NCBI GenBank assembly: GCA_009911715.1
Contig: CP047880.1
Coordinates: forward strand, 930,001-994,000
From: Methanomassiliicoccaceae archaeon DOK
Lineage (GTDB): Archaea; Thermoplasmatota; Thermoplasmata; Methanomassiliicoccales; Methanomethylophilaceae
DNA: 64,000 bases
Direction: 5' to 3'
Part shown: in pieces, positions 1-64,000 of the stretch
Position numbering within the stretch: position 1 is the first letter of the stretch
Layout of the letters: the number at the start of each line of letters is the position of its first letter
Program-made: the position numbers and the translations under genes
The notes under the pieces: model-generated
Database searches by the model: none
Seen by the model: the letters and a program-made list of their open reading frames with translations, nothing else
What the model was told of the DNA's origin: nothing

Positions 1-380
1 AGCCTCATGGAGATCGAGGGCAGCACTGTCAGATTGCGGGTGCAGTCCCAGGGTTCGTAGTTCAGGTGCTTGCCGAACACGTTCCCCACGTTGTAGGAGG
101 TGCACTCCTTGCCGAAGATGATCTCCTGGACGTCCCTGACAACCCTGTCTAGGTCCTCTCCCAGGTACAGGTCCTCGGGGTTGATGCCGAAGCATCCAGA
201 GAGATGGTCCAGCGATTCCTTCCCGAGGTCCTTCGGATCCATCGCCACCGTCGCATCGTACACGGTGTCGAAATCGCTCCCGTCCGGAAGCATGCGGCAC
301 ACGGCGATCTGGGCCACGGCGTCCGCTGGCGCCCCCTTCGGACCGGTGGTTGAGACCTCCACGACATAGACCTCGTCCAT
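1..380 (-). CDS. DnaQ-like exonuclease-fold protein, degenerate active site (3' part beyond window)
   Basis: The ATG is at 378-380 and the frame stays open to the window edge, giving about 126 residues. The start MDEVYVVEVSTTG aligns with the start of the exonuclease domain of the DEDDh protein at 9985-10644 (DEIYVLDTETTG). In the family, the DxE of this motif binds the catalytic metals. Here it reads E8-V-S10, so both acidic positions are changed and catalysis is doubtful. Later residues (FGKECTSYNVGNVFGKHL) match the second motif region of the paralog but lack its clear Asp pattern. The real C-terminus and third motif lie outside the window. It could be a binding-only paralog; function is not known. 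Confidence 0.6.
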   Translation of the reverse strand, partial: MDEVYVVEVSTTGPKGAPADAVAQIAVCRMLPDGSDFDTVYDATVAMDPKDLGKESLDHLSGCFGINPEDLYLGEDLDRVVRDVQEIIFGKECTSYNVGNVFGKHLNYEPWDCTRNLTVLPSISMR

Positions 381-413
381 GCGGGGTCATCGCCCTTTTC
401 GTTCTTAACTCCG

Positions 414-1052
414 TCACTCCTCGCGGGATGCCACCCTCCTGAGCCTGGAGCCGAGCTGGAGCTCGCCTATGGCGTCCGCCACGGTGCGCCCCCTCATGTA
501 GGCGCCGGACCACAGCGAGGCCAGGAACGTGCCCACGGAATCGCACACCAGGTCGGTGAGTGTGTCGTAGGGGCTGTACTGGGTGACGGATCCGGTGAAC
601 ATGTCGGTCGCGTACTCCATGACCTCCCAGTACACACTGAATGTCAGGGCTATCAGGGCGGTGAAGACAGCAAGGCCACGACCCTCGAAGTTGACGCGTC
701 CGCCGCCGAAATGCTGGATTGTTATGAGCGCGTAGAACACGAGCAGGCCCACCACCGCCGACGAGAGGGTGTGGGTTATGGTGTCGAAGTAGGACACGTC
801 GTCATAGGCGCCGCTTAAGAGACCGAACGCGTGGAGGAACACGGCGAGGGCGATGAGGAACGTGATCGTCCCGGGAAGCGACACGATCCCGACACGCCTG
901 CAGACGGCCGGGACGAAGCAGACGACGGCGCAGAACAGCTCGACGAACAGTCCGTGGACGCCGTCGGAGTAGGCCGAGGCGCAGAGAGCCAGCAGAACGA
1001 CGCCCATCGCTACGGCGAGGATATCCGCCAGGACGGTGCCGGTGTCCCTCAT
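414..1052 (-). CDS. Multi-pass membrane protein, DUF2238/YjdF-like
   Basis: This protein has 212 residues and about six hydrophobic segments. Its C-terminal half has the spaced polar motif of the YjdF/DUF2238 family: a helix with DTITHTLSS, then WEVMEY, then YDTLTDLVCDSVG. Family function is unknown. The ATG at 1050-1052 overlaps the TGA of the upstream membrane gene (ATGA), so the two are probably translationally coupled. Longer upstream extensions of this frame run through that gene and are rejected. The family match is from memory of motif spacing, not from a search. Confidence 0.65.
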   Translation of the reverse strand: MRDTGTVLADILAVAMGVVLLALCASAYSDGVHGLFVELFCAVVCFVPAVCRRVGIVSLPGTITFLIALAVFLHAFGLLSGAYDDVSYFDTITHTLSSAVVGLLVFYALITIQHFGGGRVNFEGRGLAVFTALIALTFSVYWEVMEYATDMFTGSVTQYSPYDTLTDLVCDSVGTFLASLWSGAYMRGRTVADAIGELQLGSRLRRVASREE

Positions 1053-1678
1053 GCAGACACCTCCTCGATGAAGAAGTCCTTCGACTTTCCGCGCCCCCTG
1101 ATGGACATCAGCACCGCGAGGACCGCGGTGACGAACGTCGACGCAACGGGGGTGGACATCAGCAGGGGATTGGTGTAGCGGTCGTTGTCGAAGAAGTCCT
1201 CGTTGAAGACCGGGAAACCCTCGGCGTACATCAGACCGAACGTGAAGAACATGTCCAGGGCCGACAGCGACATGGCGAAGGTCAGCGCGAACACGATCAT
1301 CCATGGGATGGTCATGGTGAGACCGTAGCTGCGGTCCATCACCACAGACAGCATGAAGCCCAGCAGGAAGCACTGGTACGCCTGGATCCCGGCTGTCACG
1401 TACGTGTACAGGTTGACCTGCCAGATGACCTCCGATTCCAGCGAGTATACGTTGTTGGCTGCGTACACAACCACCGCGACGACCGGGGCGACCATGCTCA
1501 TGGCGATGATGTTCCGGTTGTAGCGGTAGCCGAGCTCCCTGACGTGGGGGATCACCAGCAGGGTGACGCAGACGATGTCGATGACTAGCCACATCCAGTC
1601 CCTTCCCAGGAACGCGATGACGGCGAGGACGGCGGACAGTGCCACCGCTGCCGATACTAGGGTCTTCGAGGGGATCAC
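1049..1678 (-). CDS. Multi-pass membrane protein of unknown function, coupled to the DUF2238-like gene
   Basis: This is a 209-residue protein with about six predicted transmembrane helices and a charged C-terminus (RGRGKSKDFFIEEVSA). I chose the GTG at 1676-1678 because a TATA-like element (GTTATATCC, minus strand, about 1699-1707) lies 20-25 bp upstream, which suggests a leaderless mRNA. The frame stays open further upstream but that part would overlap the promoter and the divergent gene. It resembles its downstream neighbour in size and topology, but I see no clear sequence identity. No catalytic motif is visible and I do not recognise the family. Confidence 0.6.
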   Translation of the reverse strand: MIPSKTLVSAAVALSAVLAVIAFLGRDWMWLVIDIVCVTLLVIPHVRELGYRYNRNIIAMSMVAPVVAVVVYAANNVYSLESEVIWQVNLYTYVTAGIQAYQCFLLGFMLSVVMDRSYGLTMTIPWMIVFALTFAMSLSALDMFFTFGLMYAEGFPVFNEDFFDNDRYTNPLLMSTPVASTFVTAVLAVLMSIRGRGKSKDFFIEEVSA

Positions 1679-1807
1679 GGGAGCGAATCTACTTGGAGGA
1701 TATAACTGCCTTCCATCCTCTGAGGAAGTTAAAGACGGTTTAAGGTCAGAGAATCTTTGTGACCGTATGTCGTCAGGATTGAATAGGCTCAATCCTTGTC
1801 CCCGCAC

Positions 1808-4465
1808 ATGAGGCGGCTGAAATCCATCGACGAGCTCTACCAGGAGGTAAGGGACTACGACCTCGTCATCACCAACGATGCTGCATTGGAGACTGCTCTG
1901 AACGCACGTGTCGACACGGTCCGCATGGGGACCTTCGCCATCACCCCCAGGCATCTCGCCGGTGACCTGAGCTACTTCGTCCTCCGCGAGAGGGAGATCG
2001 GCGACCTTGAGCTGGTGGCCGAGGTCTCCCGCCGGACCGAGCTGGATTTCAAGTACGTCTACAGCGAGATTCAGAACTTCAGGGACATCCGCAGGTACAC
2101 CTCCGATGTCATCAAGTACATCACGACCAAGCGCTCCCGCAGGGTCTACGACGCATACGAGTCGCTTCCGACCCGGGAGAGGGTGATGTCAAGCTTCGAC
2201 AACACCGGCGACCTCCCCGAGATCCTCAGGGACAAGAGGACTGCTGTCATCGGAATCGATCTTTTCGACGACCTGGACAAGCACTTCGTTCCCCTCGACT
2301 GCGACCTGATCGAGATCTTCCACGATGACGGGGCCTACGACATCCCCGAGATCCGCGAGGTGGGCAACGACCGTCAGCTGGCCGAGAACGCGGTGGATCT
2401 CATCGATAGAGGATGCGCCAGCGACTACGCTATTGTTCTCAAGGCATCCTCGCCCATCGCGGACGCCGTCAGGGCGGCCCTGTACAGGAGGGGCATCCCC
2501 TTCGTCAACAGCCTCAGCGTGAGGGATCTGGCGCAGATCCGCGACTACATCGGCTTCCTGGGATACTGCATGGAGTACGAGACCGTCCGCGTCGGACAGG
2601 TCAAGGAGCTGTTCGCCGCGCTCAACGGCTTCTTCACGCCGGGGAGGGAGGGTTTCCTCCTCTCCAAGCTTCCCGACGACGAGCTCAGGGACCACGCCGT
2701 CGTGTTCAGGGACGTGATGAGGACCGCGTTTTACGAAGGCCTCACTTTCTCAGAGGTCATGGACCGCTTCTGCGACAAGAGGGCCAGGATCCAGGTTGGG
2801 ATAGTCATAAACAGCCTGGGGCTCGCCGACCAGACCGTCACCCCCAGGAGACTAGCCGAGCTGAGGTACGCGGTTGACAACGTGGCCGAGCTGAAGCACA
2901 ACGAGGAGATCCCGGAATCCGAGAAGACCGGGGTCCTGATTGCCGACTGCTCCAACTCCGTCTACATAGACAAGCCGGTCGTCATCTACCTCGGCATGGA
3001 GCAGGACTGGAACGTCCCGGTGGTCGGCAGGAGATACGTCGACGCGGAGGACGAGGCGGAGAGGAACGCCATGCGCCTCCAGGCGATGCTTCAGCAGGGC
3101 AGCCGCAGGGTGTACATGGTGAACTCCACCAAGAACGGAAAGCGGGCCAAGCCGTGCCTGACCTTCGATCAGGTCCTGGGGAAACCCTGCAGGGACTTCT
3201 CCGACATCGCACCCCTCGTGAGGGGCAGATGGGCTGTCAGAACGGACGAAGAGAGGAGCAGGAGGGGCGAGTCCATCATCGACGGCGTCGAGGCCTACGA
3301 CAGACCGTTCTCCAAATCCACATTCAACGCCTACTACTCCTGCCCGCGGTCGTTCCTGTTCAGAAACCTGCTTCCGTCTGAGGATGAGAAACAGACAGAG
3401 TTCGGCAACCTGATCCACTCCTTCGCGGAACTCTACGCCTGCTATCCGGACAGGGTGCGGGAGATCGGACTCGACACCCTCGCCGACATGATTTCCGACC
3501 GCTATTCAGGCCTGTCCTCCCCGTCCATGGAGGAGGTGGACTCCGATGCCGTCAAGGTTGCCATGCACAACGTATCAAGGTACATCGACCTGCTCGGTGT
3601 CCGTCCGGCCCTGGACAGCAGCAACCTAGGCAGGAGCCATCCCAACAGGTTCCTCGAGGAACTGGGTCTCACCGCGACGAGCACCGTCTGCGAGACGAAC
3701 CACACCAGCACCGCCCATCCCCTGCACGGGGACTTCGATCTCTACTGGGACGGGGTGATCACCGACTACAAGACCGGAAAGGCCAAGACCGCCAAGGACA
3801 TAGTCGACGGGATGACCTTCGGGTCCGGCGCCAAACATCCCGAGTTCCAGCCCCTCATCTACCTCGCCCTGGCCTCGGAGATGGATGGGTCGAGAGACGG
3901 ATTCAACTTGTTCTACGCCATGGAAAACGACGTGGAATCTCTTGAGGATGGGTACGACATCCGCAGGAACATGAGACGCGTCACCGTCTCCCCCGAATCA
4001 CTGATGGACCTGATGCTTTCTGACGAGTCACTGAGGGCCGACCTGGAATCCGATCTCAGAAAGGAGTTCAAACCGCATATCAGGGAGATCCTGGATGCGA
4101 TTACGGACATGGCGACGGGCGACCCCGCGGACTGGGCGAGCGACGCAGCCCTGGTCCGGAGGGTGTCCGAGATCGCGGGCATCGGGGGGAAGGACGCCGA
4201 CAAGAACACACGCACAGCCATCAACAAGATCGCCTCTAGACTGAAGGGCGGCATGATAACGACGCCGGATTCCATTGTCATCCCCCGCGAGACCCTCGAC
4301 GGGTTCCTCGCGGCCGTGGACAGGATGCACTCCGAGGCTATCGCCCGGTCACTTACCGAACTTCCCGCAAAACCGGTGGTAAACTGTCGTGAGTGCGAAT
4401 ACTACCAGGCGTGCACAAGCGATGTCATACCCATCGATGAGGAGGAGGGTGAGAGCGATGAGTGA
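1808..4465 (+). CDS. addB: AddB-like helicase/nuclease subunit with Fe-S PD-(D/E)XK nuclease domain
   Basis: This 885-residue protein probably forms the B subunit of a double-strand-break-processing helicase-nuclease. The N-terminal 500 residues look like a UvrD/AddB helicase scaffold (for example PVVIYLGMEQDWN) without a Walker A motif. The C-terminal nuclease shows YYSCPRSF, GNLIHSF and a RecB-type core with D644, D653 and K655 (DFDLYWDGVITDYKTGK). Four cysteines, C512, C860, C863 and C869, have the spacing of the AddB/Cas4 iron-sulfur staple. The ATG at 1808 is preferred over a TTG at 1796. The next gene overlaps its stop. AddAB is mainly bacterial, so an archaeal copy suggests transfer or a poorly described archaeal version. 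Confidence 0.78.
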   Translation: MRRLKSIDELYQEVRDYDLVITNDAALETALNARVDTVRMGTFAITPRHLAGDLSYFVLREREIGDLELVAEVSRRTELDFKYVYSEIQNFRDIRRYTSDVIKYITTKRSRRVYDAYESLPTRERVMSSFDNTGDLPEILRDKRTAVIGIDLFDDLDKHFVPLDCDLIEIFHDDGAYDIPEIREVGNDRQLAENAVDLIDRGCASDYAIVLKASSPIADAVRAALYRRGIPFVNSLSVRDLAQIRDYIGFLGYCMEYETVRVGQVKELFAALNGFFTPGREGFLLSKLPDDELRDHAVVFRDVMRTAFYEGLTFSEVMDRFCDKRARIQVGIVINSLGLADQTVTPRRLAELRYAVDNVAELKHNEEIPESEKTGVLIADCSNSVYIDKPVVIYLGMEQDWNVPVVGRRYVDAEDEAERNAMRLQAMLQQGSRRVYMVNSTKNGKRAKPCLTFDQVLGKPCRDFSDIAPLVRGRWAVRTDEERSRRGESIIDGVEAYDRPFSKSTFNAYYSCPRSFLFRNLLPSEDEKQTEFGNLIHSFAELYACYPDRVREIGLDTLADMISDRYSGLSSPSMEEVDSDAVKVAMHNVSRYIDLLGVRPALDSSNLGRSHPNRFLEELGLTATSTVCETNHTSTAHPLHGDFDLYWDGVITDYKTGKAKTAKDIVDGMTFGSGAKHPEFQPLIYLALASEMDGSRDGFNLFYAMENDVESLEDGYDIRRNMRRVTVSPESLMDLMLSDESLRADLESDLRKEFKPHIREILDAITDMATGDPADWASDAALVRRVSEIAGIGGKDADKNTRTAINKIASRLKGGMITTPDSIVIPRETLDGFLAAVDRMHSEAIARSLTELPAKPVVNCRECEYYQACTSDVIPIDEEEGESDE

Positions 4466-7376
4466 GCTGAACCCTTCGCAGCAGGCCATAGCCGACTTCC
4501 TGGACGGCATGCTGGTCGTCGATGCCGGGCCCGGGACCGGGAAGACGCACACCATCGTCGAACGCTACGTCAACCTGATCTCGAGGGAGAACGTCTCACC
4601 GAGGGACGTCCTGCTGCTGACGTTCACACGCAACGCGGCCAACGAGATGGAGGAGCGCATAAAGAAGGCGCTGTCCGAACGCGGCATGCAGGAGGAATCC
4701 AAGCTGGTACAGGCCAGGACGTTCGACTCGTTCTGCCTGTCCGTCATTATGGACTCCCCCGAGGACGCCGGGGAGCTCTTCGGAATCGAGGAGAGGCTGT
4801 CCCGCGGAGCGACCATCTCCAGCAACGACACTCTGAACAGACAGCACTTTCGCTCCTATCTGGACAGGTTCCTGAACGAGAGGGGCGAGGACTACGGGGA
4901 CTGGGCGGCGATCGCGAGCCAGAACCCGCGCGACATGTTCTCGCTGATCGAGAAGCTGATGTCCCGCGGCCTCTTCCCCCTCAGGAAAGGATGGTTCGGG
5001 ATCGATGCGGAAGCCCAGCTTCACGGAGACCCCGAGGCGATATTCAATGCAATGGCCGACCTGAACAGACGGGGACCAAGGGGAGGCAAGTCGAAGATGG
5101 CCGACGCCCTGAAGGATTTCGACTGCAACAACTCCTGTAATGCCCCCTTGGCCGTGGACGGAGAGCTGCCCGAGTCCGCACTGCGGGAGGCGGCAGTCGA
5201 CGCCTCCAGGGAGGACCTGATCCGCCTTGTCCACGACGTGTACCACGGATACGTGAGGACATGCATATCGGAGGACAGGCTGACGTTCGGCATCAGCTTC
5301 ATGCTGGCCTTCGCCCTCCTCTACAACGACGCGGGCGTCAGGGAGAGGACGTCCTACAGGTACCTGATGATCGACGAGTTCCAGGACACGAACATCAACC
5401 AACTGATGATCGCCCTGATGATCCTGTCCAAGCCGAACCTGTGCGTGGTCGGCGACTGGAAGCAGGGCATATACGGATTCAGATACGTCTCGATAGAGAA
5501 CATAATATCGTTCGAGGAGAGGTGCGTCGCCATCCGCAGATTCCTGAACGACGACAACGCCAGGGTCCGCTTCACGATCCCGGAGACGACCCTGCTTCCC
5601 CTCGATGTGAACTACAGGTCGTCGTCCATGATCATCGACAAGGCGTTCGAGTGCATGCTCCTCCACGGAAGCAAGAACGATCCCTCGCTGGATGCCGAGG
5701 AGGTCAGCCGCAAGGTCACGCTCATCACCCAGGGCCGCACGGACATCCCGGAGGGGATGACCGACATACGTTACGTCCAATGCGGCAGCAAGGATGCGGA
5801 GACGGACGAGATTGTCAGATGCATCATGGACTATATCGGCTCCGGGAAGTACACGGTCTCCGAGAACGGGACCACCAGGCCGATGAGACTCGCGGACATC
5901 GCCGTACTCTGCCGCAAGACGTCGCACTGCAGGACCGTTCTGACCAAGATGCAGGAGCAGGGCATCCCCGCCTACCTCCAGGGGGAGGTGGAGCTCATGT
6001 CGACCAGGGAGGGCAAGCTCGCCCTAGCCTGGCTGAGGTTCGTGAACAACGAGAGGGACCGTTGGGGATACGTTCCGATCATGGCCGACTTGGGATACTC
6101 CCTCGCAGAGTGCAGGCGCGCGGTCGAGGACTTCAGCCGCGTCCCCTCGGACCTCGTGATACAGCGCACCGAACTGTACAAGAAAAGGAGGAGGGTCACG
6201 GAGCTGCTCACCAGCCTGTACTCGTTCTACGGGCTGGACAACGACATCACGCAGGCGATCATCACCACGCTGTCGACGGCACACCGCGGCTCGCTGCTCA
6301 GCATATCCGACCTCGTTAACATAATCGAGGACGGGATCCGTGAGAACACACTCTACCCGGTGGAGAACTCGATCGACCGTGACGCAGTAACGATAATGAC
6401 GATGCACAAGTCCAAGGGGCTGGAGTTCGAGGCGGTTATCATCCCGTTCATGGACAAGAAGTCGATGCCCCTTGAGAACAGGGACTCCCGCGACGTCTTC
6501 TCCTTCGACGCGACCCTCGGCATAAGATGCTCCAAGGAGGTGGGCAGGTTCGACGGCTACACCAAGATCTGCAGTTCGTGGAGGACGAAGCTGGTCCGGG
6601 CCACCCGTCCAGCCGACTACAGCGAGGAGCGCAGGCTCATGTTCGTCGCCATGTCGAGGGCGAGGCAGTACGAGACGCTGATCTGCGGACCTGACCCGTC
6701 GACGTTCATGCAGGAACTGTCCGGAGGGTCGTACACGACCATAGAATCCTCGGAGACCGACATCATAGTTCATGAGGAACCCCTCACCGAGAAACCGGAC
6801 GTCTCCGGGTACCCCGCCCGCAGATCCAAGATGGGCGTCCACACGCTGATGCACTTCACCGACGAGGACGGCCAGGGCGGGATGTCCGAGGGCGACGAGG
6901 TCTGCGGCAAGGGCAAGGAGTACGGTGACCGCGTCCACCGCGCCGCCGAGGCCGTGTTCAACGGCTGGCAGGTGACCGAGGACTACCCCGAGCTGGAGAT
7001 GGTCAGGAGCATAGTCGCCGAAGCGCGGAAGTCGGACATGCCCTACGCGGAGATCGACTGCTCGCTCCCGATTGAGGAATGCGGAGTCACGCTCAGCGGG
7101 AGGATCGACCTCATGGCGGTGTACCCGGACAGGGTCGAGATACACGACTACAAGACAGACGTGTCGGACAGGTTCGAGTCGGAGTACGTCTTCCAGCTTT
7201 CCGTGTACGCCCAGGCCGCTGCCGAGTTCTATCACAAGAGGGTCGTATGCTTCATCGACTACGTCTCGATGGGCCGCACGAAGGAGTTCGCCCCCCTGGG
7301 CAGGGACGTCCTAGTCGAGAGGGTCCGTGCGGAACTGGCCAGACAGGAGGACGTCCTCAGGGGAGACACAGTGTGA
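4458..7376 (+). CDS. addA: AddA-like UvrD/REP helicase-nuclease (ATP-dependent dsDNA exonuclease subunit A)
   Basis: This is a 972-residue superfamily 1A helicase with a C-terminal RecB nuclease. Motifs in order: Walker A GPGTGKT (about residue 22), Ia LLTFTRNAANEM, II IDEFQ (about 304), III VGDWKQGIYGFR (about 331), IV LDVNYRSS, V TMHKSKGLEFE (about 648), and VI RRLMFVAMSRAR (about 725). The nuclease shows GDRVHRAAE (about 820) and GRIDLMAVYPDRVEIHDYKTD-type core residues near 881-900. The ATG at 4458 has a GGAGG site upstream and overlaps the AddB stop. The pair would resect double-strand ends for recombination. An earlier in-frame start inside addB is rejected. Confidence 0.82.
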   Translation: MSELNPSQQAIADFLDGMLVVDAGPGTGKTHTIVERYVNLISRENVSPRDVLLLTFTRNAANEMEERIKKALSERGMQEESKLVQARTFDSFCLSVIMDSPEDAGELFGIEERLSRGATISSNDTLNRQHFRSYLDRFLNERGEDYGDWAAIASQNPRDMFSLIEKLMSRGLFPLRKGWFGIDAEAQLHGDPEAIFNAMADLNRRGPRGGKSKMADALKDFDCNNSCNAPLAVDGELPESALREAAVDASREDLIRLVHDVYHGYVRTCISEDRLTFGISFMLAFALLYNDAGVRERTSYRYLMIDEFQDTNINQLMIALMILSKPNLCVVGDWKQGIYGFRYVSIENIISFEERCVAIRRFLNDDNARVRFTIPETTLLPLDVNYRSSSMIIDKAFECMLLHGSKNDPSLDAEEVSRKVTLITQGRTDIPEGMTDIRYVQCGSKDAETDEIVRCIMDYIGSGKYTVSENGTTRPMRLADIAVLCRKTSHCRTVLTKMQEQGIPAYLQGEVELMSTREGKLALAWLRFVNNERDRWGYVPIMADLGYSLAECRRAVEDFSRVPSDLVIQRTELYKKRRRVTELLTSLYSFYGLDNDITQAIITTLSTAHRGSLLSISDLVNIIEDGIRENTLYPVENSIDRDAVTIMTMHKSKGLEFEAVIIPFMDKKSMPLENRDSRDVFSFDATLGIRCSKEVGRFDGYTKICSSWRTKLVRATRPADYSEERRLMFVAMSRARQYETLICGPDPSTFMQELSGGSYTTIESSETDIIVHEEPLTEKPDVSGYPARRSKMGVHTLMHFTDEDGQGGMSEGDEVCGKGKEYGDRVHRAAEAVFNGWQVTEDYPELEMVRSIVAEARKSDMPYAEIDCSLPIEECGVTLSGRIDLMAVYPDRVEIHDYKTDVSDRFESEYVFQLSVYAQAAAEFYHKRVVCFIDYVSMGRTKEFAPLGRDVLVERVRAELARQEDVLRGDTV

Positions 7377-7428
7377 CGGCGAAGCCTCTTTCGCAACGTT
7401 ATTATAGGCGTATGCCAGAGCCTAGACC

Positions 7429-9981
7429 ATGAGGGGACTGACCAGCGAGGAGGTCGCTGACCGCAAGGCCCGCGGACTGGCCAACGACGCCGACGTCCGC
7501 ACCAGCAGGACGTATACCGACATCTTCGTGAAGAACGCGTTCACGCCCTTCAACGTGATCCTGTTCATCCTCGGGATACTCCTGGTCATCTGCGACGAGG
7601 TCATCAGCGCGATATCCGCGACTGGGATCATCATCGTCAACATCCTCATTTCCACAATCCAGGAGATGCGCGCCAAGCGCAAGCTCGACAGGATCTCCCT
7701 TCTGGTCAGACCCAAGGTCACCGTGGTCCGCGACGGCGGGGAGATGGAGATCGACCAGGCGGAGATCGTCGTCGACGACCTCATCGTCATCCGCGCGGGC
7801 GAGCAGGCCCTGGTGGACGGCATCGCCGACAGATGCACCTCCGTCGAGATGGACGAGTCGCTTCTCACTGGCGAGTCCAGCACCGTCAGGAAGCACGAGG
7901 GTGACAAGGTCTACTCCGGTTCGGTATGCGTGACCGGCGAGATGTACTACACCGTCACCGCCGTCGGAAACGACGCATACGCCTCCCAGATGCTGAAGAG
8001 CGCCAGGAAGTTCACGTCGAAGGAGACGCCGCTCCAGATGGAGACGGGCACCATGACCAAGATCCTGATGGTCATCGCTGCCATCCTGTTCGTTCTCACC
8101 ATATTCAAGTCAATCCTCTTCACACACGAGAACCTCGGACAGACGCTGGAGGTGTTCGTACTCTGTCTGGACGTCGTCCCCATCGCCCTTTTCCTGCTGA
8201 TAACGCTGACCTACATGATAGCCGCCGCCAGGATGGCCGATTCGGGCGTCCTCCTGCAGAGGGCCAACTCGGTCGAATCGATAAGCCATGTCGACACTGT
8301 TTGCATGGACAAGACTGGGACCATCACGACGAACAGGCTTGCGTTCGAACGCAGCGAGGATTTCGTCCCTTCCGATGAGGCTTCGCGCTACGCTTCGGTG
8401 TTCGCCACCCTGACGGGGAGCAAGAACCGGACGATGCAGGCCATAGTCCAGCACTACGGGGAAGCAGATGCGGAGCTGGTCGAGGAGATCCAGTTCTCCT
8501 CCGAGAGGAAGTTCAGCGCGGTGCGCGCCAGGGACGGCGACAGGACCTACACCATGTACGTTGGGGCATGGACCGTCCTCGGCCCTCACTGCAGGACCGA
8601 TCTGGAGATCCAGGACATCATAGTCTCCGAGTCCAGGAAGGGACTCCGTACAGTCATCCTGTGCCTGGGCGGTGAAGGGCCGCTGCACGATGACGACGGC
8701 AACCCTGTGATCCACGACCTGGTTCCCGTCTCGGTGATCTCCATCCGCGACGAGGTGAGGCCGGACTGCAGGGACACCATCCAGGTGTTCCTCGACAACG
8801 GCATGGACCTGAAGGTGATATCGGGCGACGACCCGGTCACGGTGGACTCCCTGTTCACCATCGCCGACATCCCCGGCGAGAGGAGGATAATCTCCGGGCC
8901 GGAACTGGACGCCATGGACCCGGATACCTTCGAGAAGACCGTCCTGGAGACCAACATCTTCGGCAGGATGAGGCCTGAGAACAAGCAGGCCGTCATCGAG
9001 ACTCTGAAGAAGAACGGCAGATACGTCGCCATGATCGGGGACGGCGTCAACGATGTCAAGTCCCTTAAGACCGCCCAGGTGGGAGTGGCGCTGGAGAGCG
9101 GCTCCGGCGCAGCCCGCGGTGTCGCGGACATGGTGCTCGTCAAGGACAACTTCTCCGCCCTCCCCAAGGCGCTGGTCGAAGGCAGAAGGACCGTCTCCGG
9201 GATGAGGGACATCCTGAAGATCTACCTCACAAGGAACCTGGTCCTCGCACTGCTGTTCATCGCCATCTACATCTTCGTCGGCTACCTGCCAATGCTTCCG
9301 ATCCAGAACACGTACTACGCTTTCGTGTCGGTCACGATCATGGCGTTCTTCATGACGCTTTTCGCCAAGCCGGACAACAACAAGGAGCTGATCCTGCCGG
9401 ACGTCCTCAGGTTCTGCGTGCCGTCGGCCATCATGATCGCGGCCTTCGGCCTGGCTGTCTACGGAGGGTTCTGGTGGCTTCAGGACCAGGGCATGCTCAA
9501 CATCGACTGGGCCTACATGGCATCCATCCACGGTACCGACATCGAGGGGCTCCTGGACTTCTACTCCTGGGGGATCGAGGTGAACACCAGCGAGATCGTC
9601 GCCAGGTCAGCGATGCTGTTCTTCATAACGACGGCGGGAATACTCCAGATGCTCCTGGTCAGCCCCAGGTACAGGTTCCTGTCACCGGACGGAAGGACGA
9701 ACAAGAGCCTGATTCCCATCATCCTCGTGGTCTTCGTATTCCTGGTCATCTATGCCATGTACGCGTACTTCCCCGCCATAGCTGTGAACCTGGTGGAGCT
9801 GGTCATATTCCCCAACGAGGTCTTCCTCCTGCTCATCGGGATCACGGCGGTCTGGTTCTTCGCGGAGCTGTTCGTCCTGAAGAAGAACGTATTCAAGCAC
9901 GCCGTCGACAGGTTCGAGACGCTCTACATGAAGAAGCTTCAGGACGCGTACACCGAGGGCGATGTGAAGGAGGACGACTGA
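7429..9981 (+). CDS. P-type cation-transporting ATPase (CtpE-like)
   Basis: This 850-residue integral membrane ATPase moves a cation at the cost of ATP. It shows the actuator motif TGES (147-150), the phosphorylation motif DKTGT (D294, the aspartate phosphorylated in the cycle) and the hinge GDGVND (537-542). There are two hydrophobic pairs before D294 and about six helices after residue 590. The short N-terminus has no metal-binding domain. The overall look is closest to the actinobacterial CtpE group, but the ion cannot be read from the sequence. A TATA-like element (TTATTATAG, about 7398-7406) lies about 25 bp before the ATG, suggesting a leaderless message. Confidence 0.85.
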   Translation: MRGLTSEEVADRKARGLANDADVRTSRTYTDIFVKNAFTPFNVILFILGILLVICDEVISAISATGIIIVNILISTIQEMRAKRKLDRISLLVRPKVTVVRDGGEMEIDQAEIVVDDLIVIRAGEQALVDGIADRCTSVEMDESLLTGESSTVRKHEGDKVYSGSVCVTGEMYYTVTAVGNDAYASQMLKSARKFTSKETPLQMETGTMTKILMVIAAILFVLTIFKSILFTHENLGQTLEVFVLCLDVVPIALFLLITLTYMIAAARMADSGVLLQRANSVESISHVDTVCMDKTGTITTNRLAFERSEDFVPSDEASRYASVFATLTGSKNRTMQAIVQHYGEADAELVEEIQFSSERKFSAVRARDGDRTYTMYVGAWTVLGPHCRTDLEIQDIIVSESRKGLRTVILCLGGEGPLHDDDGNPVIHDLVPVSVISIRDEVRPDCRDTIQVFLDNGMDLKVISGDDPVTVDSLFTIADIPGERRIISGPELDAMDPDTFEKTVLETNIFGRMRPENKQAVIETLKKNGRYVAMIGDGVNDVKSLKTAQVGVALESGSGAARGVADMVLVKDNFSALPKALVEGRRTVSGMRDILKIYLTRNLVLALLFIAIYIFVGYLPMLPIQNTYYAFVSVTIMAFFMTLFAKPDNNKELILPDVLRFCVPSAIMIAAFGLAVYGGFWWLQDQGMLNIDWAYMASIHGTDIEGLLDFYSWGIEVNTSEIVARSAMLFFITTAGILQMLLVSPRYRFLSPDGRTNKSLIPIILVVFVFLVIYAMYAYFPAIAVNLVELVIFPNEVFLLLIGITAVWFFAELFVLKKNVFKHAVDRFETLYMKKLQDAYTEGDVKEDD

Positions 9982-9984
9982 GCC

Positions 9985-10644
9985 TCACGGCTCGTAGTTG
10001 CCGTCCCTGTACATCTGGATCATCACGTACGAGGCCATCTGCGCGTCCGAGAGAGCGCGGTGGTTCTGCGTCCCGTGGATCCCGGCGGGGTCCCCCTCGA
10101 CTATCTTCGAATACGCGACGTCGAGCTTCGGGAACCTGTACTGTCTGCCGTAGTACTCGCTGGGAACCTTGCAGACGGGGGTTGCCGCCAGCATGATGTC
10201 GTTGCAGAGGGTGAACTCTCCCTTCATGTTCCACGGCTCCTGGAAGAGGAATTTGTCCATGTCGTAGGCGATGTTATACGCGGTGACGGTCTTCCCACGG
10301 AGGACCTTGCGGACATCCTCGATGACCTTCATCGCTGGAGGGGCGTCAGACACCATGTCCAGCGTCATATCCGTGTTCTCGAATATCCATGCGTTGCGAT
10401 AGTAGTCGTCCCATGAGTCAACATCGTAACCCAGAATGGATGCGTAGGCGTCCTCCACGGTTCCGCGGCGCAGGGACACACAGCAGATTCCCACATCCAC
10501 GACCAGGTCCTTGGGCGCGCCGAATAGGCCTGTCGTCTCGGTGTCGAGGACGTATATCTCGTCGGGAGGGATGTCGTCAAGCGACGCTATCCTGAATCCA
10601 CGGGGGTTGGCGGGGTCCCTCTCGTACGTCCTGAAACCGTTCAT
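9985..10644 (-). CDS. DEDDh-family 3'-5' exonuclease (DnaQ-like)
   Basis: This is a 219-residue RNase-T/DnaQ-fold nuclease. Motif I is LDTETTG (D34, E36). The middle motif region includes VTAYNIAYDMDKF, and motif III is HRALSDA (H then D), so all four metal-binding acids and the general-base histidine of DEDDh enzymes seem present. It could act in proofreading, repair or RNA trimming; the substrate is unknown. The ATG at 10642-10644 sits about 25 bp from an AT-rich element at 10666-10676 that also serves the divergent sfsA; a TTG at 10662 is less likely. The partial gene at the window start is a degenerate paralog. It converges on the P-type ATPase gene with a 3-bp gap. Confidence 0.8.
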   Translation of the reverse strand: MNGFRTYERDPANPRGFRIASLDDIPPDEIYVLDTETTGLFGAPKDLVVDVGICCVSLRRGTVEDAYASILGYDVDSWDDYYRNAWIFENTDMTLDMVSDAPPAMKVIEDVRKVLRGKTVTAYNIAYDMDKFLFQEPWNMKGEFTLCNDIMLAATPVCKVPSEYYGRQYRFPKLDVAYSKIVEGDPAGIHGTQNHRALSDAQMASYVMIQMYRDGNYEP

Positions 10645-10691
10645 GGAGCCGGCAAAGGACAACCGAAATATGAATGATGTGATGCCCCCTC

Positions 10692-11381
10692 GTGAGATAC
10701 GGAAGGACAGTCAGGGGCACGTTCGTCTCCAGACCGAACAGGTTCGTCGCCCAGGTGGAAGTAGACGGTTCGATCGAGACCGTCCACGTGAAGAACACCG
10801 GCAGATGCAGGGAGATACTGGTGCCGGGGGCAACGGTGATCCTCGAGGATTCCGGAAACCCCGGCAGGAAGACCCGCTACGACCTGATAGCGGCTTACAA
10901 GGGCGGAAACCTGATCAACATAGACTCACAGGCGCCGAACAGGGCGTTCATGGAGTTCATACCACATTCTGGACTTTTCGGCGATGGTCCCATGGTCATT
11001 CCCGAGCATGTCCACGGCGACTCCCGCTTCGACTTCTATGTGGAATCGGGCGACAGGAGAGCATTCTTGGAGGTCAAGGGGGTCACAAAGGAGATCGACG
11101 GGGTCTGCATGTTCCCGGATGCCCCCACCGAAAGGGGCCTGAAGCACATAAGGGGACTGGAATCCTGCCTGTCCGAGGGTTTCGAGGCGTACGTGGTCCT
11201 GATCGTCCAGATGAAGGGCATGAGGGAGTTCGTCCCCGACTACGCCATCCATGAGGAGTTCGGACACGAGCTGGAACGTGCCGAGGCACTCGGAGTCAGG
11301 ATCCTGGTGTACGACTGCTTCGTGACAGAGGATTCGATGTCGGTCGACTCGCCACTCCCCCATCGCTTCGTTCACTCGTAA
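10692..11381 (+). CDS. sfsA: SfsA family DNA/RNA nuclease
   Basis: This 229-residue protein has SfsA landmarks: an N-terminal OB-like part (VRGTFVSRPNRFVAQV, HVKNTGRCREIL) and the nuclease core FDFYVESGDRRAFLEVKGV, whose D, E and K residues form the PD-(D/E)XK site, followed by MFPDAPTERGLKH. SfsA was named for sugar-fermentation effects in E. coli, but the fold is a nuclease; its cellular role is unsettled. The start is GTG at 10692, 20-25 bp after the shared AT element, so probably leaderless. It ends in TAA, overlapping the 3' end of the convergent gene by 10 bp. Confidence 0.85.
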   Translation: MRYGRTVRGTFVSRPNRFVAQVEVDGSIETVHVKNTGRCREILVPGATVILEDSGNPGRKTRYDLIAAYKGGNLINIDSQAPNRAFMEFIPHSGLFGDGPMVIPEHVHGDSRFDFYVESGDRRAFLEVKGVTKEIDGVCMFPDAPTERGLKHIRGLESCLSEGFEAYVVLIVQMKGMREFVPDYAIHEEFGHELERAEALGVRILVYDCFVTEDSMSVDSPLPHRFVHS

Positions 11382-12358
11382 TCCTCGTCCTCGATCTCCT
11401 TCGCACGCTTCTTCCTCTCGACGGGATCGGCATCCTCCAGGGTCCTGATGAGTCTGAGGTACTCAGACACCGCCTTCTCCTGGTCGTTGATCATCTGATG
11501 AACCAGGTAGACGTTCTTCATCGTGGGGTTGGCCTGCATGAAGCTGCCGTTTTCGGGCTCCTCCCGGATCATTGAGGTCACCATCACCCTCATGGACTTG
11601 GTCCCGGCACGGGCGTCCTCGTATCCGATAACCGCGTCGAGAGCGGCTTCGCCGTAAGATGTGGCGTTGAGGTACTTCATGACGGCCTCGGCGATCTCCG
11701 GATAGTAAACGAAATCCACGTTCTCCACAAGCTTGGAGAAATCGTGTCTGAGGACCTCCTGGAAATGTCCGTATCTCTTGATCTTGGAGATCCCGACGTC
11801 GGCCACGAGCTCGGACGGGGAGTACATGTCCCTCATGTCGCTGACCTTGAAGTTGGAGTCGACCTGGAACTTGCGGACGGTCTTGCCGTTCGGCGTGACG
11901 ACCATGTTCTTCCTCACGAGATACAGATCGATGTCCGGTTGTATCAGACGGTTGTACCTGAGGATCTTGCGGGCCTCGTTCCTCTTCACGCGGCTCTCCT
12001 TGTTGCTGCTGACGATGGTGTCCAGGAAGAGAACGATGATTATCAGCGCGATGTTGTTGCAGAAGATGTTGTTGACATAGTCCCCGAGGGACCACACCTC
12101 GCCGAGCGCGACGACCACCAGGAACATTATCAGGCTGCTGACCACGACCACTATGACTGACCATCCGACGACACTCATCTCATGGGAGCGCTCAACCGCG
12201 GAGGCCCTGATCTTCTTGTACCCGGGGTCGAGGGCCTTGGGGCCGGACATCCCCTTGATGGACGACATCATGCCGTCGAACTTCTCCTTGGCAACACCGC
12301 CGGATCTTTGGGAGCCCTCGTCATCCCCCCGGCCCAGATCGGGCAGCTTGATACTCAA
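11372..12358 (-). CDS. Membrane protein with large cytosolic domain, partner of the HPr-kinase-like gene
   Basis: This 328-residue protein has two adjacent transmembrane helices (about residues 60-120), a basic linker (KESRVKRNEARKILRY) and a soluble C-terminal half of about 200 residues ending in an acidic stretch. I do not recognise the soluble domain. The start is TTG at 12356-12358 with a strong GGAGG(GAGG)T site 8 bp upstream; the TTGA overlaps the stop of the upstream kinase-like gene, so the two are coupled. The pairing suggests that the kinase-like ATPase acts on or with this membrane protein. That is inference from context only. Confidence 0.6.
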   Translation of the reverse strand: MSIKLPDLGRGDDEGSQRSGGVAKEKFDGMMSSIKGMSGPKALDPGYKKIRASAVERSHEMSVVGWSVIVVVVSSLIMFLVVVALGEVWSLGDYVNNIFCNNIALIIIVLFLDTIVSSNKESRVKRNEARKILRYNRLIQPDIDLYLVRKNMVVTPNGKTVRKFQVDSNFKVSDMRDMYSPSELVADVGISKIKRYGHFQEVLRHDFSKLVENVDFVYYPEIAEAVMKYLNATSYGEAALDAVIGYEDARAGTKSMRVMVTSMIREEPENGSFMQANPTMKNVYLVHQMINDQEKAVSEYLRLIRTLEDADPVERKKRAKEIEDEDYE

Positions 12359-13305
12359 ATCCCGCACCTCCCTCCGAGCACACCCCGGATGTTCTCCTGG
12401 GTCTCCTCCGCGGTGCAGGTGGTGTTCACCATGTAGACCTCGCATTCAGCGAGGTATCTGGCGAAGAACGACTTCCTCAGGGCCACCCTCCTCAGGTCGC
12501 AGACAAGCTGATGCGGATTGCAGAAGCCCTCTTTCGACATGTATTCCAACGCCTCGTCGGCTGTCATGCGGTACACCGCCCTTCCGTCGGAAGCATCGCG
12601 CTTGAGCAGGAAGACGTACCTCATGGAGGTGTTCCTGATGACCGAGCCCTCGCCGGCGACCCATCTGACGTTACCGATGCCACGGCTCTTGTTGTCGAAC
12701 CTGACCTCACGGACCAGTGGCTTGTACTCCTCCCACACGTCGCCAATGTCGGCATCTATGTAACAGTTCTTCTCGGACCCCTCGATGTACGGCCTGCCGC
12801 ATCCGAAGGACACGAAGTACCAGTCATCGGAGATCAGATGGGCGTTCTCCATCCTGAGCAGCCCCCATGACTGTGTGGTCTTCCCCGTCTTCGAGGGGGC
12901 GATGAGGGTCACACCTGAACCGTCTATGTCCAGGGCGGCCCCGTGAACCGAGTAGATGCCGTGGGCATCCTCGAGGATATTCCCCGCCATACCCAGTGCG
13001 ATGCTCTTGATCCACCCGTAGTAGTCGAAGTTGAACAGGAACATGGTGAAAGACGAGATGTCGTACTCGGCATGAAGGTCGGTGTCCGGATCCTCCAAAC
13101 AGAATATCCTGGCGTGAGAGCGCACCGAGTCCGACATGTGGTAGAAGTTGTCCTGCCACATGTACAGATAGTCGCGGTTGGATGTGTAGAGCTGCACGCA
13201 CACCCCGTTGATGTCCGCCTTGGAAGTGTAGAAGTTGATCTTGGAACAGCGGTCGCGGAGCTCCGCCGTCCTCTCCGAATCGATGTCGACGATCCTGTAG
13301 GCCAT
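12355..13305 (-). CDS. HPr kinase/PEPCK-like P-loop ATPase
   Basis: This 316-residue protein has a P-loop APSKTGKTT (about 136-144) just after GSGVTLI, and HLISDDWYFV (Asp pair near 160). This is the arrangement seen in HPr kinase/phosphorylase and its relatives. The N-terminal 130 residues are of unknown fold. Archaea generally lack the HPr phosphotransferase system, so the target must be something else; HprK-like domains are also known in peptide-modification clusters, but no peptide or cyclase gene is visible here. The ATG at 13303-13305 has GGAGG 5 bp upstream. A TATA-like element at about 13333-13343 is shared with divergent yjbQ. Confidence 0.6.
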   Translation of the reverse strand: MAYRIVDIDSERTAELRDRCSKINFYTSKADINGVCVQLYTSNRDYLYMWQDNFYHMSDSVRSHARIFCLEDPDTDLHAEYDISSFTMFLFNFDYYGWIKSIALGMAGNILEDAHGIYSVHGAALDIDGSGVTLIAPSKTGKTTQSWGLLRMENAHLISDDWYFVSFGCGRPYIEGSEKNCYIDADIGDVWEEYKPLVREVRFDNKSRGIGNVRWVAGEGSVIRNTSMRYVFLLKRDASDGRAVYRMTADEALEYMSKEGFCNPHQLVCDLRRVALRKSFFARYLAECEVYMVNTTCTAEETQENIRGVLGGRCGI

Positions 13306-13361
13306 GTTCCTCCATCCCACATGGGGTTCGGATTATATGATTAGTTTGATATGACTGGGTC

Positions 13362-13766
13362 ATGGCAGGATTCACAACGGTCGAGGTCCAGACGCGCGGC
13401 AGCCAGGACATTGTCGACATAACCTCCGAGGTCAGGAAAGCGGTCAGGGGGAGCGGGGTTTCCGATGGCATCTGTGTGGTCTTCTCCATGCACACCACCG
13501 CCGGCATCACGATAAACGAGAACGCCGACCCCGATGTGAAGACGGACCTGATCGCCGGACTGTCGAGGGCGTTCCCGGAAAGGGAGGACTACAGGCACTC
13601 TGAGGGGAACTCCCACTCCCATCTGCGCACCTCATGCGTGGGGCCGTCGCAGACCGTCATAGTGTCAGACGGGGACTTAGTCCTCGGCACCTGGCAGGGA
13701 ATATTCCTTTGCGAGTTCGACGGGCCCCGCAGAAGGCGCGTTGCAGTCAAAGTCTGTGAAATGTGA
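13362..13766 (+). CDS. yjbQ: YjbQ/UPF0047 family protein
   Basis: This 134-residue protein has the conserved YjbQ motifs: SMHTTAGITINENADPDV, REDYRHSEGNSHSH and a C-terminal GTWQGIFLCEFDGPRRR. The family is a trimeric beta-barrel with a histidine-lined metal site; some members show thiamine-phosphate synthase activity in complementation tests, but the physiological role is unsettled. The TATA-like TTATATGAT at about 13334 lies some 25 bp before the ATG. Its last 90 bp overlap, antisense, the 3' end of the HxlR regulator gene. Confidence 0.85.
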   Translation: MAGFTTVEVQTRGSQDIVDITSEVRKAVRGSGVSDGICVVFSMHTTAGITINENADPDVKTDLIAGLSRAFPEREDYRHSEGNSHSHLRTSCVGPSQTVIVSDGDLVLGTWQGIFLCEFDGPRRRRVAVKVCEM

Positions 13767-14117
13767 GACCACGTCGTGCTGCGGGACGATCACCTGTATG
13801 CACTGGTGCTTGGCGCCCCACTCCGCCAGAGAGGTCAGCACCGGGATGATGGAGCGACCCTTGTCGGTAAGGGAATACTCAACCTTCACCTTGCCGTCCG
13901 GTACCACGGTACGGGTCACCATCCCGTCCGATTCCAGCTCCTTGAGCTGCTTAGACAGGATCCTGGAAGTTATCTCCCCGATCTTCTTCTGGAGCTCGGA
14001 GAAACGCAACGTCCCGTCCATGTACAACATGCAGATGATGGTACCCTTCCACCTGCCCTCGATCACCGACATGGCGGCATCGATGGAACAGTTGTAACGT
14101 GCGTTCTGTGGGCTCAT
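13677..14117 (-). CDS. HxlR-family winged-helix transcriptional regulator
   Basis: This 146-residue protein has the full HxlR domain at residues 8-100: CSIDAAMSVIEGRWKGTIICML, then LRFSELQKKIGEITSRILSKQLKELESDGMV, then the wing VEYSLTDKGRSI and EWGAKH. C9 sits where the redox-sensitive cysteine of many HxlR proteins lies. The 3' end overlaps yjbQ by 90 bp, convergently. The divergent neighbour is an operon for an iron-sulfur flavoprotein and a flavodoxin, so a redox or electrophile response through the shared 14118-14201 promoter region is plausible (inference). It ends in TAA. Confidence 0.88.
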   Translation of the reverse strand: MSPQNARYNCSIDAAMSVIEGRWKGTIICMLYMDGTLRFSELQKKIGEITSRILSKQLKELESDGMVTRTVVPDGKVKVEYSLTDKGRSIIPVLTSLAEWGAKHQCIQVIVPQHDVVSHFTDFDCNAPSAGPVELAKEYSLPGAED

Positions 14118-14201
14118 GAGTTTGAAGTATCATTTAGATATTTAATAAACTATTGTAACCACATTTAAATAAGATGCTCCATTTCGTATCATTAGGATAC
14201 T

Positions 14202-14744
14202 ATGTCAAAAATCACTGCAATCATAGCTTCTCCCAGGAAGACTGGAAACTGCGTCGCCATCGTCGACAAGATGGTCGAGACCGCCAAGGCCGCCGGAAAC
14301 GAGGTCGAGGTGTTCTACCTCAACCAGATCGAGGCCAAAGGCTGCCAGGCATGCATGGGATGCAAGAAGACCGGCAAGTGCGTCAGGAAGGACGGAATGA
14401 CCCCTGTCCTCGAGTCCGTCGCCAACTGCGACTCCGTCATCCTCGCCACCCCCGACTACTTCGGGCAGGCGACATCACAGTACAGGATGTTCGAGGACAG
14501 GATGTACGGCTTCGTCAGGGGAGACTTCACCTGCGCCATCGAGCCCAAGAAGCTCGCCATCGTCGTCACTTCCGGATCCGGTGCCGGTGCCGCCGACATC
14601 GAGGCGATGATGAACAAGGTTATGACGAACTATTTCAAGTTCGAAACCATGGGGAGCATCGTCTTCTCCGAGGCTCAGAGCGGCCCCGCCAAGGATAGCG
14701 CGGAGGTCATGGCTGCAGCCGAGGAGCTGGCCAAGAAGCTCTGA
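14202..14744 (+). CDS. Iron-sulfur flavoprotein / NADPH-dependent FMN reductase family
   Basis: This 180-residue flavodoxin-fold protein begins with a phosphate-binding loop (ASPRKTGNCVAIV). It contains CQACMGCKKTGKC (about residues 48-60), the compact cysteine cluster that holds a [4Fe-4S] centre in archaeal Isf proteins. Such proteins move electrons between ferredoxin and FMN and help remove O2 or peroxide in methanogens. A TATA-like CATTTAAATAAG (about 14160-14171) lies 30-40 bp before the ATG. The flavodoxin gene follows after 15 bp, so they likely share one message. Confidence 0.82.
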   Translation: MSKITAIIASPRKTGNCVAIVDKMVETAKAAGNEVEVFYLNQIEAKGCQACMGCKKTGKCVRKDGMTPVLESVANCDSVILATPDYFGQATSQYRMFEDRMYGFVRGDFTCAIEPKKLAIVVTSGSGAGAADIEAMMNKVMTNYFKFETMGSIVFSEAQSGPAKDSAEVMAAAEELAKKL

Positions 14745-14759
14745 TTAGGGGTATCAAGG

Positions 14760-15164
14760 ATGGGAAGAACCGCAGTCATCTACGCGACCGGAATGACGAA
14801 GAACACCAAGAAGGTGGCCGAATACATCGCCAGACAGATCGGTGCAGACATCTTCAATCTCAAGGAGATCACGATGATCAACACCACCGAGTACGACACC
14901 ATCGTCTTCGGAACTGGCATCCACGCCGGGAAGCCTTACAAGCAGCTCGTCGAGTACATCGAGAAGAACAAGGACTCCCTCGTTCAGAAGAGGCTGTTCC
15001 TCTTCATCGAGTGCATGTACAACGGCGAGAAGGGTGATGCACAGCGCGATGCTGTCGCTGAACAGCTGGGCATCCAGAAGGCCGTGTACTTCAACAAGAA
15101 GGCCGATGAGATGAACGAGGCGGGCTTCCCGAAGGCCGTCGACGACTTCATAGCAGAGCTGTGA
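14760..15164 (+). CDS. Flavodoxin-domain protein
   Basis: This is a 134-residue short flavodoxin. MGRTAVIYATGMTKNTKKVAEYIA is the FMN-phosphate loop with its T/S-x-T-x-NT pattern; TIVFGTGIHAGKPYKQLVEYI and LFLFIECMYNGEKG form the isoalloxazine contacts. The family includes HemG-like menaquinone-linked protoporphyrinogen dehydrogenases, but nothing here proves that role. It probably serves as electron-carrier partner of the upstream iron-sulfur flavoprotein. The spacer carries a weak ribosome-binding site (GGGGTATCAAGGATG). Confidence 0.8.
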   Translation: MGRTAVIYATGMTKNTKKVAEYIARQIGADIFNLKEITMINTTEYDTIVFGTGIHAGKPYKQLVEYIEKNKDSLVQKRLFLFIECMYNGEKGDAQRDAVAEQLGIQKAVYFNKKADEMNEAGFPKAVDDFIAEL

Positions 15165-15166
15165 GC

Positions 15167-15445
15167 ATGAACGCGCTGCTGTTCCTGATCGTCTACGTGG
15201 TCCTGAACATCATCGCCTTCGCGATGTACGTGTGGGACAAGCACAAGGCGAAGACAGACCAATGGCGCACGAAGGAGTCCACACTCCTCATCGCGGCCCT
15301 TCTGGGCCCGTGGGGTGCGGTTGCCGGTATGAAGTTCGCCAGGCACAAGACGCAGAAGCTGAAGTTCAAGCTCGTGTACGTCTTCCTGGTGCTTCACATC
15401 ATCATCCTGGCGTACCTCGTGTACTCCGGGATGCTCGCGTTCTGA
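15167..15445 (+). CDS. DUF1294 family membrane protein
   Basis: This protein of about 92 residues has two or three transmembrane helices. It carries the DUF1294 signature: WDKHKAKTDQWRTKESTLLIAALLGPWGAVAGM, then ARHKTQKLKFK. Family function is unknown. The start is uncertain: GTG at 15161 overlaps the flavodoxin stop, and ATG at 15167 follows it by 2 bp; I prefer the ATG. A strong hairpin-plus-T-tract lies just after its stop, so the three-gene run 14202-15445 probably ends here. Confidence 0.78.
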   Translation: MNALLFLIVYVVLNIIAFAMYVWDKHKAKTDQWRTKESTLLIAALLGPWGAVAGMKFARHKTQKLKFKLVYVFLVLHIIILAYLVYSGMLAF

Positions 15446-15450
15446 AAACC

Positions 15451-15478
15451 GGATGGGGGTCCGCCCCCGTCCATTTTT
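15451..15478 (+). terminator. Hairpin plus T-tract terminator
   Basis: GGATGGGGGTCCGCCCCCGTCC forms a stem of about 9 bp. It is followed by ATTTTTGATTTTT on the plus strand. It lies between the convergent DUF1294 and taw1 genes and most clearly serves the plus-strand operon. Confidence 0.7.
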
Positions 15479-15484
15479 GATTTT

Positions 15485-16435
15485 TCAATTCTCTGGTTCG
15501 AGACCGTAGATCTTGCGGACGTCTAGCTCCTCGCCCGGATGTCCGAGGAGCACCACGCGGCTGTCCTCGCGCTCCTTGACGATCTCCATGCCGATCCTGT
15601 CACCGAGCTGGCGGGAGAAGTCCCTGATCTCGGCGAATGACGGCATGCATGACATGGAGAGCCTCATCCTGGAGCTGCCCACGAACACGTATCCCTTGGG
15701 CTCCACCAGATCCGGGTCGGCGATCCTGTCCAGCGCGGCGTAGTCGTCCACCCATCCGAAGTTGACGTCCTTCACCAGGGTGTGCCTTATGACCGTGCGG
15801 GTCTCAAGCGACGGCAGCATCTCCAGTGTCCTCATGAGACGCTGCCATCCGTCGGGGATCTTGGGCCTGCAGACCTGTCTGTAGATCTCCTCGTTGGGGG
15901 CGGCGACGGTGACGTAGAGCTGCATCGGCAGCGTGTCCAGTTCGGCGAGGCGGTCAGGGTACGTGCCGTTGGTGACCATGAACGTCGTCATGCCGCGGCT
16001 GTGGCACTCCCTGAGGAACTCCGAAAGGTATGGATAGGTGATGGGCTCCCCGGCCAGCGATATGGCCACCTGGTTGGGGTTCCTGGCCTCCTCGTACATC
16101 CTGAGGTCGCACCTGGAGTCCCCCTTGAAACCCGAGACCAGCTTCCTCTGCTCCTCTATGAGGGCGTCCAGCATCTCCTTGGGCTCCGCCCACTCGCCTA
16201 CCTCGAAATCCTTGTCCTGGACCCTCCAGCAGAACGTGCACATGTGACTGCACTCGTTGAGCGCCGGAGTCATCTGCAGGCATCTGTGGGACTGGATGCC
16301 GTAGAAGTCCTGCTTGTAGCAGCATCTTCCGCGGATCATGCTCTCCTTCATCCAGTGGCATAGCTTTACTGCCGAATGGTCCTTGTAGAGCCTGTACTGC
16401 TGCTTGATGAGCTGGTCGCGGTATGCCTGGTCCAT
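15485..16435 (-). CDS. taw1: tRNA 4-demethylwyosine synthase (Taw1/TYW1), radical SAM
   Basis: This 316-residue enzyme condenses pyruvate carbons onto N1-methylguanosine-37 of tRNA-Phe to build the wyosine core. The radical-SAM motif is C62-x3-C66-x2-C69 (ECSHMCTFCW). Further cysteines upstream (C26, C38/C39, C52) fit the second [4Fe-4S] cluster of archaeal Taw1. SLAGEPITYPY and MVTNGTYPDRL are family landmarks. The ATG at 16433-16435 lies 4 bp after the rfcL stop; a longer start at 16468 would overlap rfcL. The ordinary archaeal length and motifs make the call firm. Confidence 0.9.
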   Translation of the reverse strand: MDQAYRDQLIKQQYRLYKDHSAVKLCHWMKESMIRGRCCYKQDFYGIQSHRCLQMTPALNECSHMCTFCWRVQDKDFEVGEWAEPKEMLDALIEEQRKLVSGFKGDSRCDLRMYEEARNPNQVAISLAGEPITYPYLSEFLRECHSRGMTTFMVTNGTYPDRLAELDTLPMQLYVTVAAPNEEIYRQVCRPKIPDGWQRLMRTLEMLPSLETRTVIRHTLVKDVNFGWVDDYAALDRIADPDLVEPKGYVFVGSSRMRLSMSCMPSFAEIRDFSRQLGDRIGMEIVKEREDSRVVLLGHPGEELDVRKIYGLEPEN

Positions 16436-16439
16436 GGTA

Positions 16440-17930
16440 TCAGAAGTCGAATAGGCTCCTCTGGCCATTTGCTTTTGTCGTTTTCGGTTTTGGCGGCTCG
16501 GCCTTCTGAACAGTGGCCTTGGCAGGCTCGGGCGAGGGATCCTTGGCAGGTGCCCTCGGACGCGGGACGGGGATGTCGATGGACACGGTGGGCTGCTCCT
16601 TCGGCACTGCGGTGGCGATCCTCTTCAGCCTGAGGGCCTCGACCTCCTTGATGACAGAGGTCACCGCCTTGGAGTCCGTCTTCTTGGCCATGAGCAGTCC
16701 GAGTTCGTCGGCGTCCAGGTCGAGTTCGTCCGTCAGGGCGAGACGGAGGTCCGCGTCGTTGGATATCATTGTCCTGACATACGGCACCACGTCGTTCTGC
16801 ACCCTGCGGGTTGTGGTGTGGAGATGTTCGGCGAGCTTGAGGGATATGGAGCCCCTCAGCATGCGGACCTTCTTGCTCCTGGACATGCGTCCGAGATAGG
16901 ACGGGAAGTTGATCCTCGTTCCCGGCCTGGACCTCGTCCTCTTGGACGCGCAGACCCCGAATGTCATCAGGTCCTTTGCGTAGGACCAGAAACGGTAGTA
17001 CTGGCGGCGGTACACCCTGCTCATGAATATGTCAGCGCGCGAGAGCTTCTCGTATCCGCGGATCAGGTCTCCGGTGTCGGTGCATTCCGTGGGCATGTTC
17101 TCGTCGATCCACATGAGGACCATCCCAGGATCCTCGTCGACCTCCATCGCCCTCCTCCTCGCCTCGGCGGGGTCGCCGCCGAGGAACACGGCCTTCATCA
17201 GGTCGTAGATGTCCGAACGGGTGTCTCTGGGGGACAGACCGTCCGCCATCTCCTCGGTGACGACATCCTGTCCTAGGGCCAGAGACTCCAGGTTCCTGAC
17301 AGCCGCACGCATGTCCCCGTTGGCGTTCTCGGCGATGATCTCCATGGCGGCCGGCTCCACCTCGACGCCCTCCGCTTCCGCTATGCGGTAGAGCGCCTTG
17401 GCGATTGTCCCGGCCTGAGGCTTCTTGAATGTTATCTGCAGGGTGCTGTCGTTGACCGCGCTGCTCTTCCTGCTGAGCTCGTAGAAGTCGTTGACGATCA
17501 GGACGACCGGCTGACGGGTCTCCTTGATGAGACTGTTAACGACCGGCATCGCACCCTTGTCGCTGTTTCCGTAGAAGTTGTCGGCCTCGTCCAGGACAAT
17601 CAGCTTCCTCCCGCCCTCCGAGGACCTGGTGAAGGAGCCGTCGTCCCTGAAGGTCTCGAACCTGGATCCTCTGAGCGCGACATCCTCTATCGCCTTGCCG
17701 GTGCGCTGGTCGGAGGCGTTCATCTCGATGATGCTCCACCCCATCTCGCGGGCCAGCGCCTCCACAGAGGTGGTCTTTCCGACGCCGGGAGGCCCCCTGA
17801 GAACCGCGACCCTGACCTCTGGAATGCCCTTCTCCCAGCTGCGGGCCCAGGCCCTGAGGCTGTTCACCGCGGTCGGATTCCCGACGACGCCGTCTAGGGT
17901 CTGAGGACGGTACTTCTCCGTCCAGTCCAT
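16440..17930 (-). CDS. rfcL: Replication factor C large subunit
   Basis: This 496-residue AAA+ clamp-loader subunit opens the PCNA ring at primer-template junctions with RfcS. MDWTEKYRP opens the protein. Walker A is GPPGVGKT (46-53), and Walker B is LIVLDEADNF (about 110). The sensor 1 region includes VLIVNDFYELS. The collar domain follows, then a Pro/Lys-rich linker, and the protein ends in QRSLFDF, a typical PCNA-interacting (PIP) box. The ATG overlaps the stop of the upstream zinc-ribbon gene (TGATG). A longer reading of this frame runs through the upstream gene and is rejected. Confidence 0.95.
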   Translation of the reverse strand: MDWTEKYRPQTLDGVVGNPTAVNSLRAWARSWEKGIPEVRVAVLRGPPGVGKTTSVEALAREMGWSIIEMNASDQRTGKAIEDVALRGSRFETFRDDGSFTRSSEGGRKLIVLDEADNFYGNSDKGAMPVVNSLIKETRQPVVLIVNDFYELSRKSSAVNDSTLQITFKKPQAGTIAKALYRIAEAEGVEVEPAAMEIIAENANGDMRAAVRNLESLALGQDVVTEEMADGLSPRDTRSDIYDLMKAVFLGGDPAEARRRAMEVDEDPGMVLMWIDENMPTECTDTGDLIRGYEKLSRADIFMSRVYRRQYYRFWSYAKDLMTFGVCASKRTRSRPGTRINFPSYLGRMSRSKKVRMLRGSISLKLAEHLHTTTRRVQNDVVPYVRTMISNDADLRLALTDELDLDADELGLLMAKKTDSKAVTSVIKEVEALRLKRIATAVPKEQPTVSIDIPVPRPRAPAKDPSPEPAKATVQKAEPPKPKTTKANGQRSLFDF

Positions 17931-18400
17931 CACTTGGCCTCCGGAGCGTACACGGCCCTCATCAGATCCATGGCCTGGTAGAAGTAGACCATCACGGACA
18001 GCATCGCCATGAGGAAGTTCGTCGAGAACAGCGACCATCCGTTGATGTACACCAGTATCACTGAGAGCGCCAGGAACATGCATCCCCTGGCCCAGCTCTT
18101 CATGACGAAATGTCCCAGACCGAATATGTTGAAGAAGCCCGGTATGAGCCCGAGTGCCAGAGCCAGCGCTCCGTGCTTCCTGAGGACGGGGCGCACGAAC
18201 TGGACCTGCGGCAGCTGCGCACCGCAAGAGCCGCAGTACAGGTCTCCGGGTGTCGCCTTGGCTCCGCACTGTGGACAGACGCCAGTGGGCATCCCGCTGT
18301 CATCGACGGGGGTGGACTTCGACCTGAGGCAACCGCAGTGGGGACAGAAGTCCATGTCTTCTGGGATCTCGTACCCGCAATCGTGGCATATGTACTTCAT
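17930..18400 (-). CDS. Zinc-ribbon membrane protein
   Basis: This 156-residue protein opens with two zinc ribbons: CHDCGYEIPEDMDFCPHCG (residues 5-23) and CPQCGAKATPGDLYCGSCG (about 42-60). A C-terminal half with about three transmembrane helices follows. Family function is unknown. It sits in a tightly packed run: the ATG overlaps the ABC ATPase stop (ATGA) and its own stop overlaps the rfcL start. It is similar in design, but not clearly in sequence, to the zinc-ribbon proteins at 32.8-34.5 kb. Confidence 0.72.
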   Translation of the reverse strand: MKYICHDCGYEIPEDMDFCPHCGCLRSKSTPVDDSGMPTGVCPQCGAKATPGDLYCGSCGAQLPQVQFVRPVLRKHGALALALGLIPGFFNIFGLGHFVMKSWARGCMFLALSVILVYINGWSLFSTNFLMAMLSVMVYFYQAMDLMRAVYAPEAK

Positions 18401-19200
18401 TGAATCACATCGTCGGCTAGACGCATACGGTAGATTCCATTCTGGGACTCGACCTTTATACTTTCGCCATAAAGCTCCGAGACCTTCGAATCGGTGAGCA
18501 GCTCCTCCTTGTCGCCGTCGGCGAACACCCTGCCGTCCTTCACCATGACGACCCTGCGGACCGTTGCGGGGATGTCCGTGAGGTCGTGGGTGATCATCAC
18601 TATGCTGACGCCCCTGGATATCAGGATGTCGAACATCGCCCTGAACTTTGACTTCATGACGATGTCCAGGCCGGTCATGGGCTCGTCTAGGACGAGGAGG
18701 TCAGGCTTGGTCACCAATGCCCTGGCTATGAGGGCCCGCCTCATCTCCCCAAGGGAGAGATTCTCTATCGTCCTGTCGAGAAGGTCGTCGATGCCCATCA
18801 TCAGCGCCGCCTCGTACATCGCCTTCACCATGTCGTCGGTCACGACATGGTTCCTGAACACATCGAGGCTGTTGAAGAACCCGGAGCAGATGACCTCGTT
18901 CACGCGGGTGTCGTCGCGGAACATGCTCTGGAGATCCATGGACACGACGCCCATGCGACTGCGGAGCTCGAAGAGGTTCCACCTCTCCCTACCGAAAATC
19001 CTGAGTACGGAAGGGTTCTCCTCGTCGTAGTACGGACGAATGTCTCCGCGGAGAAGCTTGATGAGTGTAGTTTTTCCGGAGCCGTTGGGCCCTATGACCG
19101 CGACGTTCTCCCCTTTGTTGATGTCCAGATCGACGGACCTGAGGATATAGCTGCCATTCCTGACAATCGATACGTTCCTCAGCTCCAGAGCCTTCTCCAT
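18397..19200 (-). CDS. ABC transporter ATP-binding protein
   Basis: This is a 267-residue ABC ATPase with Walker A GPNGSGKTT (about 37-45), signature LSLGEMRR, Walker B LLVLDEP and the switch histidine in MITHDLTD. The closest look is the ModF/iron-chelate type of single-domain ATPases. No permease or binding protein is adjacent, so its partner is elsewhere or it acts in regulation or translation. The ATG is 25 bp after an AT-rich TTAAGTA element at about 19219-19225, so leaderless initiation is plausible. The following zinc-ribbon gene overlaps by 4 bp. Confidence 0.82.
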   Translation of the reverse strand: MEKALELRNVSIVRNGSYILRSVDLDINKGENVAVIGPNGSGKTTLIKLLRGDIRPYYDEENPSVLRIFGRERWNLFELRSRMGVVSMDLQSMFRDDTRVNEVICSGFFNSLDVFRNHVVTDDMVKAMYEAALMMGIDDLLDRTIENLSLGEMRRALIARALVTKPDLLVLDEPMTGLDIVMKSKFRAMFDILISRGVSIVMITHDLTDIPATVRRVVMVKDGRVFADGDKEELLTDSKVSELYGESIKVESQNGIYRMRLADDVIQ

Positions 19201-19248
19201 GAGGGCTCCATGCCGAGCACGTACTTAACCTATCCCCAGGCGGTCATC

Positions 19249-19542
19249 TCATCTCTGGATTCCCTTGATGCACTTGTCGATGGCGACGAAGAGACTCGCG
19301 ACCTGCTCTCCGGCGGGAGTGAGCGTGACTATTGTCGAGCGTGTCACCATGTCCATCTCCTGAGTGACCAGTCCGATCTCCTCGAGATGGTTGAGCTTGT
19401 CGGGCATCCTGGGGTTCGACGAAACGCCCTCGTAGATATCGATCTTCCTGCTGGGCCCGTTGGCACCGAGGAACATGAGCATCGAGATCATGTGTTTCTC
19501 TTCGAAGGCTGTGACGCCGTCGTTGTCTTCCTTCTTAACCAT
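19249..19542 (-). CDS. Winged-helix transcriptional regulator (lineage-specific family)
   Basis: This 97-residue protein has a helix-turn-helix at about residues 28-60 (RKIDIYEGVSSNPRMPDKLNHL) and a wing (STIVTLTPAGEQVASL). The core IYxxVSSNPRMxxKLxxLE is shared with the regulator at 62401-62744, so the two are paralogs. The ATG at 19540-19542 was chosen because GGGGAT lies 6-10 bp upstream and the frame before it overlaps a TATA-like stretch (TATACTATTATG). The upstream spacer is long and AT-rich. The target is unknown. Confidence 0.7.
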   Translation of the reverse strand: MVKKEDNDGVTAFEEKHMISMLMFLGANGPSRKIDIYEGVSSNPRMPDKLNHLEEIGLVTQEMDMVTRSTIVTLTPAGEQVASLFVAIDKCIKGIQR

Positions 19543-19836
19543 ATTGCATCCCCTGTTAGGTCTCGAAGCATAATAGTATACATTAAACTCCAAACCTTAG
19601 AATAAAATCAGATAAGTAGTATAAATAAAAGTCTGTTAAACCTAATTCTATTTCCTAAGTGTCTAATATTTTTTCAGAAATGTTTTTCTACGGTATTTCG
19701 TTAACCCTCAGTTTCTTTCATCCGTGGGATAAAATCATCGTTACCAGAGGTTAAAAACCTGATTCAATCTACGTTTTGTAGAATATACATTCTTTTATAA
19801 AACTAAAATTAAGAAGTTTATTTTCGGTTGAGGAAA
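19543..19836. other. AT-rich intergenic region
   Basis: This spacer of nearly 300 bp is strikingly AT-rich compared with its surroundings. It holds several TATA-like stretches (for example TAGTATAAATAAA near 19617-19629 and TTTTATAAAACTAAAA near 19793). It provides the promoter of the winged-helix gene, and the end of the symporter gene lies on the far side. I see no open frame or stable hairpin. The AT-richness may mark a regulator-bound or chromatin-protein-bound region. Confidence 0.5.
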
Positions 19837-21501
19837 TCAGATGGATCCCACTTCAACCTCCCCGTTGGCCTTCCTCTCCCTGAGCCTGAAGTACGCCAGA
19901 GTCACGGCGAGCACCACGATCGACACTGGCAGAGCTATGACCAGCGCGTCGGTGCTGGCCAGGACCGAGTCGGGGAACAGGACGCTCTGGCCCGTCAGCA
20001 GCTCGCATATGGGGAGGAACACACATGTGCTGGTGTTCATGAACAGGGCGAAGAACAGATACACGACCGTTCCGGCCACCATGCTTGCTATCGCGGCCTT
20101 CTTGCACGGATCCTTGGAGTACATCGCATGGAAGTACGCCGGCAGGAGAGCAGCGGCGGTCATGCCCATGAACACCGACGTCGCCTTGGCGATGATGTCG
20201 TTCGGCATCATGTAGCAGTAGAGCACCGTGAGGACCATGATGACGACGATGAACGCGCGGTTCAGGTTGACGGACTGGGAGTCTCCCGTGATGTGACCCT
20301 TCTTGTTCTTCCACAGGGTGTACAGGTCGTATCCTCCGGCAGCTCCGATCGTGTGGAGCAGAGCGCTGATGGTCGAGATGGCCGCACACACCAGGGACAG
20401 CAGGAACAGGGACACGAATATGTCGCCGAACGAGATGTTGCTGAACAGCTCCAGTATGTACTGGGGGATGATGAAGTCGGTACCGAGCCCCATTCCCGTG
20501 ATGTACTCGAACGCGGTCTGCCCGTAGTGCTCGTAGAAGTAGACGTTGCTGAGGGCGCCCACGGTGTAGGCGGATCCGACGATGGCGAGCATGAAAACGG
20601 ATCCGACGATGAGCGACTTGTTGAGGTCCTTGTCGCTCTTGGCGGACATGAACCTGACCGCCAGCTGGGGCTGGGTGAGTGCTCCGATTCCGACACCTAG
20701 CAGGAAGGTCGTGACGACGGTCAGCCATTCGGCGGAACCGAAATCGGAGAAGTTGGTCCAGCCGTTGAACCCGTCCAGCACTCCCAGGTCACCCGGGTTG
20801 ATTCCCCCTAGGGTCACGTCCCAGAGGTTGTCCAGACCCTCGTTGGCAGGGGTCACTCCTCCGAAGTAGCCGTATGTTGCGACGAGGATGACGACCATCC
20901 CGATGAACATGATCGCAGCCTGGAACGCATCGTTGTACATGACAGCAATGATTCCGCCGTATACGACATAGACGGCGACGATGATGGCCAGCGCGATGAG
21001 GATGTAGTCGTAGTACTCGGTAAGTCCCGTGATGACCGCAAGGGAGTTTACTCCTCCCTTCAGAACTGCTGCCGCGTAGATCGGCATCATCACGATGATG
21101 AGGATCGCGGTGAATGCCCTGATCCCCTTGGATTTGTACACCTTTCCGAGGAGGTCCGCGTAGGTGGAGGCTCCGAGGGCCTTTCCCTTCCTGCGTGTCG
21201 GTCCTCCGAAAATGAGGAAAGCGACAATGAGACCGACGAACAGGTTGAGGAGGCACAGCCACATCACGGACATGCCGTGGACGGCGGCCTGTCCACCGAA
21301 ACCTATCACAGCGGAAGCCGAAAGGAAGGTGGCCCCGTATGACAGCGCGATGATGACCGGCCCGGTCTTGTTGCGTCCGAGGAGGAACTCCTCGTTGTTG
21401 CGTGTGTTCTTGTAACCGTACCATCCGAGGACCAGCGTGATTACCAGGAACACCGCTGTCATGGCCCCGAAGATCGCCAGATCCACACCTTCACTGGCCA
21501 T
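19837..21501 (-). CDS. Sodium:solute symporter (SSS family)
   Basis: This 554-residue protein has about 13 transmembrane segments. It shows SSS-family landmarks: an N-terminal GWYGYKNTRNNEEFLLGRN, LSYGATFLSASAVIGFGG, a conserved GxxxxTQPQLAVRFMSAKS and DxFVSLFLLSLVCAAISTISALLHTIG. It imports an organic solute with Na+; the substrate (acetate, proline, pantothenate or other) is not readable. It overlaps by 11 bp the short gene upstream, whose product is the typical small partner of such symporters. A dyad in the leader may be its operator. Confidence 0.88.
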   Translation of the reverse strand: MASEGVDLAIFGAMTAVFLVITLVLGWYGYKNTRNNEEFLLGRNKTGPVIIALSYGATFLSASAVIGFGGQAAVHGMSVMWLCLLNLFVGLIVAFLIFGGPTRRKGKALGASTYADLLGKVYKSKGIRAFTAILIIVMMPIYAAAVLKGGVNSLAVITGLTEYYDYILIALAIIVAVYVVYGGIIAVMYNDAFQAAIMFIGMVVILVATYGYFGGVTPANEGLDNLWDVTLGGINPGDLGVLDGFNGWTNFSDFGSAEWLTVVTTFLLGVGIGALTQPQLAVRFMSAKSDKDLNKSLIVGSVFMLAIVGSAYTVGALSNVYFYEHYGQTAFEYITGMGLGTDFIIPQYILELFSNISFGDIFVSLFLLSLVCAAISTISALLHTIGAAGGYDLYTLWKNKKGHITGDSQSVNLNRAFIVVIMVLTVLYCYMMPNDIIAKATSVFMGMTAAALLPAYFHAMYSKDPCKKAAIASMVAGTVVYLFFALFMNTSTCVFLPICELLTGQSVLFPDSVLASTDALVIALPVSIVVLAVTLAYFRLRERKANGEVEVGSI

Positions 21502-21625
21502 CTTCCTCGTCCTCCTCGCTTCCTCTTCCCTTGAGGAATCCGTAGATCACGCAGAATGCGACACAGAGGAAACTGCCAACGTAGCCTCCGATGATCCACG
21601 GGTCTGTCAATCCGAAGAAATCCAT
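21491..21625 (-). CDS. Symporter small accessory protein
   Basis: This 44-residue protein has one transmembrane helix (WIIGGYVGSFLCVAFCVIYG, about 10-29) after MDFFGLTDP and an acidic tail (GSEEDEEDGQ). It lies directly upstream of the SSS symporter, and their frames overlap by 11 bp, so they are coupled. Similar very short single-helix proteins precede many archaeal and bacterial SSS symporters and are annotated as accessory proteins. The ATG is at 21623-21625. A TATA element (CATTATATAC, about 21688-21697) lies upstream on minus. Confidence 0.75.
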   Translation of the reverse strand: MDFFGLTDPWIIGGYVGSFLCVAFCVIYGFLKGRGSEEDEEDGQ

Positions 21626-21640
21626 TTGCTCACCAAGTTG

Positions 21641-21659
21641 CGTGCTAACACGTAGCACG
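21641..21659. promoter_or_regulatory. Dyad in the symporter operon leader
   Basis: CGTGCTA-ACACG-TAGCACG is a perfect 7-bp inverted repeat with a 5-bp spacer. It lies about 30 bp downstream of the TATA element (about 21688-21697, minus strand) and 16 bp before the ATG, at or just after the expected transcription start. A regulator bound there would block initiation; alternatively it is an RNA hairpin in the leader. Confidence 0.5.
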
Positions 21660-21796
21660 GTATCAACGGGATTATGGAGATTGTATATAATGATTGTCAG
21701 CGGGATGGGGTTTTACGATCCTGCGTGACGTCGCATCTCTGTCCAATCCGAACGATTCGAACAAAGGCTTTATAACGAGGCTCACAATCACCGTCC

Positions 21797-22108
21797 TGTC
21801 TGGCTTGGCCGGGGCGCTTGGCGTGCCCTACACCCGAAATCGTCAATACGCGGGGGCGACAGCAGGGGACGGCCCCGCTGAACACACAAGCCCATCTAGC
21901 AACGATGAAACTTTGTCCTGTAGAGTCGGAGTTTGTGACGAATACGACCGGAGGGTCGCAGTTCACACATCAATCGGGGGAACCGGGTCAGGTCCTGACG
22001 GGAGCAGCCTTACTCTGAACTACTGACGTTTACGGGGTCGCAGGGTCGAGAAGCGAAATGGTCAACTTGTGTCGGGATGTGAGGTCAACCCCTGTGGCCA
22101 GGCTCTTC
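21797..22108 (+). ncRNA. ffs: SRP RNA (7S RNA)
   Basis: The RNA component of the signal recognition particle binds SRP54 and SRP19 and targets secreted and membrane proteins. The SRP54-binding helix-8 core is seen at 21983-22009 (GGTCAGG ... GGGAGCAGCC). The two ends pair: 21802-21814 (GGCTTGGCC GGGG) with 22089-22104 (CCCC TGT GGCCAGGCT). The length of about 310 nt is normal for archaea. A TATA-like CTTTATAAC at 21768-21776 lies about 25 bp before the expected start, and a T-rich stretch follows at about 22105-22112. Ends are approximate. Confidence 0.88.
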
Positions 22109-22151
22109 TTTTCCATTTGATAAAAAATAGAGATGTTAAGTCGTTTGGTAG

Positions 22152-23132
22152 TCAGTCCCTCTCCTTAGGCCTGCATCCGGTGATGATATCCTTCTCGAAG
22201 TCGAACAGCACCGTTGTCTCGGAACCGTCGGTGATCTTCAGCTGCTTCGAGTCGTCGACCTTCCCTACGACAGCGCCCTCGCATCCGACCTCGGAGAATA
22301 TGTCGATGATGGCCTGAGAGTTCTCGGGAGGACATGCGAAGCAGAATCCGCAGCCCTGGTACGTGAGATACCATTTGACCTCGTCCGCACCCTCCGGGCG
22401 GGGGATTGCGGTGATGTCCACGAGGGCTCCGACTGAGGAGGACTCTAGCATCATGCCCAGGGTGCCTATGCTGCCAGGGTTGCTCATGTCCTTGCAGGAG
22501 TGGGCCAGATGCCTCTCCCCAACGACTGCCACTGCCTCCATCTGGTCGCGGACGATCTCATCCGACTTATCGATGGTGGTCACGAACGCGTACGGGAGGT
22601 CATCGGGGTAGAATCCGTCCGTGTCGATGACGAAGACGATGTCGTCACCGGGCTCGGCGGTGCTGCTCCTTAGGAGGGCGTCCTTCGCGACCCTGCCGAC
22701 GATGGAGATGTCGATGGCGTTGTAGTGGCAGTCGGGATGGACGTGTCCGCCGACGATGGGGACGTTGAACTTGCGAATCCCGTCCTTCATTCCGCGGATG
22801 ATCTCCCTGCACACCTCGCCATGGACGATGGACATGACGTCGACCATCCCCAGCGGCCTTCCGCCCATGGCGGCGATGTCGTTCACGTTCACGAGGACGG
22901 CGAAGTATCCGGCGTAGTACGGATTCGTGTTGACGAGCGACTCCATGATCCCGTCAGCGGCGAACAGCACGTACTGGTCGCCGACGTCTATGGCCGCCGC
23001 ATCCTCCCCCTCCGCGGCTACGACCTGCGGGAACGCCGCCGTGGGCAGGAGGTCCACGATCTTGTGGATGGCGTGCTTCCTAGTCACGCCGGGATAACTG
23101 CGAATGGCTTCTGCAATGGATTCTATCGACAT
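22152..23132 (-). CDS. Methanogenesis marker protein 2 (PurM/AIR-synthase-like)
   Basis: This 326-residue protein has the AIR-synthase fold of ATP-dependent enzymes (PurM, HypE, SelD, ThiL). Landmarks are DDAAAIDVGDQYVLFAADG-type N-terminal acidic residues, VNVNDIAAMGGRPLGMVDV and VGGHVHPD. A family of this type occurs throughout methanogens and is catalogued as methanogenesis marker 2; its reaction is unknown, though ATP-dependent activation of a substrate is expected. The ATG at 23130-23132 was chosen over long upstream extensions that run through corA. The stop lies about 45 bp from the SRP RNA end. Confidence 0.82.
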   Translation of the reverse strand: MSIESIAEAIRSYPGVTRKHAIHKIVDLLPTAAFPQVVAAEGEDAAAIDVGDQYVLFAADGIMESLVNTNPYYAGYFAVLVNVNDIAAMGGRPLGMVDVMSIVHGEVCREIIRGMKDGIRKFNVPIVGGHVHPDCHYNAIDISIVGRVAKDALLRSSTAEPGDDIVFVIDTDGFYPDDLPYAFVTTIDKSDEIVRDQMEAVAVVGERHLAHSCKDMSNPGSIGTLGMMLESSSVGALVDITAIPRPEGADEVKWYLTYQGCGFCFACPPENSQAIIDIFSEVGCEGAVVGKVDDSKQLKITDGSETTVLFDFEKDIITGCRPKERD

Positions 23133-23143
23133 CGGATCACCCG

Positions 23144-24088
23144 TCAACGCCACATGCCACGTCTCTGAAGGCCCCAGATCGTGACTATGCATATGGCAGC
23201 CATCCCGCCCAGAAGTACGATGTACGTATAAGGATAATCCATGCCGGGCAGGGACACGTTCATGCCGTAGAAGCTGACGACCAGAGTGGGGATCGAGATG
23301 ATCAGCGTGATGGACGTCAGGAACTTCATGATGTTCGACAGAGAGTTGTTGAGGTCCGCCTCGACCAGCTGCCTGGTACCCTTGATGATCTGACTGTAGG
23401 TCGTGGTCATCTCCAGGGCCTGGTTGGTCTCGATGACCACATCGTCCATCAGGTCGCGGTCCTCCTGGCTGGAGACGAACCTTGACAGCTTGCCCAGCCT
23501 GTCTATGATGGACGTGTTCACGCTCAGGCTGGTCTTGAAGTAGACCAGGTTGGACTCCAGCTCGTGAAGCTCGAACAGGTCGTCCCTGCGGGTGGCCTTT
23601 CTGATCGACTCCTCGATCGCCATCCTCTTCACCTCGATGTACTTCAGGTCCGCCTGGTAGTTCACCGCCACGCGGAAGAGGATCTGCAGCACAAAGCGCG
23701 TCCTGTTGGCCACGTTCACCGTGTTGATGTTCTTGTTCTTGCCTGCGGTGATATTGGTGATGGCGAAGAGCTCCTGCAGTGAGACGGTGACCACGGCGGT
23801 GTCCGTGATGGTGATCGACAGGGGGTACGTGGTGAACTCCTCGCGGTTGTTCCTCCACTCCCTGGTAGGGGCGTCTATCAGGATGAGCGTGTACTTCTGT
23901 GAGACCTCCGTCCTCGAACCCTCCTCGTCGTCCAGAGCAGCGGTTAGCGCCTCCCTGTCTATCTGGAGGGCCTGTTGGACCGTGTCTATCTCCTCCGTGG
24001 TGGGGTTCACCAGGTTGATCCAGACGTCGTCCTTGATGGAATCGGTCTTGCACGGCTTCCCGTCCTTCATCTCATAGATGTCCATCAT
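23144..24088 (-). CDS. corA: CorA-family magnesium/divalent cation transporter
   Basis: This 314-residue protein has a soluble alpha/beta N-domain, a long helical stalk and two C-terminal transmembrane helices. The CorA selectivity motif YGMN is present (FYGMNVSLPGM) between the helices. It forms pentameric channels for Mg2+ or other divalent metals. Two adjacent ATGs (24086-24088 and 24083-24085) follow a GAGGTGAGAGCG ribosome-binding site, so the start is uncertain by one codon. The site-2 protease gene ends 14 bp upstream, suggesting one transcription unit. Confidence 0.87.
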   Translation of the reverse strand: MMDIYEMKDGKPCKTDSIKDDVWINLVNPTTEEIDTVQQALQIDREALTAALDDEEGSRTEVSQKYTLILIDAPTREWRNNREEFTTYPLSITITDTAVVTVSLQELFAITNITAGKNKNINTVNVANRTRFVLQILFRVAVNYQADLKYIEVKRMAIEESIRKATRRDDLFELHELESNLVYFKTSLSVNTSIIDRLGKLSRFVSSQEDRDLMDDVVIETNQALEMTTTYSQIIKGTRQLVEADLNNSLSNIMKFLTSITLIISIPTLVVSFYGMNVSLPGMDYPYTYIVLLGGMAAICIVTIWGLQRRGMWR

Positions 24089-24102
24089 CGCTCTCACCTC
24101 TC

Positions 24103-25671
24103 TCACATGACGAACGACAGCACCAATATCATGAACATGAACAGCACGACGGTCGACACGCTGCTCGATATGCTGTCGGTCAGGCGGTCGCGGCGCTCCT
24201 CGTCGCGCACGCCGAGCTTCTCGCACAGCCAGCTGACGCCTCCGGCAAATATGAATCCTCCGTCGAACGGGTACGCCGGGAGGGCGTTGGAGATCCCCAG
24301 CAGCAGGTTCAGCCAGAACAGCCAGTACAGCAGCGTGATGATGAACCACATGACGTTGCCGAGCGGCACGTCGTACCACCAGTGGACGTCCTCCGACACC
24401 GGGTCCATGCCGTTGAACGCACCTGCGAGGTAACTGAAGATCGATGTGAAGTAGGAGTATGCGGAATCGGCCCCGTAGAACGGGTTGATGGCGCGCTCCA
24501 TCATCAGACCAGGGGTGATGAAGGTCATACCGCTGGTGGAGACCGAGATCCCCAGGAAGCCGGAGCCTCCGTTGTCGGCGAGGACGATCTCGATGTACTC
24601 AGGGGAGGGTATCTCGCCGTCTGACACAGACTGGACGATGCCGACGACGATGGTCTGACCGGAAGTCTTCCCGGACATTATGTCGCTGAACTCCGAGACC
24701 GAGTTGATGACCTCTCCGTCGATGGAGTACAGGAACTCGCCGTTGCTCAGACCGGCGTCCATCGCTGGGCTGTTGTTCGTAATCGAACGTATGTAGACCC
24801 CCATCTGGATCGGTTCTTCGGTGACGTACGTCCGATCATGGTAGACGTACTCGACGTAGTACCGTTGGGTGGGATCCACTCCGGAATCCAGGGACGTTTT
24901 CGTGCCATCCACCGAGGTTCCTATGTCAAGCTCTGTGCCGTCCTCCGCAGTCAGACCTGTGATGATCGCCGTTGCCGGTATGCCCGCGAGGTATGCTGGG
25001 GATCCGTCATCCATGTAGTAGACGGCGGCATCGTCCTCGTAGTCGGATGTGGCCGTGGAACAGCACCCGACCAGGAGCAGCATGCAAACGATCGCTGTGA
25101 CCGTGTTCACCGAGATCCCAGCGGTGTACATGTCCATCTGGGCCCTGCGGGGCTTGGCCTTCATGTCCTCCTCGTTGGGCTCGACAAACGCCCCCAGGGG
25201 GACGACTCCGTACAGGAGCCCGGATGACTCCACGCGGGCGCCGTTGGCACGGGCCTGGATTCCGTGACCTAGCTCGTGCACCACCATGGCGACCACGAGT
25301 GCTATGACACCATAGACGAGAGGCAGCATGGGGTTCAGCCCTGGAATCGCCAGGGCGTACTCGATGCCGATGGAGGACTCCGACGCGATCCTGGACGGGA
25401 CGGCCAGCAGGGCCACCACCATCATGTACATCATCATCAGGAACAGAACCGCGGACACGACCTTGGAGAAGAATCCGAACGCACGCCAGAACCGGGGGTA
25501 TCTGGCCAGACGGTCCATGGTTTTCATGCCCAGCTGGGTCTTTATCATGATACAGGGACCGTACTTGCAGAGGTGGTACCTCTCAGCCTTCTCCGGGCAT
25601 CTCCAGACCCAGACCCAGATGGGGACGTAGATAACAGCCAGAACTATGAGTACGACGTATGCAGGCTCCAT
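24103..25671 (-). CDS. Site-2 protease family (M50) membrane metalloprotease with PDZ domain
   Basis: This 522-residue intramembrane zinc protease has HELGH at residues 132-136 and the third zinc ligand in NALPAYPFDGG (N462, D470). A region between the motifs contains a PDZ-like domain (MGVYIRSITNNSPAMDAGLSNGEFL, then ISSxG-like text). Such enzymes cut membrane-bound anti-sigma-like or transcription-factor precursors; archaeal targets are mostly unknown. A minus-strand TATA element ATTTATACC (about 25699-25707) lies 25-30 bp before the ATG, suggesting a near-leaderless start. Confidence 0.87.
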   Translation of the reverse strand: MEPAYVVLIVLAVIYVPIWVWVWRCPEKAERYHLCKYGPCIMIKTQLGMKTMDRLARYPRFWRAFGFFSKVVSAVLFLMMMYMMVVALLAVPSRIASESSIGIEYALAIPGLNPMLPLVYGVIALVVAMVVHELGHGIQARANGARVESSGLLYGVVPLGAFVEPNEEDMKAKPRRAQMDMYTAGISVNTVTAIVCMLLLVGCCSTATSDYEDDAAVYYMDDGSPAYLAGIPATAIITGLTAEDGTELDIGTSVDGTKTSLDSGVDPTQRYYVEYVYHDRTYVTEEPIQMGVYIRSITNNSPAMDAGLSNGEFLYSIDGEVINSVSEFSDIMSGKTSGQTIVVGIVQSVSDGEIPSPEYIEIVLADNGGSGFLGISVSTSGMTFITPGLMMERAINPFYGADSAYSYFTSIFSYLAGAFNGMDPVSEDVHWWYDVPLGNVMWFIITLLYWLFWLNLLLGISNALPAYPFDGGFIFAGGVSWLCEKLGVRDEERRDRLTDSISSSVSTVVLFMFMILVLSFVM

Positions 25672-25719
25672 CGGGTCCCTCGGAACTCGATAACTGCTTC
25701 TGGTATAAATGGGCGCACG

Positions 25720-26388
25720 TCAGTTGCTTGGAGTGATTAGAGAGATCCTGTCCGAGAGCCTCCCGATGATGCGCCTGGCCCATGCAAGCTTCCTGAGCTT
25801 GACGGCGGGGTCGGATCCGTCCTTCGGATTGGGATGCTCGAAATCGAAGCCCTCCAGCAGCACCCTCCGGGCACCGAACTCCTGGGCGATGCAGACGGCC
25901 CTGTCCCCGTCGGTGAAACCTCCCAGATCGAGGACCGTGTTCTCCGGAGTCGACTGGGTGGTCAGCACCACCGGGCCCCTGAAGCGTCCCGCGTGCATCC
26001 TCACCAGGTCCTGGTTGTCGCCGTGGGCGTGTATGAACGTGAGGGCCCCCCTCGAGCTGGCCTCCAGTTGGGAGTCGATGTCGCCGTCAAGGTCGGTCAC
26101 GACCACGTCAGGGACGATTCCGATGGCCAGGAGCCTGGCGACGGCGGAGCCGGAGGACACCAGAGTCCCCTCTGGCGGCAGACGGGAAACATCGGATTCG
26201 AGACACGGGGCGTCTCCGAAGACCGTCGCGGTTCCCGAGAAGTACTCAGCGGCCTCGTCGTCGGTGATGAGGTCGGAGTTCAGGGTGACTGCCTTGAGGA
26301 TCCTGACGCAGGCCTCGTCGTCTGCACGGTCGTAGCCCATGTCCTCCAGGATCTCCTGGTAGATGGGCTCCCACTCAGAATGCCTCAT
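25720..26388 (-). CDS. mptE: 6-hydroxymethyl-7,8-dihydropterin pyrophosphokinase (MptE)
   Basis: This 222-residue protein matches the archaeal MptE/DUF115 enzyme, which pyrophosphorylates 6-hydroxymethyldihydropterin on the way to tetrahydromethanopterin or folate. Landmarks are GSAVARLLAIGIVPDVVVTDLDGD, HAHGDNQDLV, TTQSTPENTVLDLGGFTDGDRA and a C-terminal GFDFEHPNP. The first 14 bp overlap the end of the DUF373 gene, so translation is probably coupled. The call is firm from the VTDLDGD motif and length. Confidence 0.85.
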   Translation of the reverse strand: MRHSEWEPIYQEILEDMGYDRADDEACVRILKAVTLNSDLITDDEAAEYFSGTATVFGDAPCLESDVSRLPPEGTLVSSGSAVARLLAIGIVPDVVVTDLDGDIDSQLEASSRGALTFIHAHGDNQDLVRMHAGRFRGPVVLTTQSTPENTVLDLGGFTDGDRAVCIAQEFGARRVLLEGFDFEHPNPKDGSDPAVKLRKLAWARRIIGRLSDRISLITPSN

Positions 26389-27502
26389 CCGGCCTGGCCT
26401 CCTTGGGGGCGGCCGGTATGTAGCGGCCCTTCACATATGTGCTGAGTATGGATATGATGACACCCGCCACGATCTCGATGACACCCAGCTGGAAGAACCC
26501 GTCGTCCCAGACGAAGTGGGAGATGAGGTCGAGGACGCCCGTGAGGACCAGACCGAGGTTGACGATCCCTATGCAGCCGAACACCAGGCTCAGCTTCACG
26601 GTCTTCGAGGTCTGATAATCCTGTATGATCTGTCCCACGACGTACACCATAATCGCGATGACTATGGGCCACACCAGGGACGTGAAGTAGTAAAGTATCC
26701 ACTGGAACACGCTCGTGATGTAGAGTCCGTTGACCTCCACGTAGTTCCAGACCGCCATGAGCAGGACGATGCTCAGGGACACGCACAGGAATAGCAGACG
26801 GGTTGTGTCACCCGCGAGGGACGATATGAGGTTCTTCCTGAACTCCTGGTAGAGCTCGCTGACGTTGTATCCGTACAGTATCAGAACGACGCCGATGAAG
26901 AAGAACGCGAGGCTCCCGGACATGCTCGCCAGGGTGTTGATGTCGTGGTCCGACGAGTAGACGAGCAGCGCCGGCATGATGAAGAACAGCGAAAGCAGGA
27001 CGATGATGAACCCCAGTGGGACCAGGAACCTCTTCCTCTTGCCCGGATCGGACAGCATCTTCGTGATGATGTAGAACGAGCCCTCGATACCCGGGGACTG
27101 CTTGACGTAGACCTTCCTGACGGAGTCGACGTGCGCACGCGACGAGATGATGGGGTAGATGTACTCGTCCTCCGCGCCGTCTCCCACGAGGACGACGCTG
27201 TCGGGTTGGATCTCATCGAGGACCTCCTCCAGCTGGGCCACGAGTGCCAGGTCGGAGCGGTGTCCGACCTTCTCGTCCCCGCAGATGAGGGCGACGTCGG
27301 CCTCATGGCCGTCCTCCTGTATCTCGAGGCACACGCTCACCGCCGCGAAGAGGGCGTTGAGGTCGGAATCCTCTGGGTCCGCTATGCCGAAGGCTGTGGC
27401 CGCGTCCAGACAGTTCTGGACACCGATGACGGGCGTGTTGACCTTGCCCTTGACACCGAAGTCATCGTCTCTGTCGACGACCAGGACCAGAGTCTTCTTC
27501 AT
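26375..27502 (-). CDS. DUF373 family membrane protein
   Basis: This 375-residue protein has a soluble N-terminal domain with the DUF373 opening (LVLVVDRDDDFGVKGKVNTPVIG) and VLVGDGAEDEYIYPIISSR, followed by about seven transmembrane helices. The family is archaeal and its function is unknown; the soluble part looks like a nucleotide- or metal-binding Rossmann-like domain. A TATA element (ATTATAAGG, about 27525-27533, minus) lies about 25 bp before the ATG. MptE follows with a 14-bp overlap. Confidence 0.82.
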   Translation of the reverse strand: MKKTLVLVVDRDDDFGVKGKVNTPVIGVQNCLDAATAFGIADPEDSDLNALFAAVSVCLEIQEDGHEADVALICGDEKVGHRSDLALVAQLEEVLDEIQPDSVVLVGDGAEDEYIYPIISSRAHVDSVRKVYVKQSPGIEGSFYIITKMLSDPGKRKRFLVPLGFIIVLLSLFFIMPALLVYSSDHDINTLASMSGSLAFFFIGVVLILYGYNVSELYQEFRKNLISSLAGDTTRLLFLCVSLSIVLLMAVWNYVEVNGLYITSVFQWILYYFTSLVWPIVIAIMVYVVGQIIQDYQTSKTVKLSLVFGCIGIVNLGLVLTGVLDLISHFVWDDGFFQLGVIEIVAGVIISILSTYVKGRYIPAAPKEARPDEAF

Positions 27503-27587
27503 ATGTCCTCGAAGGTTTAAACTCCCTTATAATGGTTGACCACTCTGGCACGGTGTCGCGGAAGCGACTTCACGGTAGGTGACCGAA

Positions 27588-27618
27588 AGCTAATTAGCTG
27601 TAGCCCCGTTGTCGGGGC
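27588..27618. promoter_or_regulatory. Two adjacent palindromes before the UPF0173 gene
   Basis: AGCTAATTAGCT (27588-27599) is a perfect 12-bp palindrome and also the best TATA-like stretch. GCCCCG-TTGT-CGGGGC (27603-27618) is a perfect 6-bp dyad that ends one base before the ATG. Together they fill the core promoter, a typical place for a repressor site. Confidence 0.4.
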
Positions 27619-27619
27619 C

Positions 27620-28261
27620 ATGAGGGTCAGATGGCACGGTCACTCCTGTTTCGAGTTCTGGGACGCCGACAACACGGTCGTCGTGGATCCCCATGACGGA
27701 CGCTCCATCGGCATAAAACCGCCTGCCGTCAGCGCCGACATTGTACTCATGACCCACAACCACTACGATCACAACGCCGTCCGCGTCGTCAGGGGCAGGC
27801 ACGAGGACTTCCTCGGCCGCAACGGACAGTTCTCCGTGAGGGGGATGAACATCGAGGGCCTCCCCACCTGGCACGATGCGGTCGGTGGCGCTGAGCGCGG
27901 CCCCAACACCATGTACCTCTTCGAGATGGACGGCATCTCCGTCTGCCACTGCGGCGACCTGGGGTGCATCCCGGACGATGACACCATCGAGCGCATCAGG
28001 GAGGTCGACATGCTTTTCGTCCCTGTGGGGGAGACGTTCACCATGCCGCTCCCCGAGGTCAAGAGGTTCCTGGAGCTCGTGAATCCCAACGTGATCGTCC
28101 CCATGCACTACAGGGTCGGCGGCCTTTCTATCCCGATAACCCCATTGGACGACTTCCTGGACCTCATTCCGGACGAGGCCGTGGACTACATCGGCAACGA
28201 GATCGATGTGACGAGGGACGACATAGACGGCATGAAGCAGTGCTGGGTTTTCGACCGCTGA
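27620..28261 (+). CDS. UPF0173 metallo-beta-lactamase-fold hydrolase
   Basis: This 213-residue protein shows the metal-binding motif THNHYDHNAV (HxHxDH) near residue 46. Further ligands are in EGLPTWHDAVGG and ISVCHCGDLG, and the final histidine is in VIVPMHYRVGG. The family is UPF0173, related to UlaG ascorbate-6-phosphate lactonase; natural substrates are unknown. The ATG at 27620 is chosen because the family starts MRVRWHGHSCF; upstream codons cross the two promoter palindromes. It converges on the aIF6 gene with about 40 bp between. Confidence 0.85.
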   Translation: MRVRWHGHSCFEFWDADNTVVVDPHDGRSIGIKPPAVSADIVLMTHNHYDHNAVRVVRGRHEDFLGRNGQFSVRGMNIEGLPTWHDAVGGAERGPNTMYLFEMDGISVCHCGDLGCIPDDDTIERIREVDMLFVPVGETFTMPLPEVKRFLELVNPNVIVPMHYRVGGLSIPITPLDDFLDLIPDEAVDYIGNEIDVTRDDIDGMKQCWVFDR

Positions 28262-28302
28262 GCACTCCCATTGATGGAAAAAAAGGAAAAGGGTTGTGGC
28301 TC

Positions 28303-28965
28303 TCAGTAGAGGAGCAGACCGTCCTCTATCTTGCCCATCTCGATGGGTGTCGTCTCGTCCCCGACGACGGCTCCCTTGGAGTTGGCGACCAGTCCGGCAC
28401 CGACCATGCGGGAACCGTGGTTGACGGATGTCCTGACGACCTCCTGGACCTTCAGGACGTCCTTTATCAGGTCGACCTCCTCGTCGCTGGCGTCCATGTG
28501 GCATACGCAGCCCTTGTTGGTGGCCTTGCAGACGGACCCGACGGTGTTGCATCCGGCTATGGAGGAGAAGACGACCTCCACGCCGAGGGCGTCGGACAGC
28601 GGCCTCGCCATCTCGTGGCCGTAGTCTGGACTTATTATGGCACCGTGGTCGTTGACCAGGATGTTGTTCCCGGCTGCGTTGAGGGAGTCGTCCAGAAGGA
28701 AGCACGGGATGTGCTCCTCGATGACCTCGACCTCCCTGGAGTCGGCGAGACCGGAGACCACCGCGCAGTTCGAGTTGATCGCCATCAGAGAACCGATGAC
28801 ATGCGCCCCGGCGACCGTCGTCTTTATGGTTTTGACGCCGAGCGCCTCCTCGAGAGCCCTGACGAACTCCGGGGAGGCGTCGGCGGATGTAAAGGCGAGG
28901 CTCTCGTTGACCGCAGCGAAAACACCGATGTTGGGGTTACCTGAATGGCGTGAGAACCTCATCAT
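28303..28965 (-). CDS. eif6: Translation initiation factor 6 (aIF6)
   Basis: This 220-residue protein is the archaeal anti-association factor that binds the large ribosomal subunit. Five repeated alpha/beta units of the pentein-like barrel are visible (for example GNPNIGVFAAVNESLAF, AINSNCAVVSGLAD, NHGSRMVGAGLVANSKGAVVGDETTPIEMGKI). The start is ATG at 28963-28965 or 28960-28962. It is the last gene of the ribosomal operon, 4 bp after rpl31e, and a T-rich tract (minus strand, about 28274-28291) follows its stop. Confidence 0.93.
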   Translation of the reverse strand: MMRFSRHSGNPNIGVFAAVNESLAFTSADASPEFVRALEEALGVKTIKTTVAGAHVIGSLMAINSNCAVVSGLADSREVEVIEEHIPCFLLDDSLNAAGNNILVNDHGAIISPDYGHEMARPLSDALGVEVVFSSIAGCNTVGSVCKATNKGCVCHMDASDEEVDLIKDVLKVQEVVRTSVNHGSRMVGAGLVANSKGAVVGDETTPIEMGKIEDGLLLY

Positions 28966-28969
28966 TGTA

Positions 28970-29233
28970 TCACTCTGCCAGCGAGACCTCTACGAGGCCG
29001 TCGTCGAACTTCACCGCTTTCACGGTGATCTTGGAGGGCGGGTTGCGGATTCCGTTCTCCCAGAGCTTCTCGTTGACACTGGCGTCGATCCAGACGTGCT
29101 CAGCGTCGACCTTCATGTGCCTCATGACGATCTCCCTGACCTCCTTGACGGCGCGCTTTGCCCTGCGGGTGCGGGGTGCCTGCTTCGTCGCCCTGAGGGG
29201 GATGACCATGATCCTCTCGACTTCGTCTGCCAT
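28970..29233 (-). CDS. rpl31e: Ribosomal protein L31e
   Basis: This is an 87-residue large-subunit protein near the exit tunnel. The sequence ERIMVIPLRATKQAPRTRRAKRAVKEVREIV and HMKVDAEHVWIDASVNEKLWENGIRNPPSKI matches L31e throughout. The ATG at 29231-29233 follows GGAGTGATTCAG; a non-ATG codon three codons upstream is not needed. It lies between rpl39e and eif6 as in many archaea. Confidence 0.95.
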   Translation of the reverse strand: MADEVERIMVIPLRATKQAPRTRRAKRAVKEVREIVMRHMKVDAEHVWIDASVNEKLWENGIRNPPSKITVKAVKFDDGLVEVSLAE

Positions 29234-29238
29234 CTGAA

Positions 29239-29394
29239 TCACTCCTTAAGTTTGCTCATGCGCCACGACCTTCTCTTGGGGTGGCGGAGGAACTGCCTGT
29301 TGGTCCTGAGCATGACCCATGCGGGGACACGGCGGTTCTGGTTGACCTTCTTGTTCAGCCTCTGTTTCATTGCGGGGGCCTTTGTGCTTGACAT
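29239..29394 (-). CDS. rpl39e: Ribosomal protein L39e
   Basis: This 51-residue, highly basic protein sits in the peptide exit tunnel of archaeal and eukaryotic ribosomes. [22 protein letters not shown] and [14 protein letters not shown] are typical. The ATG at 29392-29394 is 2 bp after the stop of the PDCD5-like gene. Longer readings of this frame are shadows of the upstream gene. Confidence 0.95.
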
Positions 29395-29396
29395 GA

Positions 29397-29726
29397 TTAT
29401 CTCCTCTCTATGGTGATCTCCCTGTGCTGCGGGGCGATCTGTGCGAGAATGTTCCTCAGCATGGTGTCGTCGATGATTCCCTGGAGCCTGCCGCTCTGGG
29501 CAAGCTGAATCAGCTGCATCTCGACAGAATCCGCCATCTGCGGATTTGCCAGCCTGATGTTGGCGAGCCTCTGTCTGGCTTCGGGGGTGAGGAACTGCCT
29601 GAGAGCGTTCTGCTTCTGCGCCTCCATCCTCCTGGCCTGCTCCTCCTGAGCGGCCTGGTTCTGGGCCTGCTGCTGGAGCTCGGCCATCCTCCTCTGCCTG
29701 ATTGCCTGCAATTCGGGATCTTCCAT
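29397..29726 (-). CDS. PDCD5-family DNA-binding protein
   Basis: This 109-residue archaeal homolog of human PDCD5/TFAR19 has a Gln/Arg-rich N-terminal helix ([15 protein letters not shown]), followed by the three-helix core [38 protein letters not shown]. The family is DNA-binding in archaea, and its eukaryotic members interact with chaperonin and apoptosis factors. It is in its classical place between rps19e and rpl39e. It ends in TAA, unlike most genes here. Confidence 0.92.
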
Positions 29727-29738
29727 GCCGATTCCCCC

Positions 29739-30167
29739 TCAGGCCCTCATCTCGTCGTAGACCTCTTTGGCGGTGTTGTCCAGAAGGGACTGTCCCGCGG
29801 GGCTGATAGCGCGGCCCTCCTTGTCCTTGGAGACAAGGTACCCGGCGGCCTCGAGCTGCATCATGCACTTCCTGGCGATGTTGCGGCTTCCCTTGACGGC
29901 CCTGTTGGGCATGGATCCCTTGTCGGCGTATCCGCCGTACTCGGCGGCGAGCCTGGAGGATCCCATGGGTCCTTTCACGTACAGTTTCCTCATGATGGAG
30001 GCGGCCCTAGTGTACCACCAGTCGTCCTGGGACGGGGCTCTCTCTGTGTGCCTGCCGGTCTTCACGAACTCGGCCCACTCAGGGGGAACAATGTTGGGAT
30101 TCTCCTTGAGCTTCTGGGCCGTCTTGAGTATGAGCTGCTCGGCAGGAACGTCGTAGACGGTTACCAT
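29739..30167 (-). CDS. rps19e: Ribosomal protein S19e
   Basis: This 142-residue small-subunit protein has [35 protein letters not shown], then [30 protein letters not shown] and a C-terminal [16 protein letters not shown]. The ATG at 30165-30167 is chosen over one at 30182 because GAGGT lies 7 bp upstream and the family starts here. A TATA element (GCTTATATACC, about 30233-30243, minus) drives the operon rps19e-pdcd5-rpl39e-rpl31e-eif6. Confidence 0.94.
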
Positions 30168-30264
30168 ATTGATACCTCGCATCGCTCCTCACGTTATGTG
30201 AGGCGCAATAACGGGGGTTGGTATAGTGACATGGTATATAAGCGTTGCTGGAAAGGATAACACA

Positions 30265-30410
30265 TATGGTAGAACCAGCTGCTTCGAACCCGCACGTCCG
30301 TCCATCGACCCCGTGCGGCCTGAGGGTGAAGAACCCTCCACGGCAGTGTACCGGATAACTCCGGCACCTGATCTCCGTGATTGAGAGGATGGGGCCGTCG
30401 TATATAATCG
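30265..30410 (-). ncRNA. Candidate structured non-coding RNA upstream of the rps19e operon
   Basis: A good TATA element (ATTATATAC, minus strand, 30400-30408) is followed by no open frame but by three dyads in the expected transcript: 30346-30367 (GTGCCGGA...TCCGGTACAC), 30322-30338 (GAGGG-7-CCCTC) and 30290-30318 (CCGCACG...CGTGCGG). The first part recalls a D-arm, anticodon arm and long variable arm. However, the TTCGAA near 30283 has no pairing T-stem, so it is not a normal tRNA. It may be a small RNA or a 5' attenuator for the operon. Confidence 0.3.
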
Positions 30411-30475
30411 TATCGTGAAGGCAACATAACATCGCCGCATCCGTGAACGAGGTTACGAGCGGGTCTGGGATTAAC

Positions 30476-30501
30476 GGGGCGGCGCCACCGGGCACCGCCC
30501 C
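30476..30501 (-). terminator. GC-rich hairpin after the DUF368 gene
   Basis: The minus strand can fold GGGGCGGTGCC...GGCGCCGCCCC, about 22 bp after the DUF368 stop. No long T-tract follows, so termination is likely but not certain. Confidence 0.45.
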
Positions 30502-30523
30502 TGGGTTTGAACAGGCCGATCGT

Positions 30524-31411
30524 TCAAGCGCCTGTGGGCTTCTCCGAGATCGTCTCCTCGGCGTACTTCGCGGAGACCCTGCTCAGACAGTATCCGAACG
30601 CCAACCCGATCGCTATGCACACGACGCTGGGTAGGATCATATCCCCTGTCAGCCCCTGGAGCGCCTGGACGGCGACGGTGACGATGGAACCCAGGGTTAT
30701 GCCCATGATGCAGTAGTAGGTGGACCTGCGGTACCTGTTCAGCAGATGGTCGACGATCTTCGATATCCCGAGGACCCCGACGATGAGGCCGAGCGGGATG
30801 AGGGCGGCGACCCTGTCCACGATCACAGTCATGTCCATTCCCCCGACGAGGTCCATCAGCGGGGTGTACACGCCGATGGCGAGGAGGATGGCTGCGCCGC
30901 TGAGACCGGGAACGATCTTCGACAGAGCGACGAGGAGCCCTATGACGAACAGTACGATTATGTCCGTGGCGCCCAGATCGATCAGCGAGATGTCTGATTC
31001 CGTGCTTCCGACGAAGAGGAAAGACAGCATCACGATGAACCCGATCACGTAGGCGACTAGGTTCCTCATGGACGGCCCCGTGTCATCTGACGAGTTGCAG
31101 AGCCTGTACAGGTCGGGGATCTGGAATACGATCAGCGCCGCAAAGAAGAACATCAACGGAATCTCCCAGTTCTGGAGGAGGGCGTAGATCCCCACGGCGC
31201 AGACCACCAGCCCGAGAAGGATCCCCAGACCCACCGGGATGATGAACCTCAGGTCCTTCAGGAGCTTGTGCCCGATGTCCGCTACGTCTGCAATCAGCCT
31301 TTCGTACATCCCGAAGATCACCGCGATGATGCCGCCGCTGGCACCGGGCATCATGGACATTATCCCCACCAGGATGCCGACGAGGAAGTCCTTGAACGGT
31401 TTACGATTCAT
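30524..31411 (-). CDS. DUF368 family transporter (polyprenyl-phosphate translocase-like, PopT)
   Basis: This 295-residue protein has eight or nine transmembrane helices. It contains the conserved family motifs GILVGIMSMMPGASGGIIAVIFGMYERLI near the N-terminus and SKIVPGLSGAAILLAIGVY in the middle; the PG(A/L)SG repeats suggest an internal duplication. Bacterial DUF368 proteins have been shown to recycle undecaprenyl phosphate across the membrane. In archaea the lipid would be a dolichyl-type phosphate (inference). It stands alone, with an AT-rich promoter region at 31412-31530. Confidence 0.82.
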   Translation of the reverse strand: MNRKPFKDFLVGILVGIMSMMPGASGGIIAVIFGMYERLIADVADIGHKLLKDLRFIIPVGLGILLGLVVCAVGIYALLQNWEIPLMFFFAALIVFQIPDLYRLCNSSDDTGPSMRNLVAYVIGFIVMLSFLFVGSTESDISLIDLGATDIIVLFVIGLLVALSKIVPGLSGAAILLAIGVYTPLMDLVGGMDMTVIVDRVAALIPLGLIVGVLGISKIVDHLLNRYRRSTYYCIMGITLGSIVTVAVQALQGLTGDMILPSVVCIAIGLAFGYCLSRVSAKYAEETISEKPTGA

Positions 31412-31530
31412 AGCTCCCTACCCTTCAGAATTGATATTAGAATGTTCATATCGCTGTTTCATACATACCGATACAAACGTCCATTTACATCCATATCGAA
31501 TAGATAGACGTACATATTCGATATATCACG

Positions 31531-31943
31531 TCAGAGCAGCAACATCATAGTACCTATGACCAGGAGGACGAGCCCCGCCCAGGACCTGCGCGACATCCTC
31601 TCATGGAGAATCAGGAACGCGAACAGGACCGTGAACAGTATGCTCAGCTTGTCTATCGGGACGACGAGGTAGGCGGGACCCTCCTGCAGCGCCCTGTAGA
31701 AGCACAGCCACGAGGCTCCGGTGGCAAGTCCGGACAGAACCAGGAACGACAGGGTGTGTCCGGAGATGCCGTGATCCCGTTCCATGTGCCGGTGACCAGG
31801 ACCATCATCCAGGCCATGGCCAGGACCACGATTGTGCGGACGGCGGTGGCAAGGTTGGAATCGACGTCCTTGATCCCTATCTTCGCGAAGATGGACGTCA
31901 ACGCCGCGAATACCGCCGACAGGATAGTGTATGCCAGCCACAC
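31531..31943 (-). pseudogene. Single-domain EamA transporter, frameshifted
   Basis: Two frames together give one EamA domain of about 137 residues. The start is GTG at 31941-31943: VWLAYTILSAVFAALTSIFAKIGIKDVD... up to VTGTWNGI. The rest, GISGHTLSFLVLSGLATGASWLCFYRALQEGPAYLVVPIDKLS..., is in the other frame to the TGA at 31531. The break is near 31763-31785. One inserted base would restore a normal protein, so this is a recent disabling mutation or an assembly error. Working relatives are about 140-residue dimeric drug/metabolite-superfamily transporters. Confidence 0.7.
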
Positions 31944-32138
31944 AATCGGACGACATCGACATGTATGAATAACTTATCGAAAAGTACAACGGGAATCCTG
32001 AATTGATCGGGAAACGCCCCGCGGAGAGCCTCATGGGCGTATGGCGGAACAGGAGATACCAAGACGGTGGAACCGCCTTGGGTTGGGTTTGTGCCACGGG
32101 CATCGGCGCCGCGTGGATTACGGAAAGGCGTCTCGGTA

Positions 32139-32435
32139 TCAGCTGAGCTCCTCGTCGGACTCGAAAACCAGATAGCCGCCGTTGGCTGCCCTCACATAGC
32201 GGATCGTGGTCTGCTTGGCGTCAGCCCCTGGAGTGGGCATCCCGTTCAAGATCTTCGAGGATGACCATGCCGAGTAGATGACGTAGAGTCCCCCGATCAC
32301 GGCGGCGAGCACCGTCAGCACGGAGACCCCTGTAAAATAGCCGACCAGACCAATGAGAAGCACTATCGCACCCACCAGGACCTCCACGAAGATGCTGTGG
32401 CCCGTGATGTTCAGAGGTATGATGATCCCTTTCAT
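32139..32435 (-). CDS. Small membrane protein of unknown function
   Basis: This 98-residue protein has two transmembrane helices (FVEVLVGAIVLLIGLVGYFTG and VLTVLAAVIGGLYVIYSAW, about 16-60) followed by a soluble tail ending in FESDEELS. The ATG at 32433-32435 was taken; the leader is not recognisable. The neighbouring genes give no functional hint: 200 bp of spacer lie before the broken EamA gene and 370 bp on the other side. I do not recognise the family. Confidence 0.55.
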   Translation of the reverse strand: MKGIIIPLNITGHSIFVEVLVGAIVLLIGLVGYFTGVSVLTVLAAVIGGLYVIYSAWSSSKILNGMPTPGADAKQTTIRYVRAANGGYLVFESDEELS

Positions 32436-32805
32436 TGTCTAACATCCCTTGCTATTCGATGGCGTCCAAAACTGTCCCTCCGCCGGCACGGGATGACCGG
32501 ATGCACACGGCATCGTGTAAGCGGCGACGGGACCGAAACACCTGGAGAACGACGATGGGCGGACCCGCACCTTGAAGATGGAATCCGTCTCATTTTCATC
32601 CTCGGACACCGGTTTCGTGAACAAATTTGCAACTATATTTAAAAGATTTATGTTCTTACAGGACGATTTTATACAATTTTTGGAAAAACCGTCGCCTGCG
32701 AAGTAGGATTTCCCCTTGCTGACCCCTATGGAATCCCGACGGCAGTACCGGACATCCGAAGGGACTGAAGGAGATTAGTTAAGTACGGGCGACATAGGGT
32801 CCGGC
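32436..32805. other. Intergenic region between divergent genes
   Basis: These 370 bp hold the promoters of the small membrane gene (minus) and the zinc-ribbon gene (plus). The plus-strand TATA-like TTAGTTAAGT at about 32775-32784 lies some 25 bp before the ATG at 32806. An AT-rich stretch at 32627-32690 (for example ATATTTAAAAGATTTATG) looks like another promoter or protein-binding zone. I see no believable open frame. Confidence 0.45.
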
Positions 32806-33348
32806 ATGACAGATGAAAACAAGTTCTGCACCGCATGCGGCGCGATGCTGCCTGAGGGTGCGGAATTCTGTCCCGAATGCGGTGCCGGCATCGGCGGAAG
32901 GGCCAACCCACATGCCTTCGCCCAGGGGCCCGGATACGGCATGCAGCAGAGGTCTGGACCTCCGGCAGTGAGCATACTCATCCTGATCTACGGCCTGCTG
33001 GCAGCCGTTCTCGGAATCTCCGCGATCTATCTCGGATTGACGTTCACCGAGGCGGACTTCCAGGAACTGGTCGATCAGTACGCGGCCGTCGGCATGGTCC
33101 TCCCCTTCGAATGGAGCGATTCCTTCAACAGCGAGGTTCTGTTCTCGGGCGGGATCTCCCTCGTCAGCGCCGTCGGCGCACTTGTGAGCTACTGGTTCTG
33201 CTACAAGCGCGGACCCAAGACCTACGCCGTCATCGCCTGTGCGGTCGCCACCGTGTTCAGCTTCGGCATGGCGTCCTTCGTGTCCGTAATCATCGGTGCG
33301 ATCGTCACATTCCTGCTGTACAGGGACGACAAGGGATTCACATCGTGA
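32806..33348 (+). CDS. Zinc-ribbon four-helix membrane protein (paralog 1)
   Basis: This 180-residue protein has an N-terminal zinc ribbon CTACGAMLPEGAEFCPECG (about residues 8-26), a Gly/Pro linker and about four transmembrane helices. The helix block ILILIYGLLAAVLGISA resembles ILLYGVIATLIGI in the next gene and LILIYGVVALIIGL in the third, showing common descent. Function is unknown. The next gene follows after 8 bp. Confidence 0.72.
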   Translation: MTDENKFCTACGAMLPEGAEFCPECGAGIGGRANPHAFAQGPGYGMQQRSGPPAVSILILIYGLLAAVLGISAIYLGLTFTEADFQELVDQYAAVGMVLPFEWSDSFNSEVLFSGGISLVSAVGALVSYWFCYKRGPKTYAVIACAVATVFSFGMASFVSVIIGAIVTFLLYRDDKGFTS

Positions 33349-33356
33349 GTGGTACA

Positions 33357-33911
33357 ATGGAAGACAAGCACTGCGTAAGATGCGGGGAGCCCATCCCCGC
33401 CGGTTCTGAGTACTGTCCGACATGCGGAGCCGCGCTCGACGGCACCGCGTACGACAGGTCTCAGGACTTCTACAGGAACAGGGTCGGATTCGGCAGGAAG
33501 GAGGTCGATCTGGGCAAGACGCCCACACTGATCCTCCTCTACGGTGTCATCGCGACCCTCATAGGAATCGTGATCACCGCCGAGTCGACGTCCGTCGAGT
33601 CCATCTGGACGGAGGTGGCGGATGACAGCGGGCTCTACTTCGGGCTCACTATGGCCCAGACCGAGACCGCGCTCCTCTTCACCGGGGTGTTCCTTCTCCT
33701 CAGCGGACTGTGCGCCATAGTGTCCGGTTATCTGGCCAACAAGATGGTCCAGTACAGGCTGTGCCTGATTCTCTGCGTCCTGGCATGCGTCCTGCCGCTG
33801 TTCATGGCCATCGGACTGGTCAACATGATCATCTGGGGCATCATCCTGCTCCTGATCGGGGCCGCGATGGCGTACAGGATCTACTCCTGCGCGGATGGGT
33901 TCTCCAGCTGA
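33357..33911 (+). CDS. Zinc-ribbon four-helix membrane protein (paralog 2)
   Basis: This 184-residue protein begins with a zinc ribbon CVRCGEPIPAGSEYCPTCG (about 6-24). After a basic linker (RNRVGFGRKEVDLGKTP) come about four helices, including LLLSGLCAIVSGYLANKMV and RLCLILCVLACVLPLFM. The latter are nearly shared with paralog 3 (SSGLCATVSGILARRMVYGRVCLILCLLASVL). Start ATG at 33357. It is operonic with paralog 1 and convergent with paralog 3. Function unknown. Confidence 0.72.
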   Translation: MEDKHCVRCGEPIPAGSEYCPTCGAALDGTAYDRSQDFYRNRVGFGRKEVDLGKTPTLILLYGVIATLIGIVITAESTSVESIWTEVADDSGLYFGLTMAQTETALLFTGVFLLLSGLCAIVSGYLANKMVQYRLCLILCVLACVLPLFMAIGLVNMIIWGIILLLIGAAMAYRIYSCADGFSS

Positions 33912-33926
33912 GACGACAACCAATTA

Positions 33927-33946
33927 CGGCGGGGTGATACCCGCCG
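33927..33946. terminator. Hairpin between convergent zinc-ribbon genes
   Basis: CGGCGGGGTGATACCCGCCG folds into a 7-bp GC stem with a six-base loop. On the plus strand it is followed by GAAACCGTTTATTT. It could end transcription from both sides. Confidence 0.55.
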
Positions 33947-33964
33947 GAAACCGTTTATTTCTGA

Positions 33965-34462
33965 TCAACCGCTGAAAGCGTCCTGACATACGTAGAGTCT
34001 GTACGTCATGTACATCCCCACGATGAAAGGAACGACCCCGTACAGAGCGTAATACATGTCTGGCACTGCGACCACAAACACCAACACCGATGCCAGGAGA
34101 CAGAGAATGAGGCACACTCTGCCGTAGACCATCCTCCTGGCCAATATCCCCGAGACGGTGGCACAAAGACCGCTTGATAGGAAAGCGGCCGTCATCCAGA
34201 CCATGGTGGATTCCAGTTGGCCATATGTCACCCCGTAGTACGTTCCGTCGGGTCCAACGTTCTCGATCCAGAACTCGTCTAAGACTGCAATGCTCATGGC
34301 AAAAAACAGACCGATGATCAGAGCCACCACGCCGTAGATCAGAATCAGATTTGGCACCATTCCCAGCCTGGCTCTGTCTTCTACGATGCGTGTCCCGCAA
34401 TCCGGACAATAATACGATCCTGCGGGGATCTCGGAACCGCAGCATCTGCATTTCATCGACAT
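33965..34462 (-). CDS. Zinc-ribbon four-helix membrane protein (paralog 3)
   Basis: This 165-residue protein has a zinc ribbon CRCCGSEIPAGSYYCPDCG (about 5-23) and then about four transmembrane helices. It is closest to paralog 2: GLCATVSGILARRMVYGRVCLILCLLASVL. Two start codons are possible (34462 and 34456). It lies opposite the other two, which suggests duplication followed by inversion. All three have the same plan but differing loops, as expected for sensors or scaffold proteins; the role is unknown. Confidence 0.7.
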   Translation of the reverse strand: MSMKCRCCGSEIPAGSYYCPDCGTRIVEDRARLGMVPNLILIYGVVALIIGLFFAMSIAVLDEFWIENVGPDGTYYGVTYGQLESTMVWMTAAFLSSGLCATVSGILARRMVYGRVCLILCLLASVLVFVVAVPDMYYALYGVVPFIVGMYMTYRLYVCQDAFSG

Positions 34463-34533
34463 AACATCAACTCAAATCTGGAAGTTTGCGGAAGGATGGT
34501 TCAAAGAGGTTTGGTAAGAGGTTTGCGATGGAC

Positions 34534-35181
34534 TCACTCTATGCGTGCGCGCATTCCGGTGACCATGAAGTTGACCTTCTCGGCCATCTTGCAGGCGTGG
34601 TCACCGACCCTCTCGAGGTACTTGATCACCGAGATGTAGTATGTGCACACGTCGGCGCTCTGCTCGTTCTCGTTGATGAAGTCGATGATCTTGATCAGGT
34701 CCTCGCGCATGGTCTTGTCGAGGTAGTCGTCCATCTCCGAGATCTTGTCGAGATCGTCGACGGACTTCTCCTCGAAGGCCTTGGTCACGAGCTTGACCAT
34801 ACGGACCGCCACCTCCCCGAAGGGCTGGATCAGCTGCACGGGCTCGAACATCGGCTTCTCGCTCAGATACTTGGTGGCGGTGGCGATGTTGTAGCTGTAC
34901 TTCCCGATCCTCTCGAGGTATGTGATGGATTTCAGGATGGTTGCGACCGTCCTTGTGTCCACAGCGGTGGGCTGGTAGATGGTCAGGATCCTGATCGCCG
35001 CCTCCTCGATCTCGTTGTCGTAACGGTCGATCCTCGCGAAGTCGTCGATGACCTCGTCGGCCAGTTCGACGTTTCCGTCGACGATGGCCTGGACTGACTT
35101 CTCGATCATCTCGGATGCGAGGTTGCCCATGTCAACGGTCTCGTTCACCAGTGCTTCTATGTCGTCTAGGAATCTCTGCAT
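34534..35181 (-). CDS. phoU: Phosphate transport system regulatory protein PhoU
   Basis: This 215-residue protein has two tandem PhoU three-helix bundles: residues about 8-100 and 115-205, with FARIDRYDNEIEEAAIRIL and YYISVIKYLERVGDHACKMAEKV (metal-binding E/DxxxD pattern). It restrains the Pst transporter and signals phosphate status. It is the last gene of the pst operon, 4 bp after pstB. A second PhoU domain is fused to an AbrB DNA-binding domain at 40091-41107, so signalling may be split between the two. Confidence 0.93.
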   Translation of the reverse strand: MQRFLDDIEALVNETVDMGNLASEMIEKSVQAIVDGNVELADEVIDDFARIDRYDNEIEEAAIRILTIYQPTAVDTRTVATILKSITYLERIGKYSYNIATATKYLSEKPMFEPVQLIQPFGEVAVRMVKLVTKAFEEKSVDDLDKISEMDDYLDKTMREDLIKIIDFINENEQSADVCTYYISVIKYLERVGDHACKMAEKVNFMVTGMRARIE

Positions 35182-35185
35182 AGTA

Positions 35186-36100
35186 TCATCCGAACCTTCC
35201 TGTGAGGTACCTCTCGGTCATAGCCTTCTCCGGCTTGTTGAACATCGGACCGGTCTCGTTGAACTCGATCATCTTGCCCAGGTACATGAAGCCGGTGTAG
35301 TCCGCGATACGGGACGCCTGCTGCATGTTGTGGGTGACGATGGCAACGGTGTAATCCTTCTTGAGCTCCAGAGCCAGATCCTCGATCTTGGAGGTGGCGA
35401 TGGGGTCCAGCGCGGAGGTGGGCTCGTCCATCAGGATGACCTCCGGGTTGACAGAGAGCGCCCTTGCGATGCACAGCCTCTGCTGCTGTCCTCCCGAGAG
35501 TCCGAGGGCGGAGGTGTCGAGACGGTCTGCGACCTCGTCGTAGAGGGCGGCCTGCTGCAGGCATCTCTCGACGATCTCGTTCAGCTCCTTCTTGTCCTTG
35601 ATCCCGTGGATCTTGGGCCCGTAGGTGATGTTCTCCCTGATGGTCATGGGGAACGGGTTGGGCTTCTGGAAGATCATACCGATCCTGGTCCTGAGATCGT
35701 TGATGTCGACATCCGGTGCATAGAGGTTGTCACCGTGGAACAGCATCTGCCCCTCAATGCGGCATCCGGGAACCAGGTCGTTCATCCTGTTGATGCTTCT
35801 CAGCAGAGTGGACTTTCCGCATCCGGAGGGACCGATGAGGGCGGTGATTGAGTTCTTCTTCACCGGGAGATCGACTTTGAACAGGGCCTGTTTCTCCCCG
35901 TACCACAGATCGATGTCCCTGATGTCGATGCACACTTCGTCCGAATCGAAGCGAACGACCATGGGGTCTGTGTTCTGGGACCACTCGAGGAAGTTCACAT
36001 CCTTCGCTGTGTTCTCGTCGATCTCGGCGGCCATTTTGCTTCCGCCGGCGGCGACGCCCGCGTCTTGGTTTTCTTCTTTCTTACCGAATTTGAAATTCAT
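35186..36100 (-). CDS. pstB: Phosphate ABC transporter ATP-binding protein PstB
   Basis: This 304-residue ABC ATPase has Walker [10 protein letters not shown], signature [16 protein letters not shown], Walker [13 protein letters not shown] and H-switch [21 protein letters not shown], all PstB-specific. The N-terminus is about 50 residues longer than usual (a Lys/Asp/Ala-rich stretch up to NTDPMVV); shorter starts are possible but no internal ribosome-binding site stands out. It is 3 bp from the fused permease gene. Confidence 0.94.
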
Positions 36101-36103
36101 TTG

Positions 36104-38098
36104 TCACCACCTAACCTTCTTGTTGTAGTGGCTTCTGATCAGTGAGGCCGCGACGAAGAAGATCAGCACGACAAACAGCAGCACAGTGGCTGTTGCGTAC
36201 TGGAGATCCGTCGTCCCGGGCAGGTCCATCGCAAGATGGTACAGGTGCAGGGGCAGAGCCATGACAGGATCGAAGATGGATCCAGCGAGACTCGGCTGCG
36301 AGATGACTGCCGCTGTGAGCATGATGGGTGCTGTCTCTCCGGCTGCACGTCCGATGGACAGGATGGAACCGGTGACGATACCTCCCATTGCAGCCGGGAT
36401 GACGACCTTGTAGATGGTCTTCCACTTGGTAGCACCCATGGCCCTGGATGCCTCCCTGAGCTCGGGCGGAACGGACTTCATGGCCTCCTCCGTGGTTCTG
36501 ATGATGACGGGCAGGATCATGAAGGCCAGGGTGACCCATCCGGCCAGCATGGAGTAGCCGAGTCCTGCGTACCTGACGAATATGATCATACCGAACATAC
36601 CGAACACGATGGAGGGCGTACCGTTCAGCAGATCTATGGCTTCCCTGATGATTCTCGTGTACTTTGTATCCCTGGCGTATTCGTTGAGATAGATTCCGGT
36701 CAGGATTCCGATGGGGAATGCAATCAGAGCGGTTCCAGCGATGAGTTCGAGGGATCCGACTATAGCAGGGAATATTCCTCCGTCCCTTCCTCCATTTGTG
36801 GGGCTGGTGGTGAGGAACTCCCAGTCAATGACGGGAAGGCCGTTGATCAGGATGTATCCGATGATTACGACGAGTATCAGGAGCACGAAGCCCATGACCA
36901 CCGTGAGCCCTCCGAAACAGAACTTCTCCCTGCTGGTTGAGTTGATTCCGGAGAAGACCTTGACGACGAGAGCCAGGACGACGGTGACCACTACGGCTGC
37001 CACGAGCGCCATGAATTCACTGGTGAGCAGTGACGAGAACATCCACACCCCGATGAAGACGAGCACGTACAGAGTCGCCATGATGAACAGGCTGCGATGG
37101 TCCGAGACCTTGTCCGAAACGCTGTTCGGAATCATGCTGGTCTTTCCTGTCATGCGGTAGAGCATGGATTTCCTGGGGTCGATGTTACCGAGCTTGCGGT
37201 TGGTTCTCTTTATGACGTACCTGGAGGAGATGTTGATGATGAGGACCATGACCATCAGGATTACTCCGAGCTCGAAGAGGGCGGACTGGGTGACAGATCC
37301 CGCTACCGACTCGGGGAGCTGAAGGGCGATGGTTCCCGTAAGCGTACTGATGAGTCCGAAGACGTTCCACAGAGGTTCGGGGATGACAGGCGAGTTTCCT
37401 GTCAGCATCAGGACCGCCATGGTCTCTCCGATGGCCCTTCCGACTCCGAGGATGATTGCAGCGGAGATTCCGGAGATTGCCGCAGGAACGACGACCTTGA
37501 CGATCGTCTCCCATTTGGTGGCTCCCATTGCCTGAGAGGCCTCCCTGTATGACTGGGGAACGGAATGGATGGCGTCTTCTGAGACCGAGATGATCGTGGG
37601 CATGGCCATGATTCCCAGAATCAGCGAGGCTGCCAGCCAGGAGTTGCTGAACACCTGCTGATCAGGGAAGAGAGCCTTCAGTATGGGGATCAGCACGACC
37701 ATTCCGATGAATCCGTAAACGACGGAAGGGATGGCCGAGAAGAGCTCCACCAGAGGCTTCAGGATGTTGCGAGTCTTTGCCGGTGCGATCTCTGAGATGT
37801 AGATGGCACATGCGATTCCTACGGGAACCGCAAACACCATTGCTCCGAGTGTGACGAGGATCGTTCCGGCGATCAGGGGCAGGGCTCCATAGTCGCCCCT
37901 TCCGGGATACCAGACGTCACCGAAGATGAAGTCCAGGATTCCGATCTCAGTGATTGCGGTCCAGCTATTCGCTACAGTGAACAGAATGATGAGTAAGACT
38001 ATCAGTACGGCCAGAGAAGAGACCGCCAGTAGGACGTATTTCATTATCTGATCACTGTGTGACCCGCCTCTTTTGAGACCGTACTGATATGTTTCCAT
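36104..38098 (-). CDS. pstCA: Fused phosphate ABC permease PstC-PstA
   Basis: This single 664-residue frame encodes both permease subunits. Residues about 20-310 match PstC (FGDVWYPGRGDYGALPLIAGT, FSAIPSVVYGFIGM, then the coupling motif REASQAMGATKWETI). Residues about 365-660 match PstA (GIFPAIVGSLELIAGT, LLNGTPSIVFGMFGM, coupling motif REASRAMGATKWKTI). The linker includes two extra transmembrane segments near 340-400. Normally two genes encode a heterodimer; here the fusion fixes stoichiometry. The ATG at 38096-38098 has AAGGAGA 7 bp upstream. The coding frame runs through with no stop. Confidence 0.9.
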   Translation of the reverse strand: METYQYGLKRGGSHSDQIMKYVLLAVSSLAVLIVLLIILFTVANSWTAITEIGILDFIFGDVWYPGRGDYGALPLIAGTILVTLGAMVFAVPVGIACAIYISEIAPAKTRNILKPLVELFSAIPSVVYGFIGMVVLIPILKALFPDQQVFSNSWLAASLILGIMAMPTIISVSEDAIHSVPQSYREASQAMGATKWETIVKVVVPAAISGISAAIILGVGRAIGETMAVLMLTGNSPVIPEPLWNVFGLISTLTGTIALQLPESVAGSVTQSALFELGVILMVMVLIINISSRYVIKRTNRKLGNIDPRKSMLYRMTGKTSMIPNSVSDKVSDHRSLFIMATLYVLVFIGVWMFSSLLTSEFMALVAAVVVTVVLALVVKVFSGINSTSREKFCFGGLTVVMGFVLLILVVIIGYILINGLPVIDWEFLTTSPTNGGRDGGIFPAIVGSLELIAGTALIAFPIGILTGIYLNEYARDTKYTRIIREAIDLLNGTPSIVFGMFGMIIFVRYAGLGYSMLAGWVTLAFMILPVIIRTTEEAMKSVPPELREASRAMGATKWKTIYKVVIPAAMGGIVTGSILSIGRAAGETAPIMLTAAVISQPSLAGSIFDPVMALPLHLYHLAMDLPGTTDLQYATATVLLFVVLIFFVAASLIRSHYNKKVRW

Positions 38099-38110
38099 GA
38101 TTCAGTCTCC

Positions 38111-39775
38111 TTAGAGGGATCCGAGCTGTCCGATGCTGATGTATCCGATGGAACCGGATGTCTGCTGGACGTTCTGGATGACGAGTCCGGTGGACTGGCA
38201 GGTCACAGCGTTCTGGGTGCAGACGTAGTTGGAGTCAACACCCTCCATGGCGGTGTCGAAGCAGTCACGGGTTCCGGATCCATCCTCACGGATGACGACC
38301 TGGATGGTCTGGTCGGGTCCTCCGACCTCACTCCAGTTGGTGATCTCGCCGCTGAAGATGGCGGCAACCTGTGCGGTGGTGAGTCCGTCGACTCCGTCGA
38401 CGTTGACGATGACGGCGACTCCGTCCTGACCGATCATGATGTCCTGGAGACCCTGAGCGGCTCCGCTCTCGGAAAGGTCACGGGAGAGCATTCCGATGTC
38501 GAACTCTCCAGAAAGGCAGCTGGACTCTCCGACTCCGGATCCTCCGCCCTGAACAGAGACGGTCATGAAGGGGTACTTCGCCATGTAAGCCTCTGCGAGC
38601 TTGGTGGCTGTCTCGGAAAGGGATGTGGATCCACCCATAACGATGGTGGTGTCACCGCTCTCTGAAGGAGCGGTCTCTTCGGTGAACTCGGTGAGCTTCA
38701 CGAACTCCTCACCGAGGATGGTCTGTCCCTCCTCGCTGGTGATCCAGCTCAGGAAGGCTGCGACGTTTCCAGTGGGCTCTCCGTCGGTGACGAGCACGAG
38801 GTTCCTGGAGATGGAGTAGGTTCCATTCAGGACGTTGTCCTCGGAAGCCACGACGCCGTCGAGAGTGACGGCATGAGCACCGGTAGAATCATCAGGCTCG
38901 AGAGCTCCGAGCTGTCCGATGCTGATGTATCCGATGGAACCGGATGTCTGCTGGACGTTCTGGATGACGAGTCCGGTGGACTGGCAGGTCACAGCGTTCT
39001 GGGTGCAGACGTAGTTGGAGTCAACACCCTCCATGGCGGTGTCGAAGCAGTCACGGGTTCCGGATCCATCCTCACGGATGACGACCTGGATGGTCTGGTC
39101 GGGTCCTCCGACCTCACTCCAGTTGGTGATCTCGCCGCTGAAGATGGCGGCAACCTGTGCGGTGGTGAGTCCGTCGACTCCGTCGACGTTGACGATGACG
39201 GCGACTCCGTCCTGACCGATCATGATGTCCTGGAGACCCTGAGCGGCTCCGCTCTCGGAAAGGTCACGGGAGAGCATTCCGATGTCGAACTCTCCAGAAA
39301 GGCAGCTGGACTCTCCGACTCCGGATCCTCCGCCCTGAACAGAGACGGTCATGAAGGGGTACTTCGCCATGTAAGCCTCTGCGAGCTTGGTGGCTGTCTC
39401 GGAAAGGGATGTGGATCCACCCATAACGATGGTGGTGTCACCGCTCTCTGAAGGAGCGGTCTCTTCGGTGAACTCGGTGAGCTTCACGAACTCCTCACCG
39501 AGGATGGTCTGTCCCTCCTCGCTGGTGATCCAGCTCAGGAAGGCTGCGACGTTTCCAGTGGGCTCTCCGTCGGTGACGAGCACGAGGTTCCTGGAGATGG
39601 AGTAGGTTCCATTCAGGACGTTGTCCTCGGAAGCCACGACGCCGTCGAGAGTGACGGCATGAGCAGATGAACTGTTGTTGTCTCCACCGTTGTTGCCGAG
39701 AGCCATATAGGCTGCAACGGCTGCAACGATAACGATGATGACCACAACGATTGCGGCTATTTTCTTTGTATCCAA
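38111..39775 (-). CDS. pstS: Phosphate-binding protein PstS with tandem, permuted duplication
   Basis: This 554-residue protein has an N-terminal membrane anchor (residues 6-25, IAAIVVVIIVIVAAVAAYMA). Two apparently identical 253-residue segments follow (38-290 and 300-552), joined by ALEPDDSTG. In usual PstS proteins, TIVMGGSTSLSETATKLAE opens the mature protein and AHAVTLDGVVASEDN...EEGQTILGEEFVKL closes it. Here each copy starts with the closing part, so the order is C-N-C-N: one normal PstS in the middle, flanked by half-domains. The start TTG at 39773-39775 follows GAGGTG. It ends in TAA. An assembly artefact cannot be excluded. Confidence 0.8.
   Translation of the reverse strand: MDTKKIAAIVVVIIVIVAAVAAYMALGNNGGDNNSSSAHAVTLDGVVASEDNVLNGTYSISRNLVLVTDGEPTGNVAAFLSWITSEEGQTILGEEFVKLTEFTEETAPSESGDTTIVMGGSTSLSETATKLAEAYMAKYPFMTVSVQGGGSGVGESSCLSGEFDIGMLSRDLSESGAAQGLQDIMIGQDGVAVIVNVDGVDGLTTAQVAAIFSGEITNWSEVGGPDQTIQVVIREDGSGTRDCFDTAMEGVDSNYVCTQNAVTCQSTGLVIQNVQQTSGSIGYISIGQLGALEPDDSTGAHAVTLDGVVASEDNVLNGTYSISRNLVLVTDGEPTGNVAAFLSWITSEEGQTILGEEFVKLTEFTEETAPSESGDTTIVMGGSTSLSETATKLAEAYMAKYPFMTVSVQGGGSGVGESSCLSGEFDIGMLSRDLSESGAAQGLQDIMIGQDGVAVIVNVDGVDGLTTAQVAAIFSGEITNWSEVGGPDQTIQVVIREDGSGTRDCFDTAMEGVDSNYVCTQNAVTCQSTGLVIQNVQQTSGSIGYISIGQLGSL
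38120..38878. repeat. 759-bp direct repeat, copy 1 (within pstS)
   Basis: This stretch recurs 786 bp further on with no difference that I could find, including synonymous positions. 786 is 262 codons, so the repeat is in frame. The 27 bp between the copies encode the ALEPDDSTG linker. Confidence 0.88.
38906..39664. repeat. 759-bp direct repeat, copy 2 (within pstS)
   Basis: This is the second copy. It ends (minus-strand sense: begins) directly after the SSS residues of the anchor segment at 39665. Such identity implies a very recent duplication, ongoing gene conversion, or misassembly. Confidence 0.88.
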
Positions 39776-40090
39776 GGTTGTGACACCTCAGTATTTGCGT
39801 AATCTAGGTCTGTGTATATAGTTACTCGAAATATTATATGAATTTATACATAGATATATATTCACTATATAATCATACATAAAATATGATTAACGAAACC
39901 TATTGAATACAATATCTGGCTACCGTTTTTCAATGCCGATGCATCCAACTCAATGTTGTTATTTATCAACGTTTTATTAATAATATAATACAAAGTGGAT
40001 CGATAAAACAACGACGAAAAAACATGGTTCTACTTTTCTATATATTACATATAGATACATATATAATACTGAAATTATCTTTATATCCCT
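39776..40090. promoter_or_regulatory. AT-rich divergent promoter of pst operon and AbrB-PhoU regulator
   Basis: This 315-bp spacer is far more AT-rich than the rest. On minus, ACTATATACAC (about 39815-39825) is the likely pstS TATA element. On plus, ATATATAATACTG (about 40059-40071) lies 25 bp before the regulator ATG. Related ATACATAGATATATATTC and TACATATAGATACATATA blocks occur near 39846-39863 and 40046-40064 and could be sites for the AbrB-PhoU protein. Confidence 0.55.
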
Positions 40091-41107
40091 ATGGTGCATC
40101 AATCCTCCGTGGACCTAAGAAGGATACAGATTACCGGCGGATCATCGTTCATGATCACACTCCCTAAAGATTGGGCCGACTCCGTAGGCCTGAAGAAGAA
40201 TGACACTGTCGGACTACAGCCGCAGCCCGACGGGAGCATGGTGATCTACCCCGGGGGAGAGCAGGCAGCCCTCGCCGGGTCCACCAAGATCATCGATGCT
40301 GACGGCATCACCGATCGCGACTACCTCTACAGACAGCTCGTGGGCGCATACATTGCGGGCCACGACGTCATCGAGCTCCGTTCCGAGGGCGAGCTGTCGA
40401 GCATGGTCGCGAGCACAGCCTCGTCTTTCACCCAGACCGCCATCGGCCTGGAGATCCTCGAGGAGAGCGAGAGCTTCATCGTCATAAAGGACCTCATGGA
40501 CCAGGGCGAGATCAAGCCCGCCAAGTCCGTCGAGAGGATGAAGGTTCTTGTCAGGAACATGCTGAACGACGTCCTCGACGCGCTGGAAGAGAAAAACCCG
40601 AAGATCATCGAGGCCATGTCGGAGAGGGACAGGGAGGTCGACAGGCTCGACTGGCTCATATCCCGTCAGGTCAGCATACACCAGAAGGACATCACCATCT
40701 CCCGCAGGATGGGCATGGACCTCTGCGAGATCACCCGCTGCGGAAGCGTCAGCAGATCCGTCGAGAGGATCGGCGACCACGCCGTCCTCCTCGCATCGAA
40801 CCTCAGACCGATCATAGAGGCAAAGCCCACCGAGGTCGACGACAGGATCCTTTCCACCGGAAGGGACGTGGTCACGCTCTTCACCGATTCGGTCGGGACA
40901 TGGACCGCCAAGAACATGGACGCCGCGAACAAGTGCATCGAGCGCGGCGAGAAGCTCGTCGAGAGGTCGAAGGAGATCGCCAACCTCGACGATGCCGTGG
41001 ACGAGAAGACGGCAATGGCCGCCGAGCTCATCTCCAGCAGCGTCAAGAGGGTCGCCGAGTACTCCATGGACATCGCCGAGATCGCCATCAACTCCGCGAT
41101 GGACTGA
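40091..41107 (+). CDS. AbrB-PhoU phosphate uptake regulator
   Basis: This 338-residue protein fuses a SpoVT/AbrB DNA-binding domain (residues about 8-50: RRIQITGGSSFMITLPKDWADSVGLKKNDTVGLQPQ) to a PhoU-like helical domain (about 110-335, with VSRSVERIGDHAVLLASNL and VKRVAEYSMDIAEIAINSA). This architecture is common in archaea and is thought to regulate phosphate genes, taking the place of the bacterial PhoR/PhoB pair. It is divergent to the pst operon and probably binds the AT-rich spacer. The start is leaderless or nearly so. Confidence 0.88.
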   Translation: MVHQSSVDLRRIQITGGSSFMITLPKDWADSVGLKKNDTVGLQPQPDGSMVIYPGGEQAALAGSTKIIDADGITDRDYLYRQLVGAYIAGHDVIELRSEGELSSMVASTASSFTQTAIGLEILEESESFIVIKDLMDQGEIKPAKSVERMKVLVRNMLNDVLDALEEKNPKIIEAMSERDREVDRLDWLISRQVSIHQKDITISRRMGMDLCEITRCGSVSRSVERIGDHAVLLASNLRPIIEAKPTEVDDRILSTGRDVVTLFTDSVGTWTAKNMDAANKCIERGEKLVERSKEIANLDDAVDEKTAMAAELISSSVKRVAEYSMDIAEIAINSAMD

Positions 41108-41135
41108 TCACGGGGACCCCAGCACCAACATCATT

Positions 41136-41157
41136 CCGGTCGGCTACAGCCGACCGG
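41136..41157 (+). terminator. Hairpin after the AbrB-PhoU gene
   Basis: CCGGTCGGCT-AC-AGCCGACCGG is a 10-bp perfect dyad, 28 bp after the stop. It is followed by ACTTCCCATTATAC. It probably ends the plus-strand message. Confidence 0.6.
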
Positions 41158-41205
41158 ACTTCCCATTATACTTAATAAGTAAGAAGTTTGGAGAACAGCC
41201 AGCGG

Positions 41206-41418
41206 TCACGACCCCGTGAACGGAGCCCCGTCCGTCTGCTCCCACGTGTCCGGATCGTCAGTCTTGTCGTCATTCGATTCGGGGGATGTATCGATTGTTC
41301 TTGAGTTCTCCTGCCCGTCGGCATCTGAGGGTTCGTCCATCTCCAGATACGAGAACGCAGTGAAAGCAACCAGAATCACGGTGGCGACAGCGAACAAAGC
41401 GGTGCCCTTGGTAGACAT
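41206..41418 (-). CDS. Small single-helix anchored protein
   Basis: This 70-residue protein has one N-terminal membrane segment (ALFAVATVILVAFTAFSYL, about 6-25) and then an acidic, Ser/Asp/Thr-rich soluble tail (DEPSDADGQENSRTID...). It looks like a membrane-anchored or signal-bearing extracellular protein of low complexity. The ATG at 41416-41418 is chosen because the residues before it are polar and cross a likely promoter. No family is recognised. The divergent neighbour is the UbiX-like gene. Confidence 0.5.
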   Translation of the reverse strand: MSTKGTALFAVATVILVAFTAFSYLEMDEPSDADGQENSRTIDTSPESNDDKTDDPDTWEQTDGAPFTGS

Positions 41419-41544
41419 CGTATGACTACATCGAAGATGCAGGATATCTATCATGCCGATGTAGATTACATAGCCCCTTCTAACATATGTATCGACTTGA
41501 ACGGAGCAGACATCGTTTTAAAGCGGGAAGTACTGGGCTCCGAC

Positions 41545-42096
41545 GTGAGGTATGTCGTCGCCATCACGGGCGCATCGGGCGCCATCTACGGGATCAGACT
41601 GCTCCAGGAGCTGGAGGGTGAGAGGATCCTCGTCATCTCCAGGACCGCGAGGGAGATAATCCCGGCGGAGACCGACTATACCGTGGAGCAGGTGGAGGCC
41701 ATGGCGGACCAGGTCTTCGATGATGACCAGATGTTCGCATCCATCGCCTCCGGCAGCTTCAGGTACGACGCCATGTTCGTGGCGCCGTGCAGCGAATCGT
41801 CAGTGGCCAAGTTCGCCAACGGGATCGCCGACACGCTCATCTCCAGAGCCGTGAGCGTATGCATCAAGGAGGACAGGAAGCTCATCCTCCTGGTGAGGGA
41901 GACCCCCAAGAGCGCGATCATGCTGGAGAACGAGCTGAAGCTGGCGAGGCTCGGGGTGAGGATAGTCGACGCGAACCCAGGATTCTACCCCAGACCGAAG
42001 ACCGTGGAGGACATCGTGGACATCGTAGTGGGCAGATGCCTGGACCAGATCGGCGTCGACCACGGACTCTACAGCAGATGGGGCTCAGAGGAGTGA
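41545..42096 (+). CDS. ubiX: UbiX-family flavin prenyltransferase
   Basis: This 183-residue enzyme attaches a dimethylallyl unit to FMN to make prenylated FMN, the cofactor of UbiD decarboxylases. It shows YVVAITGASGAIYGIRLLQEL (FMN loop), APCSESSVAKFANGIADTLISRA and LILLVRETPKSAIMLENELKLARLGVRIVDANPGFYPRPKTVEDIV. The GTG at 41545 was chosen: it gives the usual length, and TTTTAAAG at 41516-41523 lies about 25 bp upstream. The longer ATG reading at 41422 would add about 40 unrelated residues. No ubiD is adjacent. Confidence 0.85.
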   Translation: MRYVVAITGASGAIYGIRLLQELEGERILVISRTAREIIPAETDYTVEQVEAMADQVFDDDQMFASIASGSFRYDAMFVAPCSESSVAKFANGIADTLISRAVSVCIKEDRKLILLVRETPKSAIMLENELKLARLGVRIVDANPGFYPRPKTVEDIVDIVVGRCLDQIGVDHGLYSRWGSEE

Positions 42097-42537
42097 GCTC
42101 CCAACCAGGTCGAAGCACAGCCTGTATCCGCCCGCATCATGGATGGTTCTGCGGGCGATGCCGTCATGCATCCACGCCATGCCGGACCTCCTGCCGGAGA
42201 ACATGCACACCGTGCATTCGAGCGTCCCGTCTCCGGAGGGTATCCCCTCCAGGGCCATCGGGACCATGGGCCCGGTAATCGGGCCGAGCGCCCCGTCCGC
42301 CCCCACGGGCATGCGTACCGCGGAGACCCTCCCGTCTGCACCAGCGACCGTAACCTCGGCGGCGCCGTCCAGCACCGCGACGTGCACATCGAAGTCCTCT
42401 ATCAGCTCGTTCCGGGTGCACCTGAGCCTGTAATCTGCCGTGTCCCCGAGACCTGCGGCCAGGTCCGCGCGGAAACCCGGAATCCAGAAACCCACGGCCT
42501 CCGCGACCGTGTCGATATCGAAGGTTGACTTGATCAT
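42085..42537 (-). CDS. Hypothetical protein, 150 residues
   Basis: This 150-residue protein is mostly beta-rich with many Gly, Asp and Val (for example DVHVAVLDGAAEVTVAGADGRVSAVRMP). I do not recognise it and see no membrane segment or metal motif. The ATG at 42535-42537 follows GGCAGGAGTCACGGG. A TATA-like GTTATATTC (about 42587-42595, minus) gives it its own promoter. The last 12 bp overlap the 3' end of ubiX, convergently. Confidence 0.5.
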   Translation of the reverse strand: MIKSTFDIDTVAEAVGFWIPGFRADLAAGLGDTADYRLRCTRNELIEDFDVHVAVLDGAAEVTVAGADGRVSAVRMPVGADGALGPITGPMVPMALEGIPSGDGTLECTVCMFSGRRSGMAWMHDGIARRTIHDAGGYRLCFDLVGSSLL

Positions 42538-42612
42538 CCCGTGACTCCTGCCGCGAATGCGACGGTCGGGACACCGATTGCCATGAATATAACGTTACAC
42601 CGGAGGCCTCGG

Positions 42613-43140
42613 TCATTCAACGCCCGTGACCCCTGCGGAATCCAGCTTGCTGCCGTACAGGGCGAAGGCCTCCTCGGGTGTCACCGACCCTCCCCAGCTG
42701 AAAAGCAGGTACCTCTGACCGTCAGGGGTCCTGTAGGTGCACTGCGGGGCGAATCCGTTCCTGTCGTAGAAGCGGGTGCGTCTCAGCCTCTGGCCGATGT
42801 TGTCGGCCTGCTCGTCCACCGCCTCCGCGTTGAGGAAGACCCTCCTCCCGCCTGCCATGCACTTGACCAGCCACAGGGCGTCGGAACCCAGGCCGCAGTC
42901 CCTGTCCCCGGGGGTCACCGCCAGGTACAGGAGGAAGAGGAGATCGTCGGTGAGGATGACGTAGGCGATGCCCTTGAACGAGCCGTCGACGTCCATCCAA
43001 AGGAACCTGCAGTCCGGGTCGGCGGTCAGCCCCGTCAGGACGTCGAAGGGGAAGCGCTCCTCCTCGGGGAAGGCCTCGAGGTAGAGGTCCCTGGCCCTCC
43101 CCACGACGGAGGGGTCCAGGGGCCTGAGCTCCATGCTCAT
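42613..43140 (-). CDS. GNAT-family N-acetyltransferase
   Basis: This 175-residue protein shows a GNAT fold: an N-terminal LRPLDPSVVGRARDLYLEAFPEEER, a central beta strand pair (FKGIAYVILTDDLLFLLYLAVTPGDRDCGLGSDAL, the acetyl-CoA loop region) and FYDRNGFAPQ near the end. The substrate is unknown. The ATG at 43138-43140 overlaps the nitroreductase stop (ATGA), so the two are coupled. Confidence 0.75.
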   Translation of the reverse strand: MSMELRPLDPSVVGRARDLYLEAFPEEERFPFDVLTGLTADPDCRFLWMDVDGSFKGIAYVILTDDLLFLLYLAVTPGDRDCGLGSDALWLVKCMAGGRRVFLNAEAVDEQADNIGQRLRRTRFYDRNGFAPQCTYRTPDGQRYLLFSWGGSVTPEEAFALYGSKLDSAGVTGVE

Positions 43141-43601
43141 CTGCGCCTTCCGACCGCCACGATCGACAGGACCTTCCACTCCGGGTCGAGTCCCGCCTCG
43201 CGGATGACGAACTCCTCCGCCGTGCCGGAGTCGGAATCCCTGAGCCTGACCTGCACCCAGCAGCTTCCCAGTCCGAGGTCCTCCGCCTCCAGCTGGATCA
43301 TTATGGTCGCGATGGAGGCGTCCTCGATCCAGACGTCGCAGACCCTGGGATCGGCGGCGACGATGACAGCGAACGTCGCGGTCTCAAGGGGAGTCGTCGA
43401 GGAGGGCTTGCACAGCGCCAGCCTCCTGATGAGGGACACGTCCCTGACGGGGACGAGGCGCACGTCGTCCAGCTTCCTGGAGGAGGGGGCCAGGCGGCCG
43501 GCCTCCATGATGAGTCCCATCTCCTCCTCGGTCAGGGGCTCCTCCGTGAAGGTCCTGCAGGTCTTCCTGCTCCTGGCCAGGTCTATGAACACGGGGCTCA
43601 C
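43137..43601 (-). CDS. Nitroreductase-family FMN protein
   Basis: This 154-residue protein is a compact member of the nitroreductase family. ARSRKTCRTFTEEPLTEEEMGLIMEAGRLAPSSRKLDDVRLVPV contains the Arg-Ser-x-Arg FMN-phosphate contact region, and EDASIATIMIQLEAEDLGLGSCWVQVR is the second conserved helix. It probably forms an FMN-binding dimer; the substrate is unknown. Its ATG overlaps the LeuRS stop. It is shorter than many relatives but complete in motif order. Confidence 0.82.
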   Translation of the reverse strand: MSPVFIDLARSRKTCRTFTEEPLTEEEMGLIMEAGRLAPSSRKLDDVRLVPVRDVSLIRRLALCKPSSTTPLETATFAVIVAADPRVCDVWIEDASIATIMIQLEAEDLGLGSCWVQVRLRDSDSGTAEEFVIREAGLDPEWKVLSIVAVGRRR

Positions 43602-46483
43602 TCCAGCAGTATGGCGGGCCTTCCGGGCGCCGCTGCCCTGGCCTTGTTCTGCGGGTCGTAGAGGCCTTCGGAGTCGGCGGAGAGGACCTCGACCTCCAGT
43701 CCCGTCTCCTCCGCCAGGAAGCCCTTCGCCGACGAGAGCAGCGAGAACTCGTCCGTCTCGTACAGGGGCCTCTTGGACTCCGGGGACGACCTGGGGAACT
43801 CGATGGCGACCTTCTTCGCCAGTTCCTGCGCGGCCTTGCCGTTGCGCTTGATGGACTCGTCGGACATGCAGGCCTTCGTGAGTCCGGGGACGGTCAGCTC
43901 ACCCTCGGCGAGCATCGCGGCCCCCTTCCTCATGACCTCCCTCTTCCACTCGGCGGAGGTGTACAGGACGATCCTGCTGGGCTCCATCTTGGCGATCTTC
44001 CTGATCTCGGTGATGTCGGACATGACGTCGCGAATGAGGTTCTCGCCGTACTCCGAGGCGGCGGCGATCGCGTCCGGATCCGCCTCAGGGAGCTGGCAGG
44101 CGGACACCAGGCCTTCGAACCCGGCGGACTCCCACAGCTCCTCGGCGGTGTGGGGGGTGACGGGCATCATGGCCTGGATCCAGATCTTCAGCGCGGAGCG
44201 GATGGTCTCGGCGTTGCTGCCTCCCCTCCTGGAGTACCACTTGATGTCGTTGTACATGTCGAAGTACACCGTGGTGGTCATCTGCCTCAGGTCGTACTTC
44301 TCCATGGCGGCCCTGATCTCGTTGAGGTGGGTGTTGAACCTGGACATCAGCCAGGCGTCCATCTCCCCCTTGGGGGAGTCGGACTCGGATGCGATGAGGT
44401 CCTGCACGGCGCCGAATATCCTGTCGACCCTCTGCCTGTAGGTCATGACGGTGTCCTCGCTCCACTCGACGTCCACGAACATGGACGCCACGTGCGCGTA
44501 GTACAGCCTCATGGCGTCTACGCCGAACTTTGCGGCCGCGCCGGGGATGGGCTGGGCCCCTCCCTTGGACTTGGAGATCTTGTCGCTGTTCTTGCCGGTG
44601 ATGTACCAGTTGACTGTGATGCCGCGGGGCCACATATCCTGGGGGAGGATGGCCACGTGGTTGAACAGGAACGCAGGGAAGTGCACGGTCATGTGCTCCT
44701 TGCCGCCGAGGTTGATGTCCAGGGGGTACCAGTAGAGCACGTCCGCCCTCATCCTCTCGACGAGGTCCTGGGCGATGCCCGTGGATGCGGCGACGTCGGA
44801 CGGCGTCCCCCTGCCGAGGAACACGTAGTCGAAGAACTCCTCCGTCATCTGCTCGGGCTCGATCTGGTGCGAGTTGGCGTAGAGCGAGATCGTGTAGTAT
44901 ATCGGGTAGAGCGTGGAGTCGGAGATGGCCTCGATGATCCATTTGTCATCGTAGGGGAACCTCGTTCCCAGCCAGTTGCCAAGCCTTACGCACGCCCTCT
45001 CCCTGAACCAGTCCAGGACACCGTGGACGTTGTCCGCGTACTCCGGCGGATTGATGTCCATGGTCCTGCAGTGGTCGGACGTCCTCTGCGTGAGGTCCTT
45101 GTCCGCGTAGTTGATGAACCACTGGTCGTCGATCCTCCTGATGTGGACCCTGCGTCCGCACCTGCAGACGACCTCCTCTGTGAGGTCGAAGAAGGGCTCC
45201 GCCTCGCCGGCGTCAATCATGGCCTGGCGCATCCTGTCCTTGGCCTCCTCCACGCGGAGTCCGGCGTACTCGCCGCAGACGTCCTTCATGCGGCCCATGT
45301 GGTAGCCGTCCTTGTAGACCTGCTTCTTGGCCTCGACCAGCTTGGGGTCGCCGGGCTGCTTGATGCCCAGCCTGTCGATCATGTCCTTGGCGGGGAAGTC
45401 TCCGTAGCCCTTCATCTCTATGATCGAGATGGGGACGACGGAGTCGATGAGCTCCTGGGAGAGCCCGTACCTCTCCCTTAGGGCGGGGTCCCTCTTGACC
45501 GCCTCGAGGGAGATCCAATCGTCGGGCGCGTCGGACGGGACGGACGTCACCAGACCCGTTCCCACATCCGGGTCGCAGAAGGTGGCGGGGAACACGGGGA
45601 TCTCCCTGTGGATCATGGGGGCCTCGCACATCCATCCGATCATCTCGCTGCCGGGGATCGTGCCGATCTCCTCGATGCCGTCCTTCTGGAGCTGCAGCTT
45701 CTCGGACGCCTGCGGGGAGACGATCCAGGTCTCTCCGTCCTTCCTGATCCTCCTGTACTCCACCTCGGGGTTGACCCAGAAGCAGACCTGCCCGTACACG
45801 GTCTCCGGCCTGAGGGTGGCTGCGATGAGGAACTCGTCCCCGTGCCTGAACTTGAGGAGGGTGTACTCCTGCGTCTCGGCCCTGCCGCCCTTGGAGATGT
45901 CCGTCTCGGAGGGATCGACCGCGACGGGCCCGCAGTTGGGACATGCGGGGGCGTAGTAGGGCTTCTGGATGAGCAGTCCGGCGTCGTGGAGCTTCCTGAA
46001 CTGCCACTGGATGAACTTGGCGTAATCGGGATATAGGGTGCATGTGAACCTCCTCCAGTCGGCGAGGAACCCGAACCTCTTCCAGTAGTCGTTCACGTAG
46101 ACCTTGTTGAAGAACTCGACGACCGAGAGGGGGTCCTTCATGCCGGCGAGGTCCTCGTCGGTGCAGCCGTTCCTCTTGAGGTAGTCGATCGTGGCCTCGT
46201 CGCCGCGGGAAATCCTGTTGAACAGCGATATGCCGCCGTTTCCGGTGGCATGGGTCCCCACGGGGAAGAGCACGTTGAAACCGGTCATGCGCTTGTACCT
46301 GTTGATCGCGTCGACATAGGTGTATCCGCGCAGATGACCGACGTGTAGGTACCCCGTCACACCGGGGTACGCGAAGATGATCATGAACTTGGGCTTGGAC
46401 TCGTCCCTGTCGGACCTGTCCAGACCGGCCTCGGCCCAGCGGGCCTGCCATTTGGCTTCCATTGTTCCGTAGTCGTTGGCCAT
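43598..46483 (-). CDS. leuS: Leucyl-tRNA synthetase
   Basis: This 961-residue class Ia synthetase is of the archaeal/eukaryotic type. The HIGH motif is HVGH (47-50) in YLHVGHLRGYTYVDA, and the KMSKS motif reads KISKS (about 634-638). The CP1 editing domain is long, with the threonine-rich discrimination region replaced by archaeal text, and four-Cys zinc motifs are present (CPNCG at about 180, CRCG at about 437). The ATG at 46481-46483 starts MANDYGTMEAKWQARW. A dyad sits in the leader. Downstream nitroreductase and GNAT genes overlap in chain. Confidence 0.94.
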   Translation of the reverse strand: MANDYGTMEAKWQARWAEAGLDRSDRDESKPKFMIIFAYPGVTGYLHVGHLRGYTYVDAINRYKRMTGFNVLFPVGTHATGNGGISLFNRISRGDEATIDYLKRNGCTDEDLAGMKDPLSVVEFFNKVYVNDYWKRFGFLADWRRFTCTLYPDYAKFIQWQFRKLHDAGLLIQKPYYAPACPNCGPVAVDPSETDISKGGRAETQEYTLLKFRHGDEFLIAATLRPETVYGQVCFWVNPEVEYRRIRKDGETWIVSPQASEKLQLQKDGIEEIGTIPGSEMIGWMCEAPMIHREIPVFPATFCDPDVGTGLVTSVPSDAPDDWISLEAVKRDPALRERYGLSQELIDSVVPISIIEMKGYGDFPAKDMIDRLGIKQPGDPKLVEAKKQVYKDGYHMGRMKDVCGEYAGLRVEEAKDRMRQAMIDAGEAEPFFDLTEEVVCRCGRRVHIRRIDDQWFINYADKDLTQRTSDHCRTMDINPPEYADNVHGVLDWFRERACVRLGNWLGTRFPYDDKWIIEAISDSTLYPIYYTISLYANSHQIEPEQMTEEFFDYVFLGRGTPSDVAASTGIAQDLVERMRADVLYWYPLDINLGGKEHMTVHFPAFLFNHVAILPQDMWPRGITVNWYITGKNSDKISKSKGGAQPIPGAAAKFGVDAMRLYYAHVASMFVDVEWSEDTVMTYRQRVDRIFGAVQDLIASESDSPKGEMDAWLMSRFNTHLNEIRAAMEKYDLRQMTTTVYFDMYNDIKWYSRRGGSNAETIRSALKIWIQAMMPVTPHTAEELWESAGFEGLVSACQLPEADPDAIAAASEYGENLIRDVMSDITEIRKIAKMEPSRIVLYTSAEWKREVMRKGAAMLAEGELTVPGLTKACMSDESIKRNGKAAQELAKKVAIEFPRSSPESKRPLYETDEFSLLSSAKGFLAEETGLEVEVLSADSEGLYDPQNKARAAAPGRPAILLE

Positions 46484-46489
46484 TTGGAT

Positions 46490-46518
46490 CCCTTTATTAC
46501 ACGTGCGCGTAATAAGGG
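46490..46518 (-). promoter_or_regulatory. Dyad in the leuS leader
   Basis: CCCTTATTAC-8-GTAATAAAGGG (minus strand) forms an almost perfect 10-bp stem with one bulge. It ends 7 bp before the leuS ATG. A TATA-like TTTTTATCAATATCC lies just upstream (about 46520-46534). It could be a repressor operator or an RNA stem that masks the start region. Confidence 0.5.
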
Positions 46519-46637
46519 ATATTGATAAAAAGGTTGAGATAGGGAAGATGGGGCAGGCACCTGAAGGCGAGGGCCCACCGTCAGATTACCCATCCTCGGC
46601 ATCCAGCCATCCCGGTCCGACGATGGTTCGGATCCAT

Positions 46638-46894
46638 GTCGGACATGTCCGACACGTAAGACGGATGACGTAAGACGTCGCTGTAAGACGCGGTAAGACG
46701 CGTCCGACTAGAACACATTTATCTACATCCGAAGCATACATCTTCATCGAAGACGAGTCTCTTCGCAGACACTTGTCCCGATTCAAGCATCCGTCTGACA
46801 GAGAAATGAGCCGGAAACAGTGATTTCCGACGGAAAATCTCTGTCAGACGTGTGTCTTACTTTTGTCGGACAAGCTTTAAATATCACGTAAGAC
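46638..46894. promoter_or_regulatory. Repeat- and dyad-rich control region of the RHH-ftsZ locus
   Basis: It contains a perfect palindrome GTCGGACATGTCCGAC (46638-46653). Four direct copies of GTAAGACG follow (46656-46663, 46670-46677, 46683-46690, 46693-46700), then an inverted GTCTTAC (46854-46860), a GTCGGACA half-palindrome (46865-46872) and GTAAGAC (46888-46894). The last three bracket the TATA-like CTTTAAATAT (46875-46884) of the ribbon-helix-helix gene. The arrangement fits cooperative binding and autoregulation by a ribbon-helix-helix protein. Confidence 0.6.
46791..46850. repeat. 13-bp perfect inverted repeat with nested hairpin
   Basis: CGTCTGACAGAGA (46791-46803) pairs perfectly with TCTCTGTCAGACG (46838-46850). 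Between them CGGAAA-CAGTGA-TTTCCG (46812-46829) makes a second stem. If transcribed it would be a stable 60-nt RNA; if not, it is a large operator. A TATA-like CACATTTATCTAC at about 46713-46725 could start an RNA at about 46745. Confidence 0.65.
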
Positions 46895-46958
46895 ATAATC
46901 TTGATTGCAAGCGGGAAGGGATGGGAAAAACTCTCTCTTGCAACAGGAAAGGATGGAA

Positions 46959-47321
46959 ATGACCGACGACGGAATCAAGATCACCCTCAGGATGGGAACC
47001 GAGGAGCTCCAGGCACTGGAGGACTTCATGGGTGAGCGCGATCTCGAGAACAAGTCGGTTTTCATCCGCGAGGCCATCAAGAGGTACATGGAGACATACG
47101 ACTCCCCTGCCGGACAGATGCCCTCGGAGGGCGGGATCTTCGTCCGCCTCAGCGACATCCACCTGGATGCACTCAACCAGCTGGTTCAGCGCGGAATGTG
47201 CCTGAACGAGGAGGAGTTCATCAGGAGGTGCGTCCTGGATAAGATCGTCCCGAAGACGGTCGAGGAGGAGGCCATCGAGGACTCCTTCAGGACTGCACAG
47301 AGGAATGCCGCGCTCAAGTGA
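46959..47321 (+). CDS. Tandem ribbon-helix-helix transcriptional regulator (CdrS-like)
   Basis: This 120-residue protein has two ribbon-helix-helix units: residues 5-46 (GIKITLRMGTEELQALEDFM ... VFIREAIKRYMETY) and 58-98 (GGIFVRLSDIHLDALNQLVQ ... EEFIRRCVLDKIV). In haloarchaea the RHH protein CdrS is encoded next to ftsZ2 and controls cell-division genes; this gene also precedes an FtsZ-family gene. The ATG at 46959 follows AGGAAAGG; one at 46953 is possible. The leader contains TTGCAAG (46905-46911) and CTTGCAA (46937-46943), which may fold over the ribosome-binding site. Likely autoregulated. Confidence 0.8.
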   Translation: MTDDGIKITLRMGTEELQALEDFMGERDLENKSVFIREAIKRYMETYDSPAGQMPSEGGIFVRLSDIHLDALNQLVQRGMCLNEEEFIRRCVLDKIVPKTVEEEAIEDSFRTAQRNAALK

Positions 47322-47433
47322 AGAAAAAAGGGATGGGAAATCGCATCCGTCAGCCGGATGGGAACGGCCACGGCCGAGGCTGATGGATGCTATTCAAACA
47401 CCTTAACGAAAGACGAGATCGAAGCAACGGGTG

Positions 47434-48138
47434 ATGCACATGACAGGGAACGACATTGAAATCGCGGTCGAGCCGCGCATAGCGGTCGTCGGCGTGGGCG
47501 GTGCGGGATGCAACGTCGTCAGCGCTTTCAGCGATTCGCTCTGCGCAGTGGACACCATCGCGATCAACACTGACAAGGACGCCCTCCACAAGACGGATGC
47601 GGACACCAAGATCTACATCTGCAAGGAGGTCCTGAAGGGCGAGGGAGCCCACGGGGACACCGTCCTCGGGAAGAAGTGCGCCGACATCCACAAGGAGGAG
47701 ATCAGGCAGGCACTCTCCGGACATGATGTCGTGTTCGTCATCGCGGGTCTCGGAGGCGGAACCGGAACAGGTGCCGCATCCGTCGTCATCGACGCTGCCA
47801 GGTCTCAGGGAATACTCACATTCGCCGTCGCGATCAGCCCCTTCTCCTTCGAGGGAAGGCGCAAGGAGATCGCCAGAGAGGGCTACAGGCACATCAGGGC
47901 CGTCTGCGAGCACACGATTCTCGTGGACAACGACCTGGTCCTCGCCAGGATGCCCGACCTCACCATGGACCGCGCCTTCGGCGAGGTCAACAAGAGCATC
48001 ATGAGGCACGTCATGGACTGCGTCGCAGCTGTCGAGGAGACGTTCGTGGACGAGATCTCCAGGCAGAGGCCGGTCAAGACCACAAGGGAGACCTCCAAGA
48101 AGGAGAAGTACCCCATAGAGCTCCTCATCAGCGCTTGA
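47434..48138 (+). CDS. ftsZ: Truncated FtsZ-family GTPase (GTP-binding domain only)
   Basis: This 234-residue tubulin-superfamily protein has loop T1 VGVGGAGCN (about 19-27), T2 AINTD (43-47), T4 GGGTGTG (107-113) and T5 SPFSFEGRR (135-143). The H7 helix is NDLVLARMPDLTMDRAFGEVNKSIM. It then ends in a basic tail (RQRPVKTTRETSKKEKYPIELLISA). The T7 loop (usually NxDxAD), which completes the GTPase site of the next subunit, and the C-terminal domain are missing. Two terminator hairpins follow, so it is not a frameshifted full gene. It may bind GTP, cap or regulate a full-length FtsZ. Start ATG 47434 or GTG 47431. Confidence 0.82.
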   Translation: MHMTGNDIEIAVEPRIAVVGVGGAGCNVVSAFSDSLCAVDTIAINTDKDALHKTDADTKIYICKEVLKGEGAHGDTVLGKKCADIHKEEIRQALSGHDVVFVIAGLGGGTGTGAASVVIDAARSQGILTFAVAISPFSFEGRRKEIAREGYRHIRAVCEHTILVDNDLVLARMPDLTMDRAFGEVNKSIMRHVMDCVAAVEETFVDEISRQRPVKTTRETSKKEKYPIELLISA

Positions 48139-48165
48139 AAAGGTCTATCACGCTTTTCTCCCCCA

Positions 48166-48188
48166 GCGGGAGGGCGTTGCCCTCCCGC
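48166..48188 (+). terminator. Terminator hairpin 1 after ftsZ-like gene
   Basis: GCGGGAGGGC-GTT-GCCCTCCCGC is a 10-bp perfect stem 27 bp after the stop. It is followed by ACATTTGTTTCC. Confidence 0.72.
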
Positions 48189-48204
48189 ACATTTGTTTCC
48201 TCTT

Positions 48205-48221
48205 GCGGGCCTCCGGCCCGC
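48205..48221 (+). terminator. Terminator hairpin 2 after ftsZ-like gene
   Basis: GCGGGCC-TCC-GGCCCGC is a 7-bp perfect stem. It is followed by a pyrimidine-rich tract (TCCTCTCTTCATTTC). Two stems in series make a strong stop. Confidence 0.65.
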
Positions 48222-48528
48222 CTCCTCTCTTCATTTCGTTGTGTTGGTGAGCACCTGCGTCGACAAGCATCTAGAATCCGGTTTTTTCCATAGAAAATCC
48301 CACACTGGAACGGATGCCCTTCCGATGCGTGTCGGACATCTGTGGGTCTGATAGGCAGTCACAGGGACTCGGGCGACTGGATGACCTCCGACTTCCAAGG
48401 AAGCCATGATGTACGAGAAGAACCAATTCGCCTCCCTGGAATCCGCAGTACCCCCAGCCAGCCTGTCGCACATCACAGATGAATGGTCGGATACGATGTG
48501 GCTTCCTGATACCGATCGAGGGAAAAAG
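48222..48528. other. Intergenic region before the nicotinate phosphoribosyltransferase gene
   Basis: This spacer of about 300 bp holds no clear gene. An AT-rich GGTTTTTTCCATAGAAAATCCC (about 48279-48300) is the only promoter-like stretch. An in-frame ATG at 48406 would add about 40 residues to the next protein; I reject it because the family starts at MSIFDGRNLSMM and a GAGGG site precedes that ATG. Confidence 0.4.
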
Positions 48529-50010
48529 ATGAGCATATTCGACGGACGCAACCTGTCAATGATGATGGACCTCTACGAGATGACCATGTCCAACGGATAC
48601 TTCCTGGAGGCCCACAGGGACGACATGGCGACGTTCGACGTCTTCTTCAGAAGGATACCGGACAGCGGGGGATACGCGATATTCGCCGGACTTGAGCAGA
48701 TAGTAGACTTCATCGAGCATATGCGCTTCGACGAAGCGGACATCGAGTACCTCAGGTCCCTGAAAATGTTCGACGACAGATTCCTGGATTACCTCAGCAA
48801 CTATCGTTTCACCGGGGACGTAGACGCCTTCGACGAGGGGACCATCATGTACCCCAATGAACCCGTCGTCACCGTCACCGCCCCCATGATAGACGCACAG
48901 CTCGTGGAGACTGCGATCCTGGCCCAGTTCAACCACCAGTCCCTCATCGCGACCAAGGCCCGCAGGATCGTCAGGGCGGCACAGGGGAGGGCGGTGTCCG
49001 ACTTCGGTGCCCGCAGGGCCCACAACATGGATGCCGCGGTCTACGGAGCCAGAGCGGCGTACATCGGCGGCGTCGTCGGCACTGCGACCGTCCTCTCGGG
49101 GCAGATGTTCGGCATCCCTGTCAGCGGGACGATGGCGCACAGCTGGGTGATGTACCACGACTCGGAGTTCGAGGCGTTCAGGAAATACGCCGAGATCTAC
49201 CCCGACGATACCGTGCTCCTGATTGACACCTATGACGTCCTCAGGTCGGGCACCCCCAACGCCATCAGATGCGCCAAGGAAGTGCTGGAGCCGATGGGCA
49301 AGAGGCTGAAGGGCGTCCGTCTGGACTCGGGAGACCTGGCCTATCTGACGAAGGAGGTCCGCAGGATGCTTGACGATGCCGGCCTGCAGGACTGCAGGAT
49401 CATAGCCTCCAACAGCCTCGACGAGTACTCCATCACATCAATCATCGATCAGGGTGCCCGCATCGACTCCTTCGGTGTCGGCGAGAGGCTGATCACCGCC
49501 AAGAGCGACCCCGTGCTGGGTGCCGTCTACAAGATAGCCGCCGTCAGGAAGGACGGAGTGAGCAGGCCGACCATCAAGGTCTCCGAGGCGGTCGAGAAGA
49601 TCACGAACCCGGGCAGGAAGAAGGTGTACCGTGTGTACGACGGCACCGGACACGCCGTTTGCGACCTCATCACATTGGAGGATGAGGAGGTCGACCTCAC
49701 GAAACCCTATAGGGCGGTCGATCCTGTAAAGCCCTGGAAGGAGATCTACCTCGTGGACTGCACGGCCAGGGAGCTCCTGCATCCCGTCATAAGGAATGGA
49801 AGACGCGTATCGCCGACGAGGGACCTGAAGGAGATCAGGGATTACGTGGACAGGCAGCTCAGGGAAGAGATATGGCAGGAGGAGCAGAGGTTCGAGAACC
49901 CCCACGTCCATCACATGGACATGAGTCCCGCTTACTACGAGTTCAAGATGGACCTGCTCAGGAAGGCCGACGAGTCCTCGGACCGATGCCGACGTCCGCG
50001 AGTGGGATGA
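48529..50010 (+). CDS. pncB: Nicotinate phosphoribosyltransferase
   Basis: This 493-residue enzyme makes nicotinate mononucleotide from nicotinate, PRPP and ATP in NAD salvage. It shows LYEMTMSNGYF at the N-terminus, FDVFFRRIPDSGGYAIFAGLEQ, SDFGARRAHNMDAAVYGARAAYIGG and GTMAHSWVMYHD (catalytic His region), then VRLDSGDLAYLTKEVR and SNSLDEYSI. The length is usual. It is convergent with iorB across a hairpin. Confidence 0.9.
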   Translation: MSIFDGRNLSMMMDLYEMTMSNGYFLEAHRDDMATFDVFFRRIPDSGGYAIFAGLEQIVDFIEHMRFDEADIEYLRSLKMFDDRFLDYLSNYRFTGDVDAFDEGTIMYPNEPVVTVTAPMIDAQLVETAILAQFNHQSLIATKARRIVRAAQGRAVSDFGARRAHNMDAAVYGARAAYIGGVVGTATVLSGQMFGIPVSGTMAHSWVMYHDSEFEAFRKYAEIYPDDTVLLIDTYDVLRSGTPNAIRCAKEVLEPMGKRLKGVRLDSGDLAYLTKEVRRMLDDAGLQDCRIIASNSLDEYSITSIIDQGARIDSFGVGERLITAKSDPVLGAVYKIAAVRKDGVSRPTIKVSEAVEKITNPGRKKVYRVYDGTGHAVCDLITLEDEEVDLTKPYRAVDPVKPWKEIYLVDCTARELLHPVIRNGRRVSPTRDLKEIRDYVDRQLREEIWQEEQRFENPHVHHMDMSPAYYEFKMDLLRKADESSDRCRRPRVG

Positions 50011-50021
50011 GAATCGAAAGC

Positions 50022-50043
50022 CCGGGGAGGGATACCTCCCCGG
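50022..50043. terminator. Bidirectional hairpin between pncB and iorB
   Basis: CCGGGGAGG-GATA-CCTCCCCGG is a 9-bp perfect stem between two convergent stop codons. Neither side has a long T-run. Confidence 0.55.
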
Positions 50044-50054
50044 ATGGTTTGTGA

Positions 50055-50645
50055 TCAGTTCTTGACGGCGCTGTAGCCCATCTCGAAGGCCTTGACGTTG
50101 AGGTCCAGGAACTTCGGGGGCACCTGCGCCTTCAGAGCCTCGAGGAGGTCCTCCTTCATGAGGGGGAAGTCCTTCATGGCTGCGACTGCTCCGATCATGA
50201 CGGCGTTGGCCGCCACCGCCTTGCCCGCCTCGATCGCCAGCTTGGTCGCGTCCAAGGTCACGAGATTGGGGTTGACGTCCCTGACGGCACCGATCAGCTC
50301 ATCGATGTCAGGGTACTTCTCGAACCCTGCGGCGACCATCGACGGGAACACCGGGTCGAGGTTCATCAGGACCGCTGTGTCCCTGTTGCCCAGGGGCAGG
50401 TTCCTGACTGTCTCGGCGGGCTCGAAGCCCATGATCAGGTCGGCGCACCCGTCGGCCTCCAGGGGGCTGATGACATCGTCCCCGAAGCGGACTGTCGAGA
50501 GGACGCTTCCTCCCCTCTGGGCCATTCCGTGGACCTCGCTCATGGCCACCTTGTAGCCTCTGTTCATGGCCGCGTTCCCGAGGACCATTGATGCGAGGAG
50601 GACGCCCTGTCCTCCGACCCCTACGATCTGGATGGTGTACTTCAT
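50055..50645 (-). CDS. iorB: Indolepyruvate:ferredoxin oxidoreductase beta subunit
   Basis: This 196-residue small (gamma-domain-type) subunit works with IorA to oxidise arylpyruvates to aryl-acyl-CoA with ferredoxin. GVGGQGVLLASMVLGNAAMNRGYKVAMSEVHGMAQRGGSV is typical of the family. The ATG overlaps the IorA stop (ATGA). Longer upstream readings lie inside iorA. The distant PaaK-like ligase at the window end uses arylacetates, which would be the matching acyl-CoA pathway. Confidence 0.93.
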   Translation of the reverse strand: MKYTIQIVGVGGQGVLLASMVLGNAAMNRGYKVAMSEVHGMAQRGGSVLSTVRFGDDVISPLEADGCADLIMGFEPAETVRNLPLGNRDTAVLMNLDPVFPSMVAAGFEKYPDIDELIGAVRDVNPNLVTLDATKLAIEAGKAVAANAVMIGAVAAMKDFPLMKEDLLEALKAQVPPKFLDLNVKAFEMGYSAVKN

Positions 50646-52456
50646 CTCTTCACCTCGATTGCGTTCTTGGGACAGACGTTCGCGCACATGCCGCAGCCGA
50701 TGCACTGGGTCGGGTCCACCTCGACGGCGTCCCCCCTCTTGATCAGGGACGGGCATGCGATCATCTTCAGGCAGGTGTAGCACCTGATGCACTTGGACTG
50801 ATCCACCTCGCACCTCTTGACCTCCAGCATCTTGCGCTTCTTGAGCTCGAGGGGACAGGGGCACTTGGATATGATGACGGCGACGCCGTCGTGCTCCAAG
50901 GCCCCCTTCATGGCCTTGGTGGCGGCCTTGACGTCGTACGGGTCCACCTCCTCGACGTACTTCACGCCGATTCCGCGCACAAGCTTCTCGATGTCTATGG
51001 GCTCGGTCTGGATACCTCCGAACTCCCTTCCCGTACCGGGGTTGGGCTGGTGGCCCGTCATCGCGGTCGTGCGGTTGTCGAGGATGACCATTATGATCTT
51101 GTGGTCGTTGAACAGCGCGTTCACCAGAGCCGGGACCCCTGCGTGGAAGAACGTGGAGTCGCCGATGAACGCGATCGGCGTCTGATCCGTCGCCGCGGCG
51201 AACCCTCCGGCGGCACCGGCACCGCCTCCCATGCAGATGATGAAGTCAGCCGTCTGGAAAGGCGGGGCGACACCGAGCGTGTAGCATCCGATGTCCGAGC
51301 AGTAGATCACGTCCCTGGAGCCGACCGCCTTCTTGGTGGCGGCGTACATGCCCCTGTGGGGACATCCGGCGCACAGCGTCGGTGGCCTGCTGGGCAGCTT
51401 CACCTGCGTCGCCGGCATTGATTCCCTGAACCTCTGCACGTCGACGAGCTCGTCGACGCCTTCGAGGGTCTTGGGATTGAACTCCCAGGCGTACGGCAGG
51501 TGTCCGGACCTCTTCCCGTACACGGGGACGTCGAACGAGTTCTGGGCACAGATCCTGAGGACCTGATCCTCGAGGAAGGGCTCCAGCTCCTCCACGACGA
51601 CGACGTACCTCTTGCCCTTCACGAACTCGGCGATCCTCCTCTCCGGCAGGGGATTGGTGAAGCCGAGCTTGAGTATGGAGACCCCCTTGACAAACTCCTT
51701 CACATATGTGTAGGAGACGCCGGAGGTGATGACTCCGATGTCGCCCTCCCCTTCCACGAAGTTCAGCGGCGATGACTCGGAGAGCTCCGCAGCCCTCTTC
51801 ATCAGCTCCAGGAGCCTCTTCCTGTTCACCCTGGCGTGAGCGGGGATGTTGACGAACCTGACGACATCCTTGTCGAAATGCCCCTTTCCCTTGGGGGCGC
51901 CCAGCTCACCGAGGTCCACCACACCGCGGGCGTGGTTCACCCTGGTAGTGGTCCTGAACAGGACGGGGAGAGTCGTCTCGGACGAGATGGCGTAAGCCGC
52001 CTTGACCATGTCCTTCGCCTCGGCGGGCGTGGAGGGCTCCACCATCGGCAGAAGGCCGAGCTGCGAGTAGTAGCGGTTGTCCTGCTCGTTCTGGGAGCTG
52101 TGGGCCGACGGGTCGTCGGCGGTCAGGATGAGCATGCCGCCCGTCACCCCGGAGTAGGCCAGGGTCATCATGGGATCCGCGGCCACGTTCAGACCGACGT
52201 GCTTCATGAACACGAACGACCTGAGGCCGGAGGACGCCGCGGCTGCGGACACCTCCATGGCGACCTTCTCGTTCGTGGAGAATTCGAAATACATGCCCGC
52301 GTCGGACGCGAGCTTCTCGAGGAGGTTCCCGATCTCGGAGGAAGGAGTCCCGGGGTAGGTGGATGCGAAGTCCACGCCGGCCTCGAACAGACCTCTGACG
52401 ATGGCCTCGTTGCCCAGGAGGAGCTGCTTCCCCTCTCTAGCTAGTAAATCCGACAT
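50642..52456 (-). CDS. iorA: Indolepyruvate:ferredoxin oxidoreductase alpha subunit
   Basis: This 604-residue subunit binds thiamine diphosphate and two [4Fe-4S] clusters. It begins LLLGNEAIVRGLFEAGVDFASTYPGTPSSE; the TPP domain shows CAGCPHRGMY, GDIGCYTLG-type text and FIGDSTFFHAG. The C-terminus has two ferredoxin motifs (CIRCYTCLKMIACP and CIGCGMCANVCP). The ATG at 52454-52456 follows GAGGTTTGGCA. A minus-strand TATA element (ATTATAATA, about 52495-52503) gives the promoter. It works in amino-acid degradation or in reverse for aromatic synthesis. Confidence 0.94.
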   Translation of the reverse strand: MSDLLAREGKQLLLGNEAIVRGLFEAGVDFASTYPGTPSSEIGNLLEKLASDAGMYFEFSTNEKVAMEVSAAAASSGLRSFVFMKHVGLNVAADPMMTLAYSGVTGGMLILTADDPSAHSSQNEQDNRYYSQLGLLPMVEPSTPAEAKDMVKAAYAISSETTLPVLFRTTTRVNHARGVVDLGELGAPKGKGHFDKDVVRFVNIPAHARVNRKRLLELMKRAAELSESSPLNFVEGEGDIGVITSGVSYTYVKEFVKGVSILKLGFTNPLPERRIAEFVKGKRYVVVVEELEPFLEDQVLRICAQNSFDVPVYGKRSGHLPYAWEFNPKTLEGVDELVDVQRFRESMPATQVKLPSRPPTLCAGCPHRGMYAATKKAVGSRDVIYCSDIGCYTLGVAPPFQTADFIICMGGGAGAAGGFAAATDQTPIAFIGDSTFFHAGVPALVNALFNDHKIIMVILDNRTTAMTGHQPNPGTGREFGGIQTEPIDIEKLVRGIGVKYVEEVDPYDVKAATKAMKGALEHDGVAVIISKCPCPLELKKRKMLEVKRCEVDQSKCIRCYTCLKMIACPSLIKRGDAVEVDPTQCIGCGMCANVCPKNAIEVKR

Positions 52457-52567
52457 TGCCAAACCTCAAACAGGCACGGTATCGGGGAACGCTCTATTAT
52501 AATGTGGGGCTCTGGACAGCCAGCCGTCCGATACCATCATATCATGGTAAGCGTTCGGGACATTGCT

Positions 52568-52654
52568 GCTGAGGTTGTCAAGCTAGGTCAAAGACGCAGG
52601 ACTTAGGATCCTGTCCTTAGTGGTTCGAGGGTTCAAATCCCTTCCTCAGCACCA
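52568..52654 (+). tRNA. tRNA-Leu(UAG)
   Basis: This is a class II tRNA. The acceptor GCTGAGG (52568-52574) pairs with CCTCAGC (52644-52650), then A and an encoded CCA. The anticodon stem CAGGA/TCCTG encloses loop CTTAGGA with anticodon TAG (52604-52606). A long variable arm precedes GGGTTCAAATCCC, the T-arm. A TATA-like TCATATCATGG (about 52535-52545) lies upstream. It reads CUA leucine codons (wobble to CUG). Confidence 0.95.
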
Positions 52655-52774
52655 TCTCCAATTTTCCAGAATCTGACGAGAACACAATGTTTGGATCTCA
52701 TCACGGCACCATCGCTGATTCGGAACTAGTTCTAGACACATATCAAGAAATACTCGACGTTCGGTCCGTGGCGC

Positions 52775-53668
52775 ATGAAGCCCGTTCTGCTCCTCCTGCC
52801 GATACTCTCCGGTATTATGTGGGGTGCAGCCGGGGTCTTCGTCCGCACGCTCTCGGACTACGGGATGGACAGCACCACCATCGTCTTCTCACGCGTGTCC
52901 CTGGCCACGCTGATGATGCTGGCACTCATCCTCGTCGCCGACCGCAGATGGCTCAGGTTCGAGAGACGCGATGCGTGGATCTTCATCGCGTGCGCGATAG
53001 CAATGCTGGGGCTCAACGCGTTCTACACGGTGTCGGTCGACGCCCTGACGCTGTCCCTGGCGGCTGTTCTTCTGAGCCTGTCCCCCGTCTTCATGCTGGT
53101 GATGGCCGCGTTCCTGTTCAGGGAGAGGGTGACAGCGCGCAAGATCCTGTGCATGCTGACGTCCATCGTGGGGTGCGTTCTCGTCAGCGGCCTGCTGGAG
53201 AGCGGTTCGTCCCTGTCCGCTTCCGGGATAGCCGCAGGCCTGGCGGCAGCGTTCTTCTACGCACTGTACGGGATACTCTCCAAGAGGTCGGCGGCCAGTG
53301 GTTACAGCACCTACACCACGCTGTTCTACTGCCTGCTGATATCCACGCTGGTCCTCCTGCCCTTCACCGACATGAGGGCCTTCATCGGATTCGCCGCCGA
53401 AGGGGCATGGGGGACGGGATATCTGATCCTAAATGCTGCCGTGGCGTCGTTCCTGCCCTACATCCTCTACACCACGGCCATGGCGCGCATGGAGGGAGGG
53501 ACGGCCTCGATCCTCGCGGCGGCCGGGGAGCCGACCGCGGCGGCGGTCTTCGGAGCCATGTTCTTCACCGAGATACCTTCGCCGCTTATGCTGCTCGGGA
53601 TGGTGTTGGCCATCGGGTCCATGGCGCTCATGTGCATGCCGTCGGAATCCGAGAGGTCCGCGTCATGA
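52775..53668 (+). CDS. EamA/DMT-superfamily transporter
   Basis: This is a 297-residue ten-helix drug/metabolite exporter with two EamA repeats: residues about 5-140 (GIMWGAAGVFVRTLSDYGMDSTTIVFSRV; AVLLSLSPVFMLVMAAFLFRERV) and 155-288 (GLAAAFFYALYGILSKR; GEPTAAAVFGAMFFTE). The substrate is unknown; amino acids and metabolites are usual. It stands alone, with its own AT-rich promoter (ACATATCAAGAAATAC, near 52738) and a terminator. It is unrelated in length to the broken single-domain EamA gene at 31.5 kb. Confidence 0.88.
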   Translation: MKPVLLLLPILSGIMWGAAGVFVRTLSDYGMDSTTIVFSRVSLATLMMLALILVADRRWLRFERRDAWIFIACAIAMLGLNAFYTVSVDALTLSLAAVLLSLSPVFMLVMAAFLFRERVTARKILCMLTSIVGCVLVSGLLESGSSLSASGIAAGLAAAFFYALYGILSKRSAASGYSTYTTLFYCLLISTLVLLPFTDMRAFIGFAAEGAWGTGYLILNAAVASFLPYILYTTAMARMEGGTASILAAAGEPTAAAVFGAMFFTEIPSPLMLLGMVLAIGSMALMCMPSESERSAS

Positions 53669-53686
53669 TGTTTCAGAATTGTGTGC

Positions 53687-53706
53687 GGAGGGGCGTTGGC
53701 CCCTCC
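53687..53706 (+). terminator. Terminator of the EamA gene
   Basis: GGAGGGGC-GTTG-GCCCCTCC is an 8-bp perfect stem 18 bp after the stop. TAAAAG follows. Confidence 0.6.
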
Positions 53707-53723
53707 TAAAAGAGGTGAAATGT

Positions 53724-53741
53724 CCGGGGCGAGGACCCCGG
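53724..53741 (-). terminator. Terminator of gdhA
   Basis: CCGGGG-TCCTCG-CCCCGG (minus strand) lies 8 bp after the gdhA stop. It is followed by ACATTTCACCTCTTTT, a T-rich tract. Confidence 0.6.
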
Positions 53742-53749
53742 GTTTGGGA

Positions 53750-55102
<1,353 letters not shown>

Positions 55103-55111
55103 TCACCTTGG

Positions 55112-55129
55112 TGACGGGACGTCCCGTCA
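55112..55129. promoter_or_regulatory. Perfect 18-bp palindrome before gdhA
   Basis: TGACGGGACGTCCCGTCA lies 16 bp upstream of the gdhA ATG and about 30 bp downstream of its TATA element. That is at or just after the expected start of transcription, so it is a likely repressor operator, perhaps for nitrogen control. Confidence 0.6.
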
Positions 55130-55498
55130 TCTGAGTGGTTTGGAATCACCCATCCTATATTAAATATAATCCCTACTAAGAGTTATGAATACTGTTCATA
55201 TGTTTTGAATAGAGCGAATATTTTCCTGAAATATCTATGAGGATGTCCTTTCCAGAGACATTCGGTCTGAAAAGATAGGACAGGGATTCTGGACATTTGT
55301 CTAATCCGCACATGGATGTGTCGACCAATCGTCTTCGACAACGGAAACCTCTTCCCAAGGACCGTGACGTAGCGGGCGGCTGGGGCCGGGCATGTCGCGG
55401 AGACTCCGGAAATGGCCTGGACCTTCGGCGACGGATGGAACTTGTAACTAAAAAGAAAGGCGGGCAGAGCCCGCCGGTTGGAATGGTTTGTTCGGGCC
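55130..55498. other. Intergenic region between gdhA and carB, with the carB terminator
   Basis: The gdhA side holds the AT-rich core promoter (55150-55230). The carB side holds GGCGGGC-AGA-GCCCGCC (55459-55475), which on minus is followed by TTTCTTTTTAG and ends carB. The 200 bp between them contain no convincing open frame or RNA fold. Confidence 0.55.
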
Positions 55499-58400
55499 TC
55501 AGACCAGCCCGTGGAACTCCCTCATGCTCCTGACGCCGAGCTTCTGGCTGCGGGCGACCTGGATGGAGCCCACCGCGATCTCTGCGCCCTGGACGGTGGT
55601 CATGAAGGGGATCTCGAGCTCCACCGCCAGCCTGCGCATGGTGTAACCGTCGCGCACGGCTCCGGACTTCTGCGAGGGGGTGTTGATGATCAGGTTGATC
55701 TTGCCGTCCCTCATGAGGCCGATGGCGTTGGGGTTCTGGCGCTCGTCGAGCCTGAAGACGGACGTCGTCTCGACGCCGTGCTCCCTCAGGTACGTGGACG
55801 TGCCCTTGGTGGCGTAGATGGTGAATCCCATCTCCTTCAGCTTCCTCGCGGGCTCCACGATCCTGGGCTTGTCCTGGTCGTTGACGGTGATGTACACCCC
55901 TCCCTCCGTCGGCAGCTTGTTCCCGGCGGCGATGAGCGCCTTGTAGCATGCGGTGTGGAAGTCCTCGTCGATGCCCATGACCTCTCCAGTGGACTTCATC
56001 TCGGGTGTGAGGATGGAGTCTACGCCCGGCAGCTTGAGGAACGGGAACACCGAGGCCTTGACCGCATAGTGGTCGATGGCCCTGTATCCCTTGAGTCCGA
56101 AGTCCTTCAGGGTCTTGCCCAGCATGATCTTGGTTCCGATCTTGGCGAGCGGGACGCCGGTCGCCTTGGAGATGAACGGGACCGTCCTGGACGCCCTGGG
56201 GTTGGCCTCGATCATGTAGACCTGGCCGTCCTTGACCGCGAGCTGCAGGTTCATGAGCCCGTGGATCTGGAGGGCGAGGGCGACCTTCTCGGTGATTCCG
56301 ACGATCTCGTCTATGGTCTCCTGCTTGAGTGTGAACGGGGGCAGCACCATGGTGGCGTCACCGGAGTGGCATCCGGCGTACTCGACGTGCTCCATGATGC
56401 CTCCGACGTACACGTCGGTGCCGTCGCAGACGCAGTCCACGTCTATCTCGATGGCCTCCGTGAGGTACTTGTCGATGAGGATGGGGTGATTCCTGGAGAC
56501 CTTGACCGCCGTGTCGACGTAGGTCTTCAGCTCCTCGGTGGAGTAGACGATCTCCATGGCCCTTCCTCCCAGGACGTAAGACGGCCTGACCAGGACGGGG
56601 TACCCGATGTCCTCGGCGATGGCCTTGGCCTCCTCGAAGGAGTATCCCGTGCCGGAGCGGGGCTGCTTGATCCCGAGCTCGTCCATGAGCTTGGAGAACC
56701 TGCGCCTGTCCTCGGCCACGTCCATCTCGTCGGGGCTGGTTCCGAGGACCTTCGTCTTGGTGCCCTTGGTGGCGGCCTCGATGTCCATGGCGAGGTTGAC
56801 CGAAGTCTGTCCGCCGTACTGGCAGATGACGCCGTCCGCCTGCTCCGCGTCGATGACGTTCAGAACGTCCTCCAGAGTCAGGGGCTCGAAGTAGAGCCTG
56901 TCGGATATGTCGTAGTCGGTGGACACGGTCTCGGGGTTGTTGTTGATGATGATGGCGTCGACGCCCTCCTCCTGCAGGGCCATCACGCCGTGGACGCAGC
57001 AGTAGTCGAACTCGATACCCTGCCCGATCCTGATGGGTCCGCCGCCCACGATGACGACCTTCTTCCTGCCGTCCTCGCCGCGGTACTCCGTGGACCTGCC
57101 GTACGTGGAGTAGAAGTACGGAGTTCCGGCCTCGAACTCGGCGGCGCAGGTGTCGACCATCTTGTACACCGGGACAATCCCGTCCTTCTTCCTCTCGGCG
57201 CGGATCTCCAGGGGCTTGGAGCCTGCGAGGTCGGCGATGGTCTCGTCGGAGAATCCCATCTCCTTGGCCTCCCTGAGGAGCTCCGGGGTGAGACCCTCCC
57301 TGATCCTGTTCTCCATCGCGATGATGTTGCTGAGCTTCTTGACGAAGAAGATGTCCCATTTGGCGAGGTCGGCGACCTCCTCCTCGGACCATCCCCTCCT
57401 GAGCGCCTCCGCCATGACGAAGATGCGCTTGTCCGTGGCCTCCACGAGCTCGTCCCTGATCTGCTCGTCGGTGACGTCGACCCTGTCCAGACCCTTGACG
57501 CCGATCTCCAGGGACCTCAGTCCCTTCAGCAGGGCCTCCTCGAAGGTCCTTCCTATGGACATGACCTCCCCTGTGGACTTCATCTGGGTCCCGAGGTGGC
57601 GGTCGACGGTCCTGAACTTGTCGAAGGGCCAGCGGGGGATCTTGATGACCACGTAGTCGACCGAGGGCTCGAAGGCGGCGCAGGTGGTACCCGTGATCCT
57701 GTTGGGGATCTCGTCGAGGGTGTACCCGACCGCGATCTTGGTGGAGACCCTTGCGATGGGGTATCCGGTGGCCTTGGAGGCCAGGGCGGACGACCTGGAC
57801 ACACGGGGGTTGACCTCGATCAGACGGTAGTCCCCGTTGGCGGGGTTGAAGGCGAACTGGACGTTGCATCCGCCCTCGATGTTGAGGGCGCGGATGACCT
57901 TCAGGGCGGCTGTCCTGAGACGCTGGTGGTCCGTGTCGGAGAGGGTGAGGCAGGGGGCGCACACGATGGACTCCCCGGTGTGGATTCCCATGGCGTCGAG
58001 GTTCTCCATGTTACAGATGATGATGCAGTTGTCGTTGGAGTCCCTCATGACCTCGTACTCGTACTCCTTCCATCCGAGGACGGACTCCTCGATGAGGACC
58101 TGGTGGATCCTTGAGTACGCGAGTCCGCGGGCGCAGATCTCCTCCAGCTCCTCCTCGTCGTGGGCGATGCCTCCGCCGGTGCCTCCGAGCGTGTAGGCCG
58201 GACGGATGAGGACCGGGTACCTGCCGATGACCTTGACGGCCTCCTTGGCCTCCTCGATGCTGTTGACGCTGCGGGAGACGGGGACGGGCTCCCCGATCCT
58301 CTCCATGGTCTCCTTGAAGAGCTCCCTGTCCTCCGACATGGCGATGGCGTCGGGCTGCGTCCCGACAAGGGAGCACCCGAGCCTCTCGAGCTCTCCGGAG

Positions 58401-58705
58401 TCGGCCAGCTCGGAGCAGATGTTGAGGGCGGTCTGGCCGCCCATTCCGGAGAGGACGCCGTCGACGCCCTCCTTCTCGATGATCTTTGCGACGTTCGACG
58501 CCATCAGGGGCTCGATGTAGACGCTGTCTGCGGTGTCGGGGTCGGTCTGGATGGTTGCGGGGTTGGAGTTGACCAGGACGGTCTTGTAGCCCTCCTCCCT
58601 CAGAGAGCGGCACGCCTGGGTTCCGGAGAAGTCGAACTCGGCGGCCTGGCCGATGACGATGGGTCCGGACCCTATCACCATGAGCTTCTTGTAGTCCTTC
58701 CTCAT
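55499..58705 (-). CDS. carB: Carbamoyl-phosphate synthase large subunit
   Basis: This 1068-residue enzyme makes carbamoyl phosphate for pyrimidines and arginine. It has two ATP-grasp halves: the first starts KLMVIGSGPIVIGQAAEFDFSG and includes RPAYTLGGTGGGIAH; the second starts KVVIVGGGPIRIGQGIEFDYC and includes RPSYVLGGRAMEIVY. A C-terminal MGS-like regulatory domain (TIYATKGTSTYLREHGV) follows. The ATG at 58703-58705 overlaps the carA stop (ATGA). Length and order are standard. Confidence 0.96.
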   Translation of the reverse strand: MRKDYKKLMVIGSGPIVIGQAAEFDFSGTQACRSLREEGYKTVLVNSNPATIQTDPDTADSVYIEPLMASNVAKIIEKEGVDGVLSGMGGQTALNICSELADSGELERLGCSLVGTQPDAIAMSEDRELFKETMERIGEPVPVSRSVNSIEEAKEAVKVIGRYPVLIRPAYTLGGTGGGIAHDEEELEEICARGLAYSRIHQVLIEESVLGWKEYEYEVMRDSNDNCIIICNMENLDAMGIHTGESIVCAPCLTLSDTDHQRLRTAALKVIRALNIEGGCNVQFAFNPANGDYRLIEVNPRVSRSSALASKATGYPIARVSTKIAVGYTLDEIPNRITGTTCAAFEPSVDYVVIKIPRWPFDKFRTVDRHLGTQMKSTGEVMSIGRTFEEALLKGLRSLEIGVKGLDRVDVTDEQIRDELVEATDKRIFVMAEALRRGWSEEEVADLAKWDIFFVKKLSNIIAMENRIREGLTPELLREAKEMGFSDETIADLAGSKPLEIRAERKKDGIVPVYKMVDTCAAEFEAGTPYFYSTYGRSTEYRGEDGRKKVVIVGGGPIRIGQGIEFDYCCVHGVMALQEEGVDAIIINNNPETVSTDYDISDRLYFEPLTLEDVLNVIDAEQADGVICQYGGQTSVNLAMDIEAATKGTKTKVLGTSPDEMDVAEDRRRFSKLMDELGIKQPRSGTGYSFEEAKAIAEDIGYPVLVRPSYVLGGRAMEIVYSTEELKTYVDTAVKVSRNHPILIDKYLTEAIEIDVDCVCDGTDVYVGGIMEHVEYAGCHSGDATMVLPPFTLKQETIDEIVGITEKVALALQIHGLMNLQLAVKDGQVYMIEANPRASRTVPFISKATGVPLAKIGTKIMLGKTLKDFGLKGYRAIDHYAVKASVFPFLKLPGVDSILTPEMKSTGEVMGIDEDFHTACYKALIAAGNKLPTEGGVYITVNDQDKPRIVEPARKLKEMGFTIYATKGTSTYLREHGVETTSVFRLDERQNPNAIGLMRDGKINLIINTPSQKSGAVRDGYTMRRLAVELEIPFMTTVQGAEIAVGSIQVARSQKLGVRSMREFHGLV

Positions 58706-59787
58706 AGTTTCCCCTCCTTGATCATCCTGCCGAACCAATCGAACAGGTACGACGTGTCGCAGGGGCCGGGAGAGGCCTCCGGATGATACTGGGATGTGAA
58801 TATTGGCAGGTCCCTGTGGACGACGCCCTCCACGGAGCCGTCGTTGACGTTGACCTGGTTGACGATCAGCCCGGTGCCGTCCAGGCTGTGCTCGTCCACG
58901 GCGAACCCGTGGTTCTGGGATGTGATGTACACGCGGTTGCCGTTCTTGACTGGCTGGTTGCATCCCCTGTGCCCGAACTTGAGCTTGTAGGTGGACCCTC
59001 CCATGGCGATGCCTATCAGCTGGCTCCCGAAGCAGATCCCGAACATGGGGAGCTGCGTGGAAAGGTCGGAGACGGTCCTGACGGTGGTCTTGGCGATTTC
59101 GGGGTGGGCGGGGTCCCCGGGCCCGTTGGAGATGAGGACGCCCTTGACGCCGGAGTCGACGATGACGTCCGACGGAGTGTCGTACGGGAAGGTGACGACG
59201 TTGAACCTGGCGTTCAGGTCCCTGAGGATGCCGGACTTGGTGCCGCAGTCGATGAGTCCGACCGTGAGCTCCTTGCCGTTGTCCGTGCTGGAGATCTCCT
59301 TGCAGGACACCTCCCCCACGAGGTTGCTCTCGGACGGCGCGGGCATGTCCCTGAGTCTCTTCACAAGGTCCTCGATGCCCTCCGCGTCAGAGGTGATGGC
59401 GCCCTTGACGGTTCCGCCCGTGCGTATCTTGATGACCAGGTCGCGTGTGTCGATTCCCGAGATTCCGGGAATGCCGAACGTCTTGAGGAAGTCGTCGATG
59501 GTCCTCCCCCCGTACATCGGCGAGGGCTCCCTGCAGTACTCCCTGACCACGAGGCCCCTTACATGGATCGACCTGGACTGGTAGTACTCGTCCGCGACCC
59601 CGTAGTTCCCGATGAGCGGGTAGGTCATGACCAGTATCTGTCCCTTGAACGACGGGTCGGTCAGGCTCTCCTGGTATCCGCACATTCCGGTAGTGAAAAC
59701 AACTTCTCCGCTCGTCTCGCACTCGGCGCCGAACAGCTCCCCTTCGAAAACGGTCCCGTCCTCCAGGACCAAGTATCCTTTTGCCAT
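58702..59787 (-). CDS. carA: Carbamoyl-phosphate synthase small (glutaminase) subunit
   Basis: This 361-residue subunit hydrolyses glutamine and channels ammonia to CarB. The N-terminal domain has FTTGMCGYQESLTDPSFKGQ. The class I amidotransferase triad is C252 (GICFGSQLIG), H336 and E338 (SQYHPEASPGP). A TATA element (CATTATATAGG, about 59812-59822, minus) lies 25-30 bp before the ATG at 59785-59787, so the message is nearly leaderless. Confidence 0.96.
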   Translation of the reverse strand: MAKGYLVLEDGTVFEGELFGAECETSGEVVFTTGMCGYQESLTDPSFKGQILVMTYPLIGNYGVADEYYQSRSIHVRGLVVREYCREPSPMYGGRTIDDFLKTFGIPGISGIDTRDLVIKIRTGGTVKGAITSDAEGIEDLVKRLRDMPAPSESNLVGEVSCKEISSTDNGKELTVGLIDCGTKSGILRDLNARFNVVTFPYDTPSDVIVDSGVKGVLISNGPGDPAHPEIAKTTVRTVSDLSTQLPMFGICFGSQLIGIAMGGSTYKLKFGHRGCNQPVKNGNRVYITSQNHGFAVDEHSLDGTGLIVNQVNVNDGSVEGVVHRDLPIFTSQYHPEASPGPCDTSYLFDWFGRMIKEGKL

Positions 59788-59939
59788 CGGGGAATCATCA
59801 GATTTTCAGACCCTATATAATGACTCCGCAGACCCTCTGACAGGCCCGAATCGCGTATGTCCGATAATGGACAAATCCCCTCGTTTTGTTACGGTCGGCC
59901 GTCCGAACCATTCTATATTCCGCGACGGTTCGGAGTCAC

Positions 59940-60980
59940 ATGCGCATAACCGGAAGGGACCCCTCCGGCGAGGGGATCAGGGTCCAGATAGAGACCGACG
60001 AGGACATCTGGCACCTCTACAACGTCATCGAGGTCGGGGACCTCGTGACGGCCTCGACCACCCGTCGCGAGGAGAAGGCGGCCGACAAGATCAGGGCGGA
60101 GAGGGCTGAGAAGAAGAGGATGACCCTGGGCGTGCGCATAGAGAAGATAGAGTTCTCCGAGGACGACCTCCGCCTGAAGCTCCTGGGGACCATCGAGACC
60201 GGCCCCCAGGACATCGGTCAGCACCACACTCTGATACTGGAGAACGGCGACAGCCTCCTCATAACGAAGAGGCACTGGCGCGAGACCCAGCTGGAGAGAC
60301 TGGACCGCGCCGTCAGGGACTCGAAGAAGCCGCGCATCGTGTTCGTGTCGCTGGACCAGGACGACGCCACCGTGGCCGTGCTGAGGCAGTTCGGCCTCAA
60401 GGAGGTCACCACCGTCCGCTCGGGGAGGTCCGGGAAGCAGTACGCCGAGAAGCCCCAGGCCGACGGCTACCACGCGGAGGTCATCTCGAAGGTGGTCCCG
60501 CTCATGGAGCCGAACATGCCAGTGGTCCTCCTGGGTCCTGGGTTCGAGAAGGAGTCCCTAGCGGACGACATGAAGAAGGCGGAGCCCGAGCTGTTCAAGA
60601 AGGTCCACGTGTACCACACGGGCCAGTGCGGGATGGTCGGCATCAACGAGCTCATAAAGACCGGTATGGGCGCGGAGGTACTCCGCGAATCTTCAGTCGG
60701 AGCGGAGATGGAGGCCGTCGAGCAGCTCATGACAGAGATAGCCAGGAACGGACTGGGGACGTACGGGACGCAGCAGGTCAGGGACGCCGCCATGTCCGGT
60801 GCCGTGGAGAAGCTCCTCGTCCTGGACACCAAGATCAGGGAGCAGGACCTCGACGACGTCGTGCGCGCTGTAGAGTCACAGAAGGGTTCTGTCATCGTGG
60901 TCTCGAGCCAACACGACGGGGGCAGGGAGCTCGCGTCCCTCGGGGGCATGGGCGCCATACTCAGGTACAGGACGGAATGA
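59940..60980 (+). CDS. pelA: mRNA surveillance protein Pelota (Dom34)
   Basis: This 346-residue protein rescues stalled ribosomes with aEF1A/ABCE1. The N-terminal Sm-like domain contains EDIWHLYNVIEVGDLVTASTTRREEK. The central eRF1-like domain has VFVSLDQDDATVAVLRQFGLKEV, and the C-terminal domain includes TGQCGMVGINELIKTGMGAEVL and GTYGTQQVRDAAMSGAVEKLLVLD. The ATG at 59940 is chosen: CTATATTCC (about 59912-59920) lies 20-25 bp upstream and the family starts MRITGRD. An upstream TTG-type extension is rejected. Confidence 0.93.
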   Translation: MRITGRDPSGEGIRVQIETDEDIWHLYNVIEVGDLVTASTTRREEKAADKIRAERAEKKRMTLGVRIEKIEFSEDDLRLKLLGTIETGPQDIGQHHTLILENGDSLLITKRHWRETQLERLDRAVRDSKKPRIVFVSLDQDDATVAVLRQFGLKEVTTVRSGRSGKQYAEKPQADGYHAEVISKVVPLMEPNMPVVLLGPGFEKESLADDMKKAEPELFKKVHVYHTGQCGMVGINELIKTGMGAEVLRESSVGAEMEAVEQLMTEIARNGLGTYGTQQVRDAAMSGAVEKLLVLDTKIREQDLDDVVRAVESQKGSVIVVSSQHDGGRELASLGGMGAILRYRTE

Positions 60981-61079
60981 GCCGTTCCCGTCCCTCTCTT
61001 TTAATATTAAATAGGTGCGAACCATAGGGGATAGCGCACAGCAGCTCCGTACGGCCACCGTCCGACGGGGCGGTAAGGG

Positions 61080-62273
61080 ATGAACATGAAGAGCAAGAGC
61101 GAGGTAGTGAGCTGTCTCAGCAAGCCCCTCTGCATCTGCGACTCCACCCTCGGGTTCGGGGAGCAGGCAGCGGGAGCAGTTTTCTCGAACATCGAAAAAT
61201 ACAGGATCGCCCAGCTTCTGGACGACGCGGGAGTGCCCCAGATAGAGGCCGGGAACCCCATCCTCGGCACAGAGGAGAAGAAAGCCGTCAGGCACATCGC
61301 GCGCATGGGCCTGAATGCTTCCGTCATGGCATGGAACAGGGCAGAGATCGACGAGATCAACGCCAGCATCGACTGCGACGTGGACTCGGTCACAATCGCC
61401 CTCCCCGCCTCGGAGATCCAGATGGAGAACATGCTGAAGAAGGACCACCAGTGGGTCCTGGACAAGATCTACGAGTCGACAGCGTACGCCGCCGAGCACG
61501 GGCTCTACATCTCCGTCATCGCAGAGGACGCCTCCCGTGCAGACCTCGGGTTCCTTATCGACTTCGCCAAGGTCGCCAAGGAGGCCGGTGCGGACCGCTT
61601 CGGATACGAGGACTCCCTCGGACTGGACGACCCGTTCACCTGCAACGAGAGGATCAAGATGATCAAGCAGATCTCGAACTTCGACATCGAGATCGTCACC
61701 CACAACGACTTCGGCATGGCCACCGCCAACGCCCTCGCCGCGATCAAGTCCGGGGCGAGGTTCGTCAGGACCACGACGATGGGACTCGGCCCCAGGGCCG
61801 GATGCGCTCCGCTCGAGGAGGTCGTCATGACCTCGAAGCACATGCTCTCGGCCGACACCGGAATCGACTCCACGAAGCTCCGCACCGTCGCAGAAGCGGT
61901 CTCCACCGCATCCGGGTTCCAGATATGGCCCACCAAGCCCGTCATCGGGGCCAAGTGCTTCGCCCAGGAGTCCGGCATCCTCAACAAGCCCGAGTGCACG
62001 GAGCCCTACGACCCCGCCGAGGTGGGAATGGAGAGGACCCTCGTCATCGGCAAGCACTCCGTCAGGAACACCATCGTCGCGGCCATGTCCGAGATGAGCA
62101 TCGAGCTCAGCAGGGACGACGCCGAGCAGCTCCTCGGAATGGTCAGGAAGGCATCCACCATGATGCACCGCAGCCTCAACCAGAGGGAGCTCTTCCAGCT
62201 CTACGAGGACATGATGTCCGGCAACAACACGTTCGACGACGACGTCCCCGCTCCCGCGGCTCAGACCCAGTGA
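61080..62273 (+). CDS. Homocitrate synthase / isopropylmalate synthase family (DRE-TIM) enzyme
   Basis: This 397-residue enzyme of the acyl-CoA condensing TIM-barrel family has CDSTLGFGEQAAGAVF (the usual D-x-T-L-R-D-G-E-Q altered to DSTLGFGEQ), a metal pair in THNDFGMATANALAAIKSGA and TTTMGLGPRAGCAPLEEVV. The C-terminal part GKHSVRNTIVAAM is close to NifV-type homocitrate synthases. Candidate roles are homocitrate for coenzyme B precursors (AksA-like) or another 2-oxo-acid elongation. The missing Arg of the DRE motif makes the exact reaction uncertain. Start ATG 61080 or 61086. Confidence 0.78.
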   Translation: MNMKSKSEVVSCLSKPLCICDSTLGFGEQAAGAVFSNIEKYRIAQLLDDAGVPQIEAGNPILGTEEKKAVRHIARMGLNASVMAWNRAEIDEINASIDCDVDSVTIALPASEIQMENMLKKDHQWVLDKIYESTAYAAEHGLYISVIAEDASRADLGFLIDFAKVAKEAGADRFGYEDSLGLDDPFTCNERIKMIKQISNFDIEIVTHNDFGMATANALAAIKSGARFVRTTTMGLGPRAGCAPLEEVVMTSKHMLSADTGIDSTKLRTVAEAVSTASGFQIWPTKPVIGAKCFAQESGILNKPECTEPYDPAEVGMERTLVIGKHSVRNTIVAAMSEMSIELSRDDAEQLLGMVRKASTMMHRSLNQRELFQLYEDMMSGNNTFDDDVPAPAAQTQ

Positions 62274-62293
62274 GCCCGTCAAACGATCCACAG

Positions 62294-62322
62294 CCGCCCC
62301 TTCCCTCGCCGGGAGGGGGCGG
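62294..62322 (+). terminator. Hairpin after the homocitrate-synthase-like gene
   Basis: CCGCCCC...CCCTC-GCCG-GGGAGGGGGCGG folds with a small bulge, 20 bp after the stop. AACAATCTTAGCTTTT follows. Confidence 0.55.
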
Positions 62323-62400
62323 AACAATCTTAGCTTTTAACATTAGTGAGCATAATTCACTGCATAGTTGGCTTTTATACCTACATCGAATCTTATCACA

Positions 62401-62744
62401 TGCAGCGCCCGAAGATAAGCAGCGTTATAGAGGACAGGCACAACAACATGATCATCATGCTGCTGTACCTCTGCGGGAGGAAGTCCAAGACGGAGATCTA
62501 CAAGCAGGTCTCCAGCAACCCCCGCATGTCGTACAAGCTCCAGCTCCTGGAGGACGCGGGGATAATAACCGTGACAAGGGAGAGGAGCCAGAGGGAGAGG
62601 TTCATGGTGGACCTCACCCCTCTGGGGAAGACCTACGGCCGCGGGCTGTGCGCCCTGGAGGACAGCATCGGCGGCGATGTGGAGGCCCTCCGTCGCGGTG
62701 GGTTCGGACCCCCGAGGTACGACGAGGAGTTCTTCGACGACTGA
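62401..62744 (+). CDS. Winged-helix transcriptional regulator, paralog of 19249-19542
   Basis: This 114-residue protein has a helix-turn-helix (KSKTEIYKQVSSNPRMSYKLQLLEDAGI, about 30-57), a wing (RFMVDLTPLGKTYGRGL) and an acidic/aromatic tail (YDEEFFDD). It shares IYxxVSSNPRMxxKLxxLE with the regulator at 19.2 kb, indicating a lineage family. A TATA-like CTTTTATACC (about 62371-62380) lies about 25 bp before the ATG at 62401, so it is leaderless. It stops 2 bp from the end of the PaaK-like gene, convergently. Confidence 0.75.
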
Positions 62745-62746
62745 GA

Positions 62747-64000
62747 TCAGTCGTACTTCCTGTTGTCGGTGACGTGGTTCGCCTTGCCCTCGAACCTCTG
62801 GAGAGTGCCGGGCAGGACGAGCCTGACGTCGGACTTGATGTTGAGGACCTCCTTCATCCTGGAGCTGAGCCTCTGGGTCATCCTGTTGAGCTCGACCATG
62901 TCCTCGGTCAGGCTGGACTCGTTGAGCTCGACCTCCACCACCATGTTGTCCATGTAGTTCTCGTTGGTGAGGGTGATGTGGTAGAACGGGGACAGGAACG
63001 GCATCTCGCCGATGACGCTCTCGATCTGCGAGGGGAACACGTTGACCCCTCTGACGACGAGCATGTCGTCCGTCCTTCCGGAGATCCTCATGAGCCTGGG
63101 GTGGGTCCTTCCGCACTCGCACTTCTCCCATGTGAGGGCGGAGACGTCGCCGATCTTGTACCTGATGAGCGGGAACGCCTCCTTCTGAAGCATGGTGACC
63201 ACGATCTCGCCCCTCTCGCCCTCTGCGCAGGGGTCACCGTTCTTGTCGAGGATCTCCATGTAGCACAGGTCGGCCCAGATGTGGAGTCCGCACTGCTTCT
63301 CGCACTCGAGGAACATGGGGCCGTAGAACTCGCTCGCCCCGTAGCAGTTGTGGACGCGGACGCCGGTCCTCTCCTGGAGCTTCTGCCTCATGGTCTCCGA
63401 CCAGGGCTCCCCTCCGGCGATGGCCAGCCTGACCTTGGTGTCGTTCCTTATGTCGATGCCCATCTGGTCGCAGACGTCTGCGATGTGGAACATGTACGAC
63501 GGGGTCCCAGCCCAGGCGGTGACGGGCAGGTCCTGCATCAGCTGAATCTGCCTGGCGGTGTTCCCTGTGCCGATGGGGAGGACCGTGGCGCCGATCCTCT
63601 CCGCACCGTAGTGGACGCCGAGGCCGCCTGTGAAGAGGCCGTATCCGTGGAAGTTCTGGAGCATGTCCTTGCGCGTCATGCCGAACGACGTCATTCCGCG
63701 TGCAAGGGATTCCGTCCAGTTGTCGATGTCCTTCTGGGTGTACCCGACGACCGTCGGCCTTCCGGTGGTGCCGGACGAGACGTGCACCCTGACGATGTCG
63801 TCGTAGGGCCTGACGAACAGCTTGTCGGGGTAGTTGTCCCTGAGGTCCGTCTTCCTCATGAATGGGACCTGACGGAACTTCTCGAAGCTGTCGATGTCCT
63901 CCGGGAGCAGGTTCACGGACCTCATCTTCTCATGGAAGAAGAGCGACGCGTCGTACATCTCGCGCACCTTGGCCCTGAGCAGGCTGAGCTGCATCTTCTC
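62747..64000 (-). CDS. paaK: Phenylacetate-CoA ligase family (PaaK-like) adenylating enzyme, 5' end cut by window
   Basis: At least 417 residues are visible. SSGTTGRPTVVGYTQKD is the AMP-binding P-loop, with GYGLFTGGLGVHYGAERIGATVLPIG, YGASEFYGPMFLECE, GRTDDMLVVRGVNVFPSQIES and a C-terminal ACT-like domain region (NMVVEVELNES). It would activate an arylacetate to its CoA thioester (or the reverse, saving ATP) and fits with IorAB. The frame is still open at 64000, and family members have about 15 more residues before LQLSLLRAKV-like text. So the start lies outside. Confidence 0.87.
   Translation of the reverse strand, partial: EKMQLSLLRAKVREMYDASLFFHEKMRSVNLLPEDIDSFEKFRQVPFMRKTDLRDNYPDKLFVRPYDDIVRVHVSSGTTGRPTVVGYTQKDIDNWTESLARGMTSFGMTRKDMLQNFHGYGLFTGGLGVHYGAERIGATVLPIGTGNTARQIQLMQDLPVTAWAGTPSYMFHIADVCDQMGIDIRNDTKVRLAIAGGEPWSETMRQKLQERTGVRVHNCYGASEFYGPMFLECEKQCGLHIWADLCYMEILDKNGDPCAEGERGEIVVTMLQKEAFPLIRYKIGDVSALTWEKCECGRTHPRLMRISGRTDDMLVVRGVNVFPSQIESVIGEMPFLSPFYHITLTNENYMDNMVVEVELNESSLTEDMVELNRMTQRLSSRMKEVLNIKSDVRLVLPGTLQRFEGKANHVTDNRKYD

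Follow-up and report, generated by a model that had tools for sequence, protein, structure and literature searches.

An FtsZ active site is complete only with the T7 loop of the subunit that follows, and an FtsZ without this loop is regarded as incapable of GTP hydrolysis or cycling. The FtsZ partners known in archaea include, besides SepF, the PRC-barrel proteins. In haloarchaea, the gene of the ribbon-helix-helix (RHH) regulator CdrS lies directly upstream of ftsZ2, and CdrS is reported at 18 sites in Haloferax (PMC7439475, PMC8406309).

The window, by which we mean the whole 64-kb stretch of DNA that was analysed, contains an RHH gene followed by a gene for a short FtsZ without T7 loop (Table 1). 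We hold this description of the locus with very high confidence. The short FtsZ consists of the GTPase N-domain, helix H7, a linker and the C-terminal peptide PIELLISA. It ends as early as had been predicted from the sequence (234 residues): the ATG at 47440 gives 232 aa, and the alternative starts at 47434/47431 give 234-235 aa.

Table 1. Features of the RHH-short FtsZ locus (window positions)
Feature	Position	Strand	Basis or remark
Distal cluster of four GTAAGAC boxes	46653..46700	.	adjoins TGTCGGACA/TGTCCGACA inverted pair, 46637-46654
Proximal candidate operator box GTAAGACA	46853..46860	-	reads TGTCTTAC on +; box family conserved in 49 promoters
Palindromic candidate operator box TGTCGGACA	46864..46872	+	directly upstream of TATA box
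TATA box TTTAAATA of the RHH-ftsZ transcript	46876..46883	+	read from sequence; same place in orthologous promoters
Candidate operator box GTAAGACA	46888..46895	+	directly downstream of TATA box
RHH gene, 120 aa, two RHH units and C-terminal helix	46959..47321	+	profiles, sequence, model
Short FtsZ gene, 232 aa	47440..48138	+	ORF, profile search, alignment, AlphaFold model
Conserved C-terminal peptide P[ILM]xxxx[SN]A-stop of short FtsZ	48112..48135	+	orthologue alignment
First downstream stem, terminator-like	48166..48188	+	-23.0 kcal/mol, z -6.1
Second downstream stem, terminator-like	48205..48221	+	-14.5 kcal/mol, z -3.5

The best match of the short FtsZ was FtsZ (TIGR00065; PF00091 and PF12327) by both sequence and fold. 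PF00091 (Tubulin) matched residues 13-166 (1.8e-36; 126.7 bits against a cut-off of 33), and PF13809 (Tubulin_2 FtsZ-like) stayed below its cut-off (14.5 bits vs 27). TIGR00065 (NCBIfam ftsZ) aligned only over model positions 17-203 of 353 and scored 181.4 bits, short of the equivalog cut-off of 295.2. The AlphaFold model showed the FtsZ Rossmann fold, then a disordered linker, then the tail, and its best PDB match was FtsZ bound to GTP-gamma-S. N164 and the residues of loops T1, T4 and T5 showed no or almost no variation across 50 aligned orthologues, and H7 spans 32 residues (176-207) in the model, which bears out the original prediction that the GTP-binding loops and H7 are intact. The guanine-contact position of H7 is N, not D. 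From these residues, we infer that the short FtsZ binds GTP. It thus resembles FtsZ in the N-domain fold, T1-T5, H7, the linker and the short C-terminal peptide, but differs from it in lacking the T7 loop and the FtsZ_C domain. In full-length paralogues, H7 is followed by KPGLVNLDFNDL (T7) and FtsZ_C, where the short forms have a variable linker and a short tail instead. The aligned orthologues likewise contain H7 and the linker and then end, with no T7 loop (NxDxxD) in the short FtsZ. FtsZ_C (PF12327) gave no match in the whole window genome or in any aligned orthologue, and a six-frame search of the window genome showed no remnant of it.

Such a truncation could come from a frame error, an assembly error or a decaying pseudogene. 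Nothing was found that speaks for this explanation, and several observations refute it. Independent genomes share the end point of the short FtsZ: inspection of 50 loci in five families of the order showed the truncation to be alike in all, and none of these loci has a full-length FtsZ. Between close relatives, the short FtsZ had a dN/dS of 0.05-0.36 and the RHH gene one of 0.03-0.43, so that both genes are under purifying selection. No FtsZ_C remnant was found, and the two predicted terminator stems, which proved to be real (Table 1), come after it.

The pair is widely conserved. The short FtsZ was matched in 59 of 60 related genomes, and the RHH gene lies directly upstream of it on the same strand at 50/50 loci inspected. 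Short forms with the RHH gene were also found in families f8, f11, f16, f20, f24 and f26 of the class; two loci that show no RHH gene (L122 and L125) are both cut by contig ends. In families f1, f2, f3, f5, f6 and f8, the pair adjoins leuS. In FtsZ trees, all 33 short forms, taken from 11 families, were grouped together by a single branch, with support of 99/96 when 23 full-length FtsZ were included and 98/93 with 42, the latter set drawing also on other classes of the phylum. As these are unrooted trees in which some rows are long, a single origin of the short forms is their simplest reading rather than proven. The short forms attach on the RHH-linked (FtsZ2) side of the tree. In other classes of the phylum (about 80 genomes), the best matches listed have open frames of at least 338 aa, except one of 293 aa (G406). 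We concluded that the short FtsZ is one ancient paralogue family of the class Thermoplasmata, inherited vertically next to leuS, together with a tandem-RHH gene of its own. Phage carriage was also considered, and the 17 phage records found, none of which covers 80% of the query, were taken as host-type FtsZ.

The genes around the pair vary. In other families (L079, L081, L091 and others), a kinase-like gene of 354-366 aa, which looks like a member of the ATP-NAD kinase family, often lies 3' of the pair. In the window's genus, its place is taken by a nicotinate phosphoribosyltransferase-like gene (48406-50010 in the window). At loci of families f26 and f16 (L123, L126, L127, L130 and L131), two successive RHH-type genes precede the short ftsZ.

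The two RHH units predicted for the upstream gene were seen in its sequence, and the predicted helix pairs agree with them, but the structure model is of low confidence. Its best NCBIfam match was CdrS (NF058555), a weak match to a haloarchaeal model and below the cut-off (18 bits vs 100). In the 64-kb window, GTAAGACR matched seven times (1.7 expected per whole window), and six of the seven matches lie within 46656-46895. Across the order, GTNNGACA boxes stand on both sides of the TATA box of RHH promoters; in 49 promoters of 150 bp each, 142 were seen where 4 were expected. It is therefore likely from this arrangement that the RHH protein autoregulates its own promoter via the GTNNGACA boxes. 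The composite TGTCNGACA..GTNNGACA occurs at the RHH promoter and at only two other places in the window genome. As candidates for a wider RHH regulon, these two places, 1008719-1008751 (inside an ORF) and 963414, were taken as chance.

An RHH gene that comes first, with candidate autoregulation boxes in its promoter, is also what a toxin-antitoxin-like pair would show, with an RHH antitoxin and a partner that poisons FtsZ. We consider this very improbable, because the pair is near-universal and vertically inherited at one locus, because the RHH protein finds its best NCBIfam match, weak as it is, in the regulator CdrS and not in an antitoxin, and because Methanomethylophilaceae have no detectable full-length FtsZ as a target.

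The comparison with cdrS-ftsZ2 made in the original prediction was apt. The locus matches the published one (PMC7439475) in synteny, as in both an RHH gene immediately precedes ftsZ on the same strand, and the short forms fall on the FtsZ2 side of the tree. Unlike the haloarchaeal locus, it encodes two RHH units where CdrS is short, and the partner is truncated, without T7 loop and C-terminal domain, instead of a full FtsZ2. In contrast to the 18 sites reported for CdrS in Haloferax, the window genome has the composite box at hardly any place besides this promoter. A further difference is that other families have a separate RHH-FtsZ2-like pair with T7 loop alongside. In families f2, f3, f5 and f8, an RHH gene precedes an FtsZ2-like protein of 336-356 aa with a T7 loop. 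In the window's family, the counterpart of this pair is degraded; in G172 (L139/L167), which has an RHH gene upstream, the T7 loop reads VGMSKL. In family f13 (L128 and L132), an RHH gene is followed by an FtsZ-like protein with the altered T7 loop NINYSDL. It is possible that NINYSDL and VGMSKL are steps between catalytic and non-catalytic FtsZ.

Outside the window, an RHH-like frame overlaps a diverged tubulin-like protein of 272 aa (genome positions 39388-40203) at G000 C1:39087-40203 (L162:7087-8204); this is the degraded counterpart in the window genome. The gene lies directly downstream of the ribosomal L10/L12 genes. The protein has kept the C-terminal domain, but its T7 acids are gone. 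It is present in most members of the genus, evolves fast (32-89% identity), and was undetected in several good genomes (G003, G034 and G139). The sequences of both pairs suggest an ancestor with two RHH-FtsZ pairs, of which one was truncated and retained, and the other was complete and then eroded in Methanomethylophilaceae.

The diverged protein allows a split FtsZ to be imagined, in which the short form provides the GTP face, the tubulin-like protein the other face, and both form a heteropolymer. Its presence in most genus members, its C-terminal domain and the RHH-like frame before it agree with this idea. On the other hand, it lacks the T7 acids, it evolves fast, it was undetected in the three genomes named above, and the short form is already present in families with complete FtsZ sets. 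We therefore regard a split FtsZ as improbable.

Named relatives put the window in Methanomethylophilaceae, close to UBA71 and to ruminant or deer gut MAGs. A second, full-length ftsZ, which the original prediction proposed to look for, was not found in the window genome: PF00091 matched only the short FtsZ and the diverged tubulin-like protein, and FtsZ_C matched nothing. FtsZ_C was found in none of 36 Methanomethylophilaceae genomes, in comparison with 2-7 copies in each of 24/24 sister-family genomes. In 102 Methanomethylophilaceae genomes, no convincing full-length FtsZ was found, and FtsZ_C gave two weak matches, both to T7-degenerate forms. In the single-contig relative G139, the short form alone was seen. 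These searches showed that the short FtsZ is the only well-conserved FtsZ left among Methanomethylophilaceae sequences.

Known partners of FtsZ went undetected as well. SepF was undetected in 31/31 members of the window's genus and present in 24/24 sister-family genomes; PRC-barrel proteins were undetected in 31/31 members of the genus but present in 23/24 sister-family genomes and, within the family, in genera g3-g6. Both absences come from profile searches, which may miss fast-evolving forms. ESCRT-III was found in 0/60 genomes, with a weak control for the model (Sulfolobus scored below the cut-off). From the distribution of these genes across family, genus and sister families, FtsZ1 and FtsZ2 seem to have gone first and SepF and PRC-barrel proteins later, while the RHH-short FtsZ pair was retained. 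A survey (PMC11188069) describes some Thermoplasmata with FtsZ but without SepF or PRC-barrel proteins and others with none, and its passages on this point do not mention a truncated FtsZ.

Two side observations concern these searches. Four PRC-barrel matches contain one internal TGA (G039:C6:107277, G042:C10:30029, G051:C192:1470 and G033:C1:1426121) and probably overrun the stop. One Methanomethylophilaceae genome of genus g2 (G031; 96% complete, 180 contigs) had no match better than E 2.9e-4, and this gap covers the short FtsZ, the RHH gene, the second tubulin, SepF and PRC-barrel proteins alike; either assembly gaps or complete loss would account for it.

The original prediction had suggested that the short FtsZ caps filaments. 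For such capping or sequestering, the short form would place its GTP face on the exposed T7/C-domain face of a terminal FtsZ subunit. The nucleotide face alone is preserved in the short FtsZ, and families f2-f6 hold 2-7 full-length FtsZ beside it, both of which agree with capping. This cannot be its role here, however, because no convincing full-length FtsZ was found in the window genome or in the 102 genomes of the family, where the short form is nevertheless conserved. For the short FtsZ as a whole, we consider capping unlikely, though somewhat less so than a split FtsZ. The end blockers SulA and MciZ have folds unrelated to the short FtsZ. If it binds FtsZ, the short form would act like them on the T7/C-domain face, but unlike them it has no FtsZ target that we could find in Methanomethylophilaceae.

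The tail of the short FtsZ points to another mode of action. The motif P[ILM]xxxx[SN]A-stop is kept in most members of the window's genus after a linker whose sequence varies, and the pLDDT of the AlphaFold model climbs to 62-67 at this peptide, past the disordered linker. Other families have tails of their own. FtsZ itself binds SepF or FtsA via a comparable terminal peptide. An archaeal case of such binding has been described (PMC8178401). By analogy, the tail of the short FtsZ is likely to have a docking role.

Our best explanation is a T7-less FtsZ that serves as a GTP-bound adaptor or switch under RHH control, and as a whole we give it an even chance; the adaptor mechanism taken by itself we rate at even or slightly below. 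Having no T7 loop to offer to a neighbour, the short FtsZ would form no canonical filament and no complete active site. It would bind GTP without polymerising, as the GTP face is kept and the T7 face is gone, making head-to-tail stacking impossible. The GTP-bound protein would use its C-terminal peptide to dock on a partner, and the RHH protein would set its level via the boxes around the TATA box. In lineages with full-length FtsZ, the short form may modulate how the Z-ring assembles by binding to the T7 face that is exposed. In Methanomethylophilaceae, it may have retained a division or envelope role after the loss of FtsZ1 and FtsZ2. A GTP-loaded adaptor acting by its tail fits all lineages, whereas capping fits only those with FtsZ. 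Against our explanation count the N in place of D in H7, the limits of the profile searches for SepF and PRC-barrel proteins, at least one family genome (G031) that shows none of these genes, and the diverged tubulin-like protein, which could be a real partner. Of the division-control module originally proposed, the RHH/T7-less FtsZ module itself stands, conserved at 50/50 loci, and capping falls away here. A role of the module in division would follow from homology and the cdrS-ftsZ2 precedent (PMC7439475, PMC8406309).

We found no description of a T7-less archaeal FtsZ in the literature searched. A survey of the FtsZ/tubulin family excluded sequences with <60% alignment coverage (PMC9871819), and this filter may explain why the short FtsZ is absent from published descriptions. 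As no complete FtsZ was found in Methanomethylophilaceae, these archaea may divide by an unknown mechanism. We tentatively propose, as a reading with well under an even chance, that this family has lost the known machinery of FtsZ1 and FtsZ2, most fully in the window's genus, where SepF and PRC-barrel proteins would be gone too. With ESCRT-III unseen, a T7-less, GTP-binding FtsZ half under RHH control would here be the core of an undescribed, filament-free system of division or membrane remodelling. The short FtsZ is a natural FtsZ family that has been without T7 loop since deep in Thermoplasmata and is strongly selected. It raises two questions, one on the function of a GTP-binding FtsZ half and one on the mode of division of these gut methanogens.

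Follow-up and report, generated by a model that had tools for sequence, protein, structure and literature searches.

Phased operator-like sites and a conserved small RNA as probable controls of an archaeal RHH-ftsZ cell division operon

Phased tandem short sites are typical of ribbon-helix-helix (RHH) proteins such as MetJ, Arc and CopG. In haloarchaea, a small RHH gene, cdrS, lies directly 5' of ftsZ in one transcription unit, and this arrangement is reported to be widely conserved in archaea (PMC7439475). Post-transcriptional control has been suspected for the Halobacterium cdrS-ftsZ2 operon, with no regulator named in the accessible text of that report (PMC8303175). In Escherichia coli, the RNAs DicF (PMC5069750) and StfZ (PMC9628754) are directed at ftsZ mRNA.

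The window analyzed here, 64 kb in length, comprises bases 930001-994000 of a one-contig archaeal genome of 1.89 Mb, whose close named relatives are Methanomethylophilaceae/UBA71 metagenome-assembled genomes in the order Methanomassiliicoccales, phylum Thermoplasmatota. It contains a group of short repeats flanked upstream by a divergent leuS gene and followed on the 3' side by genes for a 120-aa RHH protein, an ftsZ homologue, and nicotinate phosphoribosyltransferase. As in the cdrS-ftsZ2 operon, the RHH gene is immediately 5' of ftsZ and co-directional with it, and the same order is found in other orders of the phylum, where our statements rest on the kinship labels of the genomes. The protein differs from the Halobacterium CdrS in having two RHH domains in 120 aa rather than a single unit in 55 aa (PMC7439475), and the ftsZ product carries the GTPase domain only, unlike FtsZ2, which has GTPase and C-terminal domains. 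Neither a phased operator around the TATA box nor a small RNA (sRNA) layer is described for cdrS-ftsZ2 in the portions of the literature available. The features of the locus, in window coordinates except for the last, are as follows.

46615..46621, plus strand: outlying GTMNGAC site (GTCCGAC), from the motif count
46638..46708, plus strand: putative distal operator array, the only such cluster in the genome, with GTCGGAC at 46638, GTCCGAC at 46647, GTAAGAC at 46656, 46670, 46683 and 46693, and GTCCGAC at 46702
46718..46725, plus strand: TATA-like element TTTATCTA, a possible second promoter, read from ortholog sequences
46792..46850, plus strand: 13-bp perfect inverted repeat, its arms containing GTCTGAC (46793) and GTCAGAC (46843)
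46854..46860, minus strand: putative operator site at -22 from the TATA box
46865..46871, plus strand: putative operator site GTCGGAC at -11 from the TATA box
46876..46883, plus strand: TATA box TTTAAATA of the RHH-ftsZ operon, conserved in orthologs
46888..46894, plus strand: putative operator site GTAAGAC at +12 from the TATA box
46905..46943, plus strand: leader hairpin TTGCAAG/CTTGCAA presenting the sRNA match
46915..46926, plus strand: GAAGGGATGGGA in the RHH leader, 12 nt perfectly complementary to the sRNA loop
46959..47321, plus strand: tandem RHH regulator gene, 120 aa
47328..47338, plus strand: AAGGGATGGGA in the RHH-ftsZ spacer, a second sRNA match of 11 nt
47343..47390, plus strand: spacer hairpin GCATCCGTCAGCC/GGCTGATGGATGC, with GGATGGGA (47356-47363) unpaired
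47433..47439, plus strand: GATGCAC, also complementary to the sRNA, just before the ftsZ start
47440..48138, plus strand: ftsZ homologue, GTPase domain only, 235-aa open reading frame
1,080,360-1,080,440 of the genome, minus strand, outside the window: unannotated candidate sRNA gene beside srp54 (loci L135 and L068)

The regulator had been described in an earlier note simply as an RHH protein; its sequence supports that family, and the protein is more precisely one with two RHH domains. It aligns as two RHH units, of which the second is degenerate and RHH-like by alignment, and the predicted helices fit two units. A profile built from the order matched NikR over its first part and ParD-type antidotes over its second when compared with PDB profiles (E values of 6e-4 and 0.002). 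With PF01402, the window protein scored 19.5 bits, just below the cut-off of 20.5, and a relative from the order passed at 21.0; PF17723 (RHH_8) weakly spans residues 7 to 106. An AlphaFold model showed the expected helices, with a pTM of 0.35 for a monomer of a fold that is normally dimeric, and a Foldseek search with this monomer gave several weak matches that were RHH proteins, none of them significant. The RHH alignment is very diverse and offered no stretch usable for a peptide search. TraY, a tandem-RHH protein, provides a likeness. The protein is not classed here as CdrS; its position before ftsZ is the same, and its role is likely to be the same. In the 235-aa FtsZ homologue, the PF00091 GTPase domain was the only domain found and the C-terminal domain is absent. 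The ftsZ open reading frames of several other members of the genus are about 230 to 270 aa long, compared with about 370 aa for FtsZ in other orders. The genome also has a highly divergent second tubulin/FtsZ-like gene, which adjoins ribosomal stalk protein genes (L075, genome position 39529).

Upstream of the RHH gene, GTAAGACG occurs on the plus strand at 46656, 46670, 46683 and 46693, GTAAGAC recurs in inverted orientation at 46854 and directly at 46888, and the palindrome GTCGGACATGTCCGAC occupies 46638-46653, with GTCGGACA at 46865; all of these positions are exactly those first recorded. Within the 64 kb there are five copies of GTAAGACG against 1.14 expected, a count reached by no shuffle. 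Across the whole 1.89-Mb genome, two GTAAGAC copies within 25 bp are found only here, as is an exact copy of the 16-bp palindrome. The direct repeat and the palindrome, originally taken as separate motifs, are both real, and GTAAGAC, GTCGGAC and GTCCGAC are all spellings of one degenerate site, GTMNGAC. The original tally was consequently an undercount: its copies are all present, and GTMNGAC occurs 13 times in 46610-46895, compared with 0.32 expected per 280 bp; the second-ranking 280-bp stretch in the window has three. Elsewhere in the genome, neighboring pairs of GTMNGAC sites lie within coding sequence. A search for the motif at other division genes had been suggested as a check; it did not turn up at a second division gene in this genome. 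At genome position 310544 (L072), an intergenic GTCAGACA is followed by an A+T-rich TATA-like stretch and may be a further RHH target.

Conservation of the motif in relatives, set beforehand as one of the tests on which the operator reading could fail, was found. RHH orthologs are present in 56 of 60 relatives, and every word of the form abcNdef was counted in 260-bp upstream regions from 47 of the order's orthologous RHH genes. The two top-ranked words were GTA.GAC (94 occurrences versus 4.9 expected) and GTC.GAC (64 versus 2.1). Outside the genus, GTA.GAC alone still occurred 44 times against 1.2 expected, and outside the genus or family it is mostly GTATGAC. Relative to the TATA box, the sites cluster at about -33, -22, -11, +12 and +23, with 99 of the 119 sites near the TATA box falling in five phased windows that cover 24 of 101 positions. 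A period of 10.75 bp fits best, with sites on either side of the TATA box, which is flanked by the most conserved ones, at -11 and +12. In other orders, GTCAGAC lies 3' of the TATA box in all 12 RHH-ftsZ promoters inspected. This phasing of about 10.75 bp places the sites on one face of the helix, straddling the TATA box, a layout that favors repression by promoter blocking.

Tandem short sites one helical turn apart and RHH domains are shared with repressors of the MetJ, Arc, CopG and NikR type, from which the present system differs in its archaeal TATA promoter, its GTMNGAC site, and its two RHH domains per chain. These promoter sequences are best explained by autoregulation through the adjacent RHH protein, and the repeats are very probably a self-control switch of this cell division operon. 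RHH units would bind GTMNGAC on one helix face at about -33, -22, -11, +12 and +23 and block assembly of the transcription complex at the TATA box. The proposal of an autoregulatory operator array agrees with the conservation, phasing and near-exclusive location of the sites; what had been drawn as a single array is two. In this clade, the distal array probably acts likewise at the upstream TATA-like element, which is similarly placed in L003, L004 and L006-L009 and reads TATATCTA in L005. A strong RNA fold is predicted for 46743-46870 (z of -4.9); its 13-bp perfect stem lies in the stretch that separates the distal TATA-like element from the main promoter.

The third-ranked word in the same upstream regions, GGA.GGG, derives from the conserved leader element GAAGGGATGGGA, which lies in a hairpin. 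A further copy of this motif in the genome, AAGGGATGGGATGCAC, is found beside srp54, approximately 100 kb from and unlinked to the operon, which lies at about 976.6-978.1 kb. With at most one mismatch, this 16-mer is present in 56 of 60 relatives and in all 42 near-complete ones; the reversed control gave 0. At 48 of 51 stand-alone loci, a TATA box stands at a fixed distance on the strand complementary to AAGGGATGGGATGCAC, compared with 5 of 51 for the same window on the strand reading AAGGGATGGGATGCAC. The side of the TATA box indicates that the transcript would carry GUGCAUCCCAUCCCUUCU, the antisense of the mRNA element, with a start predicted roughly 28 nt before GTGCATCCC. Transcription of the srp54-side element with GAAGGGATGGGA as the sense sequence was ruled out by the location of the TATA box on the other strand.

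The sRNA of this genome is predicted to form a hairpin that presents the seed in its loop, and a C-rich loop of 19 nt is invariant in 38 aligned sRNA loci. The inner stem covaries, with 42 double-change cells versus 14.5 in shuffles and far lower values for slid structures. When 58 loci were put through a cruder helix test, the difference was only small (8.1 versus 6.7), and RNAalifold returned no consensus structure for the full sRNA alignment, so that the structural support is that of the inner stem. A covariance model detected the sRNA in 168 of 292 phylum genomes, including many other Thermoplasmatota families, and had no match among the genomes listed for families f7-f10, which belong to the same class. 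Rfam 15 gave no match to the sRNA loci and nothing relevant for the operon, and the literature searched, with partial coverage, held no description of such an sRNA in this order or phylum. At the level of sequence, the locus has the marks of a trans-acting sRNA: a predicted promoter of its own, an unlinked position, and a predicted unpaired, conserved seed complementary to its targets.

The motif matched by the sRNA is present in the RHH-ftsZ spacer across the order as well as in the leader. Of 42 genomes, 38 have at least 10 nt of perfect complementarity to the sRNA in the RHH leader or the spacer and 4 have no such match; the corresponding number is 0 for far-upstream DNA, 1 for the opposite strand and 7 for the RHH coding sequence. 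Predicted duplex energies in this genome are only modestly stronger than those of shuffles (-40.6 versus -29.0, standard deviation 4.3, for the leader; -51.2 versus -43.2, standard deviation 4.9, for the spacer). GATGCAC precedes ftsZ at 12 of 24 scorable loci, a supporting count only, as the script missed several starts. Genomic matches to AGGGATGGGA mostly look like chance matches in coding sequence.

Across the phylum, 204 of 292 genomes contain the complement GGGATGGGATGCAC (0 for the reversed control). Twenty further copies were fetched from other orders, chosen as absent from the listed covariance model matches: a small RHH gene and ftsZ flank 14 of them, 2 immediately follow other RHH genes, and another is a copy of the sRNA itself. 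All seven genomes with both partners have a two-segment pairing, of 14 to 20 nt plus 10 to 11 nt, flanking a hairpin. The second segment was reached by at most 1 in 500 shuffles, and in most of the seven genomes it holds AACTACCAG, immediately 5' of the ftsZ Shine-Dalgarno sequence. Families f2-f6 have a second small RHH gene, and in 19 of 23 genomes, judged by position, the motif closely follows the stop codon of that gene; family f1, to which this genome belongs, is without a clear copy of that gene. In L163-L172, L183, L184, L186, L188, L190 and L192, the complement just 3' of the stop codon of the second RHH gene is followed by T-rich sequence. A small gene for an unknown protein in L173, L176 and L182 has a leader with paired GTMNGAC sites 11 bp apart and the sRNA complement; these leaders, in three genomes, provide an independent link between the two layers.

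We consider it likely that an ancient trans-acting sRNA pairs with RHH-ftsZ mRNA and sets FtsZ levels post-transcriptionally, alongside transcriptional autoregulation by the RHH protein, and that in one order a second RHH gene is an additional target, through its 3' region. The unlinked sRNA would be made beside srp54 and expose its C-rich apical loop, which would pair with GAAGGGAUGGGA(UGCAC) in the operon leader and in the spacer before ftsZ. Such pairing, which would most likely mask or remodel the region before the ftsZ ribosome-binding site, would alter the translation or stability of ftsZ and perhaps of the RHH message. Like DicF and StfZ, this sRNA appears to be directed at ftsZ mRNA; unlike them, it is archaeal, chromosomal, spread over many families of a phylum, predicted to pair with an RHH-ftsZ spacer, and without an Rfam match. 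The control suspected for Halobacterium is consistent with this model and is not evidence for it (PMC8303175).

Several other explanations bear on the DNA sites. Chance or compositional clustering without function might be suspected from the shortness of the words and the high G+C content of the genome, but it is contradicted by the enrichment, uniqueness, conservation and helical phasing of the sites and can be practically dismissed. It is improbable, though worth weighing, that GTMNGAC is bound by a different regulator, either a second RHH protein or an unrelated factor, while the adjacent RHH protein acts elsewhere. Families f2-f6 do have a candidate in their second small RHH gene, whereas family f1 keeps the sites without a clear gene of that kind, and phased tandem sites favor an RHH binder. 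In Halobacterium, CdrL is the protein that reproducibly binds upstream of cdrS-ftsZ2 (PMC7439475), which would fit a different binder. Activation, with the RHH protein bound, for instance, at the distal array and bringing in the transcription machinery, is about as unlikely. That array is well upstream, and the Haloferax CdrS motifs lie mostly 41 to 110 nt upstream of transcription starts, which fits activation (PMC8406309); the most conserved sites here, however, are at -11 and +12, positions that TBP/TFB and polymerase have to occupy.

The RNA layer could be explained differently if the GGGATGGGA elements and the hairpin RNA were sites or decoys for an RNA-binding protein and did not pair with each other, leaving only the operator reading intact. 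In both the leader and the spacer, the G-rich motif sits in the loop or bulge of a hairpin, and the pairing is short in this genome (12 and 11 nt). Yet the motif appears as one strand in the mRNA and as the other in the hairpin RNA, which a single protein motif cannot explain, and beyond the order the long complement comes with the separate second segment in every genome that has both partners; we regard this explanation as slightly more doubtful than either a different binder or activation. The combination of an RHH autoregulatory operator with an sRNA acting on RHH-ftsZ mRNA is, as a whole, the account that we hold with good confidence.

On the largely open question of how FtsZ amount and timing are set in archaea, the operator provides a sequence-level, testable model of autoregulation for the RHH-ftsZ operon in an order of methanogens, and the sRNA is a concrete candidate for a post-transcriptional regulator in a phylum other than that of Halobacterium. 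Seed and target are both unusually deeply conserved, which makes a direct mutational test possible. Cell division in these organisms looks to be controlled at two levels, those of transcription and mRNA.
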